The notes under the pieces are model-generated. The model was not told the DNA's origin. It did no database searches and worked only from the letters and a program-made list of their open reading frames with translations. 64,000 bases of DNA from Phycicoccus avicenniae. Its GTDB lineage: Bacteria; Actinomycetota; Actinomycetes; Actinomycetales; Dermatophilaceae. This document shows, one piece after another, positions 1-64,000 of the stretch. The translations under genes were made by a program, and so were the position numbers. The stretch covers positions 1 through 64,000 of the forward strand of contig NZ_JAGSNF010000019.1 of the NCBI RefSeq assembly GCF_018139485.1. Reading direction: 5' to 3'. The stretch's first letter is position 1. Each line of letters starts with the position of its first letter.

Positions 1-980
1 CCTTCGCCGTCCCGGGCAACGCCCCCGTCAAGACCGCCGTCGAGTCCGGGCGGCTGCCCGTGACCTCCGCCGCGACCGTCGCCCGGCAGGTCGACCTGCT
101 CCGTCCGCTGCTCGCCGACGGCGTCGAGGAGAGCGTCATCACCGGGATGGTCGACGTCGCCGCCGCCCACGGACCCGCCGCCTGCCGCCAGCTCCGCGCC
201 GGGATCCTCGCCCGCCACGGCCGAGACGGGGTCCTCCAGGCCGAGCAGGACGCCGCCGCCCGCTTCGTCTCCCTCTCCCACCCCTCGGTCGACGCCACCG
301 GCATCGCCGACTACCGCCTCACCCTCGACCCGGTCGGGCACGCCGCCCTCGAAGCCGCCATCGGACCCCTGTCCGCCCCACAGCCGCTCGACGGCGACCC
401 TGACCTACGCCCCGCCGACCGCCGCCGAGGCGAGGCCCTCATGGCGCTCGTCGCCCGGGCCGTCGCCACCGGCGACGGCACCGGACCCCACCCCAAGACC
501 ACCCTCCTGGTCCAGGTCGACCTCGACACCCTCCGCACCGGCCTGACCGGGGCAGGGGTCACCCTCGGCGACCTGGCCACCGGCACCCACCTCGCCCCCG
601 AGACCCTCCGGCGCCTGGCCTGCGACGCCGAGATCCTCCCCGCCGTCCTCGACGGCCCCTCCGAGATCCTCGACCTCGGACGCACCCGCCGACTCTTCAC
701 CCCCGGACAGACCCGACGCCTCTGGCTCCGCGACGGCGGGTGCACCTTCCCCGGCTGCGACATCCCCGCCCGCTGGACCGACGCCCACCACCTCACCCAC
801 TGGGCCGACGGCGGCACCACCGACCTGGACAACGCCGCCCTCCTCTGCGGCCGACACCACACCACCGTCCACACCAGACGCCTCACCGGCCACCTCGGCC
901 CCCACGGCATCGAATGGAACCTCACCCACGGCTCCTACGACCACCTCCTCGCCGAACGCGCCGCCCGCGAACCCGCCTGA
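1..980 (+). CDS. DUF222 / HNH endonuclease domain protein (5' end outside window)
   Basis: The reading frame is open from the first bases of the window, and the residues before the first internal GTG (position 60) already look like DUF222 sequence, so the true start lies upstream. The visible part is mostly the DUF222 helical region. It ends in an HNH module: a CTFPGC cysteine pair, then DAHHLTHWADGG and a final LCGRHH, which give the zinc and catalytic histidines. Such proteins occur in many copies in actinomycete genomes; nuclease activity is presumed and the biological role is unknown. There is nothing here to suggest an intron or intein, so I read it as a normal chromosomal family member. 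Confidence 0.9.
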   Translation, partial: FAVPGNAPVKTAVESGRLPVTSAATVARQVDLLRPLLADGVEESVITGMVDVAAAHGPAACRQLRAGILARHGRDGVLQAEQDAAARFVSLSHPSVDATGIADYRLTLDPVGHAALEAAIGPLSAPQPLDGDPDLRPADRRRGEALMALVARAVATGDGTGPHPKTTLLVQVDLDTLRTGLTGAGVTLGDLATGTHLAPETLRRLACDAEILPAVLDGPSEILDLGRTRRLFTPGQTRRLWLRDGGCTFPGCDIPARWTDAHHLTHWADGGTTDLDNAALLCGRHHTTVHTRRLTGHLGPHGIEWNLTHGSYDHLLAERAAREPA

Positions 981-1106
981 CCGCCGGGTCGCCGGCCCGG
1001 CGAGTCCGCGCGTCCCGCGGACAGGAGACCACATCACGGGTTACTGTCCCCGCGTCGCGCTGCAGGGGGCTGCGACAGGACCTGCCCCACCGTCACAGGA
1101 CCGTCG

Positions 1107-2687
1107 ATGACCCGCTCGCCGCTGTTCGGACTCCGCCGCACCGTCGCCACCGCGACCCTCGCCGTGGCCGCCCCCGCGCTCCTCGCCCTCGCCCCGCCGG
1201 CCGTCGCCGAGCCGTCGCCGACGGCGGGCTCGTCGGCGACCGCGACGGCGGCCCCCTCCGCGAACCCCTCGTCGACGCCCGACCCCACGGCGAGCTCGAC
1301 GCCCTCCGGAGGCGCGACGTCCACCGCGACCTCGTCACCCACGAGCACGACGACCCCGGGCACGACGACCCCGGGCTCGGGGACGCCGAACACCTCCGCC
1401 GACCCGAGGACGGCCGCGACGTCGACACCCGCCCCTTCGACGCCCGCGCCTTCGGCACCCGCTCCCTCGACGCCCGACAGGTCCGCCACGCCGCCACCCG
1501 TCGACGAGCCCGCCGGGGCCGAGGATCTCGACCGGCAGGTCGCGGCGATGACCTCGGCCGACCGCCGCATCGCCGACCGGCTCGATGCTCGCGCCACCAC
1601 CTCCCGCTTCGGCCGCTACTTCTCCGGCACCGTGCTGGACGCCGGGACCGGTGAGATCGTCTGGGCGCACCGGCGCACGGCCCAGATGCTCCCCGCCTCC
1701 AACGCCAAGCTCTTCACGGCCGCGACCGCCCTCGACACCCTCGGTCCGAACACGACCTTCACGACGTCCGTCCGACGCGGCAAGCGGGCGAACCACGTCG
1801 TGCTCGTCGGTACGGGCGACGCCCTGCTCAACAGCGCCAAGCTGACCACCCTCGCGCGCGAGACGAAGGCGTGGGTCGACGCCAAGGGTTACAAGAAGCC
1901 CCAGGTCTACATCGACGACTCGTTCTTCCCCGCGCCCAGCCTCGCGTACGGCTGGAAGGAGTCGTACGTCATCGACTCCGTCACCCCCGTCCGGCCGCTC
2001 GTGCGCGACAACCGCGACATCATGGACACGAGCGCCGACGCGGGCCGCTACCTCGCAGCCCGGCTCCGCGCGCTCGGTATCCCCGGCGCTCGGTACGCGG
2101 GTCGGCAGGACGTGGCCACCTGGCGCACGACGATCGCCTCGAAGCAGAGCTTCACGGTCGCCGGCATGGTCCGCCGCACCATCCTCACGAGTGACAACGA
2201 CGTCGCCGAGATCCTCCTGCGCCGCACCTCCTACGAGATGGGCAACGGCACGGCCTGGAGCGGCGCGAAGACCACCCAGACCGCGGGGGCGGCTCGGCAC
2301 GGCACCGGCTTCGGCGTCCTCTACGACGGGTCCGGCCTCTCCCGCGCCGACCGCCTCTCGACCTTCCAGATCGCCAAGCTGCTGAGGACCGTCCAGAACG
2401 GCGACAACCCGCGGCTGAACACCCTGCGCTCGCGCAACGTCATGCCCACCGCCGGGCGGACCGGCACGCTGAAGAACCGGTTCACCTCCTCCGCCGCCGA
2501 CTGCGCCCGCGGCCGGGTGTGGGCCAAGACGGGCACCCTCGGCGACACCGTGGCGCTGTCCGGCTGGACGACCGGCACGGACGGGCGCACGAAGGTGTTC
2601 TCGTTCCTCGTCAACCGCAAGGACTCGTCGTCGACGCTCAAGAGCAACGTCGACATGCTCGCGGCGACCGTCAACGGCTGCTACTGA
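1107..2687 (+). CDS. dacB: D-alanyl-D-alanine carboxypeptidase/endopeptidase (PBP4, peptidase S13)
   Basis: Secreted penicillin-binding protein that trims or cuts peptidoglycan peptides outside the membrane. The 526-residue product starts with a signal peptide (positive residues, Ala/Leu core, likely cut after AVA near residue 34). A Ser/Thr/Pro-rich low-complexity linker follows to about residue 130. The three active-site motifs are present in order: SNAK (Ser198, Lys201), SDN (Ser362 to Asn364) and KTG (Lys474), typical of S13 enzymes. The protein is complete and somewhat long because of the linker. It stands alone, transcribed away from the upstream HNH gene, with no clear Shine-Dalgarno before the ATG. 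Confidence 0.93.
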   Translation: MTRSPLFGLRRTVATATLAVAAPALLALAPPAVAEPSPTAGSSATATAAPSANPSSTPDPTASSTPSGGATSTATSSPTSTTTPGTTTPGSGTPNTSADPRTAATSTPAPSTPAPSAPAPSTPDRSATPPPVDEPAGAEDLDRQVAAMTSADRRIADRLDARATTSRFGRYFSGTVLDAGTGEIVWAHRRTAQMLPASNAKLFTAATALDTLGPNTTFTTSVRRGKRANHVVLVGTGDALLNSAKLTTLARETKAWVDAKGYKKPQVYIDDSFFPAPSLAYGWKESYVIDSVTPVRPLVRDNRDIMDTSADAGRYLAARLRALGIPGARYAGRQDVATWRTTIASKQSFTVAGMVRRTILTSDNDVAEILLRRTSYEMGNGTAWSGAKTTQTAGAARHGTGFGVLYDGSGLSRADRLSTFQIAKLLRTVQNGDNPRLNTLRSRNVMPTAGRTGTLKNRFTSSAADCARGRVWAKTGTLGDTVALSGWTTGTDGRTKVFSFLVNRKDSSSTLKSNVDMLAATVNGCY

Positions 2688-2707
2688 CCTGTGGCCCCAG
2701 GTCGTCC

Positions 2708-2830
2708 GGTCAGCTCGGCACCATCCAGCGAGCACCGTGACGAAGCCGACGACCGCGCAGAAGACGAATACCGCGGCGACGATCCAGGCGACGACCTGAG
2801 CGGCGTCCACGCCCTCGGAGTCCGTGCCGT
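2708..2830 (-). pseudogene. Truncated, frameshifted copy of the 3' end of the DUF6584-like gene
   Basis: Read on the minus strand, this stretch encodes DAAQVVAWIVAAVFVFC and on through a membrane segment nearly identical to the C-terminus of the protein encoded at 7087-7857. About 100 bp aligns (2708-2807 with 7085-7185) with only about five mismatches. One missing C near position 2729 shifts the frame just before the natural stop, so the end reads AGWCRAD instead of GWMVPT. The N-terminal four-fifths is absent and no start signal is visible. I call it a remnant left by a duplication, not a gene. Confidence 0.75.
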
Positions 2831-2915
2831 TGCTCCGACCAACTCGACTGCGCGAACTCATCCACGACGGAGCGTCTGTCAGGTTGCCGCCGCGGCCACC
2901 CACCCATGCGCCACA

Positions 2916-4754
2916 ATGCCGCATGATCGGACCGGGGGGCAACAGGATTGCGCGGCGCGTGCCCGAGCACGGGGGTTCGGGACCTTCCCGCCGACCGACG
3001 CCTTGCTGTGGCCACGGCAGCGCACGGACTACCCCCGACTGGAGCGCCTGCGGTCCGCAACTCTGTGGCTCAACGCAACGTATGCAGTTGCCCTCTCCAT
3101 CTTCGGGCTCAACTCGACGCCCCCGGACGTGGCGGCTGTCCTCACCCTCGCTTCTCTCGGCCTGGTCGCGGTCTCCCTTCTCCTGGATCGAGCCCCTCTA
3201 CCTAGATCCTTCCTTCTCCTGTTCGCCCTCGTGACCTCCAGCGTGTCCACCGGCGGTTCGCCGACTCCGGCGAACGTTCTGTCGATGATCTACTTCAACC
3301 TCGTCGCGACGGTGAAGACCAGGGCTCTCGCGGCGGTCCTACCGCCGACGGCGGTCGCGTACGTCGCGCTGGAGTGGGCGGCCGGACGGTCTCCCTTGGT
3401 CGCGGTGGACGACGCACTGCTCACCATCCCTGCCGCCCTGGCCCTGAGCCTGTTCGTATCGGCCCTCGTGAGTAACCTGCACCGCGCAGACCAGCTGCAC
3501 GAGCAGGGTGTCCGCGCACGGCTGTCCACGACGTTCAGCCTCGCGTCGACGTCCGCTGCGAACTCGATGCATCAGTTCCTTCACGATCGGGTGCTGGCGG
3601 TCCTTGGGCTCGTTGTCTCGCACGCCCCTGAAGATCGGCCGCGCATCGCCGACTACTGTCGCTCGGTCGCCGAGACCATCGAGGGGCAACCGGGGTGGGA
3701 GGACCCGCCTGCAAGCAGCGTGGCGGACCTTCTGGAGTCCGTGCTCGCGGACTCACCCCTCCCGCTCCTCGTCGTACCGGGTTCCCGTCCAGAAGACGAG
3801 CGACTGGACCCGCCCGTTGCCCGCGCCCTTCGTCGGGCGGTCGCGGAGGCCCTGCGCAACTGCGCGAGACACTCCGGATCCGATCAGGCCCAGATACGGT
3901 TCGAGTCGTCTGCATCTCACGCCACGTTGGTCATATCCGATGAAGGAAGAGGATTCCGAGGCGCCCCTTCCGGTTGGGGCACCGCCCACTCGATCCTGGC
4001 GCCGATGCTCGGCGTTCAGGGAAGCGCCCAGGTGCAGGGCGACCCGGGACGTGGGACGACCGTGAGCCTCACCTGGCCGAGGCGGACCGCAGACGCGCCG
4101 GCTAGCGCGCGGCTACAGACCTTCCAGGAGACCAGGGCCGCCATCGGGGAAGTCCGGCTCCTCAAGGTCTTCGTCGCGCCGATCCTCGTCGCCAACGCAT
4201 ACCTCGCGATCAGGTACTCCGCGAGCGACAGCACCGCAATCGCACAGATCGCACTCGCAGCAGCGTATGTCGCGATCACCCTGCATCGTGTCCACCGACT
4301 GCTGCTCCACGGCCCTTCGGCGGTGACGGTCCTGGTCCTCATGACGAGCTCCGCTTTCACCATCGTGGTCGGGCTGATTCTCGCCGAACCTGCCGACGCC
4401 CTGCGCACATACGACAGCTGGTGTGTGGGTCTGGCGGCGGTCGGTCCAGCGGTGCTTGCCTTCCACATGTCGCCGAGGTGGTCGCCCGTCCTCGTGATTC
4501 CCAATGTCGCCGTTGTCGCTCTCTTCGTCTACGTCGAGCCCACGGTCGGTGTCACCGACGTCCTGGGCGCCGTGTTCGCCGCTGCCCTTCCTTTGTGGGC
4601 GATGGCATGCGGGGCGGCCGTTCGGGCTACCGAGCGGCAGCTCTCGGATGAGGTCGAGCGCTTGGCTCGTAGGACCTGGGACCTCAGCGGAGACTTACCG
4701 ACACCGGAGTCGGTCGCCCAACGACGCTTCCTGGTCGAGCGGGCGGCCCCCTGA
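2916..4754 (+). CDS. Membrane sensor histidine kinase (HisKA_3-like, HATPase_c) with membrane domains on both sides
   Basis: Likely autophosphorylating sensor partner of the response regulator at 5218. From the chosen ATG (612 residues), an N-terminal block of hydrophobic helices covers roughly residues 40-190. A dimerisation helix with the phospho-acceptor candidate QFLHDRVLAVLG (His223) follows. The ATPase part has an N-box (EALRNCARHSG), a G1 box (DEGRGF) and a G2 region with GDPGRGTTVSLTWP. Unusually, a second run of hydrophobic helices follows the ATPase domain. Base composition is lower in GC than the flanks, with ATA codons and a TTA leucine codon at 4695. The start is uncertain (no good ribosome site). 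The same frame resumes after the stop in the next entry, so the gene may be split. Confidence 0.72.
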   Translation: MPHDRTGGQQDCAARARARGFGTFPPTDALLWPRQRTDYPRLERLRSATLWLNATYAVALSIFGLNSTPPDVAAVLTLASLGLVAVSLLLDRAPLPRSFLLLFALVTSSVSTGGSPTPANVLSMIYFNLVATVKTRALAAVLPPTAVAYVALEWAAGRSPLVAVDDALLTIPAALALSLFVSALVSNLHRADQLHEQGVRARLSTTFSLASTSAANSMHQFLHDRVLAVLGLVVSHAPEDRPRIADYCRSVAETIEGQPGWEDPPASSVADLLESVLADSPLPLLVVPGSRPEDERLDPPVARALRRAVAEALRNCARHSGSDQAQIRFESSASHATLVISDEGRGFRGAPSGWGTAHSILAPMLGVQGSAQVQGDPGRGTTVSLTWPRRTADAPASARLQTFQETRAAIGEVRLLKVFVAPILVANAYLAIRYSASDSTAIAQIALAAAYVAITLHRVHRLLLHGPSAVTVLVLMTSSAFTIVVGLILAEPADALRTYDSWCVGLAAVGPAVLAFHMSPRWSPVLVIPNVAVVALFVYVEPTVGVTDVLGAVFAAALPLWAMACGAAVRATERQLSDEVERLARRTWDLSGDLPTPESVAQRRFLVERAAP

Positions 4755-4799
4755 CTTCGAAGCCTGGGCTCTCGCGAATCCCCGCTCGGGCACGGTGCC

Positions 4800-5207
4800 G
4801 TGATCGAGGAGTCCCGCCTCCTGGCGGGCGAAGCCCGCGACGTGCTAAACCTGCCCGGACAGATCGACCCTCCTCTGAGGGAGCGCATCACCCGGGCGCG
4901 CCGTCAAGGGACGTCGATCACCGTCATTCCGGGCGACCCGGAGGACGACCATCAGACTCTCGCACTTCGCCTTCTCGACCGGGTACTCGACGAGGCGGAC
5001 TCCGTCGGCAGTGTGGTGGTCTATCTCCCGCAGCACGCGACGACCCGACTGAGCACGACACCCGAGCTCTCGGTCGGCGGACTGCGGCGGGTGGTCGGGT
5101 GCCTCTCGGAGGTTTCGCACACGGTGGAGAACGATGGTCTCAGCACCACGGTTGTCGTGCACGGAATCAGGCGAACACTCGATGCGGTCGCAGCGACCCG
5201 CTGGTAG
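4800..5207 (+). CDS. Unknown 135-residue protein, possibly the detached C-terminus of the kinase
   Basis: Function not recognised. It lies in exactly the same frame as the kinase, whose stop is at 4752-4754, and the 15 codons between that TGA and the GTG used here are open. The product is soluble and mixed alpha/beta. The first third is charged and helical (EESRLLAGEARDVLNLPG); the later part, with VGSVVVYLP and LSTTVVVHGI strands, could be a degenerate ATPase-like lid, but no ATP-binding boxes are visible. It ends 10 bp before the response regulator. Either it is a small co-transcribed partner starting at GTG, or it is the tail of a 763-residue kinase interrupted by one nonsense codon. Confidence 0.45.
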   Translation: MIEESRLLAGEARDVLNLPGQIDPPLRERITRARRQGTSITVIPGDPEDDHQTLALRLLDRVLDEADSVGSVVVYLPQHATTRLSTTPELSVGGLRRVVGCLSEVSHTVENDGLSTTVVVHGIRRTLDAVAATRW

Positions 5208-5217
5208 AACGACGAGG

Positions 5218-5886
5218 ATGTTCTCCCTCCCGTGCGACGTGGTCGCCGTCGACAACCTTGACGTCATCCGCATGGGCCTGACCAGCCTCCAGCTCACTCA
5301 TCCGTCCGTCGTCCGGAGGATCTCCACCTTCCAGCACGCCGGCGAGATCGACACAGATGCGTCGCCCCCGGACGTGGTCGTCCTGGACTACTGGCTGGGA
5401 CGCGAGGACGACGCGAGCATCCGATACATCACCGACCTGAAGCGATGGAGCGGATGCGTCGTCCTCTACACCAGCGAGGAAGGCCCAGCACGGCTACGTG
5501 ACTGCATTCGAGCAGGCGTCGACGGGCTGAGCCTGAAGAACGACGGGCTCACTGAGCTGGCCCAGGTCATCACCGAAGTCGCCGGCGGCCGACCTGGCTG
5601 GTCGGGGCCCTTGGCGCGGGCGGTCGTGCGTGACGAGATCGTGATGGCCGACCTCACCGCTGAAGAGATCAAGGTCCTCAACGCCCTTGCAGGAGGCCTC
5701 ACCGTCAAGGAGATTGCAAGCCACCTGCACAAGTCACCCGGAACCGTCGGCTCCCAGATCGAGTCCATCCGTGCGCGGTACGTCGGGCTCACCGGCCACA
5801 GGGTCAACCGGGTGAAGATGCTGCGCGAGGGGTCCCGCGACGGGTACATCGACCCGCCACGGGCGAAAGATACCGGGAACGCATGA
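5218..5886 (+). CDS. Two-component response regulator, NarL/FixJ (LuxR) type
   Basis: DNA-binding response regulator of 222 residues. The receiver domain begins with VVAVDNLDVIRMG; the phospho-acceptor is Asp57 in VVVLDYWLG, followed by the conserved Thr/Ser (LYTSEE) and Lys (LSLKND). The C-terminal LuxR-type helix-turn-helix runs from ADLTAEEIKVLNALAGG through VKEIASHLHKSPGTVGSQI. I chose the ATG at 5218 because the receiver fold begins right there; in-frame ATGs at 5134 and 5182 would only add an unstructured tail overlapping the previous gene. The likely partner is the kinase just upstream. Natural target candidates are this module and the secreted CHAP protein 70 bp downstream (inference). 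Confidence 0.88.
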   Translation: MFSLPCDVVAVDNLDVIRMGLTSLQLTHPSVVRRISTFQHAGEIDTDASPPDVVVLDYWLGREDDASIRYITDLKRWSGCVVLYTSEEGPARLRDCIRAGVDGLSLKNDGLTELAQVITEVAGGRPGWSGPLARAVVRDEIVMADLTAEEIKVLNALAGGLTVKEIASHLHKSPGTVGSQIESIRARYVGLTGHRVNRVKMLREGSRDGYIDPPRAKDTGNA

Positions 5887-5923
5887 AGCGCAGCGGACGC
5901 ACCGCTTCCTAGCGTGACGCCAC

Positions 5924-5940
5924 CCGAGGAGGTGCCTCGG
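5924..5940. promoter_or_regulatory. Small perfect dyad upstream of the CHAP gene
   Basis: CCGAGG, five bases, then CCTCGG. It sits between the response regulator stop and the ribosome site of the secreted CHAP protein (GGAAGGGA, about 6 bases before ATG). It could be an operator for the adjacent regulator or a weak hairpin; six-base arms are not strong evidence in DNA this rich in GC. Confidence 0.3.
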
Positions 5941-5957
5941 TCGGAAGGGAGCATCCC

Positions 5958-6839
5958 ATGTCAACCACGTCCACCACCAGGACTCGAGGCCGGGTGACGC
6001 GCCGTCCACGACTCGTCGGCGCGGCGCGGCTCGTGACCGTTCCCCTGCTCGTCGCCGGCTCCGTGCTGGTTGCAGGTGCTTCGGCGAACGCCTCGGCCGG
6101 CCACTTCAACACCAATCCGTACACGACCGGATGCTCCAAGACCGCCTCGACCATCTCGTCGAAGGCCGTTTCCGGGGGGCGGATGTACATCAAGGCCTCC
6201 AGCGCCTGTGGCACGAACTGGGTCGAGTACCGCGGTAACACGCAGAAGACGACCAAGACCGGCAAGGACGCGCGCACCAACACGTGGACCAGGACCGAGG
6301 TGGACACGGCGTCTGCCTCCTGGTCGATGCAGTCGTACGCTCCGGGCACCACCGCGTACACGGGCAAGCTCACCATCGGCAGCACGACGACGATCGCCAG
6401 CTGCAGCAACGGCTGCACATGGAAGACCGCCACGACCGCGAGCTCACTCGGCTCTCGCGTCGACGCCTTCGTCGCGAAGTACAACGGGAAGTACGTCGAC
6501 TTCGACGGCTACTACGGCGCGCAGTGCGTCGACCTCTTCAACTTCTACAACCGCGACGTCGTCAAGGCTCGCTTCGCTCCGGCCTCCTACGCCTATCAGC
6601 TGTGGGGGAGCTACGACACGACGCGCTACATCAAGGTCTCGGCCTCGAGCACCCCGAGGAAGGGCGACGTCGCCATCTGGTCCTCGAACTACCCCTACAG
6701 CGGCGGCGCAGGACACGTGGCGATCGTCCTGTCCGCGTCGGGCACGACCTTCACCGCCCTGACCCAGAACCCCGGCGCGACGAAGAAGGCGACGTTCTCC
6801 AAGAGCTACGTCATCGGCTTCCTTCGCCCGCGGTCCTGA
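5958..6839 (+). CDS. Secreted CHAP-domain protein with DUF2690-like N-terminal region
   Basis: Predicted exported amidase/endopeptidase, probably acting on peptidoglycan. The 293-residue product has a long basic N-region followed by a hydrophobic core and a likely cleavage after ANA or ASA near residue 45. A domain with paired cysteines follows (YTTGCSKTAS, SACGTNWVEYRG) that resembles DUF2690 (YjfA-type) sequences, then the CHAP domain with catalytic Cys190 in GAQCVDLFNFY and His253 in GAGHVAIVLS. The ribosome site GGAAGGGA precedes the ATG. It follows the two-component genes in the same direction and ends before a very strong hairpin, so the module looks self-contained. Substrate and trigger are unknown. 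Confidence 0.82.
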   Translation: MSTTSTTRTRGRVTRRPRLVGAARLVTVPLLVAGSVLVAGASANASAGHFNTNPYTTGCSKTASTISSKAVSGGRMYIKASSACGTNWVEYRGNTQKTTKTGKDARTNTWTRTEVDTASASWSMQSYAPGTTAYTGKLTIGSTTTIASCSNGCTWKTATTASSLGSRVDAFVAKYNGKYVDFDGYYGAQCVDLFNFYNRDVVKARFAPASYAYQLWGSYDTTRYIKVSASSTPRKGDVAIWSSNYPYSGGAGHVAIVLSASGTTFTALTQNPGATKKATFSKSYVIGFLRPRS

Positions 6840-6884
6840 CCGCAGGAGCCGGCGCACCGGGGAATTCGCACGGGCCGCCACCAC

Positions 6885-6931
6885 CCGCACCCACTCGCTT
6901 CCGCGGCATCCGCGGGAGCGAGTGGGTGCGG
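6885..6931. terminator. Very strong hairpin, 22-bp arms with a 3-base loop
   Basis: Left arm 6885-6906 and right arm 6910-6931 are complementary at 21 of 22 positions, the exception being a T-G wobble; the loop is CAT. There is no U-tract, as is common in actinomycetes. It lies between the converging ends of the CHAP gene and the DUF6584-like gene, so a bidirectional terminator is the simplest reading. Confidence 0.75.
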
Positions 6932-7086
6932 TCGGTCGGCTGCGGCGGTCCGGGACAGCACGTACCCGCACCCAGTCCGTGAGGCCGCATCATCTTCAGG
7001 GCCTACCGGACGACCGTCGGCTGATGGACCCGCAGGACGTGAGGGGGACTCGCTCCACCGTTCCTGCATTCTCACCGGCGCCTCGG

Positions 7087-7857
7087 TCAGGTCGGCACCA
7101 TCCAGCCGAGCACCGTGACGAACCCGACGACGGCGCAGAAGACGAACACCGCGGCGACGATCCAGGCGACGACCTGAGCCGCGTCCGTACCCTGGGCGTC
7201 CGCACTCTCGGCGTCCGTGCCGTCCGGGTGGCCCCCGCCGGACTTCGCCCCGCGCGCGGCGGTTCCGCCGCCCTCGTCGTGGGCGCTGTCGGCAGCACGG
7301 CTGCGAGCGTCGTCGTCGCCGTTCGGATGACCGCCCTGCGCGCGTCCGTCGTCGTGTGGCCCACCGTCATGCAGCCCGCCGTCGTGCGGGTGGTCGACCT
7401 CCTCGGCCCGGCGCCCGGCGCCGACGGCACCGGTCGATCCCGACGACCCGCCCGTCGTCCCGTCCCCACCGGCAGTACCCGCCGAGGGGTCCTCCGGCTC
7501 GGCCCCGGCGTCGAGCGCCCGCGCGCGCAGGGCCTCGATGCGCGCCGGCCGGGGCTCGGCCTGGAAGGGCGGCGGCAGCGAGCGCCACATGACGCCGAAG
7601 TCGTCCCGGGACCGTTCCCGCCAGGCCGCGACCGCCTCGTCGGCCTCGGGTCCGCGCACCCCGGCGGCGAACCAGGCGGCGCCGGCGCGTGGCAGGTCCC
7701 CCATCCCGTGGTGGACGTGGCCGAGCATCGTGAGCGCTTCGACGTCCCGACGCGTCTCGACGTGCGCGGCCAGGAGGTCACGGGCCTGCCAGGTCCGGCC
7801 CGCGTCGGTGAGTGCGCGAGCCCGGGCCACGACGTCAGCACCGGAGTCCGGGGTCAT
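7087..7857 (-). CDS. DUF6584-like protein with disordered linker and C-terminal membrane helix
   Basis: Uncharacterised; 256 residues from the ATG chosen. The N-terminal third resembles DUF6584 proteins: short TPR-like helices (ARALTDAGRTWQARDLLAAH, then ALTMLGHVHHGMGDLPRAGAAWF) and a WRSLPPPF motif near residue 110. A long low-complexity linker rich in Gly, Asp and His follows, then one hydrophobic segment (VVAWIVAAVFVFCAVVGFV) at the end, so the protein is probably tail-anchored in the membrane. A longer start with a repetitive N-terminus is possible at 7977. Its 3' end is duplicated at 2708-2830, with the kinase module lying between the two copies. Confidence 0.7.
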   Translation of the reverse strand: MTPDSGADVVARARALTDAGRTWQARDLLAAHVETRRDVEALTMLGHVHHGMGDLPRAGAAWFAAGVRGPEADEAVAAWRERSRDDFGVMWRSLPPPFQAEPRPARIEALRARALDAGAEPEDPSAGTAGGDGTTGGSSGSTGAVGAGRRAEEVDHPHDGGLHDGGPHDDGRAQGGHPNGDDDARSRAADSAHDEGGGTAARGAKSGGGHPDGTDAESADAQGTDAAQVVAWIVAAVFVFCAVVGFVTVLGWMVPT

Positions 7858-8060
7858 CTCCCCGAGTATGCCCGCGACGGCTCCTCCCGAGCCTGTCGCG
7901 TCTCGTTCGGAGCCCGAAACGTCCGGTTCGGAGCCTGGTACGCCTGTTCCCCAGCGTGCTGCTTCTGGTCCGAGCATGCTGCGTCCGGTCCGGACCGGCG
8001 CGCGTGCTCGATGCGTCGAGGCGGAGTCGCTTGCGTCGGTTACCCGCGAGTAGCACACTG

Positions 8061-8076
8061 GTGAGCAAGCGCTCAC
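8061..8076. promoter_or_regulatory. Perfect inverted repeat GTGAGC-4-GCTCAC, likely repressor site
   Basis: GTGAGC, four bases, GCTCAC, ending 25 bases before the ATG of the acyl-CoA dehydrogenase gene. TGAGC/GCTCA dyads are typical of TetR-type regulators of fatty acid degradation in actinomycetes (family knowledge), which fits the downstream gene. No such regulator is encoded nearby. Confidence 0.55.
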
Positions 8077-8101
8077 TTTGCGACGTCACGGAAGGACCGG
8101 C

Positions 8102-9973
8102 ATGGGTCACTACAAGAGCAACCTGCGGGACATCGAGTTCACCCTCTTCGAGGTCCTCGGACGGGGCGAGGTCCTCGGCAACGGCCCGTACGCCGACATC
8201 GACGCGGACACCGCGCGCGAGATGCTCAAGGAGGTCTCCCGGCTCGCGGAGCACGAGATCGCCGACTCCTTCGAGGACGCGGACCGCAACCCGCCGGTCT
8301 ACGACCCGCAGACCCAGACCGTGACGATGCCGGAGTCGTTCGCGAAGAGCTTCGCCGCCTACCGCGAGAGCGGCTTCTGGAACATCGACCTGCCCGCCGA
8401 GCTCGACGGCACCGTTACCCCGCCGAGCCTGCGCTGGGCCGTCAACGAGATGGTCCTCGGCGCCAACCCGGCGCTCGCGATGATGGCCGCCTCCTACTCC
8501 TTCGCCAAGCTGCTCTTCGAGCTCGGCACCGACGAGCAGAAGAAGCTCGCCCGGTGGATCGTCGAGAAGGGCTGGCACTGCACGATGGTGCTCACCGAGC
8601 CCGACGCCGGCTCCGACGTCGGCGCCGGCCGGGCCAAGGCGACGCCGAACGACGACGGCACCTGGACGATCACCGGGACCAAGCGCTTCATCACGAGCGC
8701 CGAGTCCGACATGGTCGACAACGTCGTCCACTTCGTCCTCGCCCGTCCCGAGGGCGCCGGCCCCGGGACGAAGGGCCTCTCGCTCTTCATCCTCTCCAAG
8801 TACGAGGTCGACCTCGAGACCGGCGAGCTCGGCGCCCGCAACGGCGTCTACGTGACGAACGTCGAGAAGAAGATGGGCCTGAAGGTCTCCCCGACCTGCG
8901 AGCTGACCTTCGGCGGCGAGCAGCCCGCCGTCGGCACCCTCTTCGGCGAGGCCCACGACGGCATCGCGCAGATGTTCCACGTCATCGAGAACGCCCGGAT
9001 GATGGTCGGCACGAAGGCCATCGCGACGCTGTCCACCGGCTACCTCAACGCCCTCGAGTACGCCAAGGAGCGCGTCCAAGGCGCCGACCTCACCCAGATG
9101 GCCGACAAGTCGGCGCCGCGGGTCACGATCACCCACCACCCCGACGTGCGGCGCTCGCTCATGCTGCAGAAGTCCTACGCCGAGGGCCTACGCGCGCTCG
9201 TGCTCTTCACCGCGACCCAGCAGGACGTCGTCGACCAGCACGTCCTCGCCACCGGTCGCCACGATTTCGAGAAGGGGTCCGCCGCGGACGTCGCGAACCG
9301 GGTCAACGACCTGCTGCTACCGATCGTCAAGGGACTGGGGTCGGAGCGGGCGTGGGTGCTGCTCGGCACCGAGTCGCTCCAGACGTTCGGCGGGTCCGGC
9401 TTCCTCCAGGACTACCCGGTCGAGCAGTACGTGCGCGACGCCAAGATCGACACCCTGTACGAGGGCACGACCGCGATCCAGGGCCTGGACTTCTTCTTCC
9501 GCAAGATCGTCCGGGACAAGGGGCAGGCACTGACCCACCTCGCGACCCAGATGCAGGAGTTCGCCAAGGACCTCGGTCGGCACGACGGGCGCATCGACCG
9601 CGAGCGCGAGCTCCTCGGCAAGGGCCTCGAGGACGTCCAGGGCATCCTCGGCTACATGGTCGACCGACTCATGGCGGCCGACCCCCGCCAGGGTGGCGAC
9701 ATCACGAACACCTACCTCATCGGCCAGAACACGACCCGGCTGCTGCTCGGCGCCGGTGACCTCGTCGTCGGCTGGCTCCTGCTGCGTCAGGCCGACGTGG
9801 CGCTGGACGCGCTCGCGAAGGGCGCCGAGGGGGCCGACCGCGACTTCTACGAGGGCAAGGTCGCCGCGGCGCAGTTCTTCGCGCGGCAGGTGCTGCCGCG
9901 GCTGGCCGCCGAGCGGGCGATGGCCGAGGCCACGGACAACGCGCTCATGGAGGTCCCCGAGTCCGCGTTCTGA
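8102..9973 (+). CDS. Acyl-CoA dehydrogenase, long FadE5-like form
   Basis: FAD-dependent dehydrogenase for the first step of fatty acyl-CoA beta-oxidation. At 623 residues it is far longer than the usual 380-400 and matches the FadE5-type enzymes with an added C-terminal domain. Signature 1 appears as [15 protein letters not shown]. Signature 2 is the block from [18 protein letters not shown] to the catalytic Glu454 in [12 protein letters not shown] helical C-terminal domain (from about residue 460, [14 protein letters not shown]) follows. GGAAGG precedes the ATG. Transcribed alone, with an operator-like dyad in front and a strong terminator behind. Confidence 0.93.
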
Positions 9974-10072
9974 CGACCCGCGTCCTGCCGGCCCGCATCC
10001 TCACAGTCCGCGGGCCCGCGATCGGTGGGGTCCGCGATCCGTCGGGGCTGGACTCCGGCACGGCTCCCGCCC

Positions 10073-10116
10073 ACGACGAACGGCCCGCCCCACTTCGGGG
10101 GCGGGCCGTTCGTCGT
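10073..10116. terminator. Bidirectional terminator hairpin
   Basis: Perfect 19-bp arms (10073-10091 and 10098-10116) around the loop ACTTCG. It is positioned between the converging acyl-CoA dehydrogenase gene and the DUF6458 gene. Confidence 0.85.
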
Positions 10117-10158
10117 CGTCCGGGACCGACCTGGGCGGCTGCGGCAGAGCGGTGTCGG

Positions 10159-10416
10159 TCAGTGGTTCTCGATGTCGGTGCGGTCCACGCGTGTGCCGGT
10201 GGCCGGGTCGACGTGGCTCTCGCGGGTCGTCGTGACCCGACCGGCGCGGCGGCTGCTCGCCTGCTGCACGAACGACAGGACGATCGCGAGGACGCCGCCG
10301 ATGAGCAGGATGATCCCGATGACGTAGAGGTTGATCCCCGCGACGGTCGTGCTCCCGACCGCGAAGACGAGGATCGCGCCGAGGACGAGAAGGAAGATGC
10401 CGAGTCCGATGTACAT
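10159..10416 (-). CDS. DUF6458 family small membrane protein
   Basis: 85-residue actinobacterial protein of unknown function. It has two hydrophobic helices (MYIGLGIFLLVLGAILVFAV and VIGIILLIGGVLAIVLSFV) joined by a short loop. A polar C-terminal tail with an SSRRAGRVTTTRE segment and an acidic, Thr-rich end follows. A strong ribosome site (GAGGAG) lies just before the ATG. Ninety bases separate it from another small membrane protein gene on the same strand. Confidence 0.8.
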   Translation of the reverse strand: MYIGLGIFLLVLGAILVFAVGSTTVAGINLYVIGIILLIGGVLAIVLSFVQQASSRRAGRVTTTRESHVDPATGTRVDRTDIENH

Positions 10417-10506
10417 GGGGTCTCCTCTGTGGGACGGGATCGGCTGACCGTCCGACCGTACCGCCCCTGACCTCGACTGTCTAACGTTTGTCGATTCTTC
10501 CTCGGG

Positions 10507-10701
10507 TCAGAACAGACCGCCGCGGTCCGCCTGCCGCGTGTGCTGGGCGGCCGCGGACTCCGCGGAGACCGGCGCGTCCGAGGAGCCGGAGCGCCCCGGC
10601 AGGGAGTGCCGTCGACGACTCGCCTGGTACGTCCAGACGACGAGCCCGGCGACGACGAGCACCGCCATGAGTCCCAGGATGATCGCGCCTGCGATGGTCA
10701 T
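10507..10701 (-). CDS. Small single-helix membrane protein, unknown
   Basis: 64 residues, not recognised. One N-terminal hydrophobic segment (MTIAGAIILGLMAVLVVAGL) is followed by a basic stop-transfer stretch (SRRRHS) and a polar tail, so it is probably anchored with the tail inside. Coding is supported by codon bias and a GGGGG-type ribosome site before the ATG. The same-strand DUF6458 gene downstream may be co-transcribed. A false call is possible at this length. Confidence 0.55.
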   Translation of the reverse strand: MTIAGAIILGLMAVLVVAGLVVWTYQASRRRHSLPGRSGSSDAPVSAESAAAQHTRQADRGGLF

Positions 10702-10834
10702 CGCGTTCCCCCTCCCCTGTCACGTGGGCCGTGACCTCGTGGACCGCCCATCCTCCCAGCGGCGACGAGGCGTGTCCACAGGTCGTGGGCGACCGGGCCC
10801 CACACCGCGGTCAACCCGGCGCGGGCGTCGACCC

Positions 10835-12199
10835 TCAGACGAAGGAGCCGGGGTTGAGGATGCCCTGCGGGTCGAGCGCCGCCTTGACCTTGCGGTTGAG
10901 CGCCATGACGTCGGGACCCACCTGGTCCTCGAGGCAGCCCTTCTTCATCCGGCCGACACCGTGCTCGCCGGTGATCGTGCCGCCGAGGCGGATGGCCGCG
11001 TGCATGACGTCGTCGAAGGCGAGCCGGGCCCGCCGCTCGGAGTCGGCGTCGCCCGCGTCGTAGACGATCGCGGGGTGGGTGTTGCCGTCGCCGGCGTGCG
11101 CGACGACCGGGATCTCGACGTCGTGCCGCTGGCCGATGGCCTCGATCTCGGCGAGCAGCTCCGGCAGCTGAGGCACGGGGACGCCGACGTCCTCCGGCAG
11201 GACGGACCCCCGCGGCTCGAGCGCCGTGAAATGGATCCGCCGCGCCTGGACGAACATCTCGCCGTCCTCGGGGTCGTCGGTGTCGAGGACCTCCTTCGCG
11301 CCGTGCAGCTCACACGCGGCGACGATGGCGGCCACCTCGTCCGCCCGGGTCGCGCCCGGGGCGTCGGACTGGACGAGCAGCAGCGCACCCGCGTCCCGGT
11401 CCAGCCCCATCGGCCGGAAGTCCTCGACCGCGTTGATCGACGCGCGGTCCATCAGCTCGACCATCGACGCCCGCACGCTGCGCCCGAGCTCGACGACGGC
11501 GGCCGCCGCGTCCGCCACGGTCGGGAACGTCGCGACGACCGTCGAGCTCGGCTGCTGCGCCGGGACGAGCCGCAGCACCGCCTTCGTGACGATCCCGAGC
11601 GTGCCCTCCGAGCCGACGAACAGCTTGAGGAGGGACAGCCCCGCGACGTCCTTGATCCGCTTGCCGCCGAGCGTGACCAGCGTGCCGTCGGCGAGGACGA
11701 CGTCCATCCCGAGCACGTAGTCCGTCGTCACGCCGTACTTCACGCAGCAGAGCCCGCCCGCGTTCGTCGCCACGTTGCCACCGATCGAGCAGATCTCGTA
11801 CGACGACGGGTCCGGCGGGTACCAGAGCCCCTCGGCGGCCGCGGCCCGCTTCACCTCGACGTTGAAGGCCCCCGGCTCGACGACGGCGACCCGGGAGTCG
11901 GTGTCGATCTCGACGCGGTTCATCCGCTCGAGGCTGAGGGTCACGCACCCGTCGACGGCCATCGAGCCGCCCGAGAGCGACGTGCCCGCACCCCGGGGGA
12001 CCACGCCGATGCCGTGGCGCGCGGCCCAACGGACCGTCTCCTGGACGTGCTCGGCGGACTCGGCACGGACCGCGGCGAGCGGCATGCCCGCCCCCGCGTC
12101 GTGCGTCCAGTCGTGCCGGTACTTCTCGAGCGCGGCCTCGTCGGTGGTCACCACCCCGTCGGGGAGGGCGTCCGCGAGCTCCTTGACGACGTCGTCCAT
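10835..12199 (-). CDS. FAD-linked oxidase, GlcD / D-lactate dehydrogenase type
   Basis: Flavoprotein oxidising a 2-hydroxy acid such as glycolate or D-lactate to the 2-oxo acid. The 454-residue product has the PCMH FAD-binding fold: PRGAGTSLSGG near residue 75, SIGGNVATNAGG near 140 and GSEGTLGIVTKAV near 195. The C-terminal FAD-oxidase domain carries HAGDGNTHP and GEHGVGRMKK. GlcE/GlcF partners are absent, which favours the single-subunit D-lactate dehydrogenase-like form. The ATG at 12199 follows GTGGGAACC; the GTG nine bases upstream is less likely. Confidence 0.9.
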   Translation of the reverse strand: MDDVVKELADALPDGVVTTDEAALEKYRHDWTHDAGAGMPLAAVRAESAEHVQETVRWAARHGIGVVPRGAGTSLSGGSMAVDGCVTLSLERMNRVEIDTDSRVAVVEPGAFNVEVKRAAAAEGLWYPPDPSSYEICSIGGNVATNAGGLCCVKYGVTTDYVLGMDVVLADGTLVTLGGKRIKDVAGLSLLKLFVGSEGTLGIVTKAVLRLVPAQQPSSTVVATFPTVADAAAAVVELGRSVRASMVELMDRASINAVEDFRPMGLDRDAGALLLVQSDAPGATRADEVAAIVAACELHGAKEVLDTDDPEDGEMFVQARRIHFTALEPRGSVLPEDVGVPVPQLPELLAEIEAIGQRHDVEIPVVAHAGDGNTHPAIVYDAGDADSERRARLAFDDVMHAAIRLGGTITGEHGVGRMKKGCLEDQVGPDVMALNRKVKAALDPQGILNPGSFV

Positions 12200-12238
12200 G
12201 GTTCCCACTCTCGCACGCCGACCCCCCGGACAGGCGGG

Positions 12239-13045
12239 TCAGAGGCGGCGGTCGGCGAGGACGGGGAAGGCGTCCCGGTACTCGGCGGTGGTCGACAGGT
12301 CCAGGTCGACGGACAGGACGGCCTCGTCGGTGTGCGCCAGCTCGCCCATCACCTCACCCGCCGCGGTGACGACCTGGGTGTGCCCGCCCATCGGGGTCCG
12401 GGCGTGCGTCCCGCCGGTGTTGACGGCGACGAGCGCGGCCTGGTTCTCCACCGCCCGCGCCCGCCCGAACATCGTCCAGTGCGCCACCCGGGCCGCAGGC
12501 CAGGCCGCGGGCACGACGAACAGCTCGGCGCCGGCCTCCTGCTGGAGGCGGTACAGCTCCGGGAAGCGCAGGTCGTAGCACGTCGACAGCCCGGTCCGGA
12601 CGGTGCCGCCCGCCCCGTCCGGCAGGTCGACGACGACGACCTCGGTCCCGGCCTCCATGAGCCGCGGCTCGCCCGAGCCGAACCCGAACCGGTGCACCTT
12701 GCGGTAGTGGGCGAGCAGCGTGCCGTCGCCGTCGAACAGCAGCGAGGTGTTCGCGAGGTCGTTGCCGTCCGGCCCCGGCTCGGGCAGCCGCTCGACGAAG
12801 GAGCCGGCGTGCAGCGTCGTGCCGACGGTGCGGGCGAGGTCGGCCATCGCCGCGGCGAACGGACCGTCGAGGGGCTCGGCCTGCTCGGCCCACCGGCGGT
12901 ACCCGAAGCCCGTCGGAGCCCACAGCTCGGGGAGGACGACGAGGTCGTGGTCGGCGTGCTCGCGGACGAGGCCCGCGGCCCGGGCCACCCGGTCGGCGGC
13001 GGGCTCGGCGTCTTCGTAGGACAGCTGGACGGCGGCGACACGCAT
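12239..13045 (-). CDS. Carbon-nitrogen hydrolase (omega-amidase / NIT2-like)
   Basis: Nitrilase-superfamily amidase of 268 residues; likely a 2-oxoglutaramate-type or general omega-amidase. The Glu-Lys-Cys triad is visible: VVLPELWAP (Glu), AHYRKVHRFGF (Lys) and STCYDLRFPELYR (Cys). The start MRVAAVQLSY is the normal family N-terminus. It lies 39 bp downstream of the oxidase start and 61 bp after the CopD-CtaG gene on the same strand, so it could share a transcript, but no functional link is evident. Confidence 0.9.
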   Translation of the reverse strand: MRVAAVQLSYEDAEPAADRVARAAGLVREHADHDLVVLPELWAPTGFGYRRWAEQAEPLDGPFAAAMADLARTVGTTLHAGSFVERLPEPGPDGNDLANTSLLFDGDGTLLAHYRKVHRFGFGSGEPRLMEAGTEVVVVDLPDGAGGTVRTGLSTCYDLRFPELYRLQQEAGAELFVVPAAWPAARVAHWTMFGRARAVENQAALVAVNTGGTHARTPMGGHTQVVTAAGEVMGELAHTDEAVLSVDLDLSTTAEYRDAFPVLADRRL

Positions 13046-13106
13046 CGGGCCATCCTCGCGCACCCTGGCCCGTCGATGCACGCCGCCGCGGGTCGCCTGC
13101 GAGCGG

Positions 13107-15095
13107 TCAGCGCTCGAGCCGCTCCGCCTCCTCCTTGAGCCGCGCGAGCCGGGCGTTGTAGGCCTCGAGCTCCGCGTTGCCGTCCCGGTCGGCCTTGCGG
13201 TCCCGGCGCGCCGCCTCGCTGCGGTCCCGCCGGTACCACTGCGCCGCGACGACGACCGCGAGGGTGAGGGTCGGGGCCTCCCCGATGCCCCACGCGATCT
13301 CACCGGCGGTGTGCTGGTCGGCGAGCGGGTCGGTGAGCCACGACAGGTCGAGCACCCGGAAGAACTCGGGCGCGAGCAGGCTGCGGCTCTCGGTGAGCGC
13401 GACGCCGAAGAAGGCGTGGAACGACACCGTCGCGAAGAGGATGACGAGCAGGGCGAGCGGCGGCCAGCGGCGCACCCCCGGGTCGACGCCGATCATCACC
13501 CAGACGAAGAGGTACCCGGTGAGGAAGAAGTGGGCCATCATCAGCAGGTGGCCCGTGTGGGTCGTGAGCGCCAGCTCGAAGAGGCCCGTGTAGTAGAACG
13601 CCGCGAGGCTGAAGAAGAAGAGCGCCGCGGCGACGACCGGGTTCGACAGCCCCCGCATCGCCCGCGAGTGGACGACCTCGAGGAGCACCTCCCGCGGCCC
13701 CCACGTCCGGTCCGGCCGGCTCGGCAGCGCGCGCAGGGCGAGGGTCACGGGCGCGGCCGGCACGAGGAGGAGCGGGACGATCATCGCGACCGCCATGTGC
13801 ATCACCATGTGGGCGCTGAACATCACCCGGCCCCAGATGCCCGGTGCCCCGCACGTGGCCCACACGAAGAGCGCCCAGCCGAGGACCCACAGGACGGTCC
13901 GCAGCACCGGCCACGCGTCGCCGCGGCCGCGCAGCCGGCGGACCCCGGCGACGTAGAGGCCCACCGCGAGGACGGCGATGCCGATGAACAGCCAGTCCAG
14001 ACGCCAGGCGGTGAACCAGTCGCCCGCCGTGATCGGCCCGGGGTCGGGGAAACCGGTGAGCTCGAGGACCCGGCTGGGGTCGGGGAGCGCGTCCGGGACC
14101 GGCGGGACGCTGCGGGCGAGGACGGCGGACAGCCCGGTGGCGGCGCCCATGAGCGCGACCTCGAGGACGGCGAGACGGGCGAAGGCCCGCCCGTCAGACG
14201 GGTCCGCCGTGAGCCGCCCGACGATGCCCCGCCGCTGGCGCCACCCGAGGGCCCCGAGCGCGACGAGGGCGCTGACCTTGAGGAGCACGACGGCGCCGTA
14301 GGGCGTCGCGAGCCCGGCGGGCGTCCCGATCCGGATCACCGCCTGGAGCGTCCCGGACAGCGCGACCGCGACGAACGCCCACAGCGCGAGGCTGGAGAAG
14401 CGGGCGACGGACACCCCGAGGTCCTTGCCCAGCCGGGGCCGCAGGACGACGAGCGCGGACAGGCCGCCGACCCACACGACGACCCCGAGGAGATGGACGG
14501 CGAGTCCGTTGACCGCGTCCTCGTGGCTCGCCGACCCGGCGGCGTGCCCGGTGAGGGACTGCACGACGATCCCGACGAGGGCGGCGACGCACGTCCAGGC
14601 CATCGCGGCCCGGGTCGCCACGAGCTGGGCCGCGACGGCGGTCACGAGCGCGAGGAGCAGCGAGACGAGCAGCACGCGCGTGACGTCGAGCTCCCACGTG
14701 AAGGCGAGGAGCTGGTCGAGGAAGCCGGGAGCCGTGGGCGGGACCCCCGCGAGGTCGGCGAAGGTGAGGACGAGCTGCAGGGCCGCCGCGCCGACCCAGA
14801 CGAGGGCGACGGCCCCCGCGGCCCGGGCGGCTGCGCGCCGCCGGTCGGTGGAGCGGCGCTCGGGGACGACGAAGGCGGCGAGCCCGAGGAGGCCGACGAC
14901 GGTGACGGACGCGAGGATCGCCACGGCGTCGACGACCGGCACGCCCCAGCGCACGACGGGTCCGGGGTCCGCGAGCGCGAGCGGGTCGACGGCCCCGGTG
15001 ACGACGGCCGCCGGGACGAGGGCGACGAGGGCGGCCCCGACGGCGACGGCGAGCGGCCGGGCGGGGCTGACGGCCGTGCCGTCCTGGGCGGACAT
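13107..15095 (-). CDS. CopD-CtaG fusion membrane protein (copper delivery / cytochrome oxidase assembly)
   Basis: 662-residue polytopic membrane protein. The N-terminal half has a CopD-like set of helices (HLLGVVVWVGGLSALVVL, residues about 185-330), associated with copper uptake. The C-terminal half is a CtaG-like domain (MVMHMAVAMIVPLLLVP, HTGHLLMMAHFFLTGYLFVWVM, ATVSFHAFFGVAL) with conserved membrane histidines, found in actinobacterial aa3 oxidase assembly factors. A charged cytoplasmic tail follows. This fusion is common in actinomycetes. It is divergent from the isomerase gene, with only 26 bp between the starts. Confidence 0.9.
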   Translation of the reverse strand: MSAQDGTAVSPARPLAVAVGAALVALVPAAVVTGAVDPLALADPGPVVRWGVPVVDAVAILASVTVVGLLGLAAFVVPERRSTDRRRAAARAAGAVALVWVGAAALQLVLTFADLAGVPPTAPGFLDQLLAFTWELDVTRVLLVSLLLALVTAVAAQLVATRAAMAWTCVAALVGIVVQSLTGHAAGSASHEDAVNGLAVHLLGVVVWVGGLSALVVLRPRLGKDLGVSVARFSSLALWAFVAVALSGTLQAVIRIGTPAGLATPYGAVVLLKVSALVALGALGWRQRRGIVGRLTADPSDGRAFARLAVLEVALMGAATGLSAVLARSVPPVPDALPDPSRVLELTGFPDPGPITAGDWFTAWRLDWLFIGIAVLAVGLYVAGVRRLRGRGDAWPVLRTVLWVLGWALFVWATCGAPGIWGRVMFSAHMVMHMAVAMIVPLLLVPAAPVTLALRALPSRPDRTWGPREVLLEVVHSRAMRGLSNPVVAAALFFFSLAAFYYTGLFELALTTHTGHLLMMAHFFLTGYLFVWVMIGVDPGVRRWPPLALLVILFATVSFHAFFGVALTESRSLLAPEFFRVLDLSWLTDPLADQHTAGEIAWGIGEAPTLTLAVVVAAQWYRRDRSEAARRDRKADRDGNAELEAYNARLARLKEEAERLER

Positions 15096-15121
15096 GCCAC
15101 CAGCGTAGGTAGTGTGACGAC

Positions 15122-15970
15122 ATGCCGCTGCACCCGCCGCCGCCCTCGACCTTCCCCGAGATCGTCGCGGCCTGGGCGCAGACCGTGCAGTCGGTCGTCG
15201 ACCTGGGGCGCACGATCCGCCCGGACGACGCGGGCCTCGCCACCGACTGCCCCGGGTGGACCGTCCAGGACCAGATCGCCCACGTCGCGAGCGCCGAGGC
15301 CGGGATCGCCGGCGAGGCCACCCCCGACGTCGACGTCTCGGGCCTGCCGCACGTCCGTTCCGAGTTCGGGGCCTGGATCGAGAAGCTCGTCGAGTCCCGC
15401 CGCGGCCGGACCCTCGAGGACGTCCTCGACGAGCTCGAGTGGCGGCTCGCGGAGCGCCTCGAGGTCTACCGCGGAGAGGGCGTCAACGGCGAGGAGCCGG
15501 TCCGGGGGCCGTTCGGTCCGACGACGCTGCGCGACCTCGTGACGACGCGGACCTTCGACGTGTGGATGCACGAGCAGGACCTCCGTGAGGCGCTCGAGCG
15601 GCCCGGCGGGCTCGACTCCCCGGCCGCCGCGTCCAGCGTCGCCGTCCTCTTCCGCGGTCTCGGCCGGGTCGTCGCGAAGGACGCCGCCGTGCCGCCGGGG
15701 CACGCCGTCGTGCTCGACCTCACCGGGCCGACGGTCGGCCGCGACGGGGTGCGGGTCGAGGCCCAGGACGGGCGCAACGTCGGGGTGCCGCTGTTCACCG
15801 GCGGCACCGAGGAGCACGAGGACGTCGTGACGACGTCGCTCTCGATGTCGACCCGGGTCGCGATGCGGCTCGCGGGCGGGCGCCGCGCCCCGGAGGACCT
15901 CCACGTCACCGTCTCCGGCGACGAGGACGTCGCGGCCGCCGTCCTCACGGCGATGGCCATCACCCCCTGA
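15122..15970 (+). CDS. Maleylpyruvate isomerase family mycothiol-dependent enzyme
   Basis: 282-residue member of the DinB-like/MDMPI superfamily, probably a mycothiol-dependent transferase or isomerase; the substrate cannot be read from sequence. The four-helix N-terminal domain contains DCPGWTVQDQIAHVAS with a metal-ligand histidine, and TRTFDVWMHEQDLREAL with the second histidine and acidic partner, the typical metal site. The C-terminal domain (from about residue 190) is the SCP2-like MDMPI-C region. The ATG is preceded by only a short spacer after the divergent CopD-CtaG gene. Confidence 0.88.
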   Translation: MPLHPPPPSTFPEIVAAWAQTVQSVVDLGRTIRPDDAGLATDCPGWTVQDQIAHVASAEAGIAGEATPDVDVSGLPHVRSEFGAWIEKLVESRRGRTLEDVLDELEWRLAERLEVYRGEGVNGEEPVRGPFGPTTLRDLVTTRTFDVWMHEQDLREALERPGGLDSPAAASSVAVLFRGLGRVVAKDAAVPPGHAVVLDLTGPTVGRDGVRVEAQDGRNVGVPLFTGGTEEHEDVVTTSLSMSTRVAMRLAGGRRAPEDLHVTVSGDEDVAAAVLTAMAITP

Positions 15971-16065
15971 CACCCACGCACCGTCCCGCCCCTGGCCACG
16001 CCGTCCGACCGCCGAGCCTCCGCCTCCAAGAGCCCCTCCCCGCCCCCGACCCCAGCGAGGACCCG

Positions 16066-16542
16066 ATGACCACCTTCACGACCTCGACCCGCAACGAGGC
16101 CGTCGTCACGGCGACGCCCGAGGAGGTCTGGGCCAAGATCAGCGACCCGGACACCGTCGCCCGCCTCACCCCGTTCCTCGAGCGGGTCACCGAGCGCGGC
16201 GAGCACTGGGTGTGGGAGCTGCAGAAGATCCCGATCCTCGGGAAGTCCTTCTCCTTCACCTTCACGGAGCGGATGAGCTTCGACGAGCCACGGCGGATGG
16301 AGTTCCACCACGACCCGGACGCCGCCGACGGCAAGGAGTCGGCCGCCGTCGAAGGCTGGTACGACCTGAGCGAGCACGAGGACGGCACCCGGCTCGAGAC
16401 CTCGATGGAGATCAGTGTCGACCTGCCGTTCCCCAAGATCGCCCGCTCCGGCGTCCAGGCCGGGATGAAGGGCGTCGTCGGCGGGATGGGCCAGCGCTTC
16501 GCGCAGAACCTGCTCCGCGAGCTCGGGGCCTCCGAGGCCTGA
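16066..16542 (+). CDS. SRPBCC (START-like) family protein, DUF2505-like
   Basis: 158-residue single-domain protein with the polyketide-cyclase/START fold: VVTATPEEVWAKISDPDTV at the N-terminus, central strands (WVWELQKIPILGKSFSF, MEFHHDP) and a long C-terminal helix with GMGQRFAQNLLREL. These bind hydrophobic ligands; no catalytic residues are predictable. GCGAGGA precedes the ATG. It may be read with the isomerase gene (95 bp gap). Confidence 0.8.
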   Translation: MTTFTTSTRNEAVVTATPEEVWAKISDPDTVARLTPFLERVTERGEHWVWELQKIPILGKSFSFTFTERMSFDEPRRMEFHHDPDAADGKESAAVEGWYDLSEHEDGTRLETSMEISVDLPFPKIARSGVQAGMKGVVGGMGQRFAQNLLRELGASEA

Positions 16543-16654
16543 CCCGGCCCGGGTCCGGGCGCCACGCCGGCACCACGTCGTCGCCGTACCGGCACCGCTC
16601 GGGCCGACGACGACGGCATGTCCGCCCGTGCGGGAATGTCACCCGCCCCTTGAT

Positions 16655-16675
16655 AGTTGTATGCTGCAAGCAACT
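16655..16675. promoter_or_regulatory. Imperfect palindrome before the MarR gene, likely autoregulatory operator
   Basis: A 21-bp dyad centred at 16665 has outer arms AGTTG/CAACT and inner TGC/GCA matches. It lies in a short A/T-rich island 19 bases before the GTG start and just after a TTGATA element that could be a -35 box. MarR repressors usually bind such sites in their own promoters. Confidence 0.55.
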
Positions 16676-16693
16676 GATCAGAGAGGAGCGCCC

Positions 16694-17170
16694 GTGCCGA
16701 CCACCGACACGACCCGGCCGGTCACGACCGACCTCGGGGACCAGCTCGTCCGCGTCGTCAAGCTGCTCACGGTGGCGCGCCAGCGCCAGCCCCGCCAGCA
16801 CCCGCTCGTCGACCCGATGGCCTACCCCCTGCTGCACCACCTGGCGCAGGGCCCGATGCGGGTGTCCGCACTGGCCGAGGCCGTCCATGCCGACGTGTCG
16901 ACGGTGAGCCGGCAGGTGAGCACCCTCGTCGACCTCGGCTTCGTCGAGCGTGGCCCCGACCCCGAGGACCGGCGGGCCCACGCCCTGTCGATCGGCGAGT
17001 CCGGGCTCGGCCTGCTCGCCGACATCCGGGCCGGGCGGGACCGCTGGCTCCGGCAGCTCCTCACCGACTGGACGGACGACGACGTCCGCGACCTCACCGG
17101 CCACCTGGCGCGTCTCGCCGGGGACCTCGAGACCCACCTGACCACCACGACCCAGAGGGACGACGCATGA
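16694..17170 (+). CDS. MarR-family transcriptional regulator
   Basis: 158-residue winged-helix repressor, probably ligand-responsive and controlling the exporter that overlaps its stop codon. The winged helix-turn-helix is visible as PLLHHLAQGPMRVSALAEAV and DVSTVSRQVSTLVDLG, followed by the wing VERGPDPEDRRAHALSI. The GTG start was chosen because GAGAGGAGCG lies six bases upstream and the upstream extension overlaps the operator. The stop overlaps the ATG of the transporter (ATGA), so the two are translationally coupled. Confidence 0.9.
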   Translation: MPTTDTTRPVTTDLGDQLVRVVKLLTVARQRQPRQHPLVDPMAYPLLHHLAQGPMRVSALAEAVHADVSTVSRQVSTLVDLGFVERGPDPEDRRAHALSIGESGLGLLADIRAGRDRWLRQLLTDWTDDDVRDLTGHLARLAGDLETHLTTTTQRDDA

Positions 17171-19038
17171 GCACCCCCCAGCACGCCGCGGGCGCGCCCG
17201 CCACCGGCCGGCACGTCGCCGCCGCAGAGCCCGAACCCGGCGACGGCCGGATGACCCACCGCCAGATCGTGACGATCCTCGTCGGCCTCATGATGGGGAT
17301 GTTCCTCGCGGCCCTCGACCAGACGATCGTCGCGACCTCGATCCGCACCATCGCCGACGACCTCCAGGGCCTGGACCAGCAGGCCTGGGCGACGACCGCC
17401 TACCTCGTGACGGCGACGATCGTCACCCCGCTCTACGGCAAGCTCGGCGACATCTACGGCCGCAAGAACCTCTTCCTGTTCGCCATCTCGATCTTCGTCG
17501 TCGGCTCGGCGGCCGCCTCGTTCGCCGGCTCGATGTACGGCCTCGCGGCGTTCCGTGCCGTCCAGGGCCTCGGCGCCGGCGGCCTCATGTCGCTCGCCCT
17601 CGCGATCATCGGCGACATCGTCCCGCCGCGCGAGCGCGCCAAGTACCAGGGCTACTTCCTCGCCGTGTTCGGCACCTCGAGCGTCGCCGGGCCGGTCATC
17701 GGCGGCTTCTTCGCCGGGACCGACTCCATCCTCGGCATCACCGGTTGGCGCTGGGTCTTCCTCGTCAACGTCCCGATCGGCCTCGCCGCCCTCGTCGTCG
17801 TCTCCCGCACCCTCAAGCTCAGCCACCAGCGCCTGGACCACCGCATCGACTGGCTGGGCGCGACCCTCCTGTCGGCCGCGCTCGTGCCGCTGCTCGTCGT
17901 CCTCGAGCAGGGCCGCACGTGGGGCTGGGACTCCGGGCGCTCGATCGCTGCGTACGTCCTGTCGGCGCTCGCCGCCGCCGCCTTCGTGTGGCAGGAGACC
18001 CGGATGGGCGAGGAGGCGATCCTGCCGCTGCGGATCTTCCGCAACCGCACCGTCGGGGTCTCCTCGGCCGCCTCCGTCGTCATCGGCATCGCGATGTTCG
18101 GTGGGCTCGCCGCCCTGCCGCTCTACCTCCAGATCGTCAAGGGCTCGACCCCCACGGAGGCCGGCCTGCAGATGATCCCGCTCGTCGGCGGCATCATGAC
18201 CGGCTCCATCGTCTCCGGCCAGATCATCTCCCGCACCGGGCGCTACCGGATCTTCCCGGTCGTCGGCTCGGGGCTGCTCGTCCTCGGCCTCTTCGGCTTC
18301 CACTTCGTGTCCTACGACACCCCGCTGTGGCAGACGATGCTCGTCATGGCCGTCTTCGGCCTCGGCCTCGGCTTCAACTTCCAGCCGCTGACCCTCGCGG
18401 TGCAGAACGCCGTGCCGCCGCAGCAGATCGGCGTCGCGACGGCGACGGCGACCTTCACCCGGCAGATGGGCGGCACGATCGGGACCGCGGTCTTCCTGTC
18501 GATCCTCTTCTCCACCGTGCCGGACCGGATCGCGCAGGCCTTCGCGGCCAGCGGGTCCTCCCCGGAGTTCCAGGCCGCCGTCCGCGACGGCCTCCAGGCC
18601 CCGGCCGGGACGGTCGACAACCAGGTCGCGACGGCCATCCAGCAGGCCGCCCAGAGCGGGGACGGTGGGGCGACCGCGGCGAGCGGCGTGCTCAACGACT
18701 CCTCGTTCCTCTCCAGCCTCGACCCGGCGCTCGCCCGGCCGTTCCTCGTCGGCTTCTCCGACGCGATGGACCTCGTGTTCCTCGTCGGCGCCGCCGTCAT
18801 GGTCATCGGGTTCCTCATCATGCTGCGGCTGCCGAGCGTCGAGCTGCGCTCGGGGTCGGCCTACAGCGAGCGCGCCGAGGCCGCACGTGGCGCCTCCGCG
18901 GCGGCTCCGGCCGGCGAGCCCGCCACGGTCGCGTCGACGGCCCCGTCCGCCGACGAGCCCTCGAGGGAGGGCACCCGCGACCGGGCCGCCCCCGAGGAGC
19001 CGGCCGTCGAGGCGTCACCGGGGGTGCCGCGCGCCTGA
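17167..19038 (+). CDS. DHA2-family MFS drug exporter (EmrB/QacA type, 14 helices)
   Basis: Proton-driven multidrug exporter of 623 residues. The N-terminus shows GMFLAALDQTIVATSIRTIA (DHA2 motif D1), then GKLGDIYGRKNLFLF (motif A) and RAVQGLGAGGLMSLALAIIGDI. The repeat half and a 14-helix layout follow, with a cytoplasmic Ala/Ser/Pro-rich tail after residue 560. A large extracellular loop lies near residues 445-515. It is co-expressed with the MarR regulator and followed by a clear terminator. The substrate is not predictable. Confidence 0.92.
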   Translation: MSTPQHAAGAPATGRHVAAAEPEPGDGRMTHRQIVTILVGLMMGMFLAALDQTIVATSIRTIADDLQGLDQQAWATTAYLVTATIVTPLYGKLGDIYGRKNLFLFAISIFVVGSAAASFAGSMYGLAAFRAVQGLGAGGLMSLALAIIGDIVPPRERAKYQGYFLAVFGTSSVAGPVIGGFFAGTDSILGITGWRWVFLVNVPIGLAALVVVSRTLKLSHQRLDHRIDWLGATLLSAALVPLLVVLEQGRTWGWDSGRSIAAYVLSALAAAAFVWQETRMGEEAILPLRIFRNRTVGVSSAASVVIGIAMFGGLAALPLYLQIVKGSTPTEAGLQMIPLVGGIMTGSIVSGQIISRTGRYRIFPVVGSGLLVLGLFGFHFVSYDTPLWQTMLVMAVFGLGLGFNFQPLTLAVQNAVPPQQIGVATATATFTRQMGGTIGTAVFLSILFSTVPDRIAQAFAASGSSPEFQAAVRDGLQAPAGTVDNQVATAIQQAAQSGDGGATAASGVLNDSSFLSSLDPALARPFLVGFSDAMDLVFLVGAAVMVIGFLIMLRLPSVELRSGSAYSERAEAARGASAAAPAGEPATVASTAPSADEPSREGTRDRAAPEEPAVEASPGVPRA

Positions 19039-19066
19039 CCGGCGCCGCGACCTCCGCGGCAGCACC

Positions 19067-19104
19067 CGACGCCGGCCCCCGTCACGCGACGGGGGCCGGC
19101 GTCG
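19067..19104. terminator. Terminator hairpin after the MarR-MFS operon
   Basis: Perfect 17-bp arms (19067-19083 and 19088-19104) around the loop ACGC. It separates the MFS exporter from the converging second MFS gene. Confidence 0.85.
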
Positions 19105-19110
19105 TCGATG

Positions 19111-19176
19111 GCCCACCCGGCGGTGGGTGACGTACCCAGCGGGGGTGGCTCACCCGGCGGTGGGTGGCTCACCGGC
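19111..19176. repeat. Short repeated CACCCGGCGGTGGGTG dyads
   Basis: Two near-identical units (19112-19129 and 19150-19166), each itself a small inverted repeat (CCACC-CGGC-GGTGG), and a third partial unit (CACCGGCGG) fill the gap between terminator and convergent gene. They may add to termination; no other role is evident. Confidence 0.45.
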
Positions 19177-19187
19177 GGAGACGCGGG

Positions 19188-20501
19188 TCAGCCGACCGGG
19201 GCGGGGGTCCGCGTGCGGGCCGTGTCCGCGCGGTCCAGTGCGCGGTAGCGCACGGCGGCGAGGACGACGGCGACGAGCCCGGCGAGCACGGGGACGAGGT
19301 AGGCCCGCTGCGGGCCGAGCACCTCGACGGCCCAGCCGCCGACGGCGGACCCGGCGGCGATGCCGATGAGGATGCCGGTCACGGCGACCGCCATCCCCTC
19401 GGTCATGAGCGCCGGAGGGACGAGCCGCTGGGCCAGCGAGAGCCCGGTGATGAGCATCGGCGCCGTCGCGGAGCCGGCGACGAACATGACGACGGCGAGC
19501 TGCCACGTGCTCGTGACGAACAGGGCCGGGACCTCGAGGACGCACATGAGCGTCGCGGCGACGAGCAGCCGGCGGGTCAGTGGCCAGCGCACCCTCCGGC
19601 TGCCGACGACGACACCGGCGAGGGTGGAGCCGAGGGCGAACATCCCGAGGACGAGACTGGACAGGCTGCTGTTGCCCTGCGCCTCGGTGTACGCGACGGC
19701 GACGACCTCGTTGGCGCCGAAGATCATCCCGGTCATCGTGAGGACGAGCGCGACGACGAGGACGCCGGGCCACCGGACGGCGAGCCCGGCGGGGCGCTCC
19801 GCGTGCGGGAACACCGGCGGCTCGGTCGCCCGGGCGGAGAGGAAGACGAGCATCCCGACCGTGAAGAACGCGGTCGCGAGGAGCAGCCCCGCCTCCGGGA
19901 ACCACAACGTCGCCGTGAGCACCGCGAGGACCGGGCCGAGGACGAAGGACGCCTCGTCGGCGACCTGCTCGAACGACATCGCGGTGTGCAGGCGGTCCGG
20001 GTCGTCCCCGACCAGGTGCGCCCAGCGGGCCCGCGACATCGGTCCCGGCTCGGGCAGGAACGCGCTGACCGCGTAGAGGACGAAGAGGGTCCAGACCGGG
20101 GCGAGGGTCGCCGACGCGTAGGCCGTCGCGAGGCTGAAGAGGAGCGAGAGGCCGACGAACGGCAGGGCGACCCGGCGCTGGCCGTGCCGGTCGACGAGCC
20201 GGCCGAGCAGCGGCCCGGCGACGGCGAGCGCCGTGAGACCGACGGCGGAGACCGCCCCGGCGATCCCGTACGAGCCCTGGCGCTCGCTCACCATGACGAC
20301 GACCGCGACGCCGAACATCGCCCCGCCGACGCGGGCGACCATCGTGCCGGTCACGAACGGCACGACGCCGGGGACGCGGAACAGCGGGGCGTAGGCGGAC
20401 AACACGGCGTCTCCGTCGGACGGGCGCCACGGCAGGCGGCGCGGGTGGGTGCCGGCGGGGGCCGGCCCCTCATCCTCACGCCGCGTGACCCGCTCCGACA
20501 A
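19188..20501 (-). CDS. MFS transporter, 12-helix
   Basis: 437-residue major facilitator protein of unknown substrate. Features include PFVTGTMVARVGGAMFGVAV at the first helix, GPLLGRLVDRHGQRRVALPF (motif A) in the first half, and a mid-protein GANEVVAVAYTEAQGNSSLSS loop. Layout and length fit actinobacterial putative drug or metabolite exporters. The longest frame begins with TTG; an internal start is possible, since the first hydrophobic helix only begins near residue 45. Transcribed convergently to the DHA2 exporter and 27 bp downstream of the acyl-CoA dehydrogenase gene. Confidence 0.85.
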   Translation of the reverse strand: MSERVTRREDEGPAPAGTHPRRLPWRPSDGDAVLSAYAPLFRVPGVVPFVTGTMVARVGGAMFGVAVVVMVSERQGSYGIAGAVSAVGLTALAVAGPLLGRLVDRHGQRRVALPFVGLSLLFSLATAYASATLAPVWTLFVLYAVSAFLPEPGPMSRARWAHLVGDDPDRLHTAMSFEQVADEASFVLGPVLAVLTATLWFPEAGLLLATAFFTVGMLVFLSARATEPPVFPHAERPAGLAVRWPGVLVVALVLTMTGMIFGANEVVAVAYTEAQGNSSLSSLVLGMFALGSTLAGVVVGSRRVRWPLTRRLLVAATLMCVLEVPALFVTSTWQLAVVMFVAGSATAPMLITGLSLAQRLVPPALMTEGMAVAVTGILIGIAAGSAVGGWAVEVLGPQRAYLVPVLAGLVAVVLAAVRYRALDRADTARTRTPAPVG

Positions 20502-20528
20502 ACCGGTTCCGGGCGAGGGGTGCGGGGG

Positions 20529-21728
20529 TCAGCGGAAGGCGGACTCCCCGGTGAGCGCCTGGCCGATGACGAGGGTGTGCATCTCGACGGTGCCCTCGTA
20601 GGTGAGGACGGACTCGAGGTTGTTCGCGTGCCGCATCACGGGGTACTCGCCGCTGATCCCGTTCCCGCCGAGGACGGTCCGCGCGGTCCGGCAGATCTCG
20701 ATCGCCTTCGTCACGTTGTTGTACTTGCCGACCGAGACCTGCTCGGGGCGCAGGCCGACGGTGTCCTTGCGTCGGCCGAGGTGGAGGGCGAGCAGCCGTC
20801 CGAGCTGCAGCTCGGTCGACATGTGCGCGAGCTTGGCCTGGGTCAGCTGGAAGCCGGCGATCGGCCGGTCGAACTGGGTGCGCTCGGTCGAGTACCGGCG
20901 GGCCGCCTCGAGCGCGGTCCGGGCGGCGCCGAGGCAGCCCCAGATGATCCCGAACCGGGCCTCGGTGAGGCAGCCCAGCGGCCCCTTGAGGCCCCGGACC
21001 TCCGGCAGGACGGCGTCGGCGGGCAGCCGGACGCCCTCGAGGGTGAGCTCGGCCGTGACCGAGGCGCGCAGCGACATCTTGTGGGTGATCTCGTGCGCGG
21101 AGAACCCGGGGGTGTCCGTGGGGACGACGAAGCCGCGGATGCCGCCGTTCTCCTCCCCGGCGTTGGCCCAGACGACGGCGACGTCGGCGATCGTGCCGTT
21201 CGTGATCCACAGCTTGCCGCCGTCGAGCACCCAGTCCTCGCCGTCCTTGCGGGCGCGGGTGCGCATCGAGGCCGGGTCCGAGCCGTGGTCGGGCTCGGTG
21301 AGACCGAAGCAGCCGATGGCCTCACCGGTCGCCATCCGGGGCAGCCACTCCTGCTTCTGCTCCTCGCTGCCGTAGGCGTGGATCGCGTACATCGCGAGGC
21401 TGCCCTGGACCGAGACGAGGGAGCGGATGCCGGAGTCGCTCGCCTCGAGCTCGAGGCAGGCGAGGCCGTAGTCGACCGACGACATCCCCGCGCAGCCGTA
21501 GCCCTCGAGGTGCATCCCGAGCAGGCCGACCTTGCCGAACTCCAGCGCGAGGTCGCGGGCGGGCAGGTCGCCCTTCTCGTACCAGTCGACGACGTGCGGC
21601 TCGACGAGGTCGTCGCACACCTGGCGCACCGTCGAGCGGATGGCCCGCTCCTCGTCGGTGAGCATCGCGTCGACGTCGACGAGGTCGAGGGGGTCGGACG
21701 GGCGCTTCGGCATCGATGACGAGCTCAT
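20529..21728 (-). CDS. Acyl-CoA dehydrogenase, glutaryl-CoA dehydrogenase-like
   Basis: 399-residue flavoenzyme; sequence features favour glutaryl-CoA dehydrogenase (lysine/tryptophan degradation) over ordinary fatty acyl substrates. Signature 1 is CFGLTEPDHGSDPASM. The C-terminal block ARTVLGGNGISGEYPVMRH leads to catalytic Glu378 in TYEGTVEMHTLVIGQALTG, and EGT-x-x-x-H is the glutaryl-type arrangement. The FAD-binding KLWITNGTIADV and RTQFDRPIAGFQL motifs are present. The start at 21728 gives a Ser-rich leader; 21713 is also possible. Confidence 0.88.
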   Translation of the reverse strand: MSSSSMPKRPSDPLDLVDVDAMLTDEERAIRSTVRQVCDDLVEPHVVDWYEKGDLPARDLALEFGKVGLLGMHLEGYGCAGMSSVDYGLACLELEASDSGIRSLVSVQGSLAMYAIHAYGSEEQKQEWLPRMATGEAIGCFGLTEPDHGSDPASMRTRARKDGEDWVLDGGKLWITNGTIADVAVVWANAGEENGGIRGFVVPTDTPGFSAHEITHKMSLRASVTAELTLEGVRLPADAVLPEVRGLKGPLGCLTEARFGIIWGCLGAARTALEAARRYSTERTQFDRPIAGFQLTQAKLAHMSTELQLGRLLALHLGRRKDTVGLRPEQVSVGKYNNVTKAIEICRTARTVLGGNGISGEYPVMRHANNLESVLTYEGTVEMHTLVIGQALTGESAFR

Positions 21729-21854
21729 CGACCCATCATGCCCCGCCGGTCCCGTCCCCACCGTCGTGCGGGGAGCCCAACGCGGATGGTGCTCGCGGCC
21801 CGGCCTGGGTGGCGCGACTCGCCGTCCGCCAGGGCGGGACGTCGGCGCGTCACG

Positions 21855-22853
21855 TCACCGCAGGGCAGAGGCGTCGGCCGGCTCCGGCCGCTCCTGGCGG
21901 GTGCGGGTCGTGAGGAAGCCGATGCCCACCCCCACGAGGGCGAGGGCGGCCCCGACGAGGGTGCCGACACCGAGGTGCTCACCGAGCGCGGCGTCGATGA
22001 GCACGGAGCTGACGACCTGGCCGGCGATCGTGCAGAGCCCGAGGACCAGGACGCCGTGCACCTTGACGAGCGCCGCGGCGGCGGTGATGAAGAGCACCCC
22101 GACGAGGCCGCCGAGGTAGAGCCACCACGTGCCGGGCAGCCCGTCGATCCGCCCGGGGAGCAGCAGGGCGGCGAGCAGGAGCAGGACGAGGACGGTCGTC
22201 CCGACGGTGAAGTTGTTGAGCGCGGCGGCGATCGGCCCGGTCTCGTGCGACACCCGGCCGTTGACCGCCTGCTGGAAGGACGTCCCGGCCCCGGCGACGA
22301 GGGGCAGGAGCGCGAGCAGGGCGACGGCGAGCCCGATCCCGCCGGACCCACCGAGCCGGCCGGCGACGCTCACGACGACGGCGACGAGCGTGACGACGGC
22401 CCCGACGAGCCGGCCGCGGGTCACCGCCTGCCGCCCCGACGGGCCGAGGCCGAGGTGGTCGACGAGGGCGGCGGTGCTCGTCTGGCCGGCGACGACGGCG
22501 ACGGTGAAGAGCGCGACGCCGATCGTGCCGACGGTGATGCTCTGCGAGGCGACGAGCAGCGCTCCGGCCGCGCCGCCGACGAGCTGCCACCAGCGCAGCC
22601 GCCCGTCGCGGACGAGGCGCGGGACCGCGAAGAAGCCGCGGCGGACCCCGGGGCGCAGGGCGGCGACGACCGCGAGGACGACCAGCCCGGAGCCGAAGGA
22701 GATGACGGCCGCGAGGGCCCCGGACCGCAGGCCCTCGCCGAGCCGCCCGGCGAGGGTGCCGTTGATCTGGGACTGGACGGCGACGAGGGCGCCGACGCCC
22801 AGCATCGCGGGGATGGCGAGCACGTCGAGGCTGCGGCCGTCGGGTCGGGTCAC
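21855..22853 (-). CDS. DMT-superfamily transporter, DUF606/YdcZ type (two repeats)
   Basis: 332-residue integral membrane protein with about ten helices made of two DUF606 (YdcZ) units. The first begins LDVLAIPAMLGVGALVAVQS with QINGTLAGRLGEGLRSGALA, and the second contains SFQQAVNGRVSHETGPIAAA. The Q-x-x-x-N-G-x-L/V motif repeated in both halves is the family mark. Likely a small-molecule exporter. The GTG start was chosen by a GGAGG ribosome site 11 bases upstream; the longer frame is non-coding in character. Confidence 0.82.
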   Translation of the reverse strand: MTRPDGRSLDVLAIPAMLGVGALVAVQSQINGTLAGRLGEGLRSGALAAVISFGSGLVVLAVVAALRPGVRRGFFAVPRLVRDGRLRWWQLVGGAAGALLVASQSITVGTIGVALFTVAVVAGQTSTAALVDHLGLGPSGRQAVTRGRLVGAVVTLVAVVVSVAGRLGGSGGIGLAVALLALLPLVAGAGTSFQQAVNGRVSHETGPIAAALNNFTVGTTVLVLLLLAALLLPGRIDGLPGTWWLYLGGLVGVLFITAAAALVKVHGVLVLGLCTIAGQVVSSVLIDAALGEHLGVGTLVGAALALVGVGIGFLTTRTRQERPEPADASALR

Positions 22854-23159
22854 GGCGTCATCATCCTCCGCCGGGGTCGGGCGGGCGGCGCCGGGTCCTC
22901 GCCCCGGTCGACGAGGGTCCCGTCCCGGGGTCGCGGCGGTGCCGTGGTCCCGCCCTGGCGACGCGGCGAGGGACCCTGGCCACGCGGCGAGGGAACGGTG
23001 GCGGCCGTCGTCGCAGGTCAGGACCACGGGGCCGGGACGCACGAACACCCCGTCGGCCGCCCGCGTGGTGTTGGATCGGGCGGACAGGGCCGTGCGCCGC
23101 AGCACCGGCGCAGGGCCGGGCGCGAGCGTCCGGACCCGGCCCGCCCCGAGAGGACCCGC
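22854..23159. other. 306-bp divergent intergenic region with a 21-bp tandem duplication
   Basis: Lies between the starts of the DUF606 transporter and the YbdK-type gene. It contains two adjacent 21-bp copies (22955-22975 and 22976-22996) sharing CTGGC-ACGCGGCGAGGGA with two differences. No convincing -10/-35 pair, ORF or RNA gene is seen; GGTGTTGGAT near 23067 could belong to a promoter for the downstream gene. Confidence 0.5.
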
Positions 23160-24296
23160 ATGTCCGTCCGCACCGTCGGGGTCGAGGAGGAGCTGTTCCT
23201 CGTCGACCCCGAAACCCGCACGAGCTCACCCCGCTCGCCCGAGGTCCTCAAGCACTTCGCCCGCAACGAGCCCGAGGCCGACCCCGACGACCTCGGGGCG
23301 GAGCTGTTCAAGCACCAGCTGGAGACCCGCACCCCGCCGCACCGGTCGCTCGAGGACCTGCGCGCCGACCTCGTCCGCGGCCGTCGCCTCGCGGCGGAGT
23401 CGGCCGCGTCGGCCGGGCTCGTGACGATGGCGTCCGGCACCGTCCCGACGGCGGGACCCGACCCCCGCGTCACCGCCGACGACCGGTACCGCGACATGCT
23501 CGGCCGGTTCGGCGAGACCGCCCGCCCGCAGGGCACGTGCGGGATGCACGTCCACACCTGGGTCGCCTCACCGGAGGAGGGGGTGGCGGTCATCGACCAG
23601 GTCGTCCCGTGGTTGCCGGTCGTCCTCGCGACGACGGCGAACTCGCCGTTCTACCAGGGCCACGACACCTCCTACGCCTCGTGGCGCTCGCAGGTGTGGG
23701 CCCAGTGGCCGAGCGCCGGCCCGACCGAGCCCTTCGGCGACCTCGAGACCTACCGCAGGGTCAGCGCGTCGATGCGCGCCTCGGGCGCCGCCCGCGACGA
23801 CGGGATGCTCTACTTCGACGCCCGGCTCGCCGCCGACCACCCGACGGTCGAGGTGCGGATCAGCGACGTGTGCACCGACCCGGACAACGCCGTGCTCGTC
23901 GCGGCGCTCGTCCGGGCGCTCGTCACCCGGGCGGCGGCCCGCGCTGCCGCGGACGACGAGGAGCGCACCGCCGCGGGCCGGTCGGCCGACTACGTCTGGC
24001 GTGCGGAGCTGTTGCGCGCCGCCCAGTGGCGGGCCGCCCGGTACGCCCTCGCCGACCGCCTCCTCGACCCCGAGACCGGGGAGCCGGCGAAGGCGACCGA
24101 CGTCCTCGGCCGGCTGGTCGAGGTCGTCCGGGAGCCGCTCGAGGAGGCGGGGGACCTCGAGCTCGTCGAGGAGGGGGTCCGCCGGGTGTCCTCCGGCGCC
24201 GGCGCCGCCCGGCAGCGCGCCGCCTTCGAGCGGACCGGCGAGGTCGAGGGCGTCGTCGACGACCTCGTGGAGCGGACGAACGCCGTCTGGCGCTGA
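23160..24296 (+). CDS. Carboxylate-amine ligase YbdK family (glutamate-cysteine ligase GCS2)
   Basis: 378-residue ATP-dependent ligase of the GCS2 family. YbdK-type enzymes show weak gamma-glutamylcysteine synthetase activity; the physiological substrate is uncertain, and mycothiol-making actinomycetes do not need glutathione. Visible are the N-terminal GVEEELFLVDPET motif, TMASGTVP, the metal-binding QGTCGMHVHTWV around residue 120 and VEVRISDVCTDPDNAV near 230. No neighbour hints at the pathway. Confidence 0.85.
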   Translation: MSVRTVGVEEELFLVDPETRTSSPRSPEVLKHFARNEPEADPDDLGAELFKHQLETRTPPHRSLEDLRADLVRGRRLAAESAASAGLVTMASGTVPTAGPDPRVTADDRYRDMLGRFGETARPQGTCGMHVHTWVASPEEGVAVIDQVVPWLPVVLATTANSPFYQGHDTSYASWRSQVWAQWPSAGPTEPFGDLETYRRVSASMRASGAARDDGMLYFDARLAADHPTVEVRISDVCTDPDNAVLVAALVRALVTRAAARAAADDEERTAAGRSADYVWRAELLRAAQWRAARYALADRLLDPETGEPAKATDVLGRLVEVVREPLEEAGDLELVEEGVRRVSSGAGAARQRAAFERTGEVEGVVDDLVERTNAVWR

Positions 24297-24426
24297 CCGT
24301 GCCGCGGAGCGCCGCCCACGGGGCGGCGGGCGACCCCGCACCACGCTCCGACGACCCCCGGGGAGGGTGGGTGACCCGTCCGGACCGACGGGACGCGAGC
24401 GCCCACCGCCGTGGTTGGCTGCCGGT

Positions 24427-25383
24427 GTGACGACCCCGCTGCCGACCCGCGCCCTTCCCGTCGTCCCGGCCGCGGCCTTCGTCCTCGTCTGGTGCTCCGG
24501 GTACATCGCCGGGCCGGCGGCCGTCGAGGCGCTGGAGCCGTTCACCTCGCTCACCGTCCGCTTCGTCCTCGCGGCGCTCGTCACCGCGGTGCTCGCGAGG
24601 CGGCTGCGCGGTCCGATGCGGCTGCGGGGTGCCGTGCTCGGCCGGGTCGCGGTCGTCGGGCTGGCGATGAACGGCGCCGTCTTCGCGCTCATGTACCTCG
24701 CGTTCGACGCGGGGATGGGCGCCACGCTCGCCTCGTTGCTGCACGCCCTGAGCCCCGTGCTCACGGCGCTGCTCGCCGGGGTCGTCCTCCACGAGCGGCT
24801 GACCCGGGTCCAGGTCGCGGGCTTCGTCCTCGGCGTCGTCGGGGTGGTCCTCGTCCTCGGACCCGACGTCGACGAGGCGGGCGGACCGGTCGGCGTCGTG
24901 CTCGGGCTGCTCAGCCTGCTCGCCCTGAGCCTCGGGACCCTCGGGCAGCGCTGGTACGGCGCCGGGGTGCGGGACGTCGACACCGCACCCCCGGACCCGT
25001 GGTGGGCCGCGACGGTCCAGTTCGCCGTCTGCGTCCCGCCGCTCGGTCTGCTCGCGGTGCTCCTCGAGGGGGTGCACTCCGTCCCGGACGTGCGCCTCGG
25101 CGTCGTGTCGGTGCTGTGGCTGGCGCTCGTCAACTCGGTCGCCGGGCTGCTGCTGCTCGGCAGCCTCGTCCGCAGCGGTGGGGCCGGGGCGTCGGCGAGC
25201 CTGTTCTTCGTCTGCCCGCCGGTGACCGCGGTCCTCGCGTTCCTCTTCTTCGGCGACACCCTCGGCGTCCGCGAGGTCGCCGGCATCCTCGTCGCCACCG
25301 TCGGCGTCGCCGTCGCGACCGGGGTCGGACGTCGGTCGCGCGCGGATGTCGAGAACGTCCCGTCGGCTCCGTCCCAGGGGTGA
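24427..25383 (+). CDS. EamA-family (DMT) transporter
   Basis: 318-residue ten-helix permease of the drug/metabolite transporter superfamily, probably exporting amino acids or metabolites. It has two EamA repeats: the first with LVWCSGYIAGPAAVEALEP and LLHALSPVLTALLAGVVLHE, the second with LVNSVAGLLLLGSLVRSGGA and VTAVLAFLFFGDTLGVRE. The GTG at 24427 begins the protein directly before the first helix. Forty bases separate it from the YCII gene on the same strand. Confidence 0.87.
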   Translation: MTTPLPTRALPVVPAAAFVLVWCSGYIAGPAAVEALEPFTSLTVRFVLAALVTAVLARRLRGPMRLRGAVLGRVAVVGLAMNGAVFALMYLAFDAGMGATLASLLHALSPVLTALLAGVVLHERLTRVQVAGFVLGVVGVVLVLGPDVDEAGGPVGVVLGLLSLLALSLGTLGQRWYGAGVRDVDTAPPDPWWAATVQFAVCVPPLGLLAVLLEGVHSVPDVRLGVVSVLWLALVNSVAGLLLLGSLVRSGGAGASASLFFVCPPVTAVLAFLFFGDTLGVREVAGILVATVGVAVATGVGRRSRADVENVPSAPSQG

Positions 25384-25423
25384 GCGTGGCCAGAATGGGC
25401 CGCACGAGCAGAAGGAGTCACCG

Positions 25424-25837
25424 ATGGCCAAGTACCTGTTCCTCAAGCACTACGTGGGCGGCCCCGCGCCGGTGAACGACGTGCCGATGGACCGGTGGAC
25501 GCAGGAGGAGGTCGACGCGCACATCCGGTTCATGGACGACTTCGCCGACCGCCTCCGCGAGTCCGGCGAGTTCGTCGACGCCCAGGCCCTGTCCCCCGAC
25601 GGGATGTGGGTCCGGTTCGACGGCGAGGGGAAGCCGCCGGTCGTCGACGGCCCGTTCGCGGAGACGAAGGACCTCGTCGCCGGCTGGATGGTCGTCGACG
25701 TCGACAGCCGCGAACGGGCCGTCGAGCTCGCCGGTGAGCTGTCCGCCGCCCCCGCCGCCGGGGGCCGCCCGCTCGGCGAGTGGCTCGAGGTGCGCCCGTT
25801 CCTCGACGACCGGCCGAACGGGACGACCTCGGCGTGA
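25424..25837 (+). CDS. YCII-related (DGPF) domain protein
   Basis: 137-residue small ferredoxin-like fold protein. The N-terminus MAKYLFLKHYVGGP, the central DGMWVRFDGEGKPPVVDGPFAETKDLVAGWMVVDV and the C-terminal LEVRPFLDD are characteristic; DGPFAETK gives the DGPF name. Its TGA overlaps the GTG of the sigma factor (GTGA), and this YCII-ECF pairing is the hallmark of the ECF42 sigma group. The YCII protein may act with, or be a target of, that sigma factor (family context). GAAGGAG lies before the ATG. Confidence 0.9.
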   Translation: MAKYLFLKHYVGGPAPVNDVPMDRWTQEEVDAHIRFMDDFADRLRESGEFVDAQALSPDGMWVRFDGEGKPPVVDGPFAETKDLVAGWMVVDVDSRERAVELAGELSAAPAAGGRPLGEWLEVRPFLDDRPNGTTSA

Positions 25838-27012
25838 GCGAGGACCACCCCGGGGTCGACGCCGCGCTCGTGCGCGACGTCGTCCCCGAGGTCGTCACCG
25901 CCCTCGTCCGCCGGGGTGCCGACTTCACCGAGGCCGAGGACGCCGTCCAGGAGGCGCTCGTCCGCGGCCTCACGGCGTGGGAGGACGACCCGCCACGCGA
26001 CCCGAAGGCGTGGCTCGTCACCGTCGCCTGGCGCTGCCACCTCGACGCCGTCCGCTCCGACGCGGCACGGCGCACCCGGGAGGAGCGGGTGGAGCAGGAG
26101 CCCGCCCCCGGTCCGGCGCTGCAGCGGGACGACACGCTCGAGCTGTTCTTCCGGTGCGCGCACCCGTCGCTCGGCCCCTCGGCCGCCGTCGCGCTGACCC
26201 TGCGCGCGGTCGGCGGGCTCACGACCCGGCAGATCGCCCGGGCGTACCTCGTCCCGGAGGCGACGATGGCGCAGCGGATCAGCCGGGCGAAGCGGACCGT
26301 CGCGGGGCGGCGGCTCGACGAGCCGGGCGACCTCGGGACCGTCCTGCGGGTCCTCTACCTCGTCTTCTCCGAGGGCTACGCCGGGGACGTGGACCTCGCG
26401 ACGGAGGCGGTGCGGCTCACCCGGCGGCTCGCGGGGCTCACCGACGAGCCCGAGGTCGCCGGGCTGCTCGCCCTCGTGCTCCTCACCCACGCCCGGCGGT
26501 CCGCACGCACCGACGCCGAGGGCCGGCTCGTCCCGCTCGCGGAGCAGGACCGGTCACGCTGGGACGAGGCGATGGCGGCGGAAGGCGTGGCCGTCCTGCA
26601 GCGGGCGCTCGCGCAGGACCGGCTCGGGGAGTACCAGGCCCAGGCGGCCGTCGCCGCACTGCACGCCGACGCCCGCAGCACCGAGGAGACCGACTGGGTG
26701 CAGGTCGTCGAGTGGTACGACGAGCTCGTCGCGATCACCGACAGCCCGGTGCACCGGCTGGCCCGGGCCGTCGCCGTCGGGGAGGCCGACGGCGGTCCGG
26801 CCGGGCTCGCGGCGCTCGTGAGTCTCGACCCGGAGATGCCCCGGTACGCCGCCGTGTCGGCCTACCTCCACGAGCGAAGCGACCGGCCCGCGGACGCGGC
26901 GCGGCTCTACCGGGAGGCGGCGGAGGCGGCGACCCGCGTCGACGAGCGGGACCACCTGCGCCGGCAGGCCGCCCGGCTCGCCGGCCGGGGCCGCCCCGGC
27001 GACCCCGGCTGA
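25834..27012 (+). CDS. ECF42-type RNA polymerase sigma factor with C-terminal extension
   Basis: 392-residue extracytoplasmic-function sigma factor. Region 2 (ADFTEAEDAVQEALVRGL, then PKAWLVTVAWRCHLDAVRSD) and region 4 (LTTRQIARAYLVPEATMAQRISRAKRTV) are clear. The remaining 200 or so residues form the helical, TPR-like extension typical of ECF42 (DUF6596: VLYLVFSEGYAG, LTRRLAGLTDEPEVAGLLALVLL). There is no anti-sigma gene; in this group the C-terminal extension and YCII partners are thought to be involved in control. The neighbours suggest it belongs with the overlapping YCII gene. Confidence 0.9.
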   Translation: MSEDHPGVDAALVRDVVPEVVTALVRRGADFTEAEDAVQEALVRGLTAWEDDPPRDPKAWLVTVAWRCHLDAVRSDAARRTREERVEQEPAPGPALQRDDTLELFFRCAHPSLGPSAAVALTLRAVGGLTTRQIARAYLVPEATMAQRISRAKRTVAGRRLDEPGDLGTVLRVLYLVFSEGYAGDVDLATEAVRLTRRLAGLTDEPEVAGLLALVLLTHARRSARTDAEGRLVPLAEQDRSRWDEAMAAEGVAVLQRALAQDRLGEYQAQAAVAALHADARSTEETDWVQVVEWYDELVAITDSPVHRLARAVAVGEADGGPAGLAALVSLDPEMPRYAAVSAYLHERSDRPADAARLYREAAEAATRVDERDHLRRQAARLAGRGRPGDPG

Positions 27013-27025
27013 CGGACGGGAGGCC

Positions 27026-28489
27026 TCAGGGGCGGGAGGCGGCGCCGAGCACGGCGGCGAGCCCCAGGGCGCTGCCGGGTGCGTACGCGCACCGCCACAG
27101 CCCACCGTGGGCCGCCGCCTGCGCCTCGTCCTGCCACGGGTGGTCCTGGGCCGGCGGCCGGGCGCACAGGTCGTGGACGAGCAGTGCCGCCATGAGCGTG
27201 TTCGCCGTCCCCGGCTCGAAGACCTCGACGCCGAAGCGGTGCGCGCCGGAGTACGCCGCAGCGAGCGCGCGGTTCTTCACGACGGACCGCGTGCGGGTCG
27301 GCGGGGCGACGGTGAACGACACGTGTGCGCCGGACGCCCGGGCGCTCGTCGCCCGCCAGCGCTGGATCCGCTTGGCGAGGAGGTAGTTCGGTCCCTGCTG
27401 CGGCACGACGGAGTCGTTGACGCCCGGGTCGGAGCCCGGCACGTAGTTGCGCCGCAGCAGCCGGCCACCGGACACCGTCCGCAGCGGCACCCGCAGCACC
27501 TTCGAGGTGCGGCGGTGGGCGTACGCGTCGACGCTCGCCGCGACGGCCTCGCCCGGCACGGCGAAGACGTCGGTCGGCGTCGCGAGGAAGGACAGCGCCG
27601 TGTCCGGACGCTGGTGCCGCACGGCCTCGGTCATCGCGTCGACGGCCGTGCTCACCCGCACGTTCGTCGCGCCGTCCGCGTACACGTAGTTCCCGAGGAC
27701 GAGCGGCCCGTCGAGCGCGGTGACCCAGGCGGTCGCGGTCGGCAGGTCGTGGAGCAGGTCCAGGCCCGCCCGTGCGGTGAGGTCGCCGGTCCCGGCGCGC
27801 ACCGGGACGACGAGGCGGCCGGCGAGGTCGGTGGTGTCGGCACGCAGCCGCTCCCAGACCTCGGGGCGGGGAAGGTCGACGGCGGCGACGGTCGCGCCCC
27901 AGCGCAGCAGGGAGCGCAGCGGGCCCATCTCCGCCGCGGCCCCGAGGACGACGACGGTCCGCCCCTCGAGCCGGAGCCACGGCGGGTTCTCGACCACCCG
28001 GGTCACGGCGTCGCGCAGGCTCGGCTCGACGACGCCGGTGTCGACCCACGTGTCGAGCTGCCGGCGCAGGTCGTCCCCGGCGAGCCGGGGGCCGCGGTAG
28101 GGCACGGTGAGGGCGGTGTCGGGCTCGCCGGACCCCTCGAGCACCTCGGTGTCGAGAAGGTCGTGCGTGCTGCCGACCGCGCCGCCGACCGCGGACGCGA
28201 GCGGCAGGTCGTCCTCGCCGTCGGGCGACCACCGCATCCGCCCGTGGACTGCCGCGAGGCCGGCGTCGGCGATCGTCCGGGCGTCGCCGTAGCTGCCCAA
28301 CCCGGCCTCGACCAGCCGGCGGAAGTGCACGGGGTAGCCGCTGCGCCAGTTCGTCTCGCGCTCGGCCGCGGCGGCCCCGACGGGGTCGACCCGGCGCAGC
28401 GCGTCGGCGACGACGGCCCGGCCGAGGGCGGCGGTGGACCGCCTGCCCTCGACCTGCGGGAAGACGACCCCGCGCTGACCGTCCGTCAC
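27026..28489 (-). CDS. Uncharacterised Rossmann-like protein, last gene of the branched-chain dehydrogenase operon
   Basis: 487 residues; family not recognised. A central segment GRTVVVLGAAAEMGPLRSLL followed by GATVAAVDLPRPEVW has the G-x-x-x-x-x-G beta-alpha-beta look of an NAD(P)-binding domain with an acidic residue at the end of strand 2. The C-terminal third has hydrophobic stretches (NTLMAALLVHDLC, GSALGLAAVLGAA) and RRNYVPGSDPGVNDSVVPQQG. Its GTG lies only 2 bases after the E2 stop, so it is almost certainly co-translated with the oxoacid dehydrogenase. A dehydrogenase or reductase acting on a branched-chain product is possible but unproven. Confidence 0.7.
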   Translation of the reverse strand: MTDGQRGVVFPQVEGRRSTAALGRAVVADALRRVDPVGAAAAERETNWRSGYPVHFRRLVEAGLGSYGDARTIADAGLAAVHGRMRWSPDGEDDLPLASAVGGAVGSTHDLLDTEVLEGSGEPDTALTVPYRGPRLAGDDLRRQLDTWVDTGVVEPSLRDAVTRVVENPPWLRLEGRTVVVLGAAAEMGPLRSLLRWGATVAAVDLPRPEVWERLRADTTDLAGRLVVPVRAGTGDLTARAGLDLLHDLPTATAWVTALDGPLVLGNYVYADGATNVRVSTAVDAMTEAVRHQRPDTALSFLATPTDVFAVPGEAVAASVDAYAHRRTSKVLRVPLRTVSGGRLLRRNYVPGSDPGVNDSVVPQQGPNYLLAKRIQRWRATSARASGAHVSFTVAPPTRTRSVVKNRALAAAYSGAHRFGVEVFEPGTANTLMAALLVHDLCARPPAQDHPWQDEAQAAAHGGLWRCAYAPGSALGLAAVLGAASRP

Positions 28490-28491
28490 GC

Positions 28492-29991
28492 TCAGCCCCA
28501 GACGAGCCCGCGGGCGGGGTCGCGCAGGACCGCGGCGACGTCCGCGAGGAAGCGGGAGCCGAGCTCGCCGTCGACGAGGCGGTGGTCGAAGGACAGCGCG
28601 AGGGTCGTGACCCAGCGCGGCTCGATCCGCTCGTCGGCACCGGTGCCGACGACCCACGGCTTCCGGGTGATCGACCCGACGGCGAGGATCGCGGCCTCGC
28701 CCGGGTTGAGGATCGGGGTCCCGGCGTCGACGCCGAAGACGCCGACGTTCGTGATCGTCATCGTCCCGCCGGCCATGTCCGCGGGCGGGGTGCGCCCCTC
28801 GCGGGCGGTGGCGGTGAGGGCGCCGAGGGCCTGGGCGAGCTCGAGCATCGACATCCGGCCCGCGTCCTTGACGTTCGGGACGACGAGCCCCCGGGGCGTC
28901 GCGGCGGCGATGCCGAGGTTGACGTCGTGCTTGACGACGATCTCCTGGGCCGCCTCGTCCCACGACGCGTTGACGTCGGGGTGACGACGGGCCGCGAGGC
29001 ACATCGCCTTGGCGACGACGAGCAGCGGGGTGACCTTGACGTCGGCGAACTCGCGGTCGGCCTTGAGCCGCTCGACGAGCTCCATCGTCGCCGTGACGTC
29101 GACGTCGACCCACTCCGTGACGTGCGGCGCCGTGAAGGCCGAGTCGACCATCGCCTGCGCCGTCATCCTCCGCACGCCCTTGACGGGGACGCGGGTCTCG
29201 CCGCCGGTCGGGGCGTCCCGACGCGGGGTCGAGGGCGTCGACGGGCCGGTGGCCGCGGTGTCGTGCGTCGGGGCGTCGTCGTGCGACGCGGAGGCCGCGG
29301 CCTCGACGTCGGCCCGGGTCACGACCCCGCCGTCGCCGGACGGCGTGACGGAGCCGAGGTCGACCCCGAGGTCCTTCGCGAGCTTGCGGACCGGCGGCTT
29401 GGCGAGCGCGCGGGTGCGCTCCCCGCCGGATGCGGACGACGCGGACGTGACGTCCGGTGCCGGGGCGGACGCCTCGGGGGCCGGGGCGGGGTCGCCGTCG
29501 GGCGCGGGGGTGGGGACGGCGTCCGTCGCCCCGGTGCCGGCGGGCGCCTGCTGCTTGCGGGGGCGTCGCTTGGCCTCGGTCTGCTTGACGCCGTAGCCGA
29601 CGAGGACCGCCGTGCGGCCGCTCATCGACCCCTCGCTCCTGCCCTCGCTGTTGGCCTCGGCGGCGTCCGCCGCCCCATCGGAGGACCCGGCGGCGTCGGT
29701 CGCGTCGGCGGAGCCGGCGGCGGGGGCGGCCGGCGCCGGGGAGCCTCCGGTCCCGTCGTCGACGGTGATGATCGGGGTGCCGACCTCGACGGTGTCGCCC
29801 ACGGCGACGAGGAGCTCGCCGACGACGCCCGCGAAGGGCACCGGCAGCTCGACGAGGGACTTCGCCGTCTCGATCTCGACGACGACGTCGTTGACGGCGA
29901 CGGTGTCGCCGGGCGCGACGTTCCACGTCACGATCTCGGCCTCGGTCAGCCCCTCACCGGGGTCGGGCAGCTTGAACTCGCGGACAGCCAT
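28492..29991 (-). CDS. bkdC: Branched-chain 2-oxoacid dehydrogenase E2 (dihydrolipoamide acyltransferase)
   Basis: 499-residue core subunit transferring the acyl group from lipoate to CoA. The N-terminal lipoyl domain has the modified lysine in EIETAKSLVELPV. An Ala/Pro/Ser-rich linker follows, then the peripheral-subunit binding domain (KPPVRKLAKDLGVDL and GGVVTRADVEAA, about residues 215-250). The catalytic domain carries the active-site histidine in LSFDHRLVDGELG. VEI-ET-K-S-V in the lipoyl domain favours a branched-chain over a pyruvate complex. Only one lipoyl domain is present. It sits 13 bp after E1beta. Confidence 0.93.
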   Translation of the reverse strand: MAVREFKLPDPGEGLTEAEIVTWNVAPGDTVAVNDVVVEIETAKSLVELPVPFAGVVGELLVAVGDTVEVGTPIITVDDGTGGSPAPAAPAAGSADATDAAGSSDGAADAAEANSEGRSEGSMSGRTAVLVGYGVKQTEAKRRPRKQQAPAGTGATDAVPTPAPDGDPAPAPEASAPAPDVTSASSASGGERTRALAKPPVRKLAKDLGVDLGSVTPSGDGGVVTRADVEAAASASHDDAPTHDTAATGPSTPSTPRRDAPTGGETRVPVKGVRRMTAQAMVDSAFTAPHVTEWVDVDVTATMELVERLKADREFADVKVTPLLVVAKAMCLAARRHPDVNASWDEAAQEIVVKHDVNLGIAAATPRGLVVPNVKDAGRMSMLELAQALGALTATAREGRTPPADMAGGTMTITNVGVFGVDAGTPILNPGEAAILAVGSITRKPWVVGTGADERIEPRWVTTLALSFDHRLVDGELGSRFLADVAAVLRDPARGLVWG

Positions 29992-30004
29992 GGCGCACCG
30001 CCTC

Positions 30005-30976
30005 TCAGTAGGCCAGCGAACGGTCGACGGCGTCGAGGACGCGGTCGAGGTCGGGGAGGAACTCCTCCTCGAGCCGGCTGGGCGGGTAGGGGACGTTGTA
30101 GCCACCGACCCGCAGGACCGGCGCCTCGAGCGAGTAGAAGGCCTGCTCCGAGACGAGCGCGGAGATCTCCGAGCCCATCCCGAGGAACGTCGACGCCTCG
30201 TGGACGACGACGACCCGGCCGGTGCGGCGGGCCGAGGCGAGGACCGTCTCCTCGTCGAGCGGCGACAGCGAGCGGAGGTCGACGACCTCGACCGATCGGC
30301 CCTCCTCCTCCGCCGCCTGCGCGGCCTGGAGGCAGGTCTTGACCATCGGGCCGTAGGCGAGCAGCGTGACGTCGCTGCCCTCGCGCAGGACCCGGGCGGT
30401 GCCGAGGTCCCCGTCGGGGCCGTCGCCGAGCTCGCCCTTGTCCCAGTACCGGCGCTTGGGCTCGTAGAAGACGACCGGGTCGTCGCTCGCGATCGCCTGG
30501 CGCATCATCCAGTGGGCGTCGTGCGGGTTCGACACCGCGACGACCCGCAGTCCCGCGGTGTGCGCGAAGTACGCCTCGTTCGACTCGCTGTGGTGCTCCA
30601 CGGCGCCGATGCCGCCGCCGAACGGGATGCGGATGACGAGCGGCATCGCGACCGACCCGAGCGAGCGGGCCCGCAGCTTGGCGACCTGGCTCACGATGTG
30701 GTCGAACGCGGGGTAGACGAAGCCATCGAACTGGATCTCGACGACCGGCCGGTAGCCGCGCAGGGCCATCCCGATCGCCGTGCCCATGATCCCGGCCTCG
30801 GCGAGCGGGGTGTCGATGACCCGGTCCTCGCCGAAGTCCTTCTGGAGGCCCTCGGTGACCCGGAAGACGCCCCCGAGCTTGCCGATGTCCTCGCCCATGA
30901 GGACGACCTTGGGGTCCTCCTCCATCGCGGCCCGCAGCCCCGAGGTGATGCCCTTGGCCAGCGTCGTCGGGGTCAT
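30005..30976 (-). CDS. bkdB: Branched-chain 2-oxoacid dehydrogenase E1 beta subunit
   Basis: 323-residue transketolase-like subunit forming the thiamine diphosphate site with E1alpha. Recognisable are MGEDIGKLGGVFRVTEGL, DTPLAEAGIMGTAIGMALRG (TPP-contacting Glu), the central GGIGAVEHHSESNEAYFAH and the C-terminal domain with VVDLRSLSPLDEETV. Its ATG overlaps the E1alpha stop (ATGA on the minus strand), so the two subunits are translationally coupled for equal amounts. Confidence 0.94.
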   Translation of the reverse strand: MTPTTLAKGITSGLRAAMEEDPKVVLMGEDIGKLGGVFRVTEGLQKDFGEDRVIDTPLAEAGIMGTAIGMALRGYRPVVEIQFDGFVYPAFDHIVSQVAKLRARSLGSVAMPLVIRIPFGGGIGAVEHHSESNEAYFAHTAGLRVVAVSNPHDAHWMMRQAIASDDPVVFYEPKRRYWDKGELGDGPDGDLGTARVLREGSDVTLLAYGPMVKTCLQAAQAAEEEGRSVEVVDLRSLSPLDEETVLASARRTGRVVVVHEASTFLGMGSEISALVSEQAFYSLEAPVLRVGGYNVPYPPSRLEEEFLPDLDRVLDAVDRSLAY

Positions 30977-32172
30977 CGGGACACCTCCTCCTCGAACGAG
31001 GCGTGGTAGCCGGCGAACCACTCCTTCTCGCGCGCCGTCACCGGGTGGGCGTCGGCGTAGACGTGGTCGAACATCTCGGTCGGGTCCGGGTCGGGCATCG
31101 ACAGGCAACGCTCGCGGACCGAGGCGCCGAGCTCGACGGCCTCGGCGTCGACGGCGTCGAAGAAGTCGGTGTCGGCCGTGCCGGTCGTCGTGAGCCAGCG
31201 CTTGTAGCGCTCGATGGGGTCACGGTGCTTCCACACCTCGACCTCGGCCGAGACGCGGTACTTCGTCGGGTCGTCGGACGTCGTGTGCGCGCCCATCCGG
31301 TACGTGAAGGCCTCGACGAACGTCGGGCCCTGGCTGGTGCGGGCGGCGTCGAGGGCCTGCTTCGTCACGGCGTAGACCGCGAGGACGTCGTTGCCGTCGA
31401 CCCGGATGCCGGGGAAGCCGAAGCCCCGGGCGCGGTGCCACAGCGGCGCCCGGGTCTGCTTCTCGTTCGGCTCCGAGATGGCCCACTGGTTGTTCTGGCA
31501 GAAGAAGACGACCGGGCTGTTGTTGACGCCGGCGAAGACGAGCGACTCGGACACGTCGCCCTGCGAGGTGGCGCCGTCGCCGAAGTAGGCGATGACGGCG
31601 GTGTCACGACGGTCGTCGCCGGTCCCGACGTCGCCGTCGCGCTGCACGCCCATCGCGTAGCCCGTCGCGTGGAGCGTCTGGGCGCCGATGATGATCGTGT
31701 AGAGGTGGAAGTTCTTCTCGTTCGGGTCCCACCCGCCGTGGTTGACGCCGCGGAACATCCCGAGGAGGTTCACCGGGTCGACCCCGCGGCACCAGGCGAC
31801 GCCGTGCTCGCGGTACGTGGGGAAGGCGTAGTCCTGGCGACGCATCGCGCGGCCGGACCCGACCTGGGCGGCCTCCTGGCCGAGCAGGCTGGCCCACAGG
31901 CCGAGCTCGCCCTGGCGCTGCAGCGCGGTCGCCTCGGCGTCGAAGCGCCGGACGAGGACGAGGTCGCGGTAGAGGCCGCGCAGGGCCTCGTCGGACAGGT
32001 CGTCGACGATCGCGTCGAGCTCGGGGTTCGGGACGCGCTCTCCCTCGGGGGACAGCAGCTGCACCATCTCGGGCCCGCCCTCCTGGGCGGACCGCTCGGG
32101 GGCCTCGGCGCGCGTCACGTGGTGGTCCACGCCGAACGCCGTCTCGAGAGGGGCGACCTCGTTGTCGCTCAC
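30973..32172 (-). CDS. bkdA: Branched-chain 2-oxoacid dehydrogenase E1 alpha subunit
   Basis: 399-residue thiamine diphosphate-dependent decarboxylase subunit. The TPP/magnesium motif is AYFGDGATSQGDVSESL with the closing NN in FFCQNNQWAIS. A phosphorylation-loop-like RMGAHTTSDDPTKYR and active-site FPTYREHG and GLWASLLGQEA are also visible. I chose the GTG at 32172 because AAGGAG lies five bases upstream; a GTG six bases earlier would bury that site. This is the first gene of a bkdABC-like operon. No E3 (lipoamide dehydrogenase) gene is included, so a shared E3 elsewhere is expected. Confidence 0.93.
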   Translation of the reverse strand: MSDNEVAPLETAFGVDHHVTRAEAPERSAQEGGPEMVQLLSPEGERVPNPELDAIVDDLSDEALRGLYRDLVLVRRFDAEATALQRQGELGLWASLLGQEAAQVGSGRAMRRQDYAFPTYREHGVAWCRGVDPVNLLGMFRGVNHGGWDPNEKNFHLYTIIIGAQTLHATGYAMGVQRDGDVGTGDDRRDTAVIAYFGDGATSQGDVSESLVFAGVNNSPVVFFCQNNQWAISEPNEKQTRAPLWHRARGFGFPGIRVDGNDVLAVYAVTKQALDAARTSQGPTFVEAFTYRMGAHTTSDDPTKYRVSAEVEVWKHRDPIERYKRWLTTTGTADTDFFDAVDAEAVELGASVRERCLSMPDPDPTEMFDHVYADAHPVTAREKEWFAGYHASFEEEVSR

Positions 32173-32312
32173 TGGCACTCCTTCTCCGGGCCCCGTGGTG
32201 ACGGGGGCCGTTCTCGGGTGAGCCGGGGCCGCGGTGCTGGGTGTCGCGAGCGGCCGCGGCCGGTGTCGGGCTTACCGTACCCGCCGTGCACCCCGTCCCG
32301 GGAAGGGGCAGA

Positions 32313-32762
32313 GTGGGACAGGTGACGGCAGCCCGGTCCCGACGCCCCGCCCGAGCGGCGGCCGCGACGGCGTGCGTGCCCGTCGTGCTGGCCCTGCTCC
32401 TCGCCGGGTGCGGCGGCGGCGCGGCCGACGACCCGGCGTCCCGGGCCGTCCCGCCGACCCCGTCGGAGACGGCGACGCCCGAGATCAGCCGGGTGCCGCC
32501 GAACAGCCCGTCGCCCACCGGGTCGGACCCGGGTCAGCGCGGCATGTTCACGACGGCGACGGGTGTCGTCGACGCGATCGGGGACGGGTGCGTCTACGTC
32601 CTCGTCGACGGCACGGCCGAGCGGTGGGCCCTGCGCGGGCAGGTGCCGGCGGTGTCCGAGGGCGACCGGGTCGAGGTGAGCGGCGCCCCGGACGACACGC
32701 CCTACGAGGAGTGCCCGGACGGGCTCCCCTTCCTCGTCGACGAGGTGTCCGAGGCGGACTGA
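32313..32762 (+). CDS. Predicted lipoprotein, unknown
   Basis: 149 residues from the GTG that follows GGAAGGGG. The N-terminus is basic, then hydrophobic (CVPVVLALLLAGC) with a lipobox LAGC, so the cysteine near residue 38 should be lipidated. A Pro/Thr/Ser linker follows, then a small beta-rich domain with TTATGVVDAIGDGCVYVLVD and two more cysteines (YEECPDG), perhaps an OB-like fold. No family recognised. Divergent from the oxoacid dehydrogenase operon. Confidence 0.72.
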   Translation: MGQVTAARSRRPARAAAATACVPVVLALLLAGCGGGAADDPASRAVPPTPSETATPEISRVPPNSPSPTGSDPGQRGMFTTATGVVDAIGDGCVYVLVDGTAERWALRGQVPAVSEGDRVEVSGAPDDTPYEECPDGLPFLVDEVSEAD

Positions 32763-32771
32763 GCCGTCGCG

Positions 32772-33473
32772 TCAGTCGGAGGTGTCCGCCGTCGTGCCGG
32801 CCTCCCGGTGCGCGGGTGCGAGCTCGCGCCACCGCCGGGCGAACCGGGTGCGGGGGGCGGCGGCGGCGACGTCGTCGGCGTCCTCGACGTGGTCGACGTC
32901 GCGCAGCAGGGGCCCCTCCAGGACGTCGTGACCCGCCGCCTGGAGTGCCGCGGCGGTGAGCCGACCGGTGTCCGGCTGGCTCATCGGCACCCCTGCGAGC
33001 ACGCTCGCCTGCGAGGGGTGCGTCGTCACGAGGACCCACCAGCCGCCGTCGACGGCCGGGCCGAGCAGCGGGGAGCCGGCGTCGTGCGCGAGCTCGGCGA
33101 CGCCGCGCAGGTGGGCGGCGTGGGCCTGCGGAGTGTCCATGCCGACCTGGACGACGGGACCGCCCGCGAGCCGGTGCGCCTGGCGGTGACCGTCGACGAG
33201 CCGCTCCGCGAAGCCCTGTCCGGACTGGGGCACGACCAGCCAGCCGGCGGCCGCGGCGCGCAGCTCGGCGGCGCGGGCGGCGTCGGCGAGGTCGCCGGAG
33301 AGGGCGAGGACGCGCCGGCCGGTCGGGTACGCGGCAGCCCCCGCCTCGAGGGTGTCGAGCAGGGCGGCGGCCGCGAGGTCGGCGGCCGCCTCGGGGCCCA
33401 CGGTCGCGGCGAGGCGGGTCTTGGCGCGGCCGGGCACCGGGGCCTTGGCCATGACGAGGACGCTGCCCCTCAC
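32772..33473 (-). CDS. DUF2064 / TIGR04282-type glycosyltransferase-like protein
   Basis: 233-residue nucleotide-sugar-transferase-like protein. The opening VLVMAKAPVPGRAKTRLAATVG is the family signature (nucleotide-binding K-x-P-x-x-G-x-x-K-T-R-L). It continues with a DTPQ motif (VQVGMDTPQAHAAH) and GPAVDGGWWVLVTT. DUF2064 proteins often sit beside family-2 glycosyltransferases, as here, where its GTG overlaps the TGA of the upstream gene. The role in glycan or nucleotide-sugar metabolism is inferred from context. Confidence 0.85.
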   Translation of the reverse strand: MRGSVLVMAKAPVPGRAKTRLAATVGPEAAADLAAAALLDTLEAGAAAYPTGRRVLALSGDLADAARAAELRAAAAGWLVVPQSGQGFAERLVDGHRQAHRLAGGPVVQVGMDTPQAHAAHLRGVAELAHDAGSPLLGPAVDGGWWVLVTTHPSQASVLAGVPMSQPDTGRLTAAALQAAGHDVLEGPLLRDVDHVEDADDVAAAAPRTRFARRWRELAPAHREAGTTADTSD

Positions 33474-34126
33474 GGCAGGACCCTCGCGAAGTCGCGTGCC
33501 GCCCGCACGGTCCCGCTCACCGAGCCGGACACCTTCGACCGGGTGCCCTCGGCCCGGGGGCTGTAGCGGATGTCGTGCTCGGTGATGGTCCAGCCCGCCT
33601 GCTGCGCGCGGGCGAGCAGCTCGACGGGGTAGCCGAAGCGGCGGTCGACGACACCCAGGTCGAGCAGGTCCTGGCGGCGGCAGACGCGCATCGGGGCGAT
33701 GTCGTGGACGCCGAGGCCGGTGCGGCGACGCAGCCAGGCGAGGACGAGGGCGTTGCCCGCCCGCGCGTGCCACGGCCACACCCCGCGCTGGGTGGGCCGG
33801 CGCCGACCGACGGCCATCGTCGCGACGCCGGAGCGCACCTCCTCGAGGAGCGGCAGGATCTCGCGCGGGTCCATCGAGGCGTCGCCGTCCATGACGCCGA
33901 CGAACTCGGCGTCCGCGGCCTCGACGCCGGCGTGCACGGCGGCGCCGTACCCGGGCGTCGGCTCGTGGACGACGCGGGCCCCGAGCGAGCGGGCGACCTC
34001 GGCGGTGCCGTCGCTCGAGCCGTTGTCGACGACGACGACACGGATGCCCTCGGGGACGAGGGCGAGGACGCCGGGGAGGGCCGCTGCCTCGTCACGGCAG
34101 GGCACGACGAGGTCGCACGTGGTCAT
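33470..34126 (-). CDS. Family 2 glycosyltransferase
   Basis: 218-residue GT-A enzyme, DPM1/polyprenyl-phosphate mannosyltransferase-like in appearance. Visible are DLVVPCRDEAAALPGVL at the N-terminus, VVVVDNGSSDGTAEVARS, the metal-binding VGVMDGDASMDP (DxD region) and RTGLGVHDIAPMRVCRR. There is no membrane domain, so it probably works at the inner membrane face using a lipid carrier or a soluble acceptor. The start is ATG 34126, with a GTG one codon earlier. It is coupled to the DUF2064 gene and divergent from the 467-residue membrane protein. Confidence 0.88.
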   Translation of the reverse strand: MTTCDLVVPCRDEAAALPGVLALVPEGIRVVVVDNGSSDGTAEVARSLGARVVHEPTPGYGAAVHAGVEAADAEFVGVMDGDASMDPREILPLLEEVRSGVATMAVGRRRPTQRGVWPWHARAGNALVLAWLRRRTGLGVHDIAPMRVCRRQDLLDLGVVDRRFGYPVELLARAQQAGWTITEHDIRYSPRAEGTRSKVSGSVSGTVRAARDFARVLP

Positions 34127-34233
34127 CACCTGACGACTTTAGGCCCTGGTCAGGCCCGGGACATCTCGGGGCGGCGCGGACGGGACGGCGACGTCCAGCC
34201 GGCGTCCAGGGTCGGACCGGCAGACTGGGGCCC

Positions 34234-35637
34234 ATGACGAGCGCACCGACGACGACGGCGTCCGCGAGCGGGGTCGACCGGTCGCGCGCCGGACGCCGGG
34301 CCGTCTGGGGGCTGGGTGTCGGCCTCGTCGTCGTCGCGGTGTCGATGCTCGTCCCGCCGGTGTTCGGCGTCGTCGTCAAGGCCGGCGGCGCCGAGCCGCT
34401 GCTCGGCGACTGGATGCTGCGCTACGGCCCGTCCAGCGTCGTCGCCGTCGGACTCGTCGCCGCGGCGGCCCACCCGAGGACGCACGCGGCGCTCGACCGG
34501 CTGTCGTGGCGGCACCTGCTGTGGACGTCCTGGCTCGTCGGCATCGTGTGGATGGTCTCCCTCGCCCTCGTCGACGGCTACGACGGGATGGGCAAGATCC
34601 TCAACCACGGGACGGAGTACCTCGAGAGCGCCCGGATGATCGACGACGTCGGCGAGATGCTGCGGACGTACGTCTCCCGGATCCCGCTCGACGCCGAGGG
34701 CAACTGGGCCGTCCACCTCGCGGGGCACCCGCCCGGGGCGGTCCTGATGTTCATCGGCCTCGACCGGATCGGGCTCGGGGCCTGGCAGGTGGCCGGACCC
34801 ATCGTCGTCGCCGTCGGCGCGACGGTGCCCGCGGCCGTCGCCGTGACCCTCGACCGGCTCGGCGCCCGCGAGGCCGCCCGCCGGGCACTGCCGTTCCTCG
34901 TCCTCGCCCCGACCGCGATCGTCATGGCGGTGTCCGCGGACGCCGTCTTCGCGGCGATCGTCGCGTGGGGCATGGCGGCGTTGGCGGCGGCCGGCGCGGC
35001 CGGTGGGCGGCGGCGGCTCGGGCTGGGCGTGGTGTCCGGGCTGCTGCTCGGGTGGGGGCTCATGTGCTCCTACGGGCTGGGGCTCACCGCGCTGCTCGCC
35101 CTCGGGGCCCTCGTCGCGATGCGCGGGTCCCTGCGCGAGCGCGCCGTTCTCGCCGTCGTCACGGCCGGCACAGCCCTGGGGGTCGTCCTCGTGTTCGCGG
35201 CGCTCGGCTTCGCGTGGTGGGACGCCTACCCCGTCCTCCACGAGCGCTACTGGGCGGGCCTGGCGAGCCAGCGGCCCGGCTGGTACTGGGTCTTCGGCAA
35301 CGTCGGGGCGCTCTTCCTCGTCGCGGGGCTGCTCCTGCCCGCGGCGCTCGGCGCGGCGTCGGTACCCGTCGCGCGGCTCGCGACGGCCGCCGGCAGGGCC
35401 CGGGCCCAAGGCTGGGAGCTCGCCGTGGCACCCCTCGTCGTCGCCGGGGTCGCGATGGTGGCGGTCGCGGACGCCTCCCTCATGAGCAAGGCCGAGGTCG
35501 AGCGGATCTGGCTGCCGTTCATGCCGTGGATGCTGCTGGCCGTCCTGTGGCTGCCCCCGCGCTGGCAGCGGTGGGGGCTCGTCGCGCAGGGGGTGCTGGC
35601 GCTGGTGATCCAGCACGCCGTCCGCCACGTGTGGTGA
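34234..35637 (+). CDS. Polytopic membrane protein, GT-C glycosyltransferase-like
   Basis: 467 residues with about ten hydrophobic helices; I do not recognise a named family with certainty. An extracytoplasmic loop after helix 3 holds acidic and polar residues (DGYDGMGKILNHGTEYLESA, then AVHLAGHPPGAVLMFIGLD), an arrangement resembling GT-C lipid-linked sugar transferases and actinobacterial conserved integral membrane proteins. The C-terminal helices end with ADASLMSKAEVERIWLPFMP. The position between a family 2 glycosyltransferase and a sugar epimerase supports a cell-envelope glycan role (inference). Confidence 0.65.
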   Translation: MTSAPTTTASASGVDRSRAGRRAVWGLGVGLVVVAVSMLVPPVFGVVVKAGGAEPLLGDWMLRYGPSSVVAVGLVAAAAHPRTHAALDRLSWRHLLWTSWLVGIVWMVSLALVDGYDGMGKILNHGTEYLESARMIDDVGEMLRTYVSRIPLDAEGNWAVHLAGHPPGAVLMFIGLDRIGLGAWQVAGPIVVAVGATVPAAVAVTLDRLGAREAARRALPFLVLAPTAIVMAVSADAVFAAIVAWGMAALAAAGAAGGRRRLGLGVVSGLLLGWGLMCSYGLGLTALLALGALVAMRGSLRERAVLAVVTAGTALGVVLVFAALGFAWWDAYPVLHERYWAGLASQRPGWYWVFGNVGALFLVAGLLLPAALGAASVPVARLATAAGRARAQGWELAVAPLVVAGVAMVAVADASLMSKAEVERIWLPFMPWMLLAVLWLPPRWQRWGLVAQGVLALVIQHAVRHVW

Positions 35638-35650
35638 CCGCGTCCGCGGC

Positions 35651-36703
35651 TCAGGCCCGCAGCGGTGCCGTCGCGAAGGCGGCGAGACCCTCCTCCGGCG
35701 TCACCTGCGCGGTGAAGCCCAGCTCGGCCGCCGCACGCTCCGGCGAGGCGACGACGTGCCGGACGTCCCCGAGCCGGTACTGGCCCGTCACCCGCGGCGC
35801 GAGGCCGTGCTCGGACCCCGACGCGACGTGCCGGGCCACGTCGGAGATGGCGATCGGCCGCCCCGAGCACACGTTGTAGGCACGGTGCTCGCCGGGCTCC
35901 AGCCCGCCGACGGCCCGCGCGGCCGCGAGGTTGGCGCGGGCGACGTCGTCGACGTGGACGAAGTCGCGCATCTGGCGGCCGTCCTCGTAGACCGTCGGGG
36001 CCTCGGCGCGCTCCAGCGAGGAGCGGAACATCGCCGCGACACCGGAGTAGGGGGTGTCCCGCGGCATCCCCGGCCCGTAGACGTTGTGGTACCGCAGCGA
36101 GACCGCCGCCCCGGGAGCCTGCCGGGCCCACGCCGTCGCGTAGCCCTCCTGGGCCACCTTGCTCACCGCGTAGCTGCTCCGGGGGTCGAGCGGCGCGTCC
36201 TCGTCGACGAGCGCCCACTCGAGCGGACCGCCGCACACCGGGCACGGGACGTCGAAGTCGCCACCGTCGAGCGCCTCGACGGTCCGCGGCCCCGGCGCCC
36301 GCACCCCGTGCTCGGGGCACGAGTACCGGCCCTCGCCGTACACGACCATGCTCGAGGCCTGGACGAACCGGGTGACCCCCTCGGCGTGCATCGCCGCGAG
36401 GACGGCCGCGGTCCCGAGGTCGTTGTGCCCGGCGTAGAGCGGCAGGTCGGCGGCGCTCGCGCCCGCCCCGACCATCGCCGCGAGGTGCACGACGACGTCG
36501 ACCCCCGCGAAGAGGTCTCCCCACGCCCCGGCCTCCCGGACGTCGAGGACGTGCACCGCCGGGGGCGGGTCCTCGCGGGTCGCGGCGCCGTGCGCCTCGG
36601 GGATGACGAGGTCGACGGCGACGACGTCGTGGCCGTCGGTGACGAGCTCTCGCCAGGTCGCCGTGCCGATGAAGCCGGCCGCGCCGGTCAGCAGGATCCG
36701 CAT
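35651..36703 (-). CDS. NAD-dependent sugar epimerase/dehydratase with CPxC insertion
   Basis: 350-residue extended short-chain dehydrogenase. MRILLTGAAGFIGTATWREL gives the NAD-binding G-x-x-G-x-x-G, and the catalytic YAVSK is near residue 170. An unusual insertion between the strand-5 serine region and YxxxK carries two cysteine-containing stretches, GRYSCPEHG and VPCPVCGGPLEW, which look like a small zinc ribbon. This insertion is seen in dTDP-L-rhamnose 4-epimerase-like proteins, so a nucleotide-deoxysugar epimerase is likely. Its 3' end faces the membrane protein 13 bp away. Confidence 0.85.
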   Translation of the reverse strand: MRILLTGAAGFIGTATWRELVTDGHDVVAVDLVIPEAHGAATREDPPPAVHVLDVREAGAWGDLFAGVDVVVHLAAMVGAGASAADLPLYAGHNDLGTAAVLAAMHAEGVTRFVQASSMVVYGEGRYSCPEHGVRAPGPRTVEALDGGDFDVPCPVCGGPLEWALVDEDAPLDPRSSYAVSKVAQEGYATAWARQAPGAAVSLRYHNVYGPGMPRDTPYSGVAAMFRSSLERAEAPTVYEDGRQMRDFVHVDDVARANLAAARAVGGLEPGEHRAYNVCSGRPIAISDVARHVASGSEHGLAPRVTGQYRLGDVRHVVASPERAAAELGFTAQVTPEEGLAAFATAPLRA

Positions 36704-36756
36704 CCGACCATCCTGCCCTGACCTCGCCGGTCGCGGCGCGGCGCTACCGTTCCCGC

Positions 36757-37332
36757 GTGAGCATCCCACCAGGCGCCGCACCGACCCGCCCCCGACCGGC
36801 GCGCGGCTGGTGGTGGGCGGCCGGGCTGACGTCCGTCCTCGGGCTCCTGGCCGTCCTCGCCGCCGTCGTGCTCATGCTCCTCGGCGGCGTGCAGGCCCTC
36901 GTGGCTCCCGTCGCCCTCGTCCGAGCGGGCGAGGAGCCGGTCACCGTGGCGGCGCCCGCGGGGAAGGACCTGCTGCTCATGGTCACGCCCGGGGCCGACG
37001 TCCGCTGCGTCGTCCGGGACGCAGGCGGCATCGACGTCCCCACTCGCCGCAGCCTCATCGGGTCGACCGTGACCGTCGGCGACCGTCGGTGGGTCGGCGA
37101 GAGCGAGCTCACGGTCCCCGCCTCGGGCCGTCTCACGTTCGCGTGCACCGCTGCCGACCCCGACGCCTCCGCCCGGGTCGTCGGCGCCCCCGCCGGGTTC
37201 GCCACGTGGGCCACCCGGGTCGGCGTCCTCGTCGTCGGGGGGCTGGTGCTCGTCGCGGGTCTGCTGTGGCTGCTCGCCCTCGTCCTCCGCCGGATCGGCG
37301 CCTCGGACGCCCCGCCCGTCCCGCGTCCCTGA
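36757..37332 (+). CDS. Two-helix membrane protein with extracellular beta domain, unknown
   Basis: 191 residues, not recognised. The first helix (LTSVLGLLAVLAAVVLMLL) lies around residues 24-45. An extracytoplasmic segment of about 100 residues follows with two cysteines (ADVRCVVRDAGG, RLTFACTAADP) that may form a disulfide. A second helix (VGVLVVGGLVLVAGLLWLLA) and a short Pro-rich tail end the protein. Divergent from the epimerase with 53 bp between starts. Confidence 0.65.
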   Translation: MSIPPGAAPTRPRPARGWWWAAGLTSVLGLLAVLAAVVLMLLGGVQALVAPVALVRAGEEPVTVAAPAGKDLLLMVTPGADVRCVVRDAGGIDVPTRRSLIGSTVTVGDRRWVGESELTVPASGRLTFACTAADPDASARVVGAPAGFATWATRVGVLVVGGLVLVAGLLWLLALVLRRIGASDAPPVPRP

Positions 37333-37375
37333 CGCACGTCATGGACCCGCGCCCGGGTCGCCGGGGAGGCGGACG

Positions 37376-38491
37376 TCAGGTGCGGGGACGCTCGGCGAGG
37401 AACCGACCCGCGACCTCGACGAGCCGGTCGTTGGCCTCCGGCTCCGCGATCGTGGCCCGGACCCCGTCGGTGAGGTACGGCCGCACGGTGAGGCCCTCGG
37501 CCTCGCAGGCCTCGGCGAACGCGGGGGTGTCCTCGCCGAGGTCGAACCACACGAAGTTCGCCTGCTGGTCCGGGATCTCCCAGCCCTGCTCGCGCAGGGC
37601 GGCGACGACCCGCTCCCGCTCGGCGACGAGGTCCTTGACGCGCACCTCGAGCTCGTCGGCGGCCTCGAGCGAGGCGACGGCGGCGACCTGCGCGAGCGAG
37701 TTGACCCCGAACGGGAGCGCGGTCTTGCGCAGGGTGCGGGCGACCGGCTCGTGCGCGACGGCGTACCCGACCCGCAGCCCGGCGAGGCCGTACGCCTTGG
37801 AGAAGGTGCGCAGGACCGCGACGTTGGGCCGGGCCCGGTGGAGCGCCATCGCGTCCGGGGCGTCGTCGGCGTCGACGAACTCGAGGTAGGCCTCGTCGAT
37901 GACGACGAGCACGTCGGTGGGGACCCGGTCGAGGAACGCCTCGAGCTCGGCGGCGCCGACGGTCGTCCCCGTCGGGTTGTTCGGGGTGCACACGAGGACG
38001 AGCCGGGTCCGGGCGGTGATCGCGTCGGCCATCGCGTCGAGGTCGTGCCGGGCCCCGGGGGCGAGCGGCACCATGACGGGGACCGCCCCCGCGAGCGTCG
38101 TGATGATCGGGTACGCCTCGAACGAGCGCCACGCGAAGACGACCTCGTCCCCGTCGTCGCACGTCGCCCGGACGAGCTGGTCGAGGACCCCGACCGAGCC
38201 GGGCCCCGTCGTGATCCGCTCGGCGGGGACGTCGAGGCGCTCGGCGAGGGCGGCGGTGAGCCCGGCGACCGCCATGTCGGGGTACCGGTTCATCGACGCC
38301 GCGGCGTCGCGGACGACGTCGAGCACCGACGGCAGCGGCGGGTACGGGTTCTCGTTGCTGCTGATCTTGTACGCGGTGAGACCCTCGCGGACCGTCGCGG
38401 GCTTGCCGGGCGCGTACGCGGGGAGCGCGTCGAGGGACTGACGGAGCCGGACGGACTCCGGCCGGGCGGGCGCGGCGGGCTGGTCGGACAT
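37376..38491 (-). CDS. Histidinol-phosphate / aromatic aminotransferase
   Basis: 371-residue class I/II PLP aminotransferase of the HisC group. [13 protein letters not shown] (substrate-binding), [24 protein letters not shown] and the PLP-lysine region [20 protein letters not shown] are all present. It stands outside any histidine operon, and actinomycetes often keep a second HisC-like enzyme acting on phenylalanine or tyrosine (Pat), so the aromatic role is at least as likely. Divergent from the aldo-keto reductase. Confidence 0.88.
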
Positions 38492-38546
38492 GGTCCCAAC
38501 TGTAGGGGCGACCGGGGTGTCGTCCCGGCGGCGTAGCGTGGCCGGC

Positions 38547-39389
38547 ATGACGACGACCGCGACGACCCACACCCTCGACGACGGCACGACCGTCCCGCTC
38601 GTCGGCTTCGGCACCTACCCGCTCACGGGCGAGGAGGGCGTCGAGGCGATGGTGTCCGCGCTGCACGCCGGGTACCGCTACCTCGACACCGCCGTGAACT
38701 ACGAGAACGAGGAGGAGGTCGGGGAGGCCCTGCGCCGCAGCGACGTCCCGCGCGAGGAGGTGACGGTCGCGACGAAGATCCCGGGCCGCTTCCACGGCCG
38801 CGACCTCGCGCTGCGCTCGCTCGAGGACTCCGCCCGCCGGCTCGGTGTCGAGCGGATCGACGTCGGTCTCATCCACTGGCCCAACCCGAGCCAGGGCCTG
38901 TTCCCCCAGGCCTGGCAGGCGCTGGTCGAGGCGCAGCGCGAGGGCCTGGTCCGCACGGTCGGGGTCAGCAACTTCACCGAGCAGCACCTGACCCGGGTCA
39001 TCGAGGAGACCGGCGTGACCCCCGCCCTCAACCAGGTCGAGCTGCACCCGCTCTTCCCGCAGGACGAGATGCGCGCGGTGCACGCCCGGCTCGGCATCCT
39101 CACCCAGGCCTGGAGCCCGCTCGGCAAGCGGCAGGCCCCGTTCGAGGAGCCGGCGGTCGCCGCGGCGGCCACGGCGCACGACGTGACGCCGGGCCAGGTC
39201 GTCCTGCGCTGGCACGTCCAGCTCGGGTCGATGCCGCTGCCGAAGTCGGCGACGCCGGAGCGCCAGCGGCAGAACCTCGACGTCGCGGGGTTCTCGCTCA
39301 CCGACGAGGAGATGGCCGCGATCGGCGGGCTCGCCCGCAGCGACGGGCGGCTGTTCGGCGGCGACCCGGACACCCACGAGGAGATGTGA
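38547..39389 (+). CDS. Aldo/keto reductase
   Basis: 280-residue NADPH-dependent reductase of 2,5-diketogluconate reductase type. The catalytic tetrad is visible: Asp and Tyr in [18 protein letters not shown], Lys in VATKIPGRF and His in VGLIHWPNP. The NADP-binding C-terminal [21 protein letters not shown] is complete. Physiological substrate unknown. Nothing in the neighbourhood assigns it to a pathway. Confidence 0.92.
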
Positions 39390-39485
39390 CGCCCCCGGCC
39401 CCCCGGCCCCGGGGCCCGCCGCCGCACCACCCGGGCCGCGACCTCGCTCCTGCCCCCGTCGCGGTGGACCTGCCATGATCGACCC

Positions 39486-39866
39486 GTGAACTTCATCATC
39501 CGCGTCGGCATCAACGCCGTGGCGCTCTGGGTGGCCGCGCTCGTCGTGCCCGGCGTCGACCTCGCCGAGGAGCAGAACGACTGGACCGCGAAGGTCGTCA
39601 CCGTCGTCCTCGTCGCGCTGCTGTTCGGACTCGTCAACGCCGTCATCAAGCCGGTCGTCAGCTTCTTCTCGTTCCCGTTCGTCATCCTCACGCTCGGGCT
39701 CTTCACCTTCGTCGTCAACGCGTTCATGCTCCAGATCACGGAGTGGATCGGCGACGCGATCGGGCTCTCCTTCGGCATCGACGAGTTCTTCTGGGACGCC
39801 GTCCTCGCGGCCGTCGTCATCACCCTCGTGTCGTGGGTGCTCAGCGTCCTGCTGCCGGACGACTGA
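39486..39866 (+). CDS. Phage-holin-family (DUF360) small membrane protein
   Basis: 126-residue protein of the bacterial Phage_holin_4_2/YvlD-like family, despite the name usually a chromosomal envelope protein. Four hydrophobic helices are visible, with the family motif FGLVNAVIKPVVSFFSFPF followed by ILTLGLFTFVVNAFML. No lysin or phage genes are near, so cell lysis is not implied. GTG start. Confidence 0.85.
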   Translation: MNFIIRVGINAVALWVAALVVPGVDLAEEQNDWTAKVVTVVLVALLFGLVNAVIKPVVSFFSFPFVILTLGLFTFVVNAFMLQITEWIGDAIGLSFGIDEFFWDAVLAAVVITLVSWVLSVLLPDD

Positions 39867-39957
39867 CCGGCGACCCTCCGGCGACCGTCCGGGAGCCGCG
39901 CCCGAGTGGTGTCTGGTGCGACGCGTCCGGCGGCCCGTCGCCGCTAGCGTGAGCCCC

Positions 39958-40977
39958 ATGCGCGTCCTCGTCTCCGGCGGTGCCGGCTACATCGGGTCCC
40001 ACACCGTCGTCCGGCTCCTCGCCGCCCGCCACGAGGTGGTCGTCGTCGACTCCTTCGCGAACGCCAAGCCGTCGGTCGTCGGCCGGCTCGAGGCGCTGAC
40101 CGGGCAGCCGCTCGACGTCCGCTCGTTCGACCTCACCGACGTCGACAAGACCGAGCACCTCTTCGCGACGGAGACGATCGACGCCGTCATCCACTTCGCC
40201 GGGTACAAGGCCGTCGGCGAGTCGGTCGAGAAGCCGCTCGAGTACTACGAGAACAACCTCGGCTCGACGTTCTCGTTGGTCCGGGCGATGCGGCGGCACG
40301 GGGTCTCCAAGCTCGTGTTCTCGTCCTCCGCGACCGTCTACGGAGCGGACGCGCCGGTCCCGATGCGCGAGGATCTGCCGACGTCGGCGACGAACCCGTA
40401 CGGCTGGACGAAGGTGATGCAGGAGCAGGTGCTGCGCGACGTCGCCGTCGCCGACCCCTCGTGGCGGATCGCCCTGCTGCGCTACTTCAACCCCGTCGGC
40501 GCGCACCCGTCCGGGACGATCGGCGAGGACCCGTCGGACGTCCCGAACAACCTCATGCCCTACATCGCGCAGGTCGCGGTCGGGCGCCGGGAGTCGCTGC
40601 GGGTGTTCGGCGACGACTACGACACCGTCGACGGCACCGGGGTGCGCGACTACATCCACGTCGAGGACCTGGCAGCCGGGCACGTCGCGGCGCTGCACCG
40701 GCTGGGCGAGACCGACGACGCGGTGTCGACGTGGAACCTGGGGACCGGGCGGGGGACGTCGGTCCTGGAGCTGCTGCGGGCCTTCGAGCGGGCGTGCGGC
40801 CACACGCTGCCGTACGAGATCGCGCCGCGGCGGCCCGGGGACGTCGCGTCGTCCTACGCCGACCCGTCGCGGGCGGAGGCCGAGCTCGGCTGGCGGGCGG
40901 AGCGCACCGTCGACGACATGTGCGCCGACACGTGGCGCTGGCAGTCGCAGAACCCGCACGGCTACCCGGACGCCTGA
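39958..40977 (+). CDS. galE: UDP-glucose 4-epimerase
   Basis: 339-residue enzyme interconverting UDP-glucose and UDP-galactose. The N-terminus MRVLVSGGAGYIGSHTVVRL is the NAD-binding glycine motif. FSSSATVYGADAPVPMRE and NPYGWTKVMQEQVL give the catalytic Ser/Thr and YxxxK, and LRYFNPVGAHPSG and VRDYIHVEDLAAGH are diagnostic for GalE. It probably supplies UDP-galactose for envelope glycans, consistent with the glycosyltransferase group a few kilobases upstream. Confidence 0.94.
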   Translation: MRVLVSGGAGYIGSHTVVRLLAARHEVVVVDSFANAKPSVVGRLEALTGQPLDVRSFDLTDVDKTEHLFATETIDAVIHFAGYKAVGESVEKPLEYYENNLGSTFSLVRAMRRHGVSKLVFSSSATVYGADAPVPMREDLPTSATNPYGWTKVMQEQVLRDVAVADPSWRIALLRYFNPVGAHPSGTIGEDPSDVPNNLMPYIAQVAVGRRESLRVFGDDYDTVDGTGVRDYIHVEDLAAGHVAALHRLGETDDAVSTWNLGTGRGTSVLELLRAFERACGHTLPYEIAPRRPGDVASSYADPSRAEAELGWRAERTVDDMCADTWRWQSQNPHGYPDA

Positions 40978-41009
40978 CCGTCCGGTCCGGCGGCGTCGAC
41001 GCGCGCCCG

Positions 41010-41190
41010 GAGCCGGTCGGGCGACCCGCACCATCGGAGCGCCCGGGACCGGTCGGCCGGCGCGCCGCGTCGAAGAAGTCCGGGACCGGTCGGCCCGCCC
41101 GCCGCGTCGAAGCGCCTGGGACCGATCGGGCGACCCGCATCGTCGAAGCGCCCGGCACCGGTCGGGCGACCCGCATCGTCGGAGCGCCCG
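41010..41190. repeat. 36-bp tandem repeat, five units
   Basis: Units begin at 41010, 41046, 41083, 41119 and 41155; all are 36 bp except the second, which is 37. Consensus features are an opening G-x-ACCGGTCGG, a middle CGACCCGCAT and a closing GGAGCGCCCG. Units 1, 4 and 5 are closest; 2 and 3 diverge in the middle. The array starts 33 bases after the galE stop and decays into a partial sixth unit. It lacks spacers, so it is not CRISPR. The rest of the 447-bp gap to cydA holds hairpins and operators listed separately. Confidence 0.8.
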
Positions 41191-41248
41191 GCACGCGGCG
41201 TCGAGCGACCCGGCGTCCGCCCGCCGGTCCGAAGCAAGAGAACATCCC

Positions 41249-41279
41249 CCGACACACGACATCCGTTCCCTTGTGTCGG
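41249..41279. terminator. Stem-loop CCGACACA...TGTGTCGG
   Basis: Perfect 8-bp arms (41249-41256 and 41272-41279) around a 15-base loop, immediately before a longer palindrome. It may help end galE transcription or belong to the cydA leader. Confidence 0.4.
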
Positions 41280-41282
41280 CGG

Positions 41283-41307
41283 ACATTTCGGGGTGACCCC
41301 GAAATGT
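41283..41307. promoter_or_regulatory. Perfect 25-bp palindrome upstream of cydA
   Basis: Twelve-base arms (ACATTTCGGGGT and its complement) around a single central G. The A/T-rich outer part and the absence of a real loop favour a protein-binding site over a terminator, though it could do either. It lies 118 bases before the cydA start. Confidence 0.5.
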
Positions 41308-41365
41308 GGAGGCCCCTGGGGGGAGGTGTGGCGGGGGACACAGCGGACCCGGTGCGCCAGCTTCT

Positions 41366-41399
41366 ACTACGTGCGGTAGTTTCTACTACGTCGCGTAGT
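41366..41399. promoter_or_regulatory. Two tandem CTACTACGT-type dyads, predicted BlaI/MecI-family operator of the cyd operon
   Basis: Site 2 is ACTACG-TCG-CGTAGT (41385-41399), a perfect dyad. Site 1 is ACTACG-TGC-GGTAGT (41366-41380) with one mismatch. They are 19 bp apart, about two helical turns, and share the flanking TTCT. The second ends 25 bases before cydA. TAC/GTA-rich dyads are the recognition style of the BlaI/MecI/CopY repressors, and a gene of that family lies at the end of this operon. Confidence 0.6.
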
Positions 41400-41424
41400 T
41401 ACCAGCCCGCCCGAGGAGACCCGC

Positions 41425-42876
41425 ATGGACGCGCTCGACGTCGCCCGGTGGCAGTTCGCCATCACGACCGTCTACCACTTCCTCTTCGTCCCCGTGACGA
41501 TCGGCATGTCGGCCGTCGTCGCCTACTTCCACACCCAGTGGGTCCGCACCCACCGGCCGGAGTACTACCGGCTCACGAAGTTCTTCGGGAAGCTCTTCCT
41601 CATCAACTTCGCCCTCGGGCTCGTCACCGGCATCGTCCAGGAGTTCCAGTTCGGGATGAACTGGTCGGACTACAGCCGGTTCGTCGGGGACATCTTCGGC
41701 GCCCCGCTCGCGTTCGAGGCCCTCCTCGCCTTCTTCCTCGAGTCGACGTTCCTCGGGCTGTGGATCTTCGGGTGGGGCCGGGTGCCGGAACGGCTGCACG
41801 CCGCGTCGATGTGGCTCGTCCACCTCGGCACGGTGCTGTCGGCCTACTTCATCCTCGCCGCGAACTCCTTCATGCAGAACCCCGTCGGCTTCCGGTTCAA
41901 CCCCGAGACCGGCCGCGCCGAGATGGCCGACTTCCTCGCGATCCTCACGAACAAGGTCCAGCTCGTCACCTTCCCGCACGTGATCTTCAGCGCGTACATG
42001 GTCGGCGGCGCGACCGTCATGGGCGTGGCGCTGTGGCTGCTGCGCCGCGAGCGCGGCACCGACGACGAGCCGCTGTACCGCAGGGCCGTCCGGGTCGGCG
42101 GCGTCGTCGCGCTCGTCGCCTCGCTGGGCGTCGTCGGGACCGGTGACGTCCAGGGCAAGATCATGACCGAGGTCCAGCCGATGAAGATGGCCGCCGCCGA
42201 GGCCCTCTACGACACGACCGACGGCGCCCCGTTCTCGGTCCTGTCGATCGGCTCGCTCGACGGGTCGGAGGCCACCCGGGTCATCGAGGTCCCCGGCCTG
42301 CTGAGCTTCCTCGGCACCGGTGACTGGGAGGGCCGCGTCGAGGGCATCGACGACCTGCGCGAGAGCGAGCGCGAGATGGCCCAGCGGGTCGTCGACCGCT
42401 ACGGCGCCGACATCGCCCCGTACGTCCAGGCCGACTCCTACGCCCCGGTCATCCCGCTCGCGTACTGGACCTTCCGGCTCATGATGGGCTTCGGCTTCCT
42501 CACGATGGCGCTCGCCGCCGCATCGCTGTGGGCCACCCGCGGCCGCCGCGTCCCCGTCTCGCGCTGGTGGACGCTCGTCGCCGTCCTCGCCCCGCTCTCC
42601 CCGGTCCTCGCGAACAGCTTCGGCTGGATCTTCACCGAGACCGGCCGCCAGCCGTGGGTCGTCTACGGCCTCATGACGACGCAGACCGCGGTCTCGCCGT
42701 CGGTGAGCGTCGGCGAGGTCTGGTTCTCGATGGTCGTCTACACCCTGCTCTACGCCGCGCTCGCCGTCGTCGAGGTCAAGCTCTTCCTCACGTACGTCCG
42801 CAAGGGCGCGGAGGAGTTCGTCGACCCGGCCGACCACGACACCCACGACGACGCCCCGCTGCAGTTCGCCTACTGA
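41425..42876 (+). CDS. cydA: Cytochrome bd oxidase subunit I
   Basis: 483-residue quinol-oxidising subunit carrying hemes b558, b595 and d. RWQFAITTVYHFLFVPVTIG contains the heme b595 ligand His18. FETGRQPW is represented by TETGRQPW near residue 405, the conserved quinol-oxidase motif. The Q-loop is of the short type. GAGGAGA precedes the ATG. First gene of cydABDC-blaI; it permits respiration at low oxygen or when the main oxidase is blocked. The operator-like repeats just upstream point to repression by a BlaI-type regulator. Confidence 0.96.
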   Translation: MDALDVARWQFAITTVYHFLFVPVTIGMSAVVAYFHTQWVRTHRPEYYRLTKFFGKLFLINFALGLVTGIVQEFQFGMNWSDYSRFVGDIFGAPLAFEALLAFFLESTFLGLWIFGWGRVPERLHAASMWLVHLGTVLSAYFILAANSFMQNPVGFRFNPETGRAEMADFLAILTNKVQLVTFPHVIFSAYMVGGATVMGVALWLLRRERGTDDEPLYRRAVRVGGVVALVASLGVVGTGDVQGKIMTEVQPMKMAAAEALYDTTDGAPFSVLSIGSLDGSEATRVIEVPGLLSFLGTGDWEGRVEGIDDLRESEREMAQRVVDRYGADIAPYVQADSYAPVIPLAYWTFRLMMGFGFLTMALAAASLWATRGRRVPVSRWWTLVAVLAPLSPVLANSFGWIFTETGRQPWVVYGLMTTQTAVSPSVSVGEVWFSMVVYTLLYAALAVVEVKLFLTYVRKGAEEFVDPADHDTHDDAPLQFAY

Positions 42877-42905
42877 CCCGGCGCGGACGGAAAGGACTCA
42901 CCCCC

Positions 42906-43934
42906 ATGGACCTCCAGCTCGTCTGGTTCGGACTCATCGGCCTCCTCTGGGCCGGCTACCTCGTCCTCGAGGGCTTCGACTTCGGGGTCGGCGCCCTCCT
43001 GCCCCGGCTCGGTCGCGGCACCGACGCCGTCGACTCCGAGAAGCGGCGCCGGGTCATGCTCACCGCGATCGGCCCACACTGGGACGGCAACGAGGTGTGG
43101 CTGCTCACCGCCGGCGGCGCGACGTTCGCCGCCTTCCCCGAGTGGTACGCGACGATGTTCTCCGCCTTCTACCTGCCGCTCCTGCTCGTCCTCGTCGCGC
43201 TCATCGTGCGGAACATGGGGCTGGAGTACCGGCACAAGCGGGACGACGCGCAGTGGCGCCGCCGCTGGGACACGGCGATCATCGCCGGCTCGGTCCTCGC
43301 GCCGTTCCTCATCGGGGTCGCGCTGACGAACGTCGTCCGCGGCCTGCCGATCGACGCCGACCTCGAGTTCACCGGGTCGCTGTTCACCCTGCTCAACCCG
43401 CTCGCCCTGCTCGGCGGCGCGACGGTGCTCGCCCTCTCGCTGACCCACGGTGCGGTCTTCGTCGCCCTCAAGACGACGGGGACGATCCGCGAGGACGCCC
43501 GCCGGCTCGCGACGCCGCTCGGGCTCGTCACGGCCGGGCTCGCCGTCGTCACGCTCGGCTGGCTCGGCCTGCTGTCCGGGTCGGTGTGGTCGTGGTCGAC
43601 GACCGTCGTCGCCGCCGCGGCGCTGCTCGGTGGGCTCGGTGCCAACGCCGTCGGCCGGGAGGGCTGGGCGTTCGCCGGGACCGCGGTGACGGGCGCGGCG
43701 ACCGTCGCGACGTACTTCCTCGCGCTCCACCCCGACGTCATGCCGACGACCTCGGCGGACGGACGGTCGCTGACGATCGCGAACGCCTCGAGCAGCCCGA
43801 TGACCCTCGAGATCATGACGTGGGCCGCGGTCGTCTTCACCCCCGTCGTCCTGCTCTACACCGGCTACACCTACTACGCCTTTCGCAAGCGGCTCGGGAC
43901 CCAGCACATCCCGGACGCCGTCGCGGTGAAGTAG
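42906..43934 (+). CDS. cydB: Cytochrome bd oxidase subunit II
   Basis: 342-residue membrane subunit paired with CydA. Characteristic are LVWFGLIGLLWAGYLVLEGF and DFGVGALLPRL at the N-terminus, then IGPHWDGNEVWLLTAGGATF and FAAFPEWYATMFSAFYLPLL, all strongly conserved in CydB. AAAGGA lies at a good distance before the ATG, 29 bp after cydA. The end is typical (YTYYAFRKRL). Confidence 0.96.
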   Translation: MDLQLVWFGLIGLLWAGYLVLEGFDFGVGALLPRLGRGTDAVDSEKRRRVMLTAIGPHWDGNEVWLLTAGGATFAAFPEWYATMFSAFYLPLLLVLVALIVRNMGLEYRHKRDDAQWRRRWDTAIIAGSVLAPFLIGVALTNVVRGLPIDADLEFTGSLFTLLNPLALLGGATVLALSLTHGAVFVALKTTGTIREDARRLATPLGLVTAGLAVVTLGWLGLLSGSVWSWSTTVVAAAALLGGLGANAVGREGWAFAGTAVTGAATVATYFLALHPDVMPTTSADGRSLTIANASSSPMTLEIMTWAAVVFTPVVLLYTGYTYYAFRKRLGTQHIPDAVAVK

Positions 43935-43942
43935 GTCCGTCG

Positions 43943-45562
43943 ATGCGCCCCCTCGACCCCCGGCTCCTGCGAGCGGCCCCGGCCGCACGCAGGCCCGTCG
44001 CGGCCCTCGCCGTCGTCGGCGTCCTCCAGGGTCTCGCGACGGTGGCGACGGCGTTCGCCCTCGCGGCGCTCGTCGTCGCCGCCGTGCGGGGCGAGCCGCT
44101 CCGCGAGGCCTCCCTGTCCCTCGCGGCGCTGCTCGCCCTGCGCGCCGGCCTCGCCTGGACCGCCGAGCGGACGGCGGCCCGGGCGGGTGCCCGAGTGACC
44201 GCGGCGCTGCGGACCGCCCTGCTGCGGCACTGGCTCACGGTCCCGGCCGAGCGCCGCCCCGACCCCGACCGTGGTGGCGTGCTCGCCGCGCAGGGGGTCG
44301 CCGCCGTCGAGCCCTATGCCGCGCGCTTCCTGCCGGCGCTCGTGTCGGCGGCGGTCGTCCCGGCCGCGGCTCTCGTCGCCCTGCTCGTCGTCGACCCGGT
44401 GAGCGCCCTCGTCGTCGTCCTCACCCTCCCGCTGCTCCCGGCGTTCGCCGCGCTCATCGGGATGGCGACCCGGGACGACACCGCCCGTCGCTGGGCATCG
44501 CTCTCGGCCCTGTCCGGGCACTTCGCCGACGTCGTGCGCGGGCTGCCGACCCTCGTCGGGTACGGCCGGGCCGAGCGCCAGGCCGAGGTCGTCGGCGAGG
44601 TGAGCCGCCGGCACCGGACGGCGACGATGCGCACGCTGCGGACCGCGTTCATGTCGTCCGCGGCGCTCGAGCTGCTCGCGTCGATCTCCGTCGCGATCGT
44701 CGCCGTCACCGTCGGCCTCCGCCTCACGCACGGCACCGTCGACCTCGGGACCGGGCTGCTCGCGATCCTCCTCGCCCCCGAGGCGTACTGGCCGGTCCGC
44801 CGGGTCGGGGCCGCCTTCCACGACGCCGCCGACGGGGCGGAGGCCGTCGCCGACGTCCTCGCGGCGATCGACGGCGACCCTGCGGTCGCCGACGGGGCGG
44901 CGACCGGCCGGTCGGGTGTCGAGCGGTCGGGTGCCGGCCGGTCGGGTGTCGACGTCCGGCTCGAGGACGTCACCTACACCTACCCGGGCGCCGCGTCCCC
45001 CGTCCTCGCCGGCCTCGACCTCGCCGCCGGGCCGGGCCTCACCGTGCTCACCGGGCCGTCGGGTTGCGGCAAGACGACCGTCCTCGAGCTCGTCGCCGGG
45101 CTGCGCACCCCCGACACCGGGTCCGTGCGCGCGGGCAGGACCCACCTCGTGACCCAGCGACCGTTCCTGCCGGCGGGCACCCTGCGGGAGGTGCTGCGCC
45201 TCGGCAGCGACGCCGACGACCCGGCGCTCTGGGACGCGCTGCGCGCCGTCGGCCTCGACGGCTTCGTCGCCGCCCTGCCCGCGGCGCTCGACACCCGGGT
45301 CGGCGACGACGGGGTCGGTCTGTCGGCCGGCCAGCGGGCCCGGGTCGTCCTCGCCCGGGCGATGCTCTCGGACGCGCCGGTGCTCCTCCTCGACGAGCCG
45401 ACGGCGCACCTCGACCCCGCCGCGAGCGCCCTCGTCCACGACGTCCTCGCCCGGCTGGCCGAGCGGCGGACCGTCCTCGTCGTCACCCACCGCCCCGAGC
45501 TCGTCGCGCGCGCCGACCGGCACCTCACGCTCGCGGCCCGACCCGTGGAGGCCCTTCGATGA
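43943..45562 (+). CDS. cydD: CydD, ABC transporter half for cytochrome bd assembly
   Basis: 539-residue transmembrane-ATPase fusion; with CydC it exports thiols or handles heme during cytochrome bd maturation. Six helices fill residues 15-310. The ATPase has Walker A GPSGCGKTT starting at residue 371, signature LSAGQRAR and Walker B VLLLDEPTAHLD. The signature differs from canonical LSGGQ, as is usual for CydD. The linker before the ATPase contains three tandem RSGV/A units encoded by 15-bp repeats (44909-44953). The ATGA overlap with cydC couples the two. Confidence 0.92.
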   Translation: MRPLDPRLLRAAPAARRPVAALAVVGVLQGLATVATAFALAALVVAAVRGEPLREASLSLAALLALRAGLAWTAERTAARAGARVTAALRTALLRHWLTVPAERRPDPDRGGVLAAQGVAAVEPYAARFLPALVSAAVVPAAALVALLVVDPVSALVVVLTLPLLPAFAALIGMATRDDTARRWASLSALSGHFADVVRGLPTLVGYGRAERQAEVVGEVSRRHRTATMRTLRTAFMSSAALELLASISVAIVAVTVGLRLTHGTVDLGTGLLAILLAPEAYWPVRRVGAAFHDAADGAEAVADVLAAIDGDPAVADGAATGRSGVERSGAGRSGVDVRLEDVTYTYPGAASPVLAGLDLAAGPGLTVLTGPSGCGKTTVLELVAGLRTPDTGSVRAGRTHLVTQRPFLPAGTLREVLRLGSDADDPALWDALRAVGLDGFVAALPAALDTRVGDDGVGLSAGQRARVVLARAMLSDAPVLLLDEPTAHLDPAASALVHDVLARLAERRTVLVVTHRPELVARADRHLTLAARPVEALR

Positions 45563-47310
45563 GCATCGCCCCCACCGCCGGGACGACCGATCGCACGGCC
45601 TCTCCCGCCGTGCCCGAGGGCCGCCTCGCCGCGGCCCGGCTGCGGCCCACCCGGGCCACCGTCCTCGGCGGCCTGCTCGGCGGGGCGGCGACGTCGGCCG
45701 GCATCGCCCTCACCGCGACGTCCGGCTGGCTCGTCGTCCGCGCGAGCGAGCGGCCCGTCCTCCTCACCCTCCTCGCGGCGATCGTCGCCGTGCGCGCCTT
45801 CGGGATGGCCCGGCCGGCGTTCCGGTACGCCGAGCGGCTCGTCACCCACGACGCCGCCCTCGCCGACCTCGCCGAGCGGCGCACCGCCGTGTGGTCGGCG
45901 CTCGTGCCGCTCACCCCCGCCCGGCTCGGCCGGCGCTCCCGGAGCGAGGTGCTGACCGGCGTCGTCGACGACCTCACCGACGTCGTCGAGGCGGAGGTGA
46001 GGGTCACCGTCCCCCTCGTCTCGAGCGCGCTCGCCGGGCTCGGGGCCACCGTCCTCGCCGCCGCCTTCTCCCCCGCCGTCGGGGCCGTCGTCGCCGGCCT
46101 CCTCGTCGCCGTCGCCGCCGGCTGCGCGCTCGCCTGGTGGTTCGAGTCGCGCTCGCGGGACGAGCTGCTCGCCGCGCGGGCCGACGTCGCCCGGGTGTCC
46201 GACCTCGTCGCCCGGCAGGCCGCCGAGCTGCAGGCGATCGGCGCGGAGGCCACGGCCTTGGGCTGGCTCGACGACGCGCACGACGTCCTCGCCCGGGCGG
46301 TCCGGCGGCAGAGCCTCGGCCGCGCCCTCGTCGCGAACCTGCTCCTCCTCGCGACGGCGGCCGCGACCGTCGCCGCTGCGTCGCTCGTCGACGTCGCGGC
46401 GCTCGGTGGGCCGGTCGCCGCCCTCCTCGTCCTCGTCCCCGTGGCGGTCGGCGAGGCGCTCGCGCCGCTCACCGACACGATGCGCGCCCTCGCCCGGGCG
46501 CAGGGCAGCGCGGACCGGCTCGCGGCCGTCCTCGGCCAGGAGCCCGCCGTCACCGACCCCGCCGGCGTCGACCCCACAGGCGTCGACCGCCCGGGCACCG
46601 CCCCCTCCGACACCGACTCCGCCGAGCCCGTCGCCGTCGACCGCGCGGACGTCCGCCTCGCGGCAGCGACAGCCTCGTGGACCGGCGAGCGCACCGACGT
46701 CGGGCCCCTCGACCTCGACCTGCCCGTCGGCACCCACCTCGCCGTCGTCGGCCCCAACGGCTCGGGCAAGTCGACCCTCCTCGCCGTCCTCGCCCGCCAC
46801 CTCGACGTCACCGGCGGCGCCCATCGCGTCGACGGCGCGGACGTCCGCTCCCTGCCGCTCGAGGAGATCCGCCGGCTCGTCGCCGTCGTCGACGACGAGC
46901 CGCACGTGTTCGCCTCGACCCTGCGCGAGAACCTCCGCCTCGCACGCCCCGCCGCCGCGGACGACGACCTGCGCCGCGCCCTCGTCCTGGCCGGGCTCGG
47001 CCCGTGGGCGGCGGGGCTGCCGGACGGGCTCGACACCGCGCTCGGCACCGGCGGGCGCGGGCTGTCCGGCGGTGAGCGGACCCGGCTCGGCGTCGCCCGG
47101 GCGGTGCTGTCGGACCGGCCGGTCGTCCTCCTCGACGAGCCGACCGCGCACCTCGACCACGCGACGGCGGTCTCCGTGACGGATGATGTGCTCGAGGCAC
47201 TGCGCGAGCGGACCGTCGTCCTCGTCGGGCACCGTCCCGAGGGGCTCGACCGCCTCGACGCCGTGCTCGACCTCGGCACCGCCGACCCGGTGCCCACCGC
47301 GAAGGAGTGA
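45559..47310 (+). CDS. cydC: CydC, ABC transporter half for cytochrome bd assembly
   Basis: 583-residue partner of CydD. Six membrane helices start with LGGLLGGAATSAGIALTATS and GWLVVRASERPVLLTLLAAI. An elongated linker around residue 335 carries repeated GVD units (DPAGVDPTGVDRPG). The ATPase then shows Walker A VGPNGSGKST from residue 397, signature LSGGERTRLG and Walker B VVLLDEPTAHLD. The last codons contain the ribosome site of the following repressor gene, so the repressor is made from the same transcript. Confidence 0.92.
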   Translation: MSIAPTAGTTDRTASPAVPEGRLAAARLRPTRATVLGGLLGGAATSAGIALTATSGWLVVRASERPVLLTLLAAIVAVRAFGMARPAFRYAERLVTHDAALADLAERRTAVWSALVPLTPARLGRRSRSEVLTGVVDDLTDVVEAEVRVTVPLVSSALAGLGATVLAAAFSPAVGAVVAGLLVAVAAGCALAWWFESRSRDELLAARADVARVSDLVARQAAELQAIGAEATALGWLDDAHDVLARAVRRQSLGRALVANLLLLATAAATVAAASLVDVAALGGPVAALLVLVPVAVGEALAPLTDTMRALARAQGSADRLAAVLGQEPAVTDPAGVDPTGVDRPGTAPSDTDSAEPVAVDRADVRLAAATASWTGERTDVGPLDLDLPVGTHLAVVGPNGSGKSTLLAVLARHLDVTGGAHRVDGADVRSLPLEEIRRLVAVVDDEPHVFASTLRENLRLARPAAADDDLRRALVLAGLGPWAAGLPDGLDTALGTGGRGLSGGERTRLGVARAVLSDRPVVLLDEPTAHLDHATAVSVTDDVLEALRERTVVLVGHRPEGLDRLDAVLDLGTADPVPTAKE

Positions 47311-47315
47311 CCCCC

Positions 47316-47714
47316 ATGCCGCACTCGACCTCCAGCCCCCGCCTCGGCGACCTCGAGCGGGTCGTCATGGAGCAGCTGTGGGAGCACGCCGGGGCCGAGG
47401 GGACGACCGTCCGGGAGGTCCACGAGGCGCTCGCGGGTGGCCGCGACATCGCGTACACGACCGTCATGACCGTCCTCGACCGGCTCGCCAAGAAGGACCT
47501 CGTGAGCCGCGAGCGCGACGGGCGGGCCTGGCGCTACCGGGCGGCGGCCTCCCGTGAGGCGCTCACGGCTAGGACGATGCGGATGACGCTCGACGACATG
47601 GACGTCACCGACCGGCGGGCGGCCCTGCTGCACTTCCTCGACGGGGCGAGCACGGCCGAGATCGACGACCTCAAGGCGGCGCTCGCCGAGGTCGAGGCGC
47701 GCCACACCGACTGA
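47316..47714 (+). CDS. blaI: BlaI/MecI/CopY-family transcriptional repressor
   Basis: 132-residue winged-helix repressor. The DNA-binding half is LGDLERVVMEQLWEHAGAEG, then TVREVHEALAGGRDIAYTTV and MTVLDRLAKKDLVSRERDGR, the hallmark A-Y-T-T-V-x-T-x-L-x-R-L recognition helix. The dimerisation tail is LLHFLDGASTAEIDDLKAALAEVE. ATG 47316 has GAAGGAG eight bases upstream, inside the end of cydC; the GTG at 47307 is an alternative. Likely binds the TAC/GTA dyads before cydA and so controls its own operon (inference). Inactivation may come through the M56 protease encoded next. Confidence 0.9.
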   Translation: MPHSTSSPRLGDLERVVMEQLWEHAGAEGTTVREVHEALAGGRDIAYTTVMTVLDRLAKKDLVSRERDGRAWRYRAAASREALTARTMRMTLDDMDVTDRRAALLHFLDGASTAEIDDLKAALAEVEARHTD

Positions 47715-47764
47715 CCGCCGGCGCGGACCGTCGGCTCCGCAGGCACCGGGGCTCGAGGCGGCAC

Positions 47765-47825
47765 CGACAGGCAGAAGCCGCCCACGCGTGGCGCAGCGTC
47801 GCCGCCGAGCTCCTCCTGCCTGTCG
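47765..47825. other. Long-range inverted repeat in the blaI-M56 gap
   Basis: CGACAGGCAG (47765-47774) and its perfect complement (47816-47825) enclose 41 bases of GC-rich sequence. In RNA this could form a stem that attenuates read-through into the metallopeptidase gene. By-eye observation only. Confidence 0.3.
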
Positions 47826-47861
47826 TTCCCGGCGACCGCGTACTCCTGGGAGGATCCCTGC

Positions 47862-48704
47862 GTGCTCCCGCTCGCCCTCGCCGGACTGGCCCTCGCGCTC
47901 GTCTGGGTCGCGCCGGGGCTCATGGCGGGGCAGACCCGGTTCCGGCGCGCCCCGCGGGCGGCGCTACTCGCATGGCAGGCGGTGTCGGTCGGCGGGGTGC
48001 TCGCGGCGCTGCTCGTCCCGCTCGCGACCCTGCCGATGCTGCTGCGCGGCGACGAGGTGACCGAGCACCCGTGGGTCACGGCGCTCGCCGTCCTCGTGAG
48101 CGTGGCGGTCCTCCTGCGCCTGCTCGTGTCCGGACACCTGGTCGGGACCCGGCTGCGGGCGGCCCGCGCCGAGCACCGCGAGCTCGTCGACGTCCTCGGC
48201 GCGGACGACGGGAACGGGGTCCGCGTCCTCGAGCACCCGATGCCGACCGCCTACTGCATCCCGGGGCGCGGGTCACGGGTCGTCCTCACCCGTGGGGTCC
48301 TCGACGCCCTGCCGCCGGACCAGCTGGCCGCCGTCGTCGAGCACGAGCGGGCGCACCTGCGGGCACGGCACGACCTGCTCCTGGAGTTCTTCACCGTCGT
48401 CCACGAGTCGGTGCCGGCGCGCCTGCGGGCACCCGGTGCGCTCGCCGAGGTGCGCCTGCTCGTCGAGGTGCTCGCCGACCGGGCCGCCGTCCGTCGTACC
48501 GGCGAGGTGACGACCGCCCGGGCGCTGCTGGCCGTCGCCGAGGGGCGGGTGCCCGACATCGGGGTGGGGGCAGCGGCATCGGCGCCGGTCCGGATGCGGC
48601 TGCTCACCGCGGGAGTGCAGCCGACGCTCGCCGCGGCGGCCTACGCCCTGGCGGTGACCGCGCTCGTCCTGCCCCCGGCCCTGCTCGCCCTCGCCTGGAC
48701 CTGA
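47862..48704 (+). CDS. M56-family (BlaR/MecR-like) membrane metallopeptidase
   Basis: 280-residue membrane zinc protease. Helices are at the N-terminus (LALAGLALALVWVAPGLMAG), residues 28-60 and 70-90, and near the C-terminus (AAYALAVTALVLPPALLALA). The catalytic H-E-x-x-H is in AAVVEHERAHLRARHDLLLE, with ITY/AYC-type substrate groove residues in PTAYCIPGRGSRVVLTRGVL. There is no beta-lactam sensor domain, so the signal is not a penicillin-like ligand. GGGAGGA lies seven bases before the GTG. By analogy with BlaR1/MecR1 it should cleave the upstream BlaI-type repressor. Confidence 0.87.
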   Translation: MLPLALAGLALALVWVAPGLMAGQTRFRRAPRAALLAWQAVSVGGVLAALLVPLATLPMLLRGDEVTEHPWVTALAVLVSVAVLLRLLVSGHLVGTRLRAARAEHRELVDVLGADDGNGVRVLEHPMPTAYCIPGRGSRVVLTRGVLDALPPDQLAAVVEHERAHLRARHDLLLEFFTVVHESVPARLRAPGALAEVRLLVEVLADRAAVRRTGEVTTARALLAVAEGRVPDIGVGAAASAPVRMRLLTAGVQPTLAAAAYALAVTALVLPPALLALAWT

Positions 48705-48863
48705 GCGACCGCAGCGACCCGACGTCCCCACCTGGCGACCCACGGCGACGCCCACGTCGCGTCCTACAGCGCAGTACCGGTCGCGCTCACGACCACTCCG
48801 GCGAACTGGGCCGCGACGTGGGGTGCGACGCACCGCGGCATGGAGTGCGACGCGCCGAGGGCT

Positions 48864-49484
48864 TCAGTCGCCGCGGGCCCAGCTCGGCGGGGGTGGCGGG
48901 GCGGGCGGCTCGTCCTCTCTCGGCGGGACGGGCGGGGTGGCCTGCGGCGGGAGGTCCGGACGCGGCAGCGGCGGAGGGGCGGGCTCGTCCCGGGCCGGCA
49001 TGACTCCCCCGGGCCGGTCGCCCGGGATCGGCCCGCGACCGGGCGACGGCGGAGGACCGTCGGGCACCGAACCTGTCGCCGGGGGCGTGCCGCCGGGAGC
49101 CGGGGCGGTCCCGGGAGGGGGCGGCGGAGAGGGTGGGGGCTGCCCCGGACCACCGCCCGGGGCGGGCGGGGGCACAGTGTCCTGCCGGCCCTGCTCCCGG
49201 GCGGCCTGTCCCGGGGGCGGCGGCGCCCCGTACGGCGGCGGGGTGACGGTGAGCGGGCCGAGCCGGCCCTCCGACTCCAGCCCTCGCAGCGTCGCGTGCA
49301 CCCGCTCGCGGTCGGCGGGGTCGACGGGGCGTCCGGTCGCCTCGAGCCAGGCGAGGACGCCCAAGTCGCGCAGTGCGCGGTCGGCGCCCGTCCCGGGGAC
49401 GCCCACCCCCGCGTTGGTCATCGCGACGTCGGCCTTCGCGGCGAGGTCGTTGGCCGCCGCCTTGGCCCGGTCGAAGAAGCTCAT
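48864..49484 (-). CDS. Unknown protein with helical N-terminus and Pro-rich tail
   Basis: 206 residues, not recognised. MSFFDRAKAAANDLAAKADV opens an amphipathic helix. A compact segment follows (GADRALRDLGVLAWLEATGR and DRERVHATLRGLESEGRLGP). From about residue 95 on the protein is almost entirely Pro/Gly-rich (for example PPSPPPPPGTAPAPGG) and surely disordered. GGGAGG precedes the ATG. Divergent from the AIM24 gene with 134 bp between starts, so a shared promoter region is likely. Confidence 0.7.
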   Translation of the reverse strand: MSFFDRAKAAANDLAAKADVAMTNAGVGVPGTGADRALRDLGVLAWLEATGRPVDPADRERVHATLRGLESEGRLGPLTVTPPPYGAPPPPGQAAREQGRQDTVPPPAPGGGPGQPPPSPPPPPGTAPAPGGTPPATGSVPDGPPPSPGRGPIPGDRPGGVMPARDEPAPPPLPRPDLPPQATPPVPPREDEPPAPPPPPSWARGD

Positions 49485-49618
49485 CGGGGACCTCCCTGGT
49501 CGCTCCCGGGTCCGACCCCGGAACCTGCACGGAACCATAGCCCCGCGGCCGCCGTCCCTTCTAGCGTTGGCTCCCGAGACGGGTGGAGGGCACCCGCGGC
49601 ACCGAAAGGCACCTCACG

Positions 49619-50341
49619 ATGATCCACGGCTCGCTCTTCCAGGACTTCCGCGAGAAGGAGTCCCAGGACCCGTTCTCGCTGCAGAACAGCAAGCTCCTGC
49701 GCATCGACATGCGCTACGGACCCGTCCAGGCCAAGACCGGCTCGATGGTCGCCTACCAGGGAGACGTCCGGTTCCAGAACAAGGGGTCCGGCGGCATGGG
49801 CAAGATGTTCAAGGCGGCGATGACCGGCGAGGGCGTCAAGATGATGGAGTGCTCGGGCAGCGGCGAGCTCTTCGTCGCCGACGACGCCGCCGAGGTCCAG
49901 GTCATGTACCTCCAGGACGACATGGTGTCGGTCAACGGCGCGAACGTCCTCGCGTTCTCCAGCTCGATCCAGTGGGACATCCACCGGGTCCAGGCCCGCG
50001 GGGCGGCGATGACCGGCGGCCTCTACAACGTCTCGCTCCGCGGGACCGGGTACGTGGCGGTGACGACGAAGGGCAACCCCGTCGCGCTCGAGGTCGCCTC
50101 GTCGCCGACCTTCGCCGACGCGCAGGCCGTCGTGCTCTGGACCTCCGGGGTGACGATGGACGTGCGCGTCGACACCGGGGGCATCGGCTCGATGATCCGC
50201 GGCGGCACCGGCGAGATGCTCCAGATGGCGTTCGGCGGGCAGGGCTACGTGCTCGTCCAGCCGGCCGAGAACGTCGTCGACGGCGGCCACCAGGGCGGCG
50301 GCGGGAACAAGGGCGGCGGCCTCGGCGAGCTCTTCGGCTGA
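49619..50341 (+). CDS. AIM24 family protein
   Basis: 240-residue beta-rich protein of the AIM24/TerD-associated type; function unknown. Repeated beta motifs such as [40 protein letters not shown] and [18 protein letters not shown] match the family, which folds as a double-stranded beta-helix. [14 protein letters not shown] low-complexity tail ends the protein. Transcribed ahead of bioB but with its own spacing of 82 bp, so probably separate from the biotin genes. Confidence 0.88.
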
Positions 50342-50423
50342 ACAGGACGGGCGGGGTGGCGGCCCTCCGGGCGTGACGGACCACACGGTGGGCGGTCGCC
50401 CCGCTCCTGGCACACTCGGCGCC

Positions 50424-51437
50424 ATGACGGCACAGGCGACCGGCACGGACATCCTCGACGTCGCGCGCGAGCAGGTGCTCGAGCGCGGGGTCCCCCTCAC
50501 CCACGAGCAGGTCGTCGCCGTCCTGCGCACCGACGACGACCGACTTGAGGACCTCCTCGCCCTCGCCCACGAGGTGAGGATGCGCTACCAGGGCCCGGAC
50601 GTCGAGGTCGAGGGCATCGTGTCGCTCAAGACCGGCGGCTGCCCCGAGGACTGCCACTTCTGCAGCCAGTCCGGCCAGTTCACCAGCCCGGTCCGCTCGG
50701 TGTGGCTCAACATCCCGCAGCTCGTCCGCGCCGCGGAGCAGACCGCCGCCACGGGAGCGAGCGAGTTCTGCATCGTCGCCGCCGTCCGCGGGCCCGACGA
50801 GCGCCTCATGGCGCAGATGCGCGAGGGCGTCGCCGCGATCAAGGCCGCCGTCGACATCGAGGTCGCCGCGTCCCTCGGCATGCTCACCCAGGAGCAGGTC
50901 GACGACCTCGCCGACATGGGCGTCCACCGCTACAACCACAACCTCGAGGCCGGCCGGTCCTACTTCCCGCAGGTCGTCACGACCCACTCCTTCGACGAGC
51001 GGCTCGACACGTGCCGGATGGTCAAGGAGTCCGGCATGGAGCTGTGCTGCGGCGGCCTCGTCGGCATGGGCGAGACCATCGAGCAGCGGGCCGAGCTCGC
51101 CGTCCAGCTCGCCGAGCTCGAGCCGCACGAGGTCCCGCTCAACTTCCTCAACCCCCGCCCCGGCACCCCGTTCGGCGACCTCGAGCCGATGGGCTCCTCC
51201 GACGCCCTGCGGACGATCGCCGCCTTCCGCCTCGCCCTGCCCCGGACGATCCTGCGCTACGCCGGCGGTCGCGAGCTGACCCTCGGCGACCTCGGCACCC
51301 GGGACGGGCTGCTCGGCGGCATCAACGCCGTCATCGTCGGCAACTACCTCACGACGCTCGGGCGGGACCCGAAGGAGGACCTCGCCCTCCTCGACGAGCT
51401 GCAGATGCCGATCAAGGCGCTCAACGAGACCCTGTGA
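50424..51437 (+). CDS. bioB: Biotin synthase
   Basis: 337-residue radical SAM enzyme inserting sulfur into dethiobiotin. The [4Fe-4S]-binding cysteines are in [16 protein letters not shown] (Cys73, Cys77, Cys80). The auxiliary cluster residues appear in [11 protein letters not shown] and [14 protein letters not shown], and [20 protein letters not shown] is the substrate-site motif. The ATG is chosen at the family start. Its stop lies close to the small bsaP-like gene, matching the actinobacterial bioB-bsaP pair. Confidence 0.95.
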
Positions 51438-51439
51438 CG

Positions 51440-51679
51440 ATGGACGCGCCGACGCCGGCCGGGCCGGTCGCCCGTCCCGGCGAGCCGGCGCCGTGGTGCG
51501 GGCAGTGCGGCGAGGACCTCACGGAGGCCGACCACGCCCGGTGCGTCCGCGCCGCCCCCCTCGAGCCGCCGCGGTACTGCGCGCACTGCCGGCGACGGAT
51601 GGTCGTCCAGGTCATCCCGGGGACGTGGACCGCGACGTGCAGCCGACACGGGAGCGTCGAGCAGCCGACCTGGGGCTGA
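51440..51679 (+). CDS. bsaP: Biotin synthase auxiliary protein (BsaP-like)
   Basis: 79-residue cysteine-rich protein right after bio[10 protein letters not shown] and [19 protein letters not shown] followed by CSRHG give two zinc-ribbon-like pairs plus a final C/H pair, the pattern of the actinobacterial BsaP proteins needed for BioB activity in vivo (family knowledge). ATG 51440 is two codons after a GTG (51434) that overlaps the bioB stop; either may be used. Being so short it is easily missed in annotation. Confidence 0.85.
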
Positions 51680-51699
51680 GGGACGCGGGAATGCGGACG

Positions 51700-51737
51700 G
51701 ATGGTTGACGGTTCAACCATCTGATCGACGACGATCA
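51700..51737. promoter_or_regulatory. Two adjacent perfect palindromes, predicted operator
   Basis: Palindrome 1 is GATGGTTGA-CGGT-TCAACCATC (51700-51721); palindrome 2, directly abutting, is TGATCG-ACGA-CGATCA (51722-51737). They lie 34 bases before the GTG of the FMN reductase gene, between bsaP and bioA-F-D. Both are A/T-richer than the surroundings. A repressor such as BioQ (TetR) or a MarR/redox regulator is possible; neither consensus is matched closely enough to choose. Confidence 0.6.
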
Positions 51738-51771
51738 CGCCCCCGACCCCCCGTCACCCCCGGAGACCCCT

Positions 51772-52326
51772 GTGAACGTCCTCGTCCTCGTCGGCAGCCT
51801 GCGCGCCGGCTCCACGAACCGCCGCCTCGCCGACGCCGCCGTCGCCCACCTGCCCGCCGGCGTCGACGCCACCGTCTTCGAGCACCTCGCCGAGCTGCCG
51901 CACTACTCCGAGGAGCTCGACCACGACGACGTGCTGCCCTCGGTCGCCCGCGACCTGCGCGAGGCCGTCGCCGACGCCGACGCGCTCCTGCTGGTCACCC
52001 CCGAGTACAACGGCTCGATGCCGAGCGCGCTGAAGAACGCCGTCGACTGGGCCTCCCGTCCCCGCGGCGCGTCGGCCGTCTCCGGGGTCCCCGCCGCCGT
52101 CCTCGGCGCGAGCGGCTCGCCCCGTGCGGCGCAGTGGGCCCGCGAGGAGGGCGTCAAGGTCCTGCGCGTCGCGGGGGCCGACGTCCTCGACGACACCGTC
52201 GGGGTCGGCGCCGCGTTCCAGGCCTTCGAGGACGGCCGGCTCTCCGACACCGCCCTCGACGCCGCGCTCCGCGACCTCGTCACCCGCCTCGCCACGCACG
52301 CGTCCCGTCGCCACGAGGCCGCCTGA
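51772..52326 (+). CDS. NAD(P)H-dependent FMN reductase
   Basis: 184-residue flavodoxin-like reductase. MNVLVLVGSLRAGSTNRRLA carries the phosphate-binding G-S-x-R-x-x-S motif, and LLLVTPEYNGSMPSALKNAV (PEYN-S-P-x-L-K-N) is the flavin-binding signature. It may supply reduced flavin; since biotin synthase needs electrons, a link with neighbouring bioB is conceivable but unproven. GGAG precedes the GTG. It sits between the two biotin gene groups, 33 bp before bioA, so it may head that transcript. Confidence 0.88.
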   Translation: MNVLVLVGSLRAGSTNRRLADAAVAHLPAGVDATVFEHLAELPHYSEELDHDDVLPSVARDLREAVADADALLLVTPEYNGSMPSALKNAVDWASRPRGASAVSGVPAAVLGASGSPRAAQWAREEGVKVLRVAGADVLDDTVGVGAAFQAFEDGRLSDTALDAALRDLVTRLATHASRRHEAA

Positions 52327-52359
52327 CCCCACCCCGGCTCCGGGCGCCATGATGGGGCC

Positions 52360-53676
52360 GTGAGCGACCTCGACCCCGACGCCCTCCTCGGGTTCGACCG
52401 CGACCACGTCTGGCACCCCTACTCCTCGGCGCTCGTCCCGAGCGAGCCCTACCTCGTCGAGTCGGCCGACGGGGTCCGCCTGCGGGTCAGGGATCGCGGC
52501 GGCGACGTCCGTGAGGTGCTCGACGCGATGAGCTCGTGGTGGTGCGCCGTGCACGGCTACCGGGTGCCCGAACTCGACGCCGCCGTCACCGACCAGCTCG
52601 GCCGGATGGCGCACGTGATGTTCGGCGGGCTCACCCACGAGCCCGCGGTCGCCCTGTCCCGTCGCCTCCTCGACCTCGCACCCGCGGGCATGGAGCGCGT
52701 CTTCCTCGCCGACTCCGGCTCGGTCTCGGTCGAGGTCGCGATGAAGGCGGCGCTGCAGTACCACCTCGCGGCGGGTCGCCGACGGACCCGCTTCCTCACG
52801 ATCCGGGGCGGCTACCACGGCGACACCTTCTCCCCGATGTCGGTGACCGACCCGGTGGGCGGCATGCACTCCCTCTTCCGGGGCGTCCTGCCCGAGCACG
52901 TCTTCGCCCCCCGCCCCCCGGCGGGCGTCGACCGGCCCGCCGACGACCCCGAGCTGCGCGCGTGGGCGGAGGAGACGACCGCCCTCTTCGCCGCGCACGC
53001 CGACGACGTCGCCGCCGTCGTCGTCGAGCCCGTGCTCCAGGGTGCCGGCGGGATGTACGCCTACAGCCCGCACGTCCTCGACGTCCTCCACGACCTCGCC
53101 CGGCGGCACGGCGCCCTCGTGGTCCACGACGAGATCGCGACCGGCTTCCACCGCACCGGCCCCCGCTGGGCGGGCGACCGGGCCGAGACCCCTCCCGACA
53201 TCCTCTGCGTCGGGAAAGCCCTCACCGGCGGCTACCTCACCCTCGCCGCGATGCTGTGCAGCCGCGAGGTCGCCGAGGGGGTGAGCCGCGGCGAGGCGGG
53301 CGCCCTCATGCACGGTCCGACGTTCATGGGCAACCCCCTGGCCTGCGCCGTCGCCGTCGCCAACCTCGACCTGCTCGCGTCCCGCGACACCGCCGGCGAG
53401 GTGGCCCGCGTCGAGCGCGCCCTCGTCGACGGCCTCGCACCGGCCACCTCCCTCGGGTCGGTCGCCGACGTGCGCACCCTCGGCGCGGTCGGCGTCGTCC
53501 AGCTCCACGAACCGGTGCACACCGCCGAGGTGACCGCCGCTGCCCTGGAGCGCGGGGTCTGGGTCCGCCCGTTCCGCGACGTCGTCTACACGATGCCGCC
53601 CTACGTGACGTCGGACACCGACCTCGCGACCCTCACGGCGGGGCTCGTCGGGGCCGTGGCGGCCGTCCACGGTTGA
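52360..53676 (+). CDS. bioA: Adenosylmethionine-8-amino-7-oxononanoate aminotransferase
   Basis: 438-residue class III PLP aminotransferase making diaminopelargonate. HVWHPYSSALVPSEPYLVES at the N-terminus, AMSSWWCAVHGYRVPELDAA, FLADSGSVSVEVAMKAALQY and YHGDTFSPMSVTDPVGGMHS are diagnostic for BioA. VHDEIATGFHRTGP leads to the PLP lysine in CVGKALTGGYLTLAAM. GTG start. First of bioA-bioF-bioD. Confidence 0.94.
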   Translation: MSDLDPDALLGFDRDHVWHPYSSALVPSEPYLVESADGVRLRVRDRGGDVREVLDAMSSWWCAVHGYRVPELDAAVTDQLGRMAHVMFGGLTHEPAVALSRRLLDLAPAGMERVFLADSGSVSVEVAMKAALQYHLAAGRRRTRFLTIRGGYHGDTFSPMSVTDPVGGMHSLFRGVLPEHVFAPRPPAGVDRPADDPELRAWAEETTALFAAHADDVAAVVVEPVLQGAGGMYAYSPHVLDVLHDLARRHGALVVHDEIATGFHRTGPRWAGDRAETPPDILCVGKALTGGYLTLAAMLCSREVAEGVSRGEAGALMHGPTFMGNPLACAVAVANLDLLASRDTAGEVARVERALVDGLAPATSLGSVADVRTLGAVGVVQLHEPVHTAEVTAAALERGVWVRPFRDVVYTMPPYVTSDTDLATLTAGLVGAVAAVHG

Positions 53677-53750
53677 GGCGCAGGGAAGCCCGCCGCCGGC
53701 TCCCCCGGACACCTGACGGCGTCGGCCGTCCGTGGCAGGATCGGGGGGTC

Positions 53751-54878
53751 GTGACGAGCTCGCTGGACTGGATCCGGGACGCCGCCGCGGCCCGCGAGAA
53801 GGCGGGCCTCGTGCGGCGGGTCTCGGCGTACCGTCCCGGCGACGTCGTCGACCTCGCGGGCAACGACTACCTCGGGCTGCGGCAGCACCCGGCCGTCAAG
53901 GACGCCGCGACCGCCGCCGTCGAGACGTACGGCACCGGGGCCGGCGCCTCCCGCCTCGTCACCGGGACCCTCGACGTCCACGACGAGCTCGAGGCCGCGC
54001 TCGTCGGGCTCACCGGCGCCCCCACCGCGCTCGTCACGTCGTCCGGCTACACGGCGAACCTGTCGGCCGTCTCGACGCTCGCGGACGCCGGGACGCTCAT
54101 CGTCAGCGACGAGCACGCCCACGCCTCGCTCATCGACGGGTGCCGCCTCTCCCGCGCCGCCGTCACCGTCAACCGGCACAACGACCTCGAGCACGTCGCG
54201 GAGCTGCTCGCCCGGCGGGACACCCCTCGAGCGGTCGTTGTCGCGGAGTCGGTGTACTCCGTCCTCGGTGACACCGCCCCCGTCGAGGACCTCGTCGCCC
54301 TCACCGCCGAGTCCGGGGCGATCCTCGTGCTCGACGAGGCCCACGCCCTCGGCGTCCTCGGGCCGGGCGGCGCAGGGCTCGCGTCCGCGGCCGGCGCCTG
54401 GACCGCCGAGCACGTCGTCGTCACCGGCACGTTGTCGAAGTCGTTCGCGGCCCAGGGCGGGGTGGTCCTCGCGGCGCCCGTCGTCCGCGACCACGTCGTC
54501 AACACGGCCCGGCCGTTCGTCTACGACACCGGCCTCGCGCCCGCTGCGGCCGGTGCCGCCCTCGCCGCGATCGGCGTCCTCCACGACCACCCCGAGCTCA
54601 CGGTCCGGCTCCGCGCGAACGCCACCCGCCTCGCGCAGGCGTGCGGCATCGAGGTCCCCGACGGCGCCGTGATGTCGGTGCCGATGCCGGGTCCGCACGA
54701 GACCGTCGAGGCCGTCGCCCGCGCCGCCGAGCACGGGGTGCGGGTCGGGGCGTTCCGGCCCCCGTCGACCCCGGACGGCAGCTCGCGGCTGCGGCTCACG
54801 GCCCACGCCCACCACACCGACGCCGAGCTCGACCGCGCCTGCACCGTGCTCGCCGGCCTCGTCCCGACGCCGGTCTGA
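53751..54878 (+). CDS. bioF: 8-amino-7-oxononanoate synthase
   Basis: 375-residue PLP enzyme condensing pimeloyl thioester with alanine. VVDLAGNDYLGLRQHPAVKD, then GTGAGASRLVTGTLDVHDEL, DEHAHASLIDGCRLSRA and LDEAHALGVLGPGGAG are classical; the PLP lysine is in VTGTLSKSFAAQGG. GTG preceded by a G-run. Downstream spacing to bioD is 5 bp. The pimeloyl-forming genes (bioC/bioH or others) are not in this window. Confidence 0.94.
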   Translation: MTSSLDWIRDAAAAREKAGLVRRVSAYRPGDVVDLAGNDYLGLRQHPAVKDAATAAVETYGTGAGASRLVTGTLDVHDELEAALVGLTGAPTALVTSSGYTANLSAVSTLADAGTLIVSDEHAHASLIDGCRLSRAAVTVNRHNDLEHVAELLARRDTPRAVVVAESVYSVLGDTAPVEDLVALTAESGAILVLDEAHALGVLGPGGAGLASAAGAWTAEHVVVTGTLSKSFAAQGGVVLAAPVVRDHVVNTARPFVYDTGLAPAAAGAALAAIGVLHDHPELTVRLRANATRLAQACGIEVPDGAVMSVPMPGPHETVEAVARAAEHGVRVGAFRPPSTPDGSSRLRLTAHAHHTDAELDRACTVLAGLVPTPV

Positions 54879-54883
54879 CGCCG

Positions 54884-55591
54884 GTGGCCGACCCCCGCGC
54901 ACTGCCCTCCGTCGTCCTGGTCACCGGCACCGGGACCGGAGTGGGCAAGACCGTCGCGACTGCCGCGCTCGCGGCCCTCGTCCGCGGCCGCGGCAGCTCG
55001 GTCGCCGTCGTCAAGCCGACCCAGACCGGGCTCGCCCCCCGGGAGCCGGGGGACGTCGACGACGTCGCCCGGCTCGTCGGCGCCGACCTCCCGGTCCACG
55101 AGCTGCTCCGGCTGCGCGACCCGCTCTCGCCGGAGGCGGCGGCCCGCCGCGAGGGCGTCGACCTCCCCCCGGTGGCGGTGCACGCCCGGCGGGTCACCGA
55201 GATCGCCGCCGGGCACGACGTGACCCTCGTCGAGGGGGCGGGCGGTCTGCTCGTCCGGCTCGACGCACGCGGCGGAACCCTCGCCGACCTCGGGACCGCC
55301 CTGCGGTACAAGGGCGTGTCGACCGGTGTCGTCCTCGTCGCCTCCGCGGGCCTCGGGGTGCTGAGCACCGCCGCGCTCACCGCCGAGGCGCTGGCGGCCC
55401 GGTCGCTGCCGCTCCTCGGCGTCGTCGTCGGCTCCTGGCCGGGGGAGCCCGACCTCGCCGAGACCGAGAACCTCGCCGACCTGCCCCGGGTCACCGGCGC
55501 CCCGCTCTGGGGGCGGATCCCGGCCGGGTCCGGCGCGCTCCACCCAGCGGCCTTCGCCGCCGGGCTGCCGGACTGGTTCGACATCGCCTGA
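54884..55591 (+). CDS. bioD: Dethiobiotin synthetase
   Basis: 235-residue ATP-dependent carboxylase forming the ureido ring. Walker A is LVTGTGTGVGKTVATAALA, VVKPTQTG is the substrate lysine loop and VEGAGGLLVRLD the Walker-B-like segment. GTG start five bases after bioF, so the two are co-translated. It completes the bioA-F-D group, with BioB encoded upstream doing the last step. Confidence 0.93.
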   Translation: MADPRALPSVVLVTGTGTGVGKTVATAALAALVRGRGSSVAVVKPTQTGLAPREPGDVDDVARLVGADLPVHELLRLRDPLSPEAAARREGVDLPPVAVHARRVTEIAAGHDVTLVEGAGGLLVRLDARGGTLADLGTALRYKGVSTGVVLVASAGLGVLSTAALTAEALAARSLPLLGVVVGSWPGEPDLAETENLADLPRVTGAPLWGRIPAGSGALHPAAFAAGLPDWFDIA

Positions 55592-55613
55592 GCCCCCCGG
55601 CGAGGATGGGGGC

Positions 55614-56120
55614 ATGAGCGAGCCGTACCGCGTCACCGTCGTCTGCCACGGCAACATCTGCCGGTCCCCGATGGCCGAGTTCCTCCTGCGCGAGGCCTTC
55701 GAGGACGCCGGGCTCGGCGACCGGGTCGTCGTCGACTCCGCCGGGACCTCCGACGAGGAGGCCGGGAACTCTGCGCACCGACGGACCGTCGCGACGCTGC
55801 AGCGTCACGGGCACCCCGACCTCGGCTGGTCCGAGCACCGGGCCCGGCAGTTCCGGCCCGACTGGTTCGACGACATCGACCTCGTCCTGGCCGCCGACCA
55901 CCCGCACGTCGACCGGCTCGGCCGGATCGCCCGCGACGACGCCGACCGGGACAAGGTCCGCCTCGTCCGTTCCTTCGACCCCGACGCCGTCGCCGCCGGC
56001 GAGCTCGGGATGGACGACCCCTGGTACGGCGGGGACGAGGAGTACGAGACGACGTACGAGGAGATCCGGGCCGCGACGCCCGGAATCGTCGACCACGTCC
56101 GCAGCGCGCTGGAGCGCTGA
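55614..56120 (+). CDS. Low-molecular-weight protein-tyrosine phosphatase
   Basis: 168-residue cytosolic phosphatase. The P-loop VVCHGNICRSPMAEFLL is the C-x5-R-S signature (nucleophile near residue 11) and the general acid is Asp in MDDPWYGGDEEY. Complete fold. It may act on phosphorylated tyrosine or arginine residues; no matching kinase is nearby. Only 22 bp after bioD, so read-through from the biotin operon is likely. Confidence 0.92.
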   Translation: MSEPYRVTVVCHGNICRSPMAEFLLREAFEDAGLGDRVVVDSAGTSDEEAGNSAHRRTVATLQRHGHPDLGWSEHRARQFRPDWFDDIDLVLAADHPHVDRLGRIARDDADRDKVRLVRSFDPDAVAAGELGMDDPWYGGDEEYETTYEEIRAATPGIVDHVRSALER

Positions 56121-56178
56121 GGGCCCCGGCGTCCGGACGCGGTGGGTCCGCCCCGCTGGGCTCTGGGACACTGGCCGC

Positions 56179-57630
56179 ATGCCGAGTTCGACCGCCGCCG
56201 CCGACCGCGGCCTCGCGCGCGCCCAGCCCCTCGCCGACATCGAGCCGGCGATCGCCCTCGGGGCGCTCGACGGTCGCTACCGCGGCGTCGTCGCGCCGCT
56301 CGTCGACCACCTCTCCGAGCCGGCGCTCAACCGGGCCCGGGTCCACGTCGAGGTCGAGTGGCTCATCCACCTCACCGAGCGCCAGGTCGTCCCGGGGGTC
56401 CGGCGGCTCACCGATGACGAGCAGGCCGCCCTGCGCCGGGTCGTCACGTCGTTCGGCGCCGCGGAGATCGAGGAGATGGCCGCGACCGAGCGGGTCACCC
56501 AGCACGACGTCAAGGCCGTCGAGTACTTCCTCAAGTCGCGGCTGCGCGAGATCGCGCCCGCCTCCGAGGACGCCGGGCTCGCCGAGCTCATCCACTTCTG
56601 CTGCACGAGCGAGGACATCAATAACCTGTCCTACGCGCTCATGGTCCAGGGCGCCGTCCGCGACGTCTGGCTCCCGCGGGCGCGCGACCTCGTCGACGCG
56701 CTCACGGGGATGGCACGCGACCTCGCCGAGGTCCCCCTCCTCGCCCACACCCACGGGCAGCCGGCGACCCCGACGACGATGGGCAAGGAGCTGGCCGTCC
56801 TCGCGTGGCGGCTGCGACGTCAGCTCGACCGGGTCGACGACGCCCAGTTCCTCGGCAAGATCAACGGGGCGACCGGCACGTACGGCGCGCACACCGCCGC
56901 CGTCCCGGACGCCGACTGGGAGGACGTGAGCCGGACCTTCGTCGAGCACCTCGGCCTCACGTGGAACCCGCTGACGACCCAGATCGAGAGCCACGACTGG
57001 CAGGCCGAGCTCTACGCCGACCTCGCCCGGTTCAACCGCGTCCTGCACAACATGTGCACCGACGTGTGGTCCTACATCTCGATGGGCTACTTCGCCCAGG
57101 TCCGCGGCCAGGGCACGGTCGGCTCGTCGACGATGCCGCACAAGGTCAACCCGATCCGGTTCGAGAACGCCGAGGCGAACCTCGAGGTCTCCAACGCCCT
57201 GTTCGACGTCCTCGCCGGGACCCTCGTCCAGAGCCGCCTGCAGCGCGACCTCACCGACTCCTCGATGCAGCGCAACATCGGGTCCGCCTTCGGCCACAGC
57301 CTGCTCGCCATCGACAACGCGGGCCGCGGGCTCGCCGGGCTCGACGCGGTCCCCGAGGCGATGGCCGCCGACCTCGACCGCAACTGGGAGGTCCTCGGCG
57401 AGGCCGTGCAGTCCGCGATGCGGGCGCTCGGCGCCCAGGGCGTGCCGGGGATGGAGGAGCCCTACGAGCGGCTCAAGGAGCTGACCCGCGGCCGGCGGAT
57501 CGGCCAGGAGGACCTCGTCGCGTTCGTCCAAGGGCTGGGCCTGCCGCCCGAGGTCGAGGAGCGTCTCGCGGCCATGACCCCGCTGTCGTACACCGGGCTC
57601 GCGCCCGGGCTCGTCCGCCACCTGCCGTGA
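56179..57630 (+). CDS. purB: Adenylosuccinate lyase
   Basis: 483-residue enzyme of purine synthesis, cleaving SAICAR and adenylosuccinate. The fumarase-superfamily signature GSSTMPHKVNPIRFENAEAN starts at residue 315 and holds the catalytic serine. CTSEDINNLSYALM and LAHTHGQPATPTTMGKELA give the other active-site parts. The form is the long E. coli/plant type. Its stop overlaps the GTG of the acetyltransferase (GTGA). Confidence 0.95.
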   Translation: MPSSTAAADRGLARAQPLADIEPAIALGALDGRYRGVVAPLVDHLSEPALNRARVHVEVEWLIHLTERQVVPGVRRLTDDEQAALRRVVTSFGAAEIEEMAATERVTQHDVKAVEYFLKSRLREIAPASEDAGLAELIHFCCTSEDINNLSYALMVQGAVRDVWLPRARDLVDALTGMARDLAEVPLLAHTHGQPATPTTMGKELAVLAWRLRRQLDRVDDAQFLGKINGATGTYGAHTAAVPDADWEDVSRTFVEHLGLTWNPLTTQIESHDWQAELYADLARFNRVLHNMCTDVWSYISMGYFAQVRGQGTVGSSTMPHKVNPIRFENAEANLEVSNALFDVLAGTLVQSRLQRDLTDSSMQRNIGSAFGHSLLAIDNAGRGLAGLDAVPEAMAADLDRNWEVLGEAVQSAMRALGAQGVPGMEEPYERLKELTRGRRIGQEDLVAFVQGLGLPPEVEERLAAMTPLSYTGLAPGLVRHLP

Positions 57631-58097
57631 GCGTCCTCGCGCCGATCGTCGTCGCCGACCTGGACGACCCGCGCGTCGACGCCCTCGTGGACGAGCACCT
57701 CGCGGAGATGGAGCCGACGGCGCCCGCGTGCAGCCGGCACGCCCTCACCGCGGAGCAGTTCCGCGTGCCGTCGGTCCGGCTCTGGGTCGTCGACGACGGC
57801 GGTCCGGCGCTGCTCGGGTCGGTGGCGCTGAAGGACCTCGGCGACGGGCACCTCGAGCTGAAGACGATGCGCGTCTCCCCGGCCGGACGCGGGAGCGGGC
57901 TCGGCCGCCGGCTGCTGCTCCACGCCCTCGACGCGGCGCGGGTCGGCGGCGCCACCCGGGTCAGCCTCGAGACCGGCGCGGGTGAGGTGTTCGTCCCGGC
58001 GCGGACCCTCTACCGGGCGCACGGCTTCGTCGACTGCGGGCCGTTCGGCGACTACCGCCAGGACCCGCACAGCACCTTCCTCACCCTCGCCCTCTGA
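57627..58097 (+). CDS. GNAT-family N-acetyltransferase
   Basis: 156-residue acetyl-CoA-dependent acetyltransferase. The central GSVALKDLGDGHLELKTMRV leads into the acetyl-CoA loop SPAGRGSGLGRRLLLHALDA (R/Q-x-x-G-x-G/A), and LYRAHGFVDCGPFGDY is the C-terminal strand and loop of YafP/PhnO-like members. Substrate unknown. Translationally coupled to purB by the GTGA overlap, which may only reflect compact packing. Confidence 0.9.
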   Translation: MSVLAPIVVADLDDPRVDALVDEHLAEMEPTAPACSRHALTAEQFRVPSVRLWVVDDGGPALLGSVALKDLGDGHLELKTMRVSPAGRGSGLGRRLLLHALDAARVGGATRVSLETGAGEVFVPARTLYRAHGFVDCGPFGDYRQDPHSTFLTLAL

Positions 58098-58263
58098 CCG
58101 GGGCGGTGTGGGCCGTTCTCCGGCCGCCCGACCGCTGCTCGCCGGGGCCTCGCCGGGCCACTGGTGTGGAGGATCTCCGGTGCTCCCACCCCGGAAGGGC
58201 TCCACGCCAGACGTCGTCGACGTCGTGAGCCGTCCCGTCCGCCCCGTGTGCCACAGTGGTCGG

Positions 58264-58662
58264 ATGACCGAGTCCCGCCCCGTCGACCGGACCGACGTCG
58301 ACGGCATCGCCCTCGCGCTGCCCGAGGTGGTGCGCGAGGGCACCGACGAGCGGCCGGCCTACGCGGTCCGCGGGAAGGCCTTCGTCGTGTGGCGCGGCCC
58401 CCGGAAGGACGCGGTCGACCCCGACACCGGCGAGCGGATGCCGGACGTCATCTGCATCACGGTCCCGGGCCCGGACGACGAGCAGGCGATCCTCGGCCTG
58501 GGCGAGCCGTGGTTCACGACGCCGCACGTCGACGGGGACGATCACGTCCTCGTCCGTGAGCGGGACCTGCACCGGCTCGACTACCTCGAGCTCGCCGAGA
58601 TCGTCACCGACGCCTGGGCGACCGTCGCGCCGAAGAAGCTCGTGAAGCAGCACCTGGGCTGA
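58264..58662 (+). CDS. MmcQ/YjbR family protein
   Basis: 132-residue small protein of the MmcQ/YjbR fold (CyaY-like), function unknown. LALPEVVREGTDERPAYAVRG and GKAFVVWRGP start the fold, PWFTTPHVDGDDHVLVRERD forms the middle, and YLELAEIVTDAWATVAPKKL is the terminal helix. ATG start; the 166 bp upstream hold no other gene. Confidence 0.85.
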   Translation: MTESRPVDRTDVDGIALALPEVVREGTDERPAYAVRGKAFVVWRGPRKDAVDPDTGERMPDVICITVPGPDDEQAILGLGEPWFTTPHVDGDDHVLVRERDLHRLDYLELAEIVTDAWATVAPKKLVKQHLG

Positions 58663-58689
58663 ACTGGGCCCGCGCCCGGTGTGCGCGGA

Positions 58690-58706
58690 ATACCCTAGGG
58701 GGGTAT
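58690..58706. promoter_or_regulatory. CsoR operator (copper-responsive)
   Basis: ATACCC-TAGGG-GGGTAT, the classical CsoR box TACCC...GGGTA, 10 bases before the csoR start and inside a GG-A/T-C frame. It lies exactly where repression of csoR-copA would require it. Confidence 0.9.
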
Positions 58707-58716
58707 CCTGTTGCCC

Positions 58717-59034
58717 ATGAGCGTGACCGACGACCAGGACACCGCGGCCCCCGCCCCGGGCTACAGCGAGACCAAGGACGCCCAGCTCCGCCGGCTGCGC
58801 CGGATCGAGGGCCAGGTGCGCGGCATCGCGCGGATGGTCGAGAACGACACGTACTGCATCGACGTCCTGACCCAGGTGGCCGCCGCCACCCGGGCCCTCC
58901 AGGCCGTGAGCGTCGGGCTGCTCGAGGAGCACATCGCGCACTGCGTCGTCGACGCCGCGCGCACCTCCGACGAGGCCGCCGCCGAGAAGGTCGACGAGGT
59001 CACCGCCGCCGTCACCCGACTGCTGAGGAGCTGA
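58717..59034 (+). CDS. csoR: Copper-sensing repressor CsoR
   Basis: 105-residue all-helical repressor that leaves DNA when Cu(I) binds. The copper ligands are in the right spacing: Cys in ENDTYCIDVLTQ, His 25 residues later in LLEEHIAHCVVDA and Cys four residues after that (the C-H-C set). RLRRIEGQVRGIARM is the conserved DNA-contact helix. ATG 58717 was preferred to the TTG two codons upstream. The operator sits just before the gene and copA follows 2 bp after the stop. Confidence 0.94.
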   Translation: MSVTDDQDTAAPAPGYSETKDAQLRRLRRIEGQVRGIARMVENDTYCIDVLTQVAAATRALQAVSVGLLEEHIAHCVVDAARTSDEAAAEKVDEVTAAVTRLLRS

Positions 59035-59036
59035 CG

Positions 59037-61361
59037 ATGACCCAGACCGCCGCAGAGCCGTCCGACGAGGTCCACGAGGTCGACCTCGCCATCAGCGGGA
59101 TGACGTGCGCCTCCTGCTCCGCCCGGATCGAGAAGAAGCTCGGCCGCCTCGACGGGGTCGACGCCAGCGTCAACCTCGCCACCGAGAAGGCCACCGTGCG
59201 CTGGACCGGCGCGCTCACCGTCGAGGACATCCTCGCCACCGTGCAGAGGACCGGCTACGGCGCCGAGGTGCTCGGCGGGGACGCAGGGGCGGCGCCCGGG
59301 TCCGCGGCCGGCACGGGCTCCGCCGGCGCGGACCCCTCGGACGACGTCGACGGCACGGGCGACGCGGGTGCTCCCGGGGCCCTCGACGAGGACGCCGAGG
59401 CGACCCCCGGCCACCAGGTGGCTCGCGTCGACGACCTGCGCCACCGCGCCCTGAGCGCCGCGGCGCTCACCGTGCCCATCGTCGTCCTCGCGATGGTCCC
59501 CGGCGTCGACGTCCCCCGCTCCGAGTGGGTGCAGCTCGTCCTCGCCACCCCCGTCGTGCTCTGGGCGGGTTACCCGTTCCACCGCGCCGCCGCGATCACC
59601 GCCCGCCACGGCGCGTCGACGATGGACACGCTCGTCTCGCTCGGCGTCCTCGCCGCGTACCTCAGCTCGCTCGTCGTCGTCCTGACCGGCAACGCCGCGA
59701 GCGGCATGTCGGGTGAGGGCAGCCACATCTGGTTCGAGACGGCCGCCGTCATCACGACTTTCCTCCTCCTCGGCCGGTGGATGGAGGCCCGCGCCACGGA
59801 CCGCACCCGCGACGCGCTGCGCGGCCTGCTCGACCTCGGCGCCAAGGACGTCGCGGTGCTCCGCGAGGACCCCTCGACCGGGGCGTTCACCGAGCAGCGG
59901 ATCCCCGTGCAGCAGCTGCCGGTCGGGGCGCGCTTCGTCGTGCGGCCCGGCGAGAAGGTCGCCACGGACGGCGTCGTGCGGGACGGGCGCAGTGCCGTCG
60001 ACGCCTCGCTCGTCACCGGCGAGTCCCAGCCGGTCGACGTCGTCCCCGGCAGCGAGGTCACCGGCGGCACGGTCAACACGACCGGTCGGCTCGTCGTCGA
60101 GGCCACGCGGGTCGGCGCCGACACGACGCTCGCCGGGATCACCCGGCTCGTCGAGCGGGCGCAGACGTCCAAGGCCCCCGTCCAGCGGCTCGCCGACCGG
60201 GTGTCGGCGGTCTTCGTCCCCGTGGTCCTCGTCGTCGCGGCGCTGACCTTCGTCGGCTGGTGGGTCGGGGCGGGCGACGCCGCGCGGGCCCTCGAGATCG
60301 CCGTGTCGGTCCTCGTCATCGCGTGCCCGTGCGCGCTGGGGCTCGCGACGCCGACGGCGCTGCTCGTCGGGACCGGTCGTGGGGCGCGGCTCGGCATCCT
60401 CGTCAAGGGCGTCGACGTCCTCGAGGACACCCGCCGCATCGACACGATCGTCCTCGACAAGACGGGGACGGTGACGACGGGCGAGATGTCGCTCGTCGAG
60501 GTCGCCACCGCCGGACGGCTACCGAAGGACCAGGCCCTGCGGGCCGCGGCCGCCGTCGAGAACGGCAGCGAGCACCCCGTCGCCCTCGCCGTCGTCGCTG
60601 CCGCGCGGGCCCGCTCGCTCGACGTCCCGGACATCGAGGACTTCGAGGCGCTCCCCGGCGCCGGGGCGCGGGCGAGGATCAAGGACACCGAGGTCGTCGT
60701 CGGTCGCGCGGACCTCTTCGACAGCGTCCCGGCGGAGATCGGCCGCCCGCGGGCCGAGGGCACGACCGTCTGGGTCGGCTGGGGCGGCACGGCCCGCGCC
60801 GCACTCACGGTCGCCGACACGGTCCGGCGCAGCTCCGGCCGGGCGGTCCGCGAGCTGACCGACGCCGGGCTCGCCGTGCACCTGCTCACCGGGGACCACG
60901 ACCGCGCCGCGCTCACCGTCGCCCGCGACGTCGGCATCCCGGTCGGCCGCGTCATCGCCGACGTCCGGCCCGCCGACAAGCACGCGACGATCGCGGAACT
61001 GCAGTCCCGAGGGCGGGTCGTCGCGATGGTCGGCGACGGCGTCAACGACGCCGCGGCGCTCGCCCAGGCCGACCTCGGGATCGCGATGGGCAGCGGCACC
61101 GACGTCGCGGCCGACGCGGCGGACATCGTCCTCATGCGAGCCGAGCTGCCGGCGGTCGTCGAGGCGATCGGGCTGTCGCGGGCGACGTTGCGCACGATCC
61201 GGCAGAACCTCGGCTGGGCCTTCGGCTACAACGTCGCCGCCATCCCGCTCGCCGTCGCCGGGGTGCTGAACCCCATGGTCGCCGGTGCCGCGATGGCCGC
61301 CTCGAGCGTCCTCGTCGTGACGAACAGCCTGCGGTTGCGCCGCTGGTCCGGCCCCCGCTGA
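59037..61361 (+). CDS. copA: Copper-exporting P1B-type ATPase
   Basis: 774-residue Cu(I) export pump. One N-terminal metal-binding domain has Cys24/Cys27 in GMTCASCSARIEKKLG, followed by a Gly/Ala/Asp-rich linker (residues about 80-130). The transmembrane metal site is CPC (Cys430-Cys432 in IACPCALGLATP), the phosphorylated Asp474 is in LDKTGTVTTGE, and the hinge is GDGVNDAAALAQADLG. ENGSEHPVA gives the nucleotide-site HP. GAGGAG precedes the ATG. Co-transcribed with csoR and induced by copper. Confidence 0.95.
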   Translation: MTQTAAEPSDEVHEVDLAISGMTCASCSARIEKKLGRLDGVDASVNLATEKATVRWTGALTVEDILATVQRTGYGAEVLGGDAGAAPGSAAGTGSAGADPSDDVDGTGDAGAPGALDEDAEATPGHQVARVDDLRHRALSAAALTVPIVVLAMVPGVDVPRSEWVQLVLATPVVLWAGYPFHRAAAITARHGASTMDTLVSLGVLAAYLSSLVVVLTGNAASGMSGEGSHIWFETAAVITTFLLLGRWMEARATDRTRDALRGLLDLGAKDVAVLREDPSTGAFTEQRIPVQQLPVGARFVVRPGEKVATDGVVRDGRSAVDASLVTGESQPVDVVPGSEVTGGTVNTTGRLVVEATRVGADTTLAGITRLVERAQTSKAPVQRLADRVSAVFVPVVLVVAALTFVGWWVGAGDAARALEIAVSVLVIACPCALGLATPTALLVGTGRGARLGILVKGVDVLEDTRRIDTIVLDKTGTVTTGEMSLVEVATAGRLPKDQALRAAAAVENGSEHPVALAVVAAARARSLDVPDIEDFEALPGAGARARIKDTEVVVGRADLFDSVPAEIGRPRAEGTTVWVGWGGTARAALTVADTVRRSSGRAVRELTDAGLAVHLLTGDHDRAALTVARDVGIPVGRVIADVRPADKHATIAELQSRGRVVAMVGDGVNDAAALAQADLGIAMGSGTDVAADAADIVLMRAELPAVVEAIGLSRATLRTIRQNLGWAFGYNVAAIPLAVAGVLNPMVAGAAMAASSVLVVTNSLRLRRWSGPR

Positions 61362-61652
61362 CGGGGAGACCTCTCCCACTCCCGGCGACGTCGCCGGCTC
61401 GGCGCGAGATCGCTGGGTCACGTCGACCTCGCTGGGTCATGTCGCCCTCGCCCAGCCGGTGCGCCATGGCGCCTCCTCTGGGCGAGGTCGCACCGATCGG
61501 GCGAGGTCGACAGGGGTCGGAGAGGTCTTCCGCGGGTCGGCAGGATCAGTGGGGTCCGCCGGTCGGCAGGATCAGTGGGGTCCGCCGGTCGGCAGGATCA
61601 ATCGGGTCGGCCGGCCATCGGGGAAACGGCGACGGCCACCCCGACACGACAA
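61362..61652. repeat. Gene-free stretch with 19-bp and 26-bp tandem repeats
   Basis: Two adjacent 19-bp copies (61410-61428, 61429-61447; TCGCTGGGTCA-GTCG core) are followed by an inverted pair CTCGCCCAG/CTGGGCGAG (61447-61455, 61478-61486) enclosing the palindrome GCGCCATGGCGC. Then come three 26-bp units (61535-61560, 61561-61586, 61587-61612): the first two identical, the third with four changes. No ORF with coding character is seen. It lies between copA and the terminator. Confidence 0.7.
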
Positions 61653-61680
61653 CGGCCGCCCCGCAGGAGCGGGGCGGCCG
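61653..61680. terminator. Terminator hairpin between copA and the VOC gene
   Basis: Perfect 11-bp GC arms (61653-61663 and 61670-61680) around CAGGAG, placed between converging genes, so it can serve both. Confidence 0.8.
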
Positions 61681-61699
61681 GTCGAGGTGAGGGAGGGCG

Positions 61700-62341
61700 T
61701 CAGACGACGACGGGGCCCTGCGGGGTCGCGAACGTCACGGACATCAGGCCCGGCGTGCCGTGCGGCGAGACGAACGAGAACTTGATGACGGACGAGGTGT
61801 AGTCGGCCGGCAGGTTGAGCCAGTCGCGAACCCGGTCCGGGTCGCCGGCGATGCTCAGCGAGTCGATCGTCACGTCGGTGTCCGCGTCGGACGAGGGGTG
61901 CGGGCCGTCCTGCCACGAGACGAAGAAGGGCAGCTGCGGGTCGGCCTGGAGGCCCTTGATCCCGATCTGCCGCCAGCTGAGCTTCACGCCGTCCGGCCGG
62001 GTGCGGTTGCCCTCGACGGCCTTGCGGCCGAGGCGCTGCTCCTGCTCGGCGAGGTCGTCGACCGTGACGACCCACCCGAGCCAGCCGCCGCCGGCCTCGG
62101 ACCGGGCCCGGACGACCTGGCCGAAGGGGGCCTTGTCGCTGGCGGGGTGGTCGAGCACCTCGACGACCTCGACGTAGCGCTCGTGGGCCAGCGGCAGGAT
62201 GACGTTGCGGGTCCCGAAGCGGGGGTGCACACCGCCGTCGACCGGCCGGACGCCGATGAGCTTGGCGAGGCGCTCCGCGGTGGCGTGGACGCCATCGTGC
62301 TCGGCCGCGTAGACGACGTGGTCAACTCGCATGCGCATCAT
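61700..62341 (-). CDS. VOC-family (glyoxalase-like domain) protein
   Basis: 213 residues with the vicinal-oxygen-chelate fold of the Glyoxalase-like (Glyoxalase_3) type. MRVDHVVYAAEHDGVHATAE opens with the metal-ligand histidine, GVHPRFGTRNVILPLAHERY (the GTRN-I-L element) and YVEVVEVLDHPASD follow, and a second beta-alpha unit ends the protein. A dioxygenase or lyase activity cannot be chosen. ATG 62341 follows GTGGGACC; two further ATGs within ten bases make the exact start uncertain. Confidence 0.85.
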   Translation of the reverse strand: MMRMRVDHVVYAAEHDGVHATAERLAKLIGVRPVDGGVHPRFGTRNVILPLAHERYVEVVEVLDHPASDKAPFGQVVRARSEAGGGWLGWVVTVDDLAEQEQRLGRKAVEGNRTRPDGVKLSWRQIGIKGLQADPQLPFFVSWQDGPHPSSDADTDVTIDSLSIAGDPDRVRDWLNLPADYTSSVIKFSFVSPHGTPGLMSVTFATPQGPVVV

Positions 62342-62428
62342 GGTCCCACACGGCGAACCCCCCACTTGACACAGCCCCCGGACCGTGGTTCACGTCCGAC
62401 ACTCGAGGAGCCAGGCGTCACACGGGCC

Positions 62429-63235
62429 TCACGACGAGCGCTGCCGGACCGCCTCGTAGACGACCACCCCGGCCGAGACGCCCGCGTTGAGGGAGTTCAC
62501 CCGGCCGGCCATCGGGATGCGCACCCGCTCGGCCGCCGCACCGAGCGCGGCGTCGGTGAGACCGGTCTTCTCGGCCCCGACGGCGATGGCGACCGCGCCC
62601 CGGTAGTCGGCCGCGGTGTGCACCCGGTCGGTGTCCGGTGTCGTCGCGACGAGCCGGATCCCCGAACGCTCGAGCCAGCCCAGCGCCTCACGCAGCCCGG
62701 CCGTCGCCACCGGGACGGAGAACACCGTCCCCTTGCTCGCCCGGACGACGTTCGGGTTGCCCCAGTCGGTCACGGGGTCGGCCGCGACGACCGCGGACGC
62801 CCCCGCCGCGTCGGCGGTGCGCAGCACGGAGCCCAGGTTGCCCGGCTTCTCGAGCCCCTCGACGAGCACGACGAGCGGGTCCGCAGGCAGCCGCAGGTCG
62901 GCCAGCGGCACCCCGGCCACCGGGACGACACCGAGGACACCGTCCGGGCCCTCGCGGTAGGCGACCTTCTCGAACGCCGCCCGGCTGCACCGGACGGTCG
63001 TCGCGCCGAGCGCCCGCGCCTCGTCGACGAGCCCACCCATGCGCTCCGGGTCGAGCATGAGCTCGGGGCAGTGCAGCAGCGTGCGCGGCACCACCCCCGC
63101 GTCGACGGCGAGCCGCAGCTCCTCGTACCCGTCGACGACCGTGAGGCCCTGCTCCTCGCGCACCCGGCGTCGGCGCAGCGCCGTCACCGCCTTGAGGCGG
63201 GGGTTCGTCGTCGACGTCACGTGCAGCTCGGCCAT
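62429..63235 (-). CDS. TrmH/SpoU-family RNA 2'-O-ribose methyltransferase
   Basis: 268-residue SPOUT methyltransferase, probably modifying 23S rRNA or tRNA. The N-terminal substrate-binding domain (NPRLKAVTALRRRRVREEQG, VDGYEELRLAVDAG) precedes the knotted catalytic domain. Its three motifs are visible: VEGLEKPGNLGSVLRTADAA (motif 1), IAVGAEKTGLTDAAL (motif 2) and IPMAGRVNSLNAGVSAGVVV (motif 3). Divergent from the PAP2 gene. Confidence 0.92.
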   Translation of the reverse strand: MAELHVTSTTNPRLKAVTALRRRRVREEQGLTVVDGYEELRLAVDAGVVPRTLLHCPELMLDPERMGGLVDEARALGATTVRCSRAAFEKVAYREGPDGVLGVVPVAGVPLADLRLPADPLVVLVEGLEKPGNLGSVLRTADAAGASAVVAADPVTDWGNPNVVRASKGTVFSVPVATAGLREALGWLERSGIRLVATTPDTDRVHTAADYRGAVAIAVGAEKTGLTDAALGAAAERVRIPMAGRVNSLNAGVSAGVVVYEAVRQRSS

Positions 63236-63355
63236 GGCGGGCCCAGCATCCCACGTCGTCCACGTCGCCCGCCCCGAGCCGGCGTGGGCCGCAGCCGGGG
63301 ACGTCCCGGCGACGGGAGGGTGAACGCCAGGAGTCCCGTGCGGTAGAAAAGGGCG

Positions 63356-64000
63356 ATGACCAGCAGCGACGCCCCCAGCCCTGCCGAGGAGCGACGCCGC
63401 CGGGTCGGACGCGCCGCGGTCTTCGCGCTCGTCACCGCCGCCGTCCTCTTCGGGGTCGGCGGCCTCGTCCGCAGCCGCTGGGACCCGCTCATCTCCTTCG
63501 ACGACGACGCGGTCGGCACCCTCGTCGGCATCACCGTCGACAACCCCTGGCTCCTGGACGCCGCCCACGTCTGGGAGCTCGTCACCCAGCCGTTCCTCCT
63601 CCACACCCTCGGTACCCTGCTCTGCCTCTGGGCCTGGCTGCGCCGCGGCATGCGGACCCGGGCCTGGTGGGCCTTCGGCACGCTCATGGCGTCCTGGGTC
63701 GTCGGGTTGGGGGCGAAGTACGTCTTCCAGCGCGCCCGGCCGGTCATCGAGGACCCGGTCTCCGAGGCCCCGGGCTACTCTTTCCCCTCGGGCCACGCCC
63801 TCAACTCCGCCGCCTTCGCGACGACTGTCGTGATCCTCCTCTGGCCGCTGGTCACCCGGCGGCTCCTGCGGGGGGTCCTCGTCGCGGCCGCCGTCGTCCT
63901 CGTCGCCGTGACGATGGCCGACCGGATGTTCCTCGGCGTGCACTACCCGAGCGACGTCACCGTCGGCGTCGTCACCGGGGCCGGGCTCGCCCTCGCCTCG
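63356..64000 (+). CDS. PAP2-superfamily membrane phosphatase (3' end outside window)
   Basis: The first 215 residues of an integral membrane lipid-phosphatase-like protein; the frame is open at the window edge. Three PAP2 motifs are in order: KYVFQRARP (K-x6-R-P), YSFPSGHALNSAA (PSGH) and ADRMFLGVHYPSDV (R-x5-H-x3-D). Helices surround them. Likely dephosphorylates lipid phosphates such as undecaprenyl pyrophosphate or phosphatidic acid on the outer membrane face. GTAGAAAAGGGCG precedes the ATG. Function is inferred from the motif set. Confidence 0.9.
   Translation, partial: MTSSDAPSPAEERRRRVGRAAVFALVTAAVLFGVGGLVRSRWDPLISFDDDAVGTLVGITVDNPWLLDAAHVWELVTQPFLLHTLGTLLCLWAWLRRGMRTRAWWAFGTLMASWVVGLGAKYVFQRARPVIEDPVSEAPGYSFPSGHALNSAAFATTVVILLWPLVTRRLLRGVLVAAAVVLVAVTMADRMFLGVHYPSDVTVGVVTGAGLALAS

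Follow-up and report, generated by a model that had tools for sequence, protein, structure and literature searches.

Analysis of a 64,000-nucleotide stretch of the Phycicoccus avicenniae genome (contig NZ_JAGSNF010000019.1, positions 1 to 64,000; hereafter the window) points to a self-contained cytochrome bd switch, in which a BlaI-type repressor acts at two dyads in front of cydA and is relieved by a neighbouring membrane protease. We consider this overall explanation probable. BlaI dimers would bind both dyads, which lie 19 bp apart and overlap the likely cydA promoter, and cydABDC transcription would be blocked. Because blaI begins only 5 bases after cydC, the cyd operon most likely includes it as its fifth gene, and BlaI would therefore also limit its own synthesis. 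The protease appears to be a BlaR1-type membrane gluzincin without a beta-lactam sensor; its membrane part would sense a respiratory or membrane signal and BlaI would be expected to be cut before Phe107, so that repression would be lifted and cytochrome bd, CydDC and BlaI would rise. The pairing of BlaI, putative operator and cyd is supported by comparison of genomes; we infer the position of the cydA promoter, the cleavage of BlaI and the nature of the signal.

The operon (all genes on the plus strand) opens with cydA (41425-42876), assigned to cytochrome bd subunit I by Pfam only (PF01654, E 1.3e-163), since both E. coli-type NCBIfam CydA equivalogs fell below cut-off. It continues with cydB (subunit II, 42906-43934, ATG start; PF02322 and TIGR00203), cydD (43943-45562, ATG start; TIGR02857 CydD, 483.5 bits against a cut-off of 435) and cydC (45559-47310; TIGR02868 CydC, 413 against 329 bits), the last overlapping cydD at an ATGA. 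CydA, CydB, CydD and CydC each scored above cut-off in Pfam or NCBIfam. The next gene, blaI (47316-47714), encodes a BlaI/MecI-family repressor of 132 aa whose residues 10-124 match PF03965 (98.5 bits, cut-off 22.6). Its ribosome-binding site AAGGAG (47302-47307, plus strand), 8 nt 5′ of the ATG, falls within the 3′ end of cydC, as a preliminary description of this DNA had stated, and the order cydABDC, blaI, BlaR-like protease (47862-48704) given there was borne out by Pfam, NCBIfam and the coordinates.

Two predicted BlaI operator dyads, neither assigned to a strand, precede cydA: a distal one, ACTACGTGCGGTAGT (41366-41380), and a proximal one, ACTACGTCGCGTAGT (41385-41399), 19 bp apart from start to start. 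Between the end of the proximal dyad at 41399 and the cydA ATG at 41425 there are 25 bases. The preliminary description had placed two ACTACG/CGTAGT dyads here; their spacing and distance to cydA stand, but the full dyad is found only in the proximal copy, the sole exact ACTACGN3CGTAGT in the genome, while the distal copy is incomplete and ends in GGTAGT. The core common to both is ACTAC-N5-GTAGT. Motif counts in window or genome were dropped as evidence: ACTACG-N3-CGTAGT with at most 3 mismatches occurred 20 times in the window versus 17.2 in shuffles, the exact core occurred 4 times in the whole genome versus 5 for a reversed control, and ACTACG-N3-CGTAGT with 2 mismatches occurred 89 times in the whole genome versus 142 for the reversed control. 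What is distinctive about the dyads is their placement and pairing, bare counts being no proof: two of the four exact cores sit before cydA, 19 bp apart, and this double site is found nowhere else in the genome. A scan of the gap before cydA detected no consensus sigma-70 promoter and no terminator. A possible −10 element, TAGTTT (41377-41382, plus strand), may arise where the distal dyad runs into the linker. Alignment of 26 double-operator promoters shows A or T (26/26) and then T (23/26) in the first columns of the linker, giving TAGTAT or TAGTTT; the dyad columns in this alignment had themselves been selected for. At the thresholds used, the window contains neither a Rex-like box nor what we take to be a DosR-like box, for which the background at 2 mismatches is 0.25 per 300 bp.

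Comparison of genomes makes the dyads credible as operators. Among 297 genomes of the order, 11 contained the double site with 19-bp spacing and at most 2 mismatches, once each and directly before cydA in all 11, whereas the reversed control pattern occurred in one genome of this set. In a draw from the phylum the double site was present in 5 of 396 genomes, two of them already counted in the order set, and preceded cydA in four; the control was present in one. Across 80 loci, exact ACTACN5GTAGT was found 25 times in the 23.7 kb upstream of cydA and 0 times in the remaining 1.449 Mb, which is mostly coding rather than purely intergenic; with at most one mismatch the figures were 53 and 12. Among 79 named cydA loci, the site with at most one mismatch was present in 18 of the 19 with an adjacent BlaI versus 8 of the 60 without (exact site, 11/19 versus 8/60), and the genomes of these eight encode an unlinked BlaI of 56-62% identity beside a protease. 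Within the window's own family the site was present in 26 of 27 cydA genomes with a BlaI at least 50% identical versus 1 of 9 others, the identity lines of 56% and 50% having been chosen after the data were seen; the BlaI of the lone site-bearing genome among the nine is 46% identical and adjoins cydC. The correspondence is not complete: Kytococcus aerolatus (L029) has a linked BlaI and protease yet no site at one mismatch or fewer, Tessaracoccus (L060) has a weak site, and L042, L053, L062 and L079 have an unlinked BlaI of 56-58% identity without the site. BlaI may follow cyd, diverge from it, or precede it in the same orientation, so linkage alone is insufficient to account for the co-occurrence of site and BlaI. 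On the CydA tree, site presence changes about 10 times, at least 8 of these changes being forced by well-supported branches. Because site and BlaI co-occur across genomes and gene orders, BlaI very probably represses cyd.

A PPOX-family gene (G000:C4:46975) is a candidate second BlaI target: of 13 relatives whose BlaI is at least 50% identical, 10 have the site in front of such a gene, as against 0 of 9 others. A 175-aa membrane protein (G000:C1:141826) with an exact site upstream was rejected as a third target, as none of its four homologues shares the site; its sole NCBIfam match was ignored (20 bits, cut-off 320). Upstream of cydA at many loci without BlaI sites we observed GGGACN4GTCCC-like and Rex-like boxes, and a Rex-like box with at most 2 mismatches was present in 17/17 Streptomyces loci. 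Given these other operator-like boxes, the regulators of cyd seem to turn over.

BlaI is encoded by a single copy in the genome. Its nearest solved structure by sequence is 2g9w, which we take to be Rv1846c, and its profile matches include the winged-helix repressors 1sd4 and 1okr. CopY copper repressors carry C-terminal cysteines; the BlaI of the window has none and did not reach the CopY equivalog TIGR02698 (41.4 versus 121.95 bits). Cysteine is absent from 22 of 23 aligned BlaI proteins, so sensing of thiol or copper by BlaI itself is unlikely. Phe107 of the window's BlaI aligns with Phe102 of S. aureus BlaI (1sd4), the residue after the cleavage point according to the available text of PMC9834060. 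A Phe at this P1′ position is kept in 70 of the 71 BlaI sequences compared and is missing only from that of L060.

The protease (280 residues, plus strand), also present in one copy (E≤0.01), was classed as a BlaR1-like membrane zinc protease (M48/M56-type gluzincin) from its motifs, predicted structure and fold. It has four hydrophobic stretches, and the chain ends at residue 280, the end of the last helix, without a C-terminal penicillin-binding sensor domain; helices two and three are joined by a short loop. The residues H161, E162, H165, E202 and D206 of the motifs H161-E162-R-A-H165 and E202-V-L-A-D206 are invariant in 32/32 aligned sequences, and HEXXH plus EXXXD is the motif given for BlaR1 in the accessible part of PMC9834060. 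The preliminary description had spoken of a BlaR-like M56 protease lacking the beta-lactam sensor. The absence of the sensor domain holds, but Pfam favours M48 (PF01435, 38.3 bits against a cut-off of 20.3) over Peptidase_M56 (14.6 against 31). The predicted structure (pLDDT 94.4) gave BlaR1 8exs as best match in VIA-align (Z 10.9, 214 residues, rmsd 6.3), a Z in the range about which VIA-align warns for helical models, tied with ZMPSTE24 4aw6 (Z 10.0, 163 residues, rmsd 3.2). Foldseek returned nothing at E≤0.001 for this model; its top match was ZMPSTE24 (E 0.021), with BlaR1 behind it (E 0.11). The evidence for a possible BlaR1-related fold is therefore moderate. Of the closed circuit put forward in the preliminary description, BlaI as the cyd repressor at the dyads is strongly supported by the co-occurrence of site and BlaI, while activation through the protease is plausible from the HEXXH...EXXXD motifs, a fold possibly nearest to BlaR1 and the retained Phe.

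Could blaI be linked to cyd by accident, with the dyads serving another regulator? Operator-like boxes of other kinds upstream of cydA at many loci without BlaI sites, and a single-site genome count not above the reversed control, would fit such an account. We hold it to be very improbable, because gain and loss of site and BlaI track each other, also in unlinked and rearranged states, and the site accompanies BlaI at the PPOX-family gene as well. Neutral hitch-hiking of blaI was rejected, since the operator tracks BlaI through three arrangements, unlinked states and repeated changes. We also rate as improbable a staphylococcal-type switch for cell-wall or beta-lactam stress that includes cytochrome bd by chance: the protease stops at its last helix, so that the sensor domain is absent, the helix 2-3 loop is short, and the conserved targets to emerge were cyd and the PPOX-family gene (cell-wall genes lay outside the search). 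Its better points are the resemblance of BlaI, and possibly of the protease fold, to families of beta-lactam systems and a report that a beta-lactam with clavulanate raises blaI-blaR and cydAB transcripts in M. tuberculosis (PMC5473688, available portion).

An alternative that we rate as unlikely, though worth weighing, keeps BlaI as the cyd repressor but assigns relief to another protease, to phosphorylation or to a ligand, the adjacent protease being unrelated or a passenger. The preliminary description had called for a synteny survey of cydDC-blaI-protease, and most loci proved to be paired, but an adjoining protease is missing from two of the 19 named loci (L024 and L060) and from five of the 27 family loci that could be assessed. 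The operator is kept in L024 and in the five family genomes. In addition, six of the seven BlaI proteins without an adjacent protease retain the Phe, so this residue may be structural rather than a mark of cleavage. Against this, the protease gene of L188 and L196 is flipped to the opposite strand and still adjoins BlaI, and a protease gene lies next to each of the eight unlinked BlaI genes from genomes that carry a cyd site, which argues that BlaI and the protease form a functional pair. The only BlaI of the 71 without the Phe, that of L060, is also without an adjacent protease, and the scarcity of cysteines speaks against a thiol or copper ligand.

The switch proposed here, with BlaI relieved by its neighbouring protease, resembles several known systems. 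BlaI/BlaR1 and MecI/MecR1 of S. aureus are adjacent gene pairs and share with it a winged-helix repressor with Phe at the cleavage position and a membrane gluzincin carrying HEXXH...EXXXD; unlike them, the window's pair has no beta-lactam sensor domain and a shorter extracellular loop, and its target is respiration rather than beta-lactamase. The BlaI of M. tuberculosis is, through 2g9w, the nearest solved relative by sequence, and cydA there is presumably Rv1623c, hence away from blaI-blaR (Rv1846c-Rv1845c) by locus numbers. As far as the available text of PMC5473688 goes, the M. tuberculosis BlaR is likewise without a sensor domain, and the BlaI of that species is reported, with Sala 2009 as the source, to bind the cytochrome bd and ATP synthase promoters; for the same study the accessible passages of PMC7924339 name ATP synthase genes only and those of PMC8265638 atpH and sigC only. 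The wiring, which the preliminary description had not met before, is thus not without precedent, and the cyd-operon BlaI can be seen as a known switch in a variant form that is dedicated to cyd and widespread. In M. tuberculosis BlaI is also described as controlling blaC and ATP synthase genes, whereas in the window blaI most likely lies inside the cyd operon, is the sole BlaI of its genome, and has cyd and the PPOX-family gene as the conserved targets found. Rex of Streptomyces is likewise a repressor at an actinobacterial cyd promoter (cydABCD; PMC5355995, in the part available), but it answers to NADH/NAD+, has many targets, no protease and another operator, and no Rex box was found in the window at the threshold used. 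A cyd-linked BlaI-protease operon was not described among the matches listed in the open-licence literature, which were mostly titles and abstract openings.

Many soil actinobacteria thus appear to have cytochrome bd genes switched by a repressor of the penicillin-resistance type, usually together with a sensor-less membrane protease. Because control of cyd usually pairs with a protease without a penicillin sensor, this suggests that a BlaI-type switch can listen to respiration rather than to antibiotics. ACTAC-N5-GTAGT, often doubled at 19 bp, predicts BlaI-controlled cytochrome bd in several actinobacterial families, with the PPOX-family gene as a candidate second target. For M. tuberculosis the trigger of the sensor-less BlaR is called unclear (PMC9834060, available text), and a cyd operon with its own sole BlaI and a BlaR-like protease makes the triggering of such a BlaR simply testable. 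We tentatively propose that sensor-less actinobacterial BlaR proteins might read electron transport (the pool of quinol, the membrane potential or the supply of haem), cut BlaI and raise cytochrome bd and the PPOX-family protein, an idea somewhat less likely to be right than wrong. If true, respiration would be an old and widespread duty of BlaI-BlaR in the phylum, and mycobacterial beta-lactamase control a side branch of it.

The BlaI gene of the window lies in a tight operon that runs from position 41425 through cydA, cydB, cydD, cydC and blaI, in this order, with the cydC start inside the cydD stop. As the preliminary description had it, the blaI ribosome site, here AAGGAG, is located within cydC, and two dyads, ACTACGTGCGGTAGT and ACTACGTCGCGTAGT, at 19-bp spacing end 25 bp upstream of cydA; the blaI start is 5 bases past the cydC stop. 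A 147-bp gap separates blaI from the gene of a membrane protease of 280 residues. The genome (3.54 Mb, 26 contigs, completeness 99.94%) contains a single BlaI-family gene and a single gene for such a protease (E≤0.01), and the closest named relatives of its CydA are from Phycicoccus (83-85% identity). Four exact copies of the ACTAC-N5-GTAGT core were found in the whole genome, namely both cyd dyads and two single copies, which precede the gene of a 175-aa membrane protein by 6 bases and a PPOX-family gene by 28. Because a reversed control pattern occurs five times, the core count is not unusual; what is unusual is the positions. The operator case rests on comparison across genomes, not on motif counts in one genome. 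Two other elements precede the operon. A 25-bp palindrome with perfect 12-nt arms, ACATTTCGGGGTGACCCCGAAATGT (41283-41307), is also present upstream of cydA in close relatives; its 17-bp core has 14 exact copies in the genome and none with 1 mismatch (control: 1 at ≤2 mismatches), and the five copies inspected look like dispersed repeats. The gap separating cydA from an epimerase-family gene (39916-40977) also contains a 36-bp tandem repeat in roughly six copies (40993-41212).

Co-occurrence of site and BlaI was analyzed in 80 cydA loci from named species, one of which (L015) was dropped from the site test. BlaI adjoins cyd in 19 of them: after cydC in seven (Phycicoccus, Terracoccus, Janibacter, Knoellia, Kytococcus), divergent from cydA in 11 (Nocardioides, Marmoricola, Kribbella, Aeromicrobium, Phytoactinopolyspora, Tessaracoccus, an unassigned actinobacterium) and upstream in the same direction in one (Serinicoccus). 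A site with ≤1 mismatch within 300 bp upstream of cydA was present in 18/19 loci with adjacent BlaI compared to 8/60 without (Fisher p 9e-11, uncorrected for kinship), and exact sites in 11/19 compared to 8/60 (p 2e-4). Among the loci with adjacent BlaI, Kytococcus (L029) showed no site at this threshold and distance, and Tessaracoccus (L060) a weak one. Upstream stretches of cydA contained 25 exact sites and 53 at ≤1 mismatch, versus 0 and 12 in the other 1.449 Mb of the same loci, which is mostly coding. Whole genomes were searched for unlinked BlaI for 37 of the 60 loci without adjacent BlaI. All eight site-bearing loci had one with 56-62% identity, each beside a protease gene, whereas the 29 site-less genomes comprised 11 without BlaI (E≤0.001), 14 with BlaI below 56% only and four exceptions without site though their BlaI is 56-58% identical (L042, L053, L062, L079); the 56% cut-off was chosen post hoc. 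Within Nocardioides, Marmoricola, Aeromicrobium and the unassigned L049, the site was present in 6/6 loci with adjacent BlaI versus 0/10 without. Mapped onto a phylogeny of 68 CydA proteins, the presence of the site requires 10 changes, at least eight of them forced by well-supported branches; since the site changed about 10 times, the pairing of BlaI and site is not one inherited accident.

Consistent results were obtained in the window's family, where cydA was found in 36 of 40 genomes drawn. The site was present in 26/27 of those with BlaI at least 50% identical, the sole failure being the Kytococcus aerolatus locus of the named set, and in one of the remaining nine (seven without BlaI, two with a 46% BlaI), in which the 46% BlaI adjoins cydC. 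BlaI adjoins cydC in 28 of the 30 family BlaI loci examined, out of 35 matches. On a tree of 30 family CydA proteins the BlaI label needs four changes, of which well-supported branches force only one. The double operator was searched for at fixed 19-bp spacing (≤2 mismatches) in 297 genomes of the order and 396 of the phylum. It occurred once each in 11 genomes of the order, in all 11 immediately upstream of cydA, and the reversed control matched one genome. In the phylum it was found in five genomes, two of them already counted and two further ones with the operator before cydA; the fifth (G663, 2 mismatches) showed no cyd gene within the 1.7 kb examined, and the control again matched one genome.

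In an alignment of 26 double-operator promoters, chosen for the dyads, the positions outside the dyads carry T before (24/26) and A after (21/26). The linker is A/T-rich and its junction with the dyad reads TAGTAT or TAGTTT, which is possibly a -10 element; a sigma-70 scan of the region upstream of cydA found nothing. We infer that BlaI at the dyads would sterically block cyd transcription.

The PPOX-family gene (PF12900; ATG at position 1544 of its locus, L005) is a candidate second BlaI target on sequence grounds. Its exact site lies at 46932-46946 of contig C4 (L005:1501-1515), and 10/30 homologous loci, counting that of the window's genome, carry a site at ≤1 mismatch within 250 bp; these ten belong to the 16 closest. 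In a comparison of 22 genomes, the site was present in 10/13 with BlaI at least 50% identical versus 0/9 others (seven without BlaI, two with a 46% BlaI; p 5e-4, uncorrected for kinship). Nearest solved relatives of the protein are named uncharacterised or PPOX-like, FMN-binding. The site directly before the 175-aa predicted membrane protein, which has no Pfam family (contig C1, 141826-141840; L003:1501-1515), was conserved in 0/4 homologues.

As for BlaI itself, Phe107 of the window protein aligns to Phe102 of S. aureus BlaI, the residue following the BlaR1 cut (PMC9834060), and is kept in 70/71 sequences. The exception is the Tessaracoccus BlaI beside cydA (L060:9568-9921), a locus with no protease. 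When 41 BlaI proteins were placed in a tree, a branch with support 94/92 separated the eight that are ≤52% identical and come from genomes lacking a cyd site from the cyd-linked BlaI and from the unlinked BlaI of at least 54% identity. A protease adjoins BlaI in 17/19 named loci (not L024 and L060) and in 22/27 assessable family loci. An obligate pair is argued against by seven BlaI without adjacent protease, six of which retain the Phe; a pairing is supported by two loci (L188, L196) in which the protease gene still adjoins blaI despite its inverted orientation.

The 32 aligned proteases share H161-E-x-x-H165 and E202-x-x-x-D206, matching the gluzincin signature that PMC9834060 gives for BlaR1. 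The model (pLDDT 94.4) and hydropathy indicate four hydrophobic stretches, the last two of which flank the protease domain, and bear out the predicted lack of a sensor domain, the chain ending at residue 280. Only about 14 residues connect long helices two and three, compared with a loop of 41 (56-96) in BlaR1 (PMC9834060). The best VIA-align matches were BlaR1 entries (Z 10.9, 214 residues, rmsd 6.3), tied with ZMPSTE24 (Z 10.0, 163 residues, rmsd 3.2); the two best Foldseek matches, both weak, were ZMPSTE24 (E 0.021) and then BlaR1 (E 0.11). Because Pfam, by sequence, assigns M48 and not M56, the M56 label initially proposed was dropped and the protease is named BlaR1-like.

Where BlaI sites are absent (L017-L091), the 300 bp upstream of cydA often contain GGGACN4GTCCC-like boxes, presumably DosR-like, and Rex-like boxes precede cydA in 17/17 Streptomyces loci. 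Judged from these motifs, the cyd regulator seems to have changed repeatedly across loci. Rex is the cyd regulator described in Streptomyces (PMC5355995). In M. tuberculosis, a 2017 eLife paper reports, citing Sala 2009, that BlaI binds the promoters of cytochrome bd and ATP synthase genes, and that BlaR has no sensor (PMC5473688). Passages of PMC7924339 and PMC8265638 that also cite Sala 2009 name no BlaI targets other than ATP synthase genes or sigC; a 2025 study describes binding and repression of the ATP synthase operon by BlaI (PMC12565901), and in the relevant passage of a 2020 review on the oxidases of mycobacteria, the cyd regulators listed are RegX3 and cyclic AMP receptor protein, with no mention of BlaI (PMC7719681). 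BlaI control of cyd is thus of a known kind; no description of a dedicated BlaI encoded in the cyd operon, of how widespread this form is, of the paired operator or of the PPOX target was found in the open-licence literature searched.

Most likely, BlaI would occupy the promoter and repress cydABDC-blaI, in a loop that would be self-limiting because blaI lies in the cyd operon. Since 22/23 aligned BlaI sequences have no cysteine, BlaI itself is unlikely to be a redox or copper sensor, and the signal would therefore most likely enter through the membrane protease. As this protein has no outer sensor, the signal is expected to arise at or within the membrane; a natural guess from the target, which we infer, would be the state of respiration.
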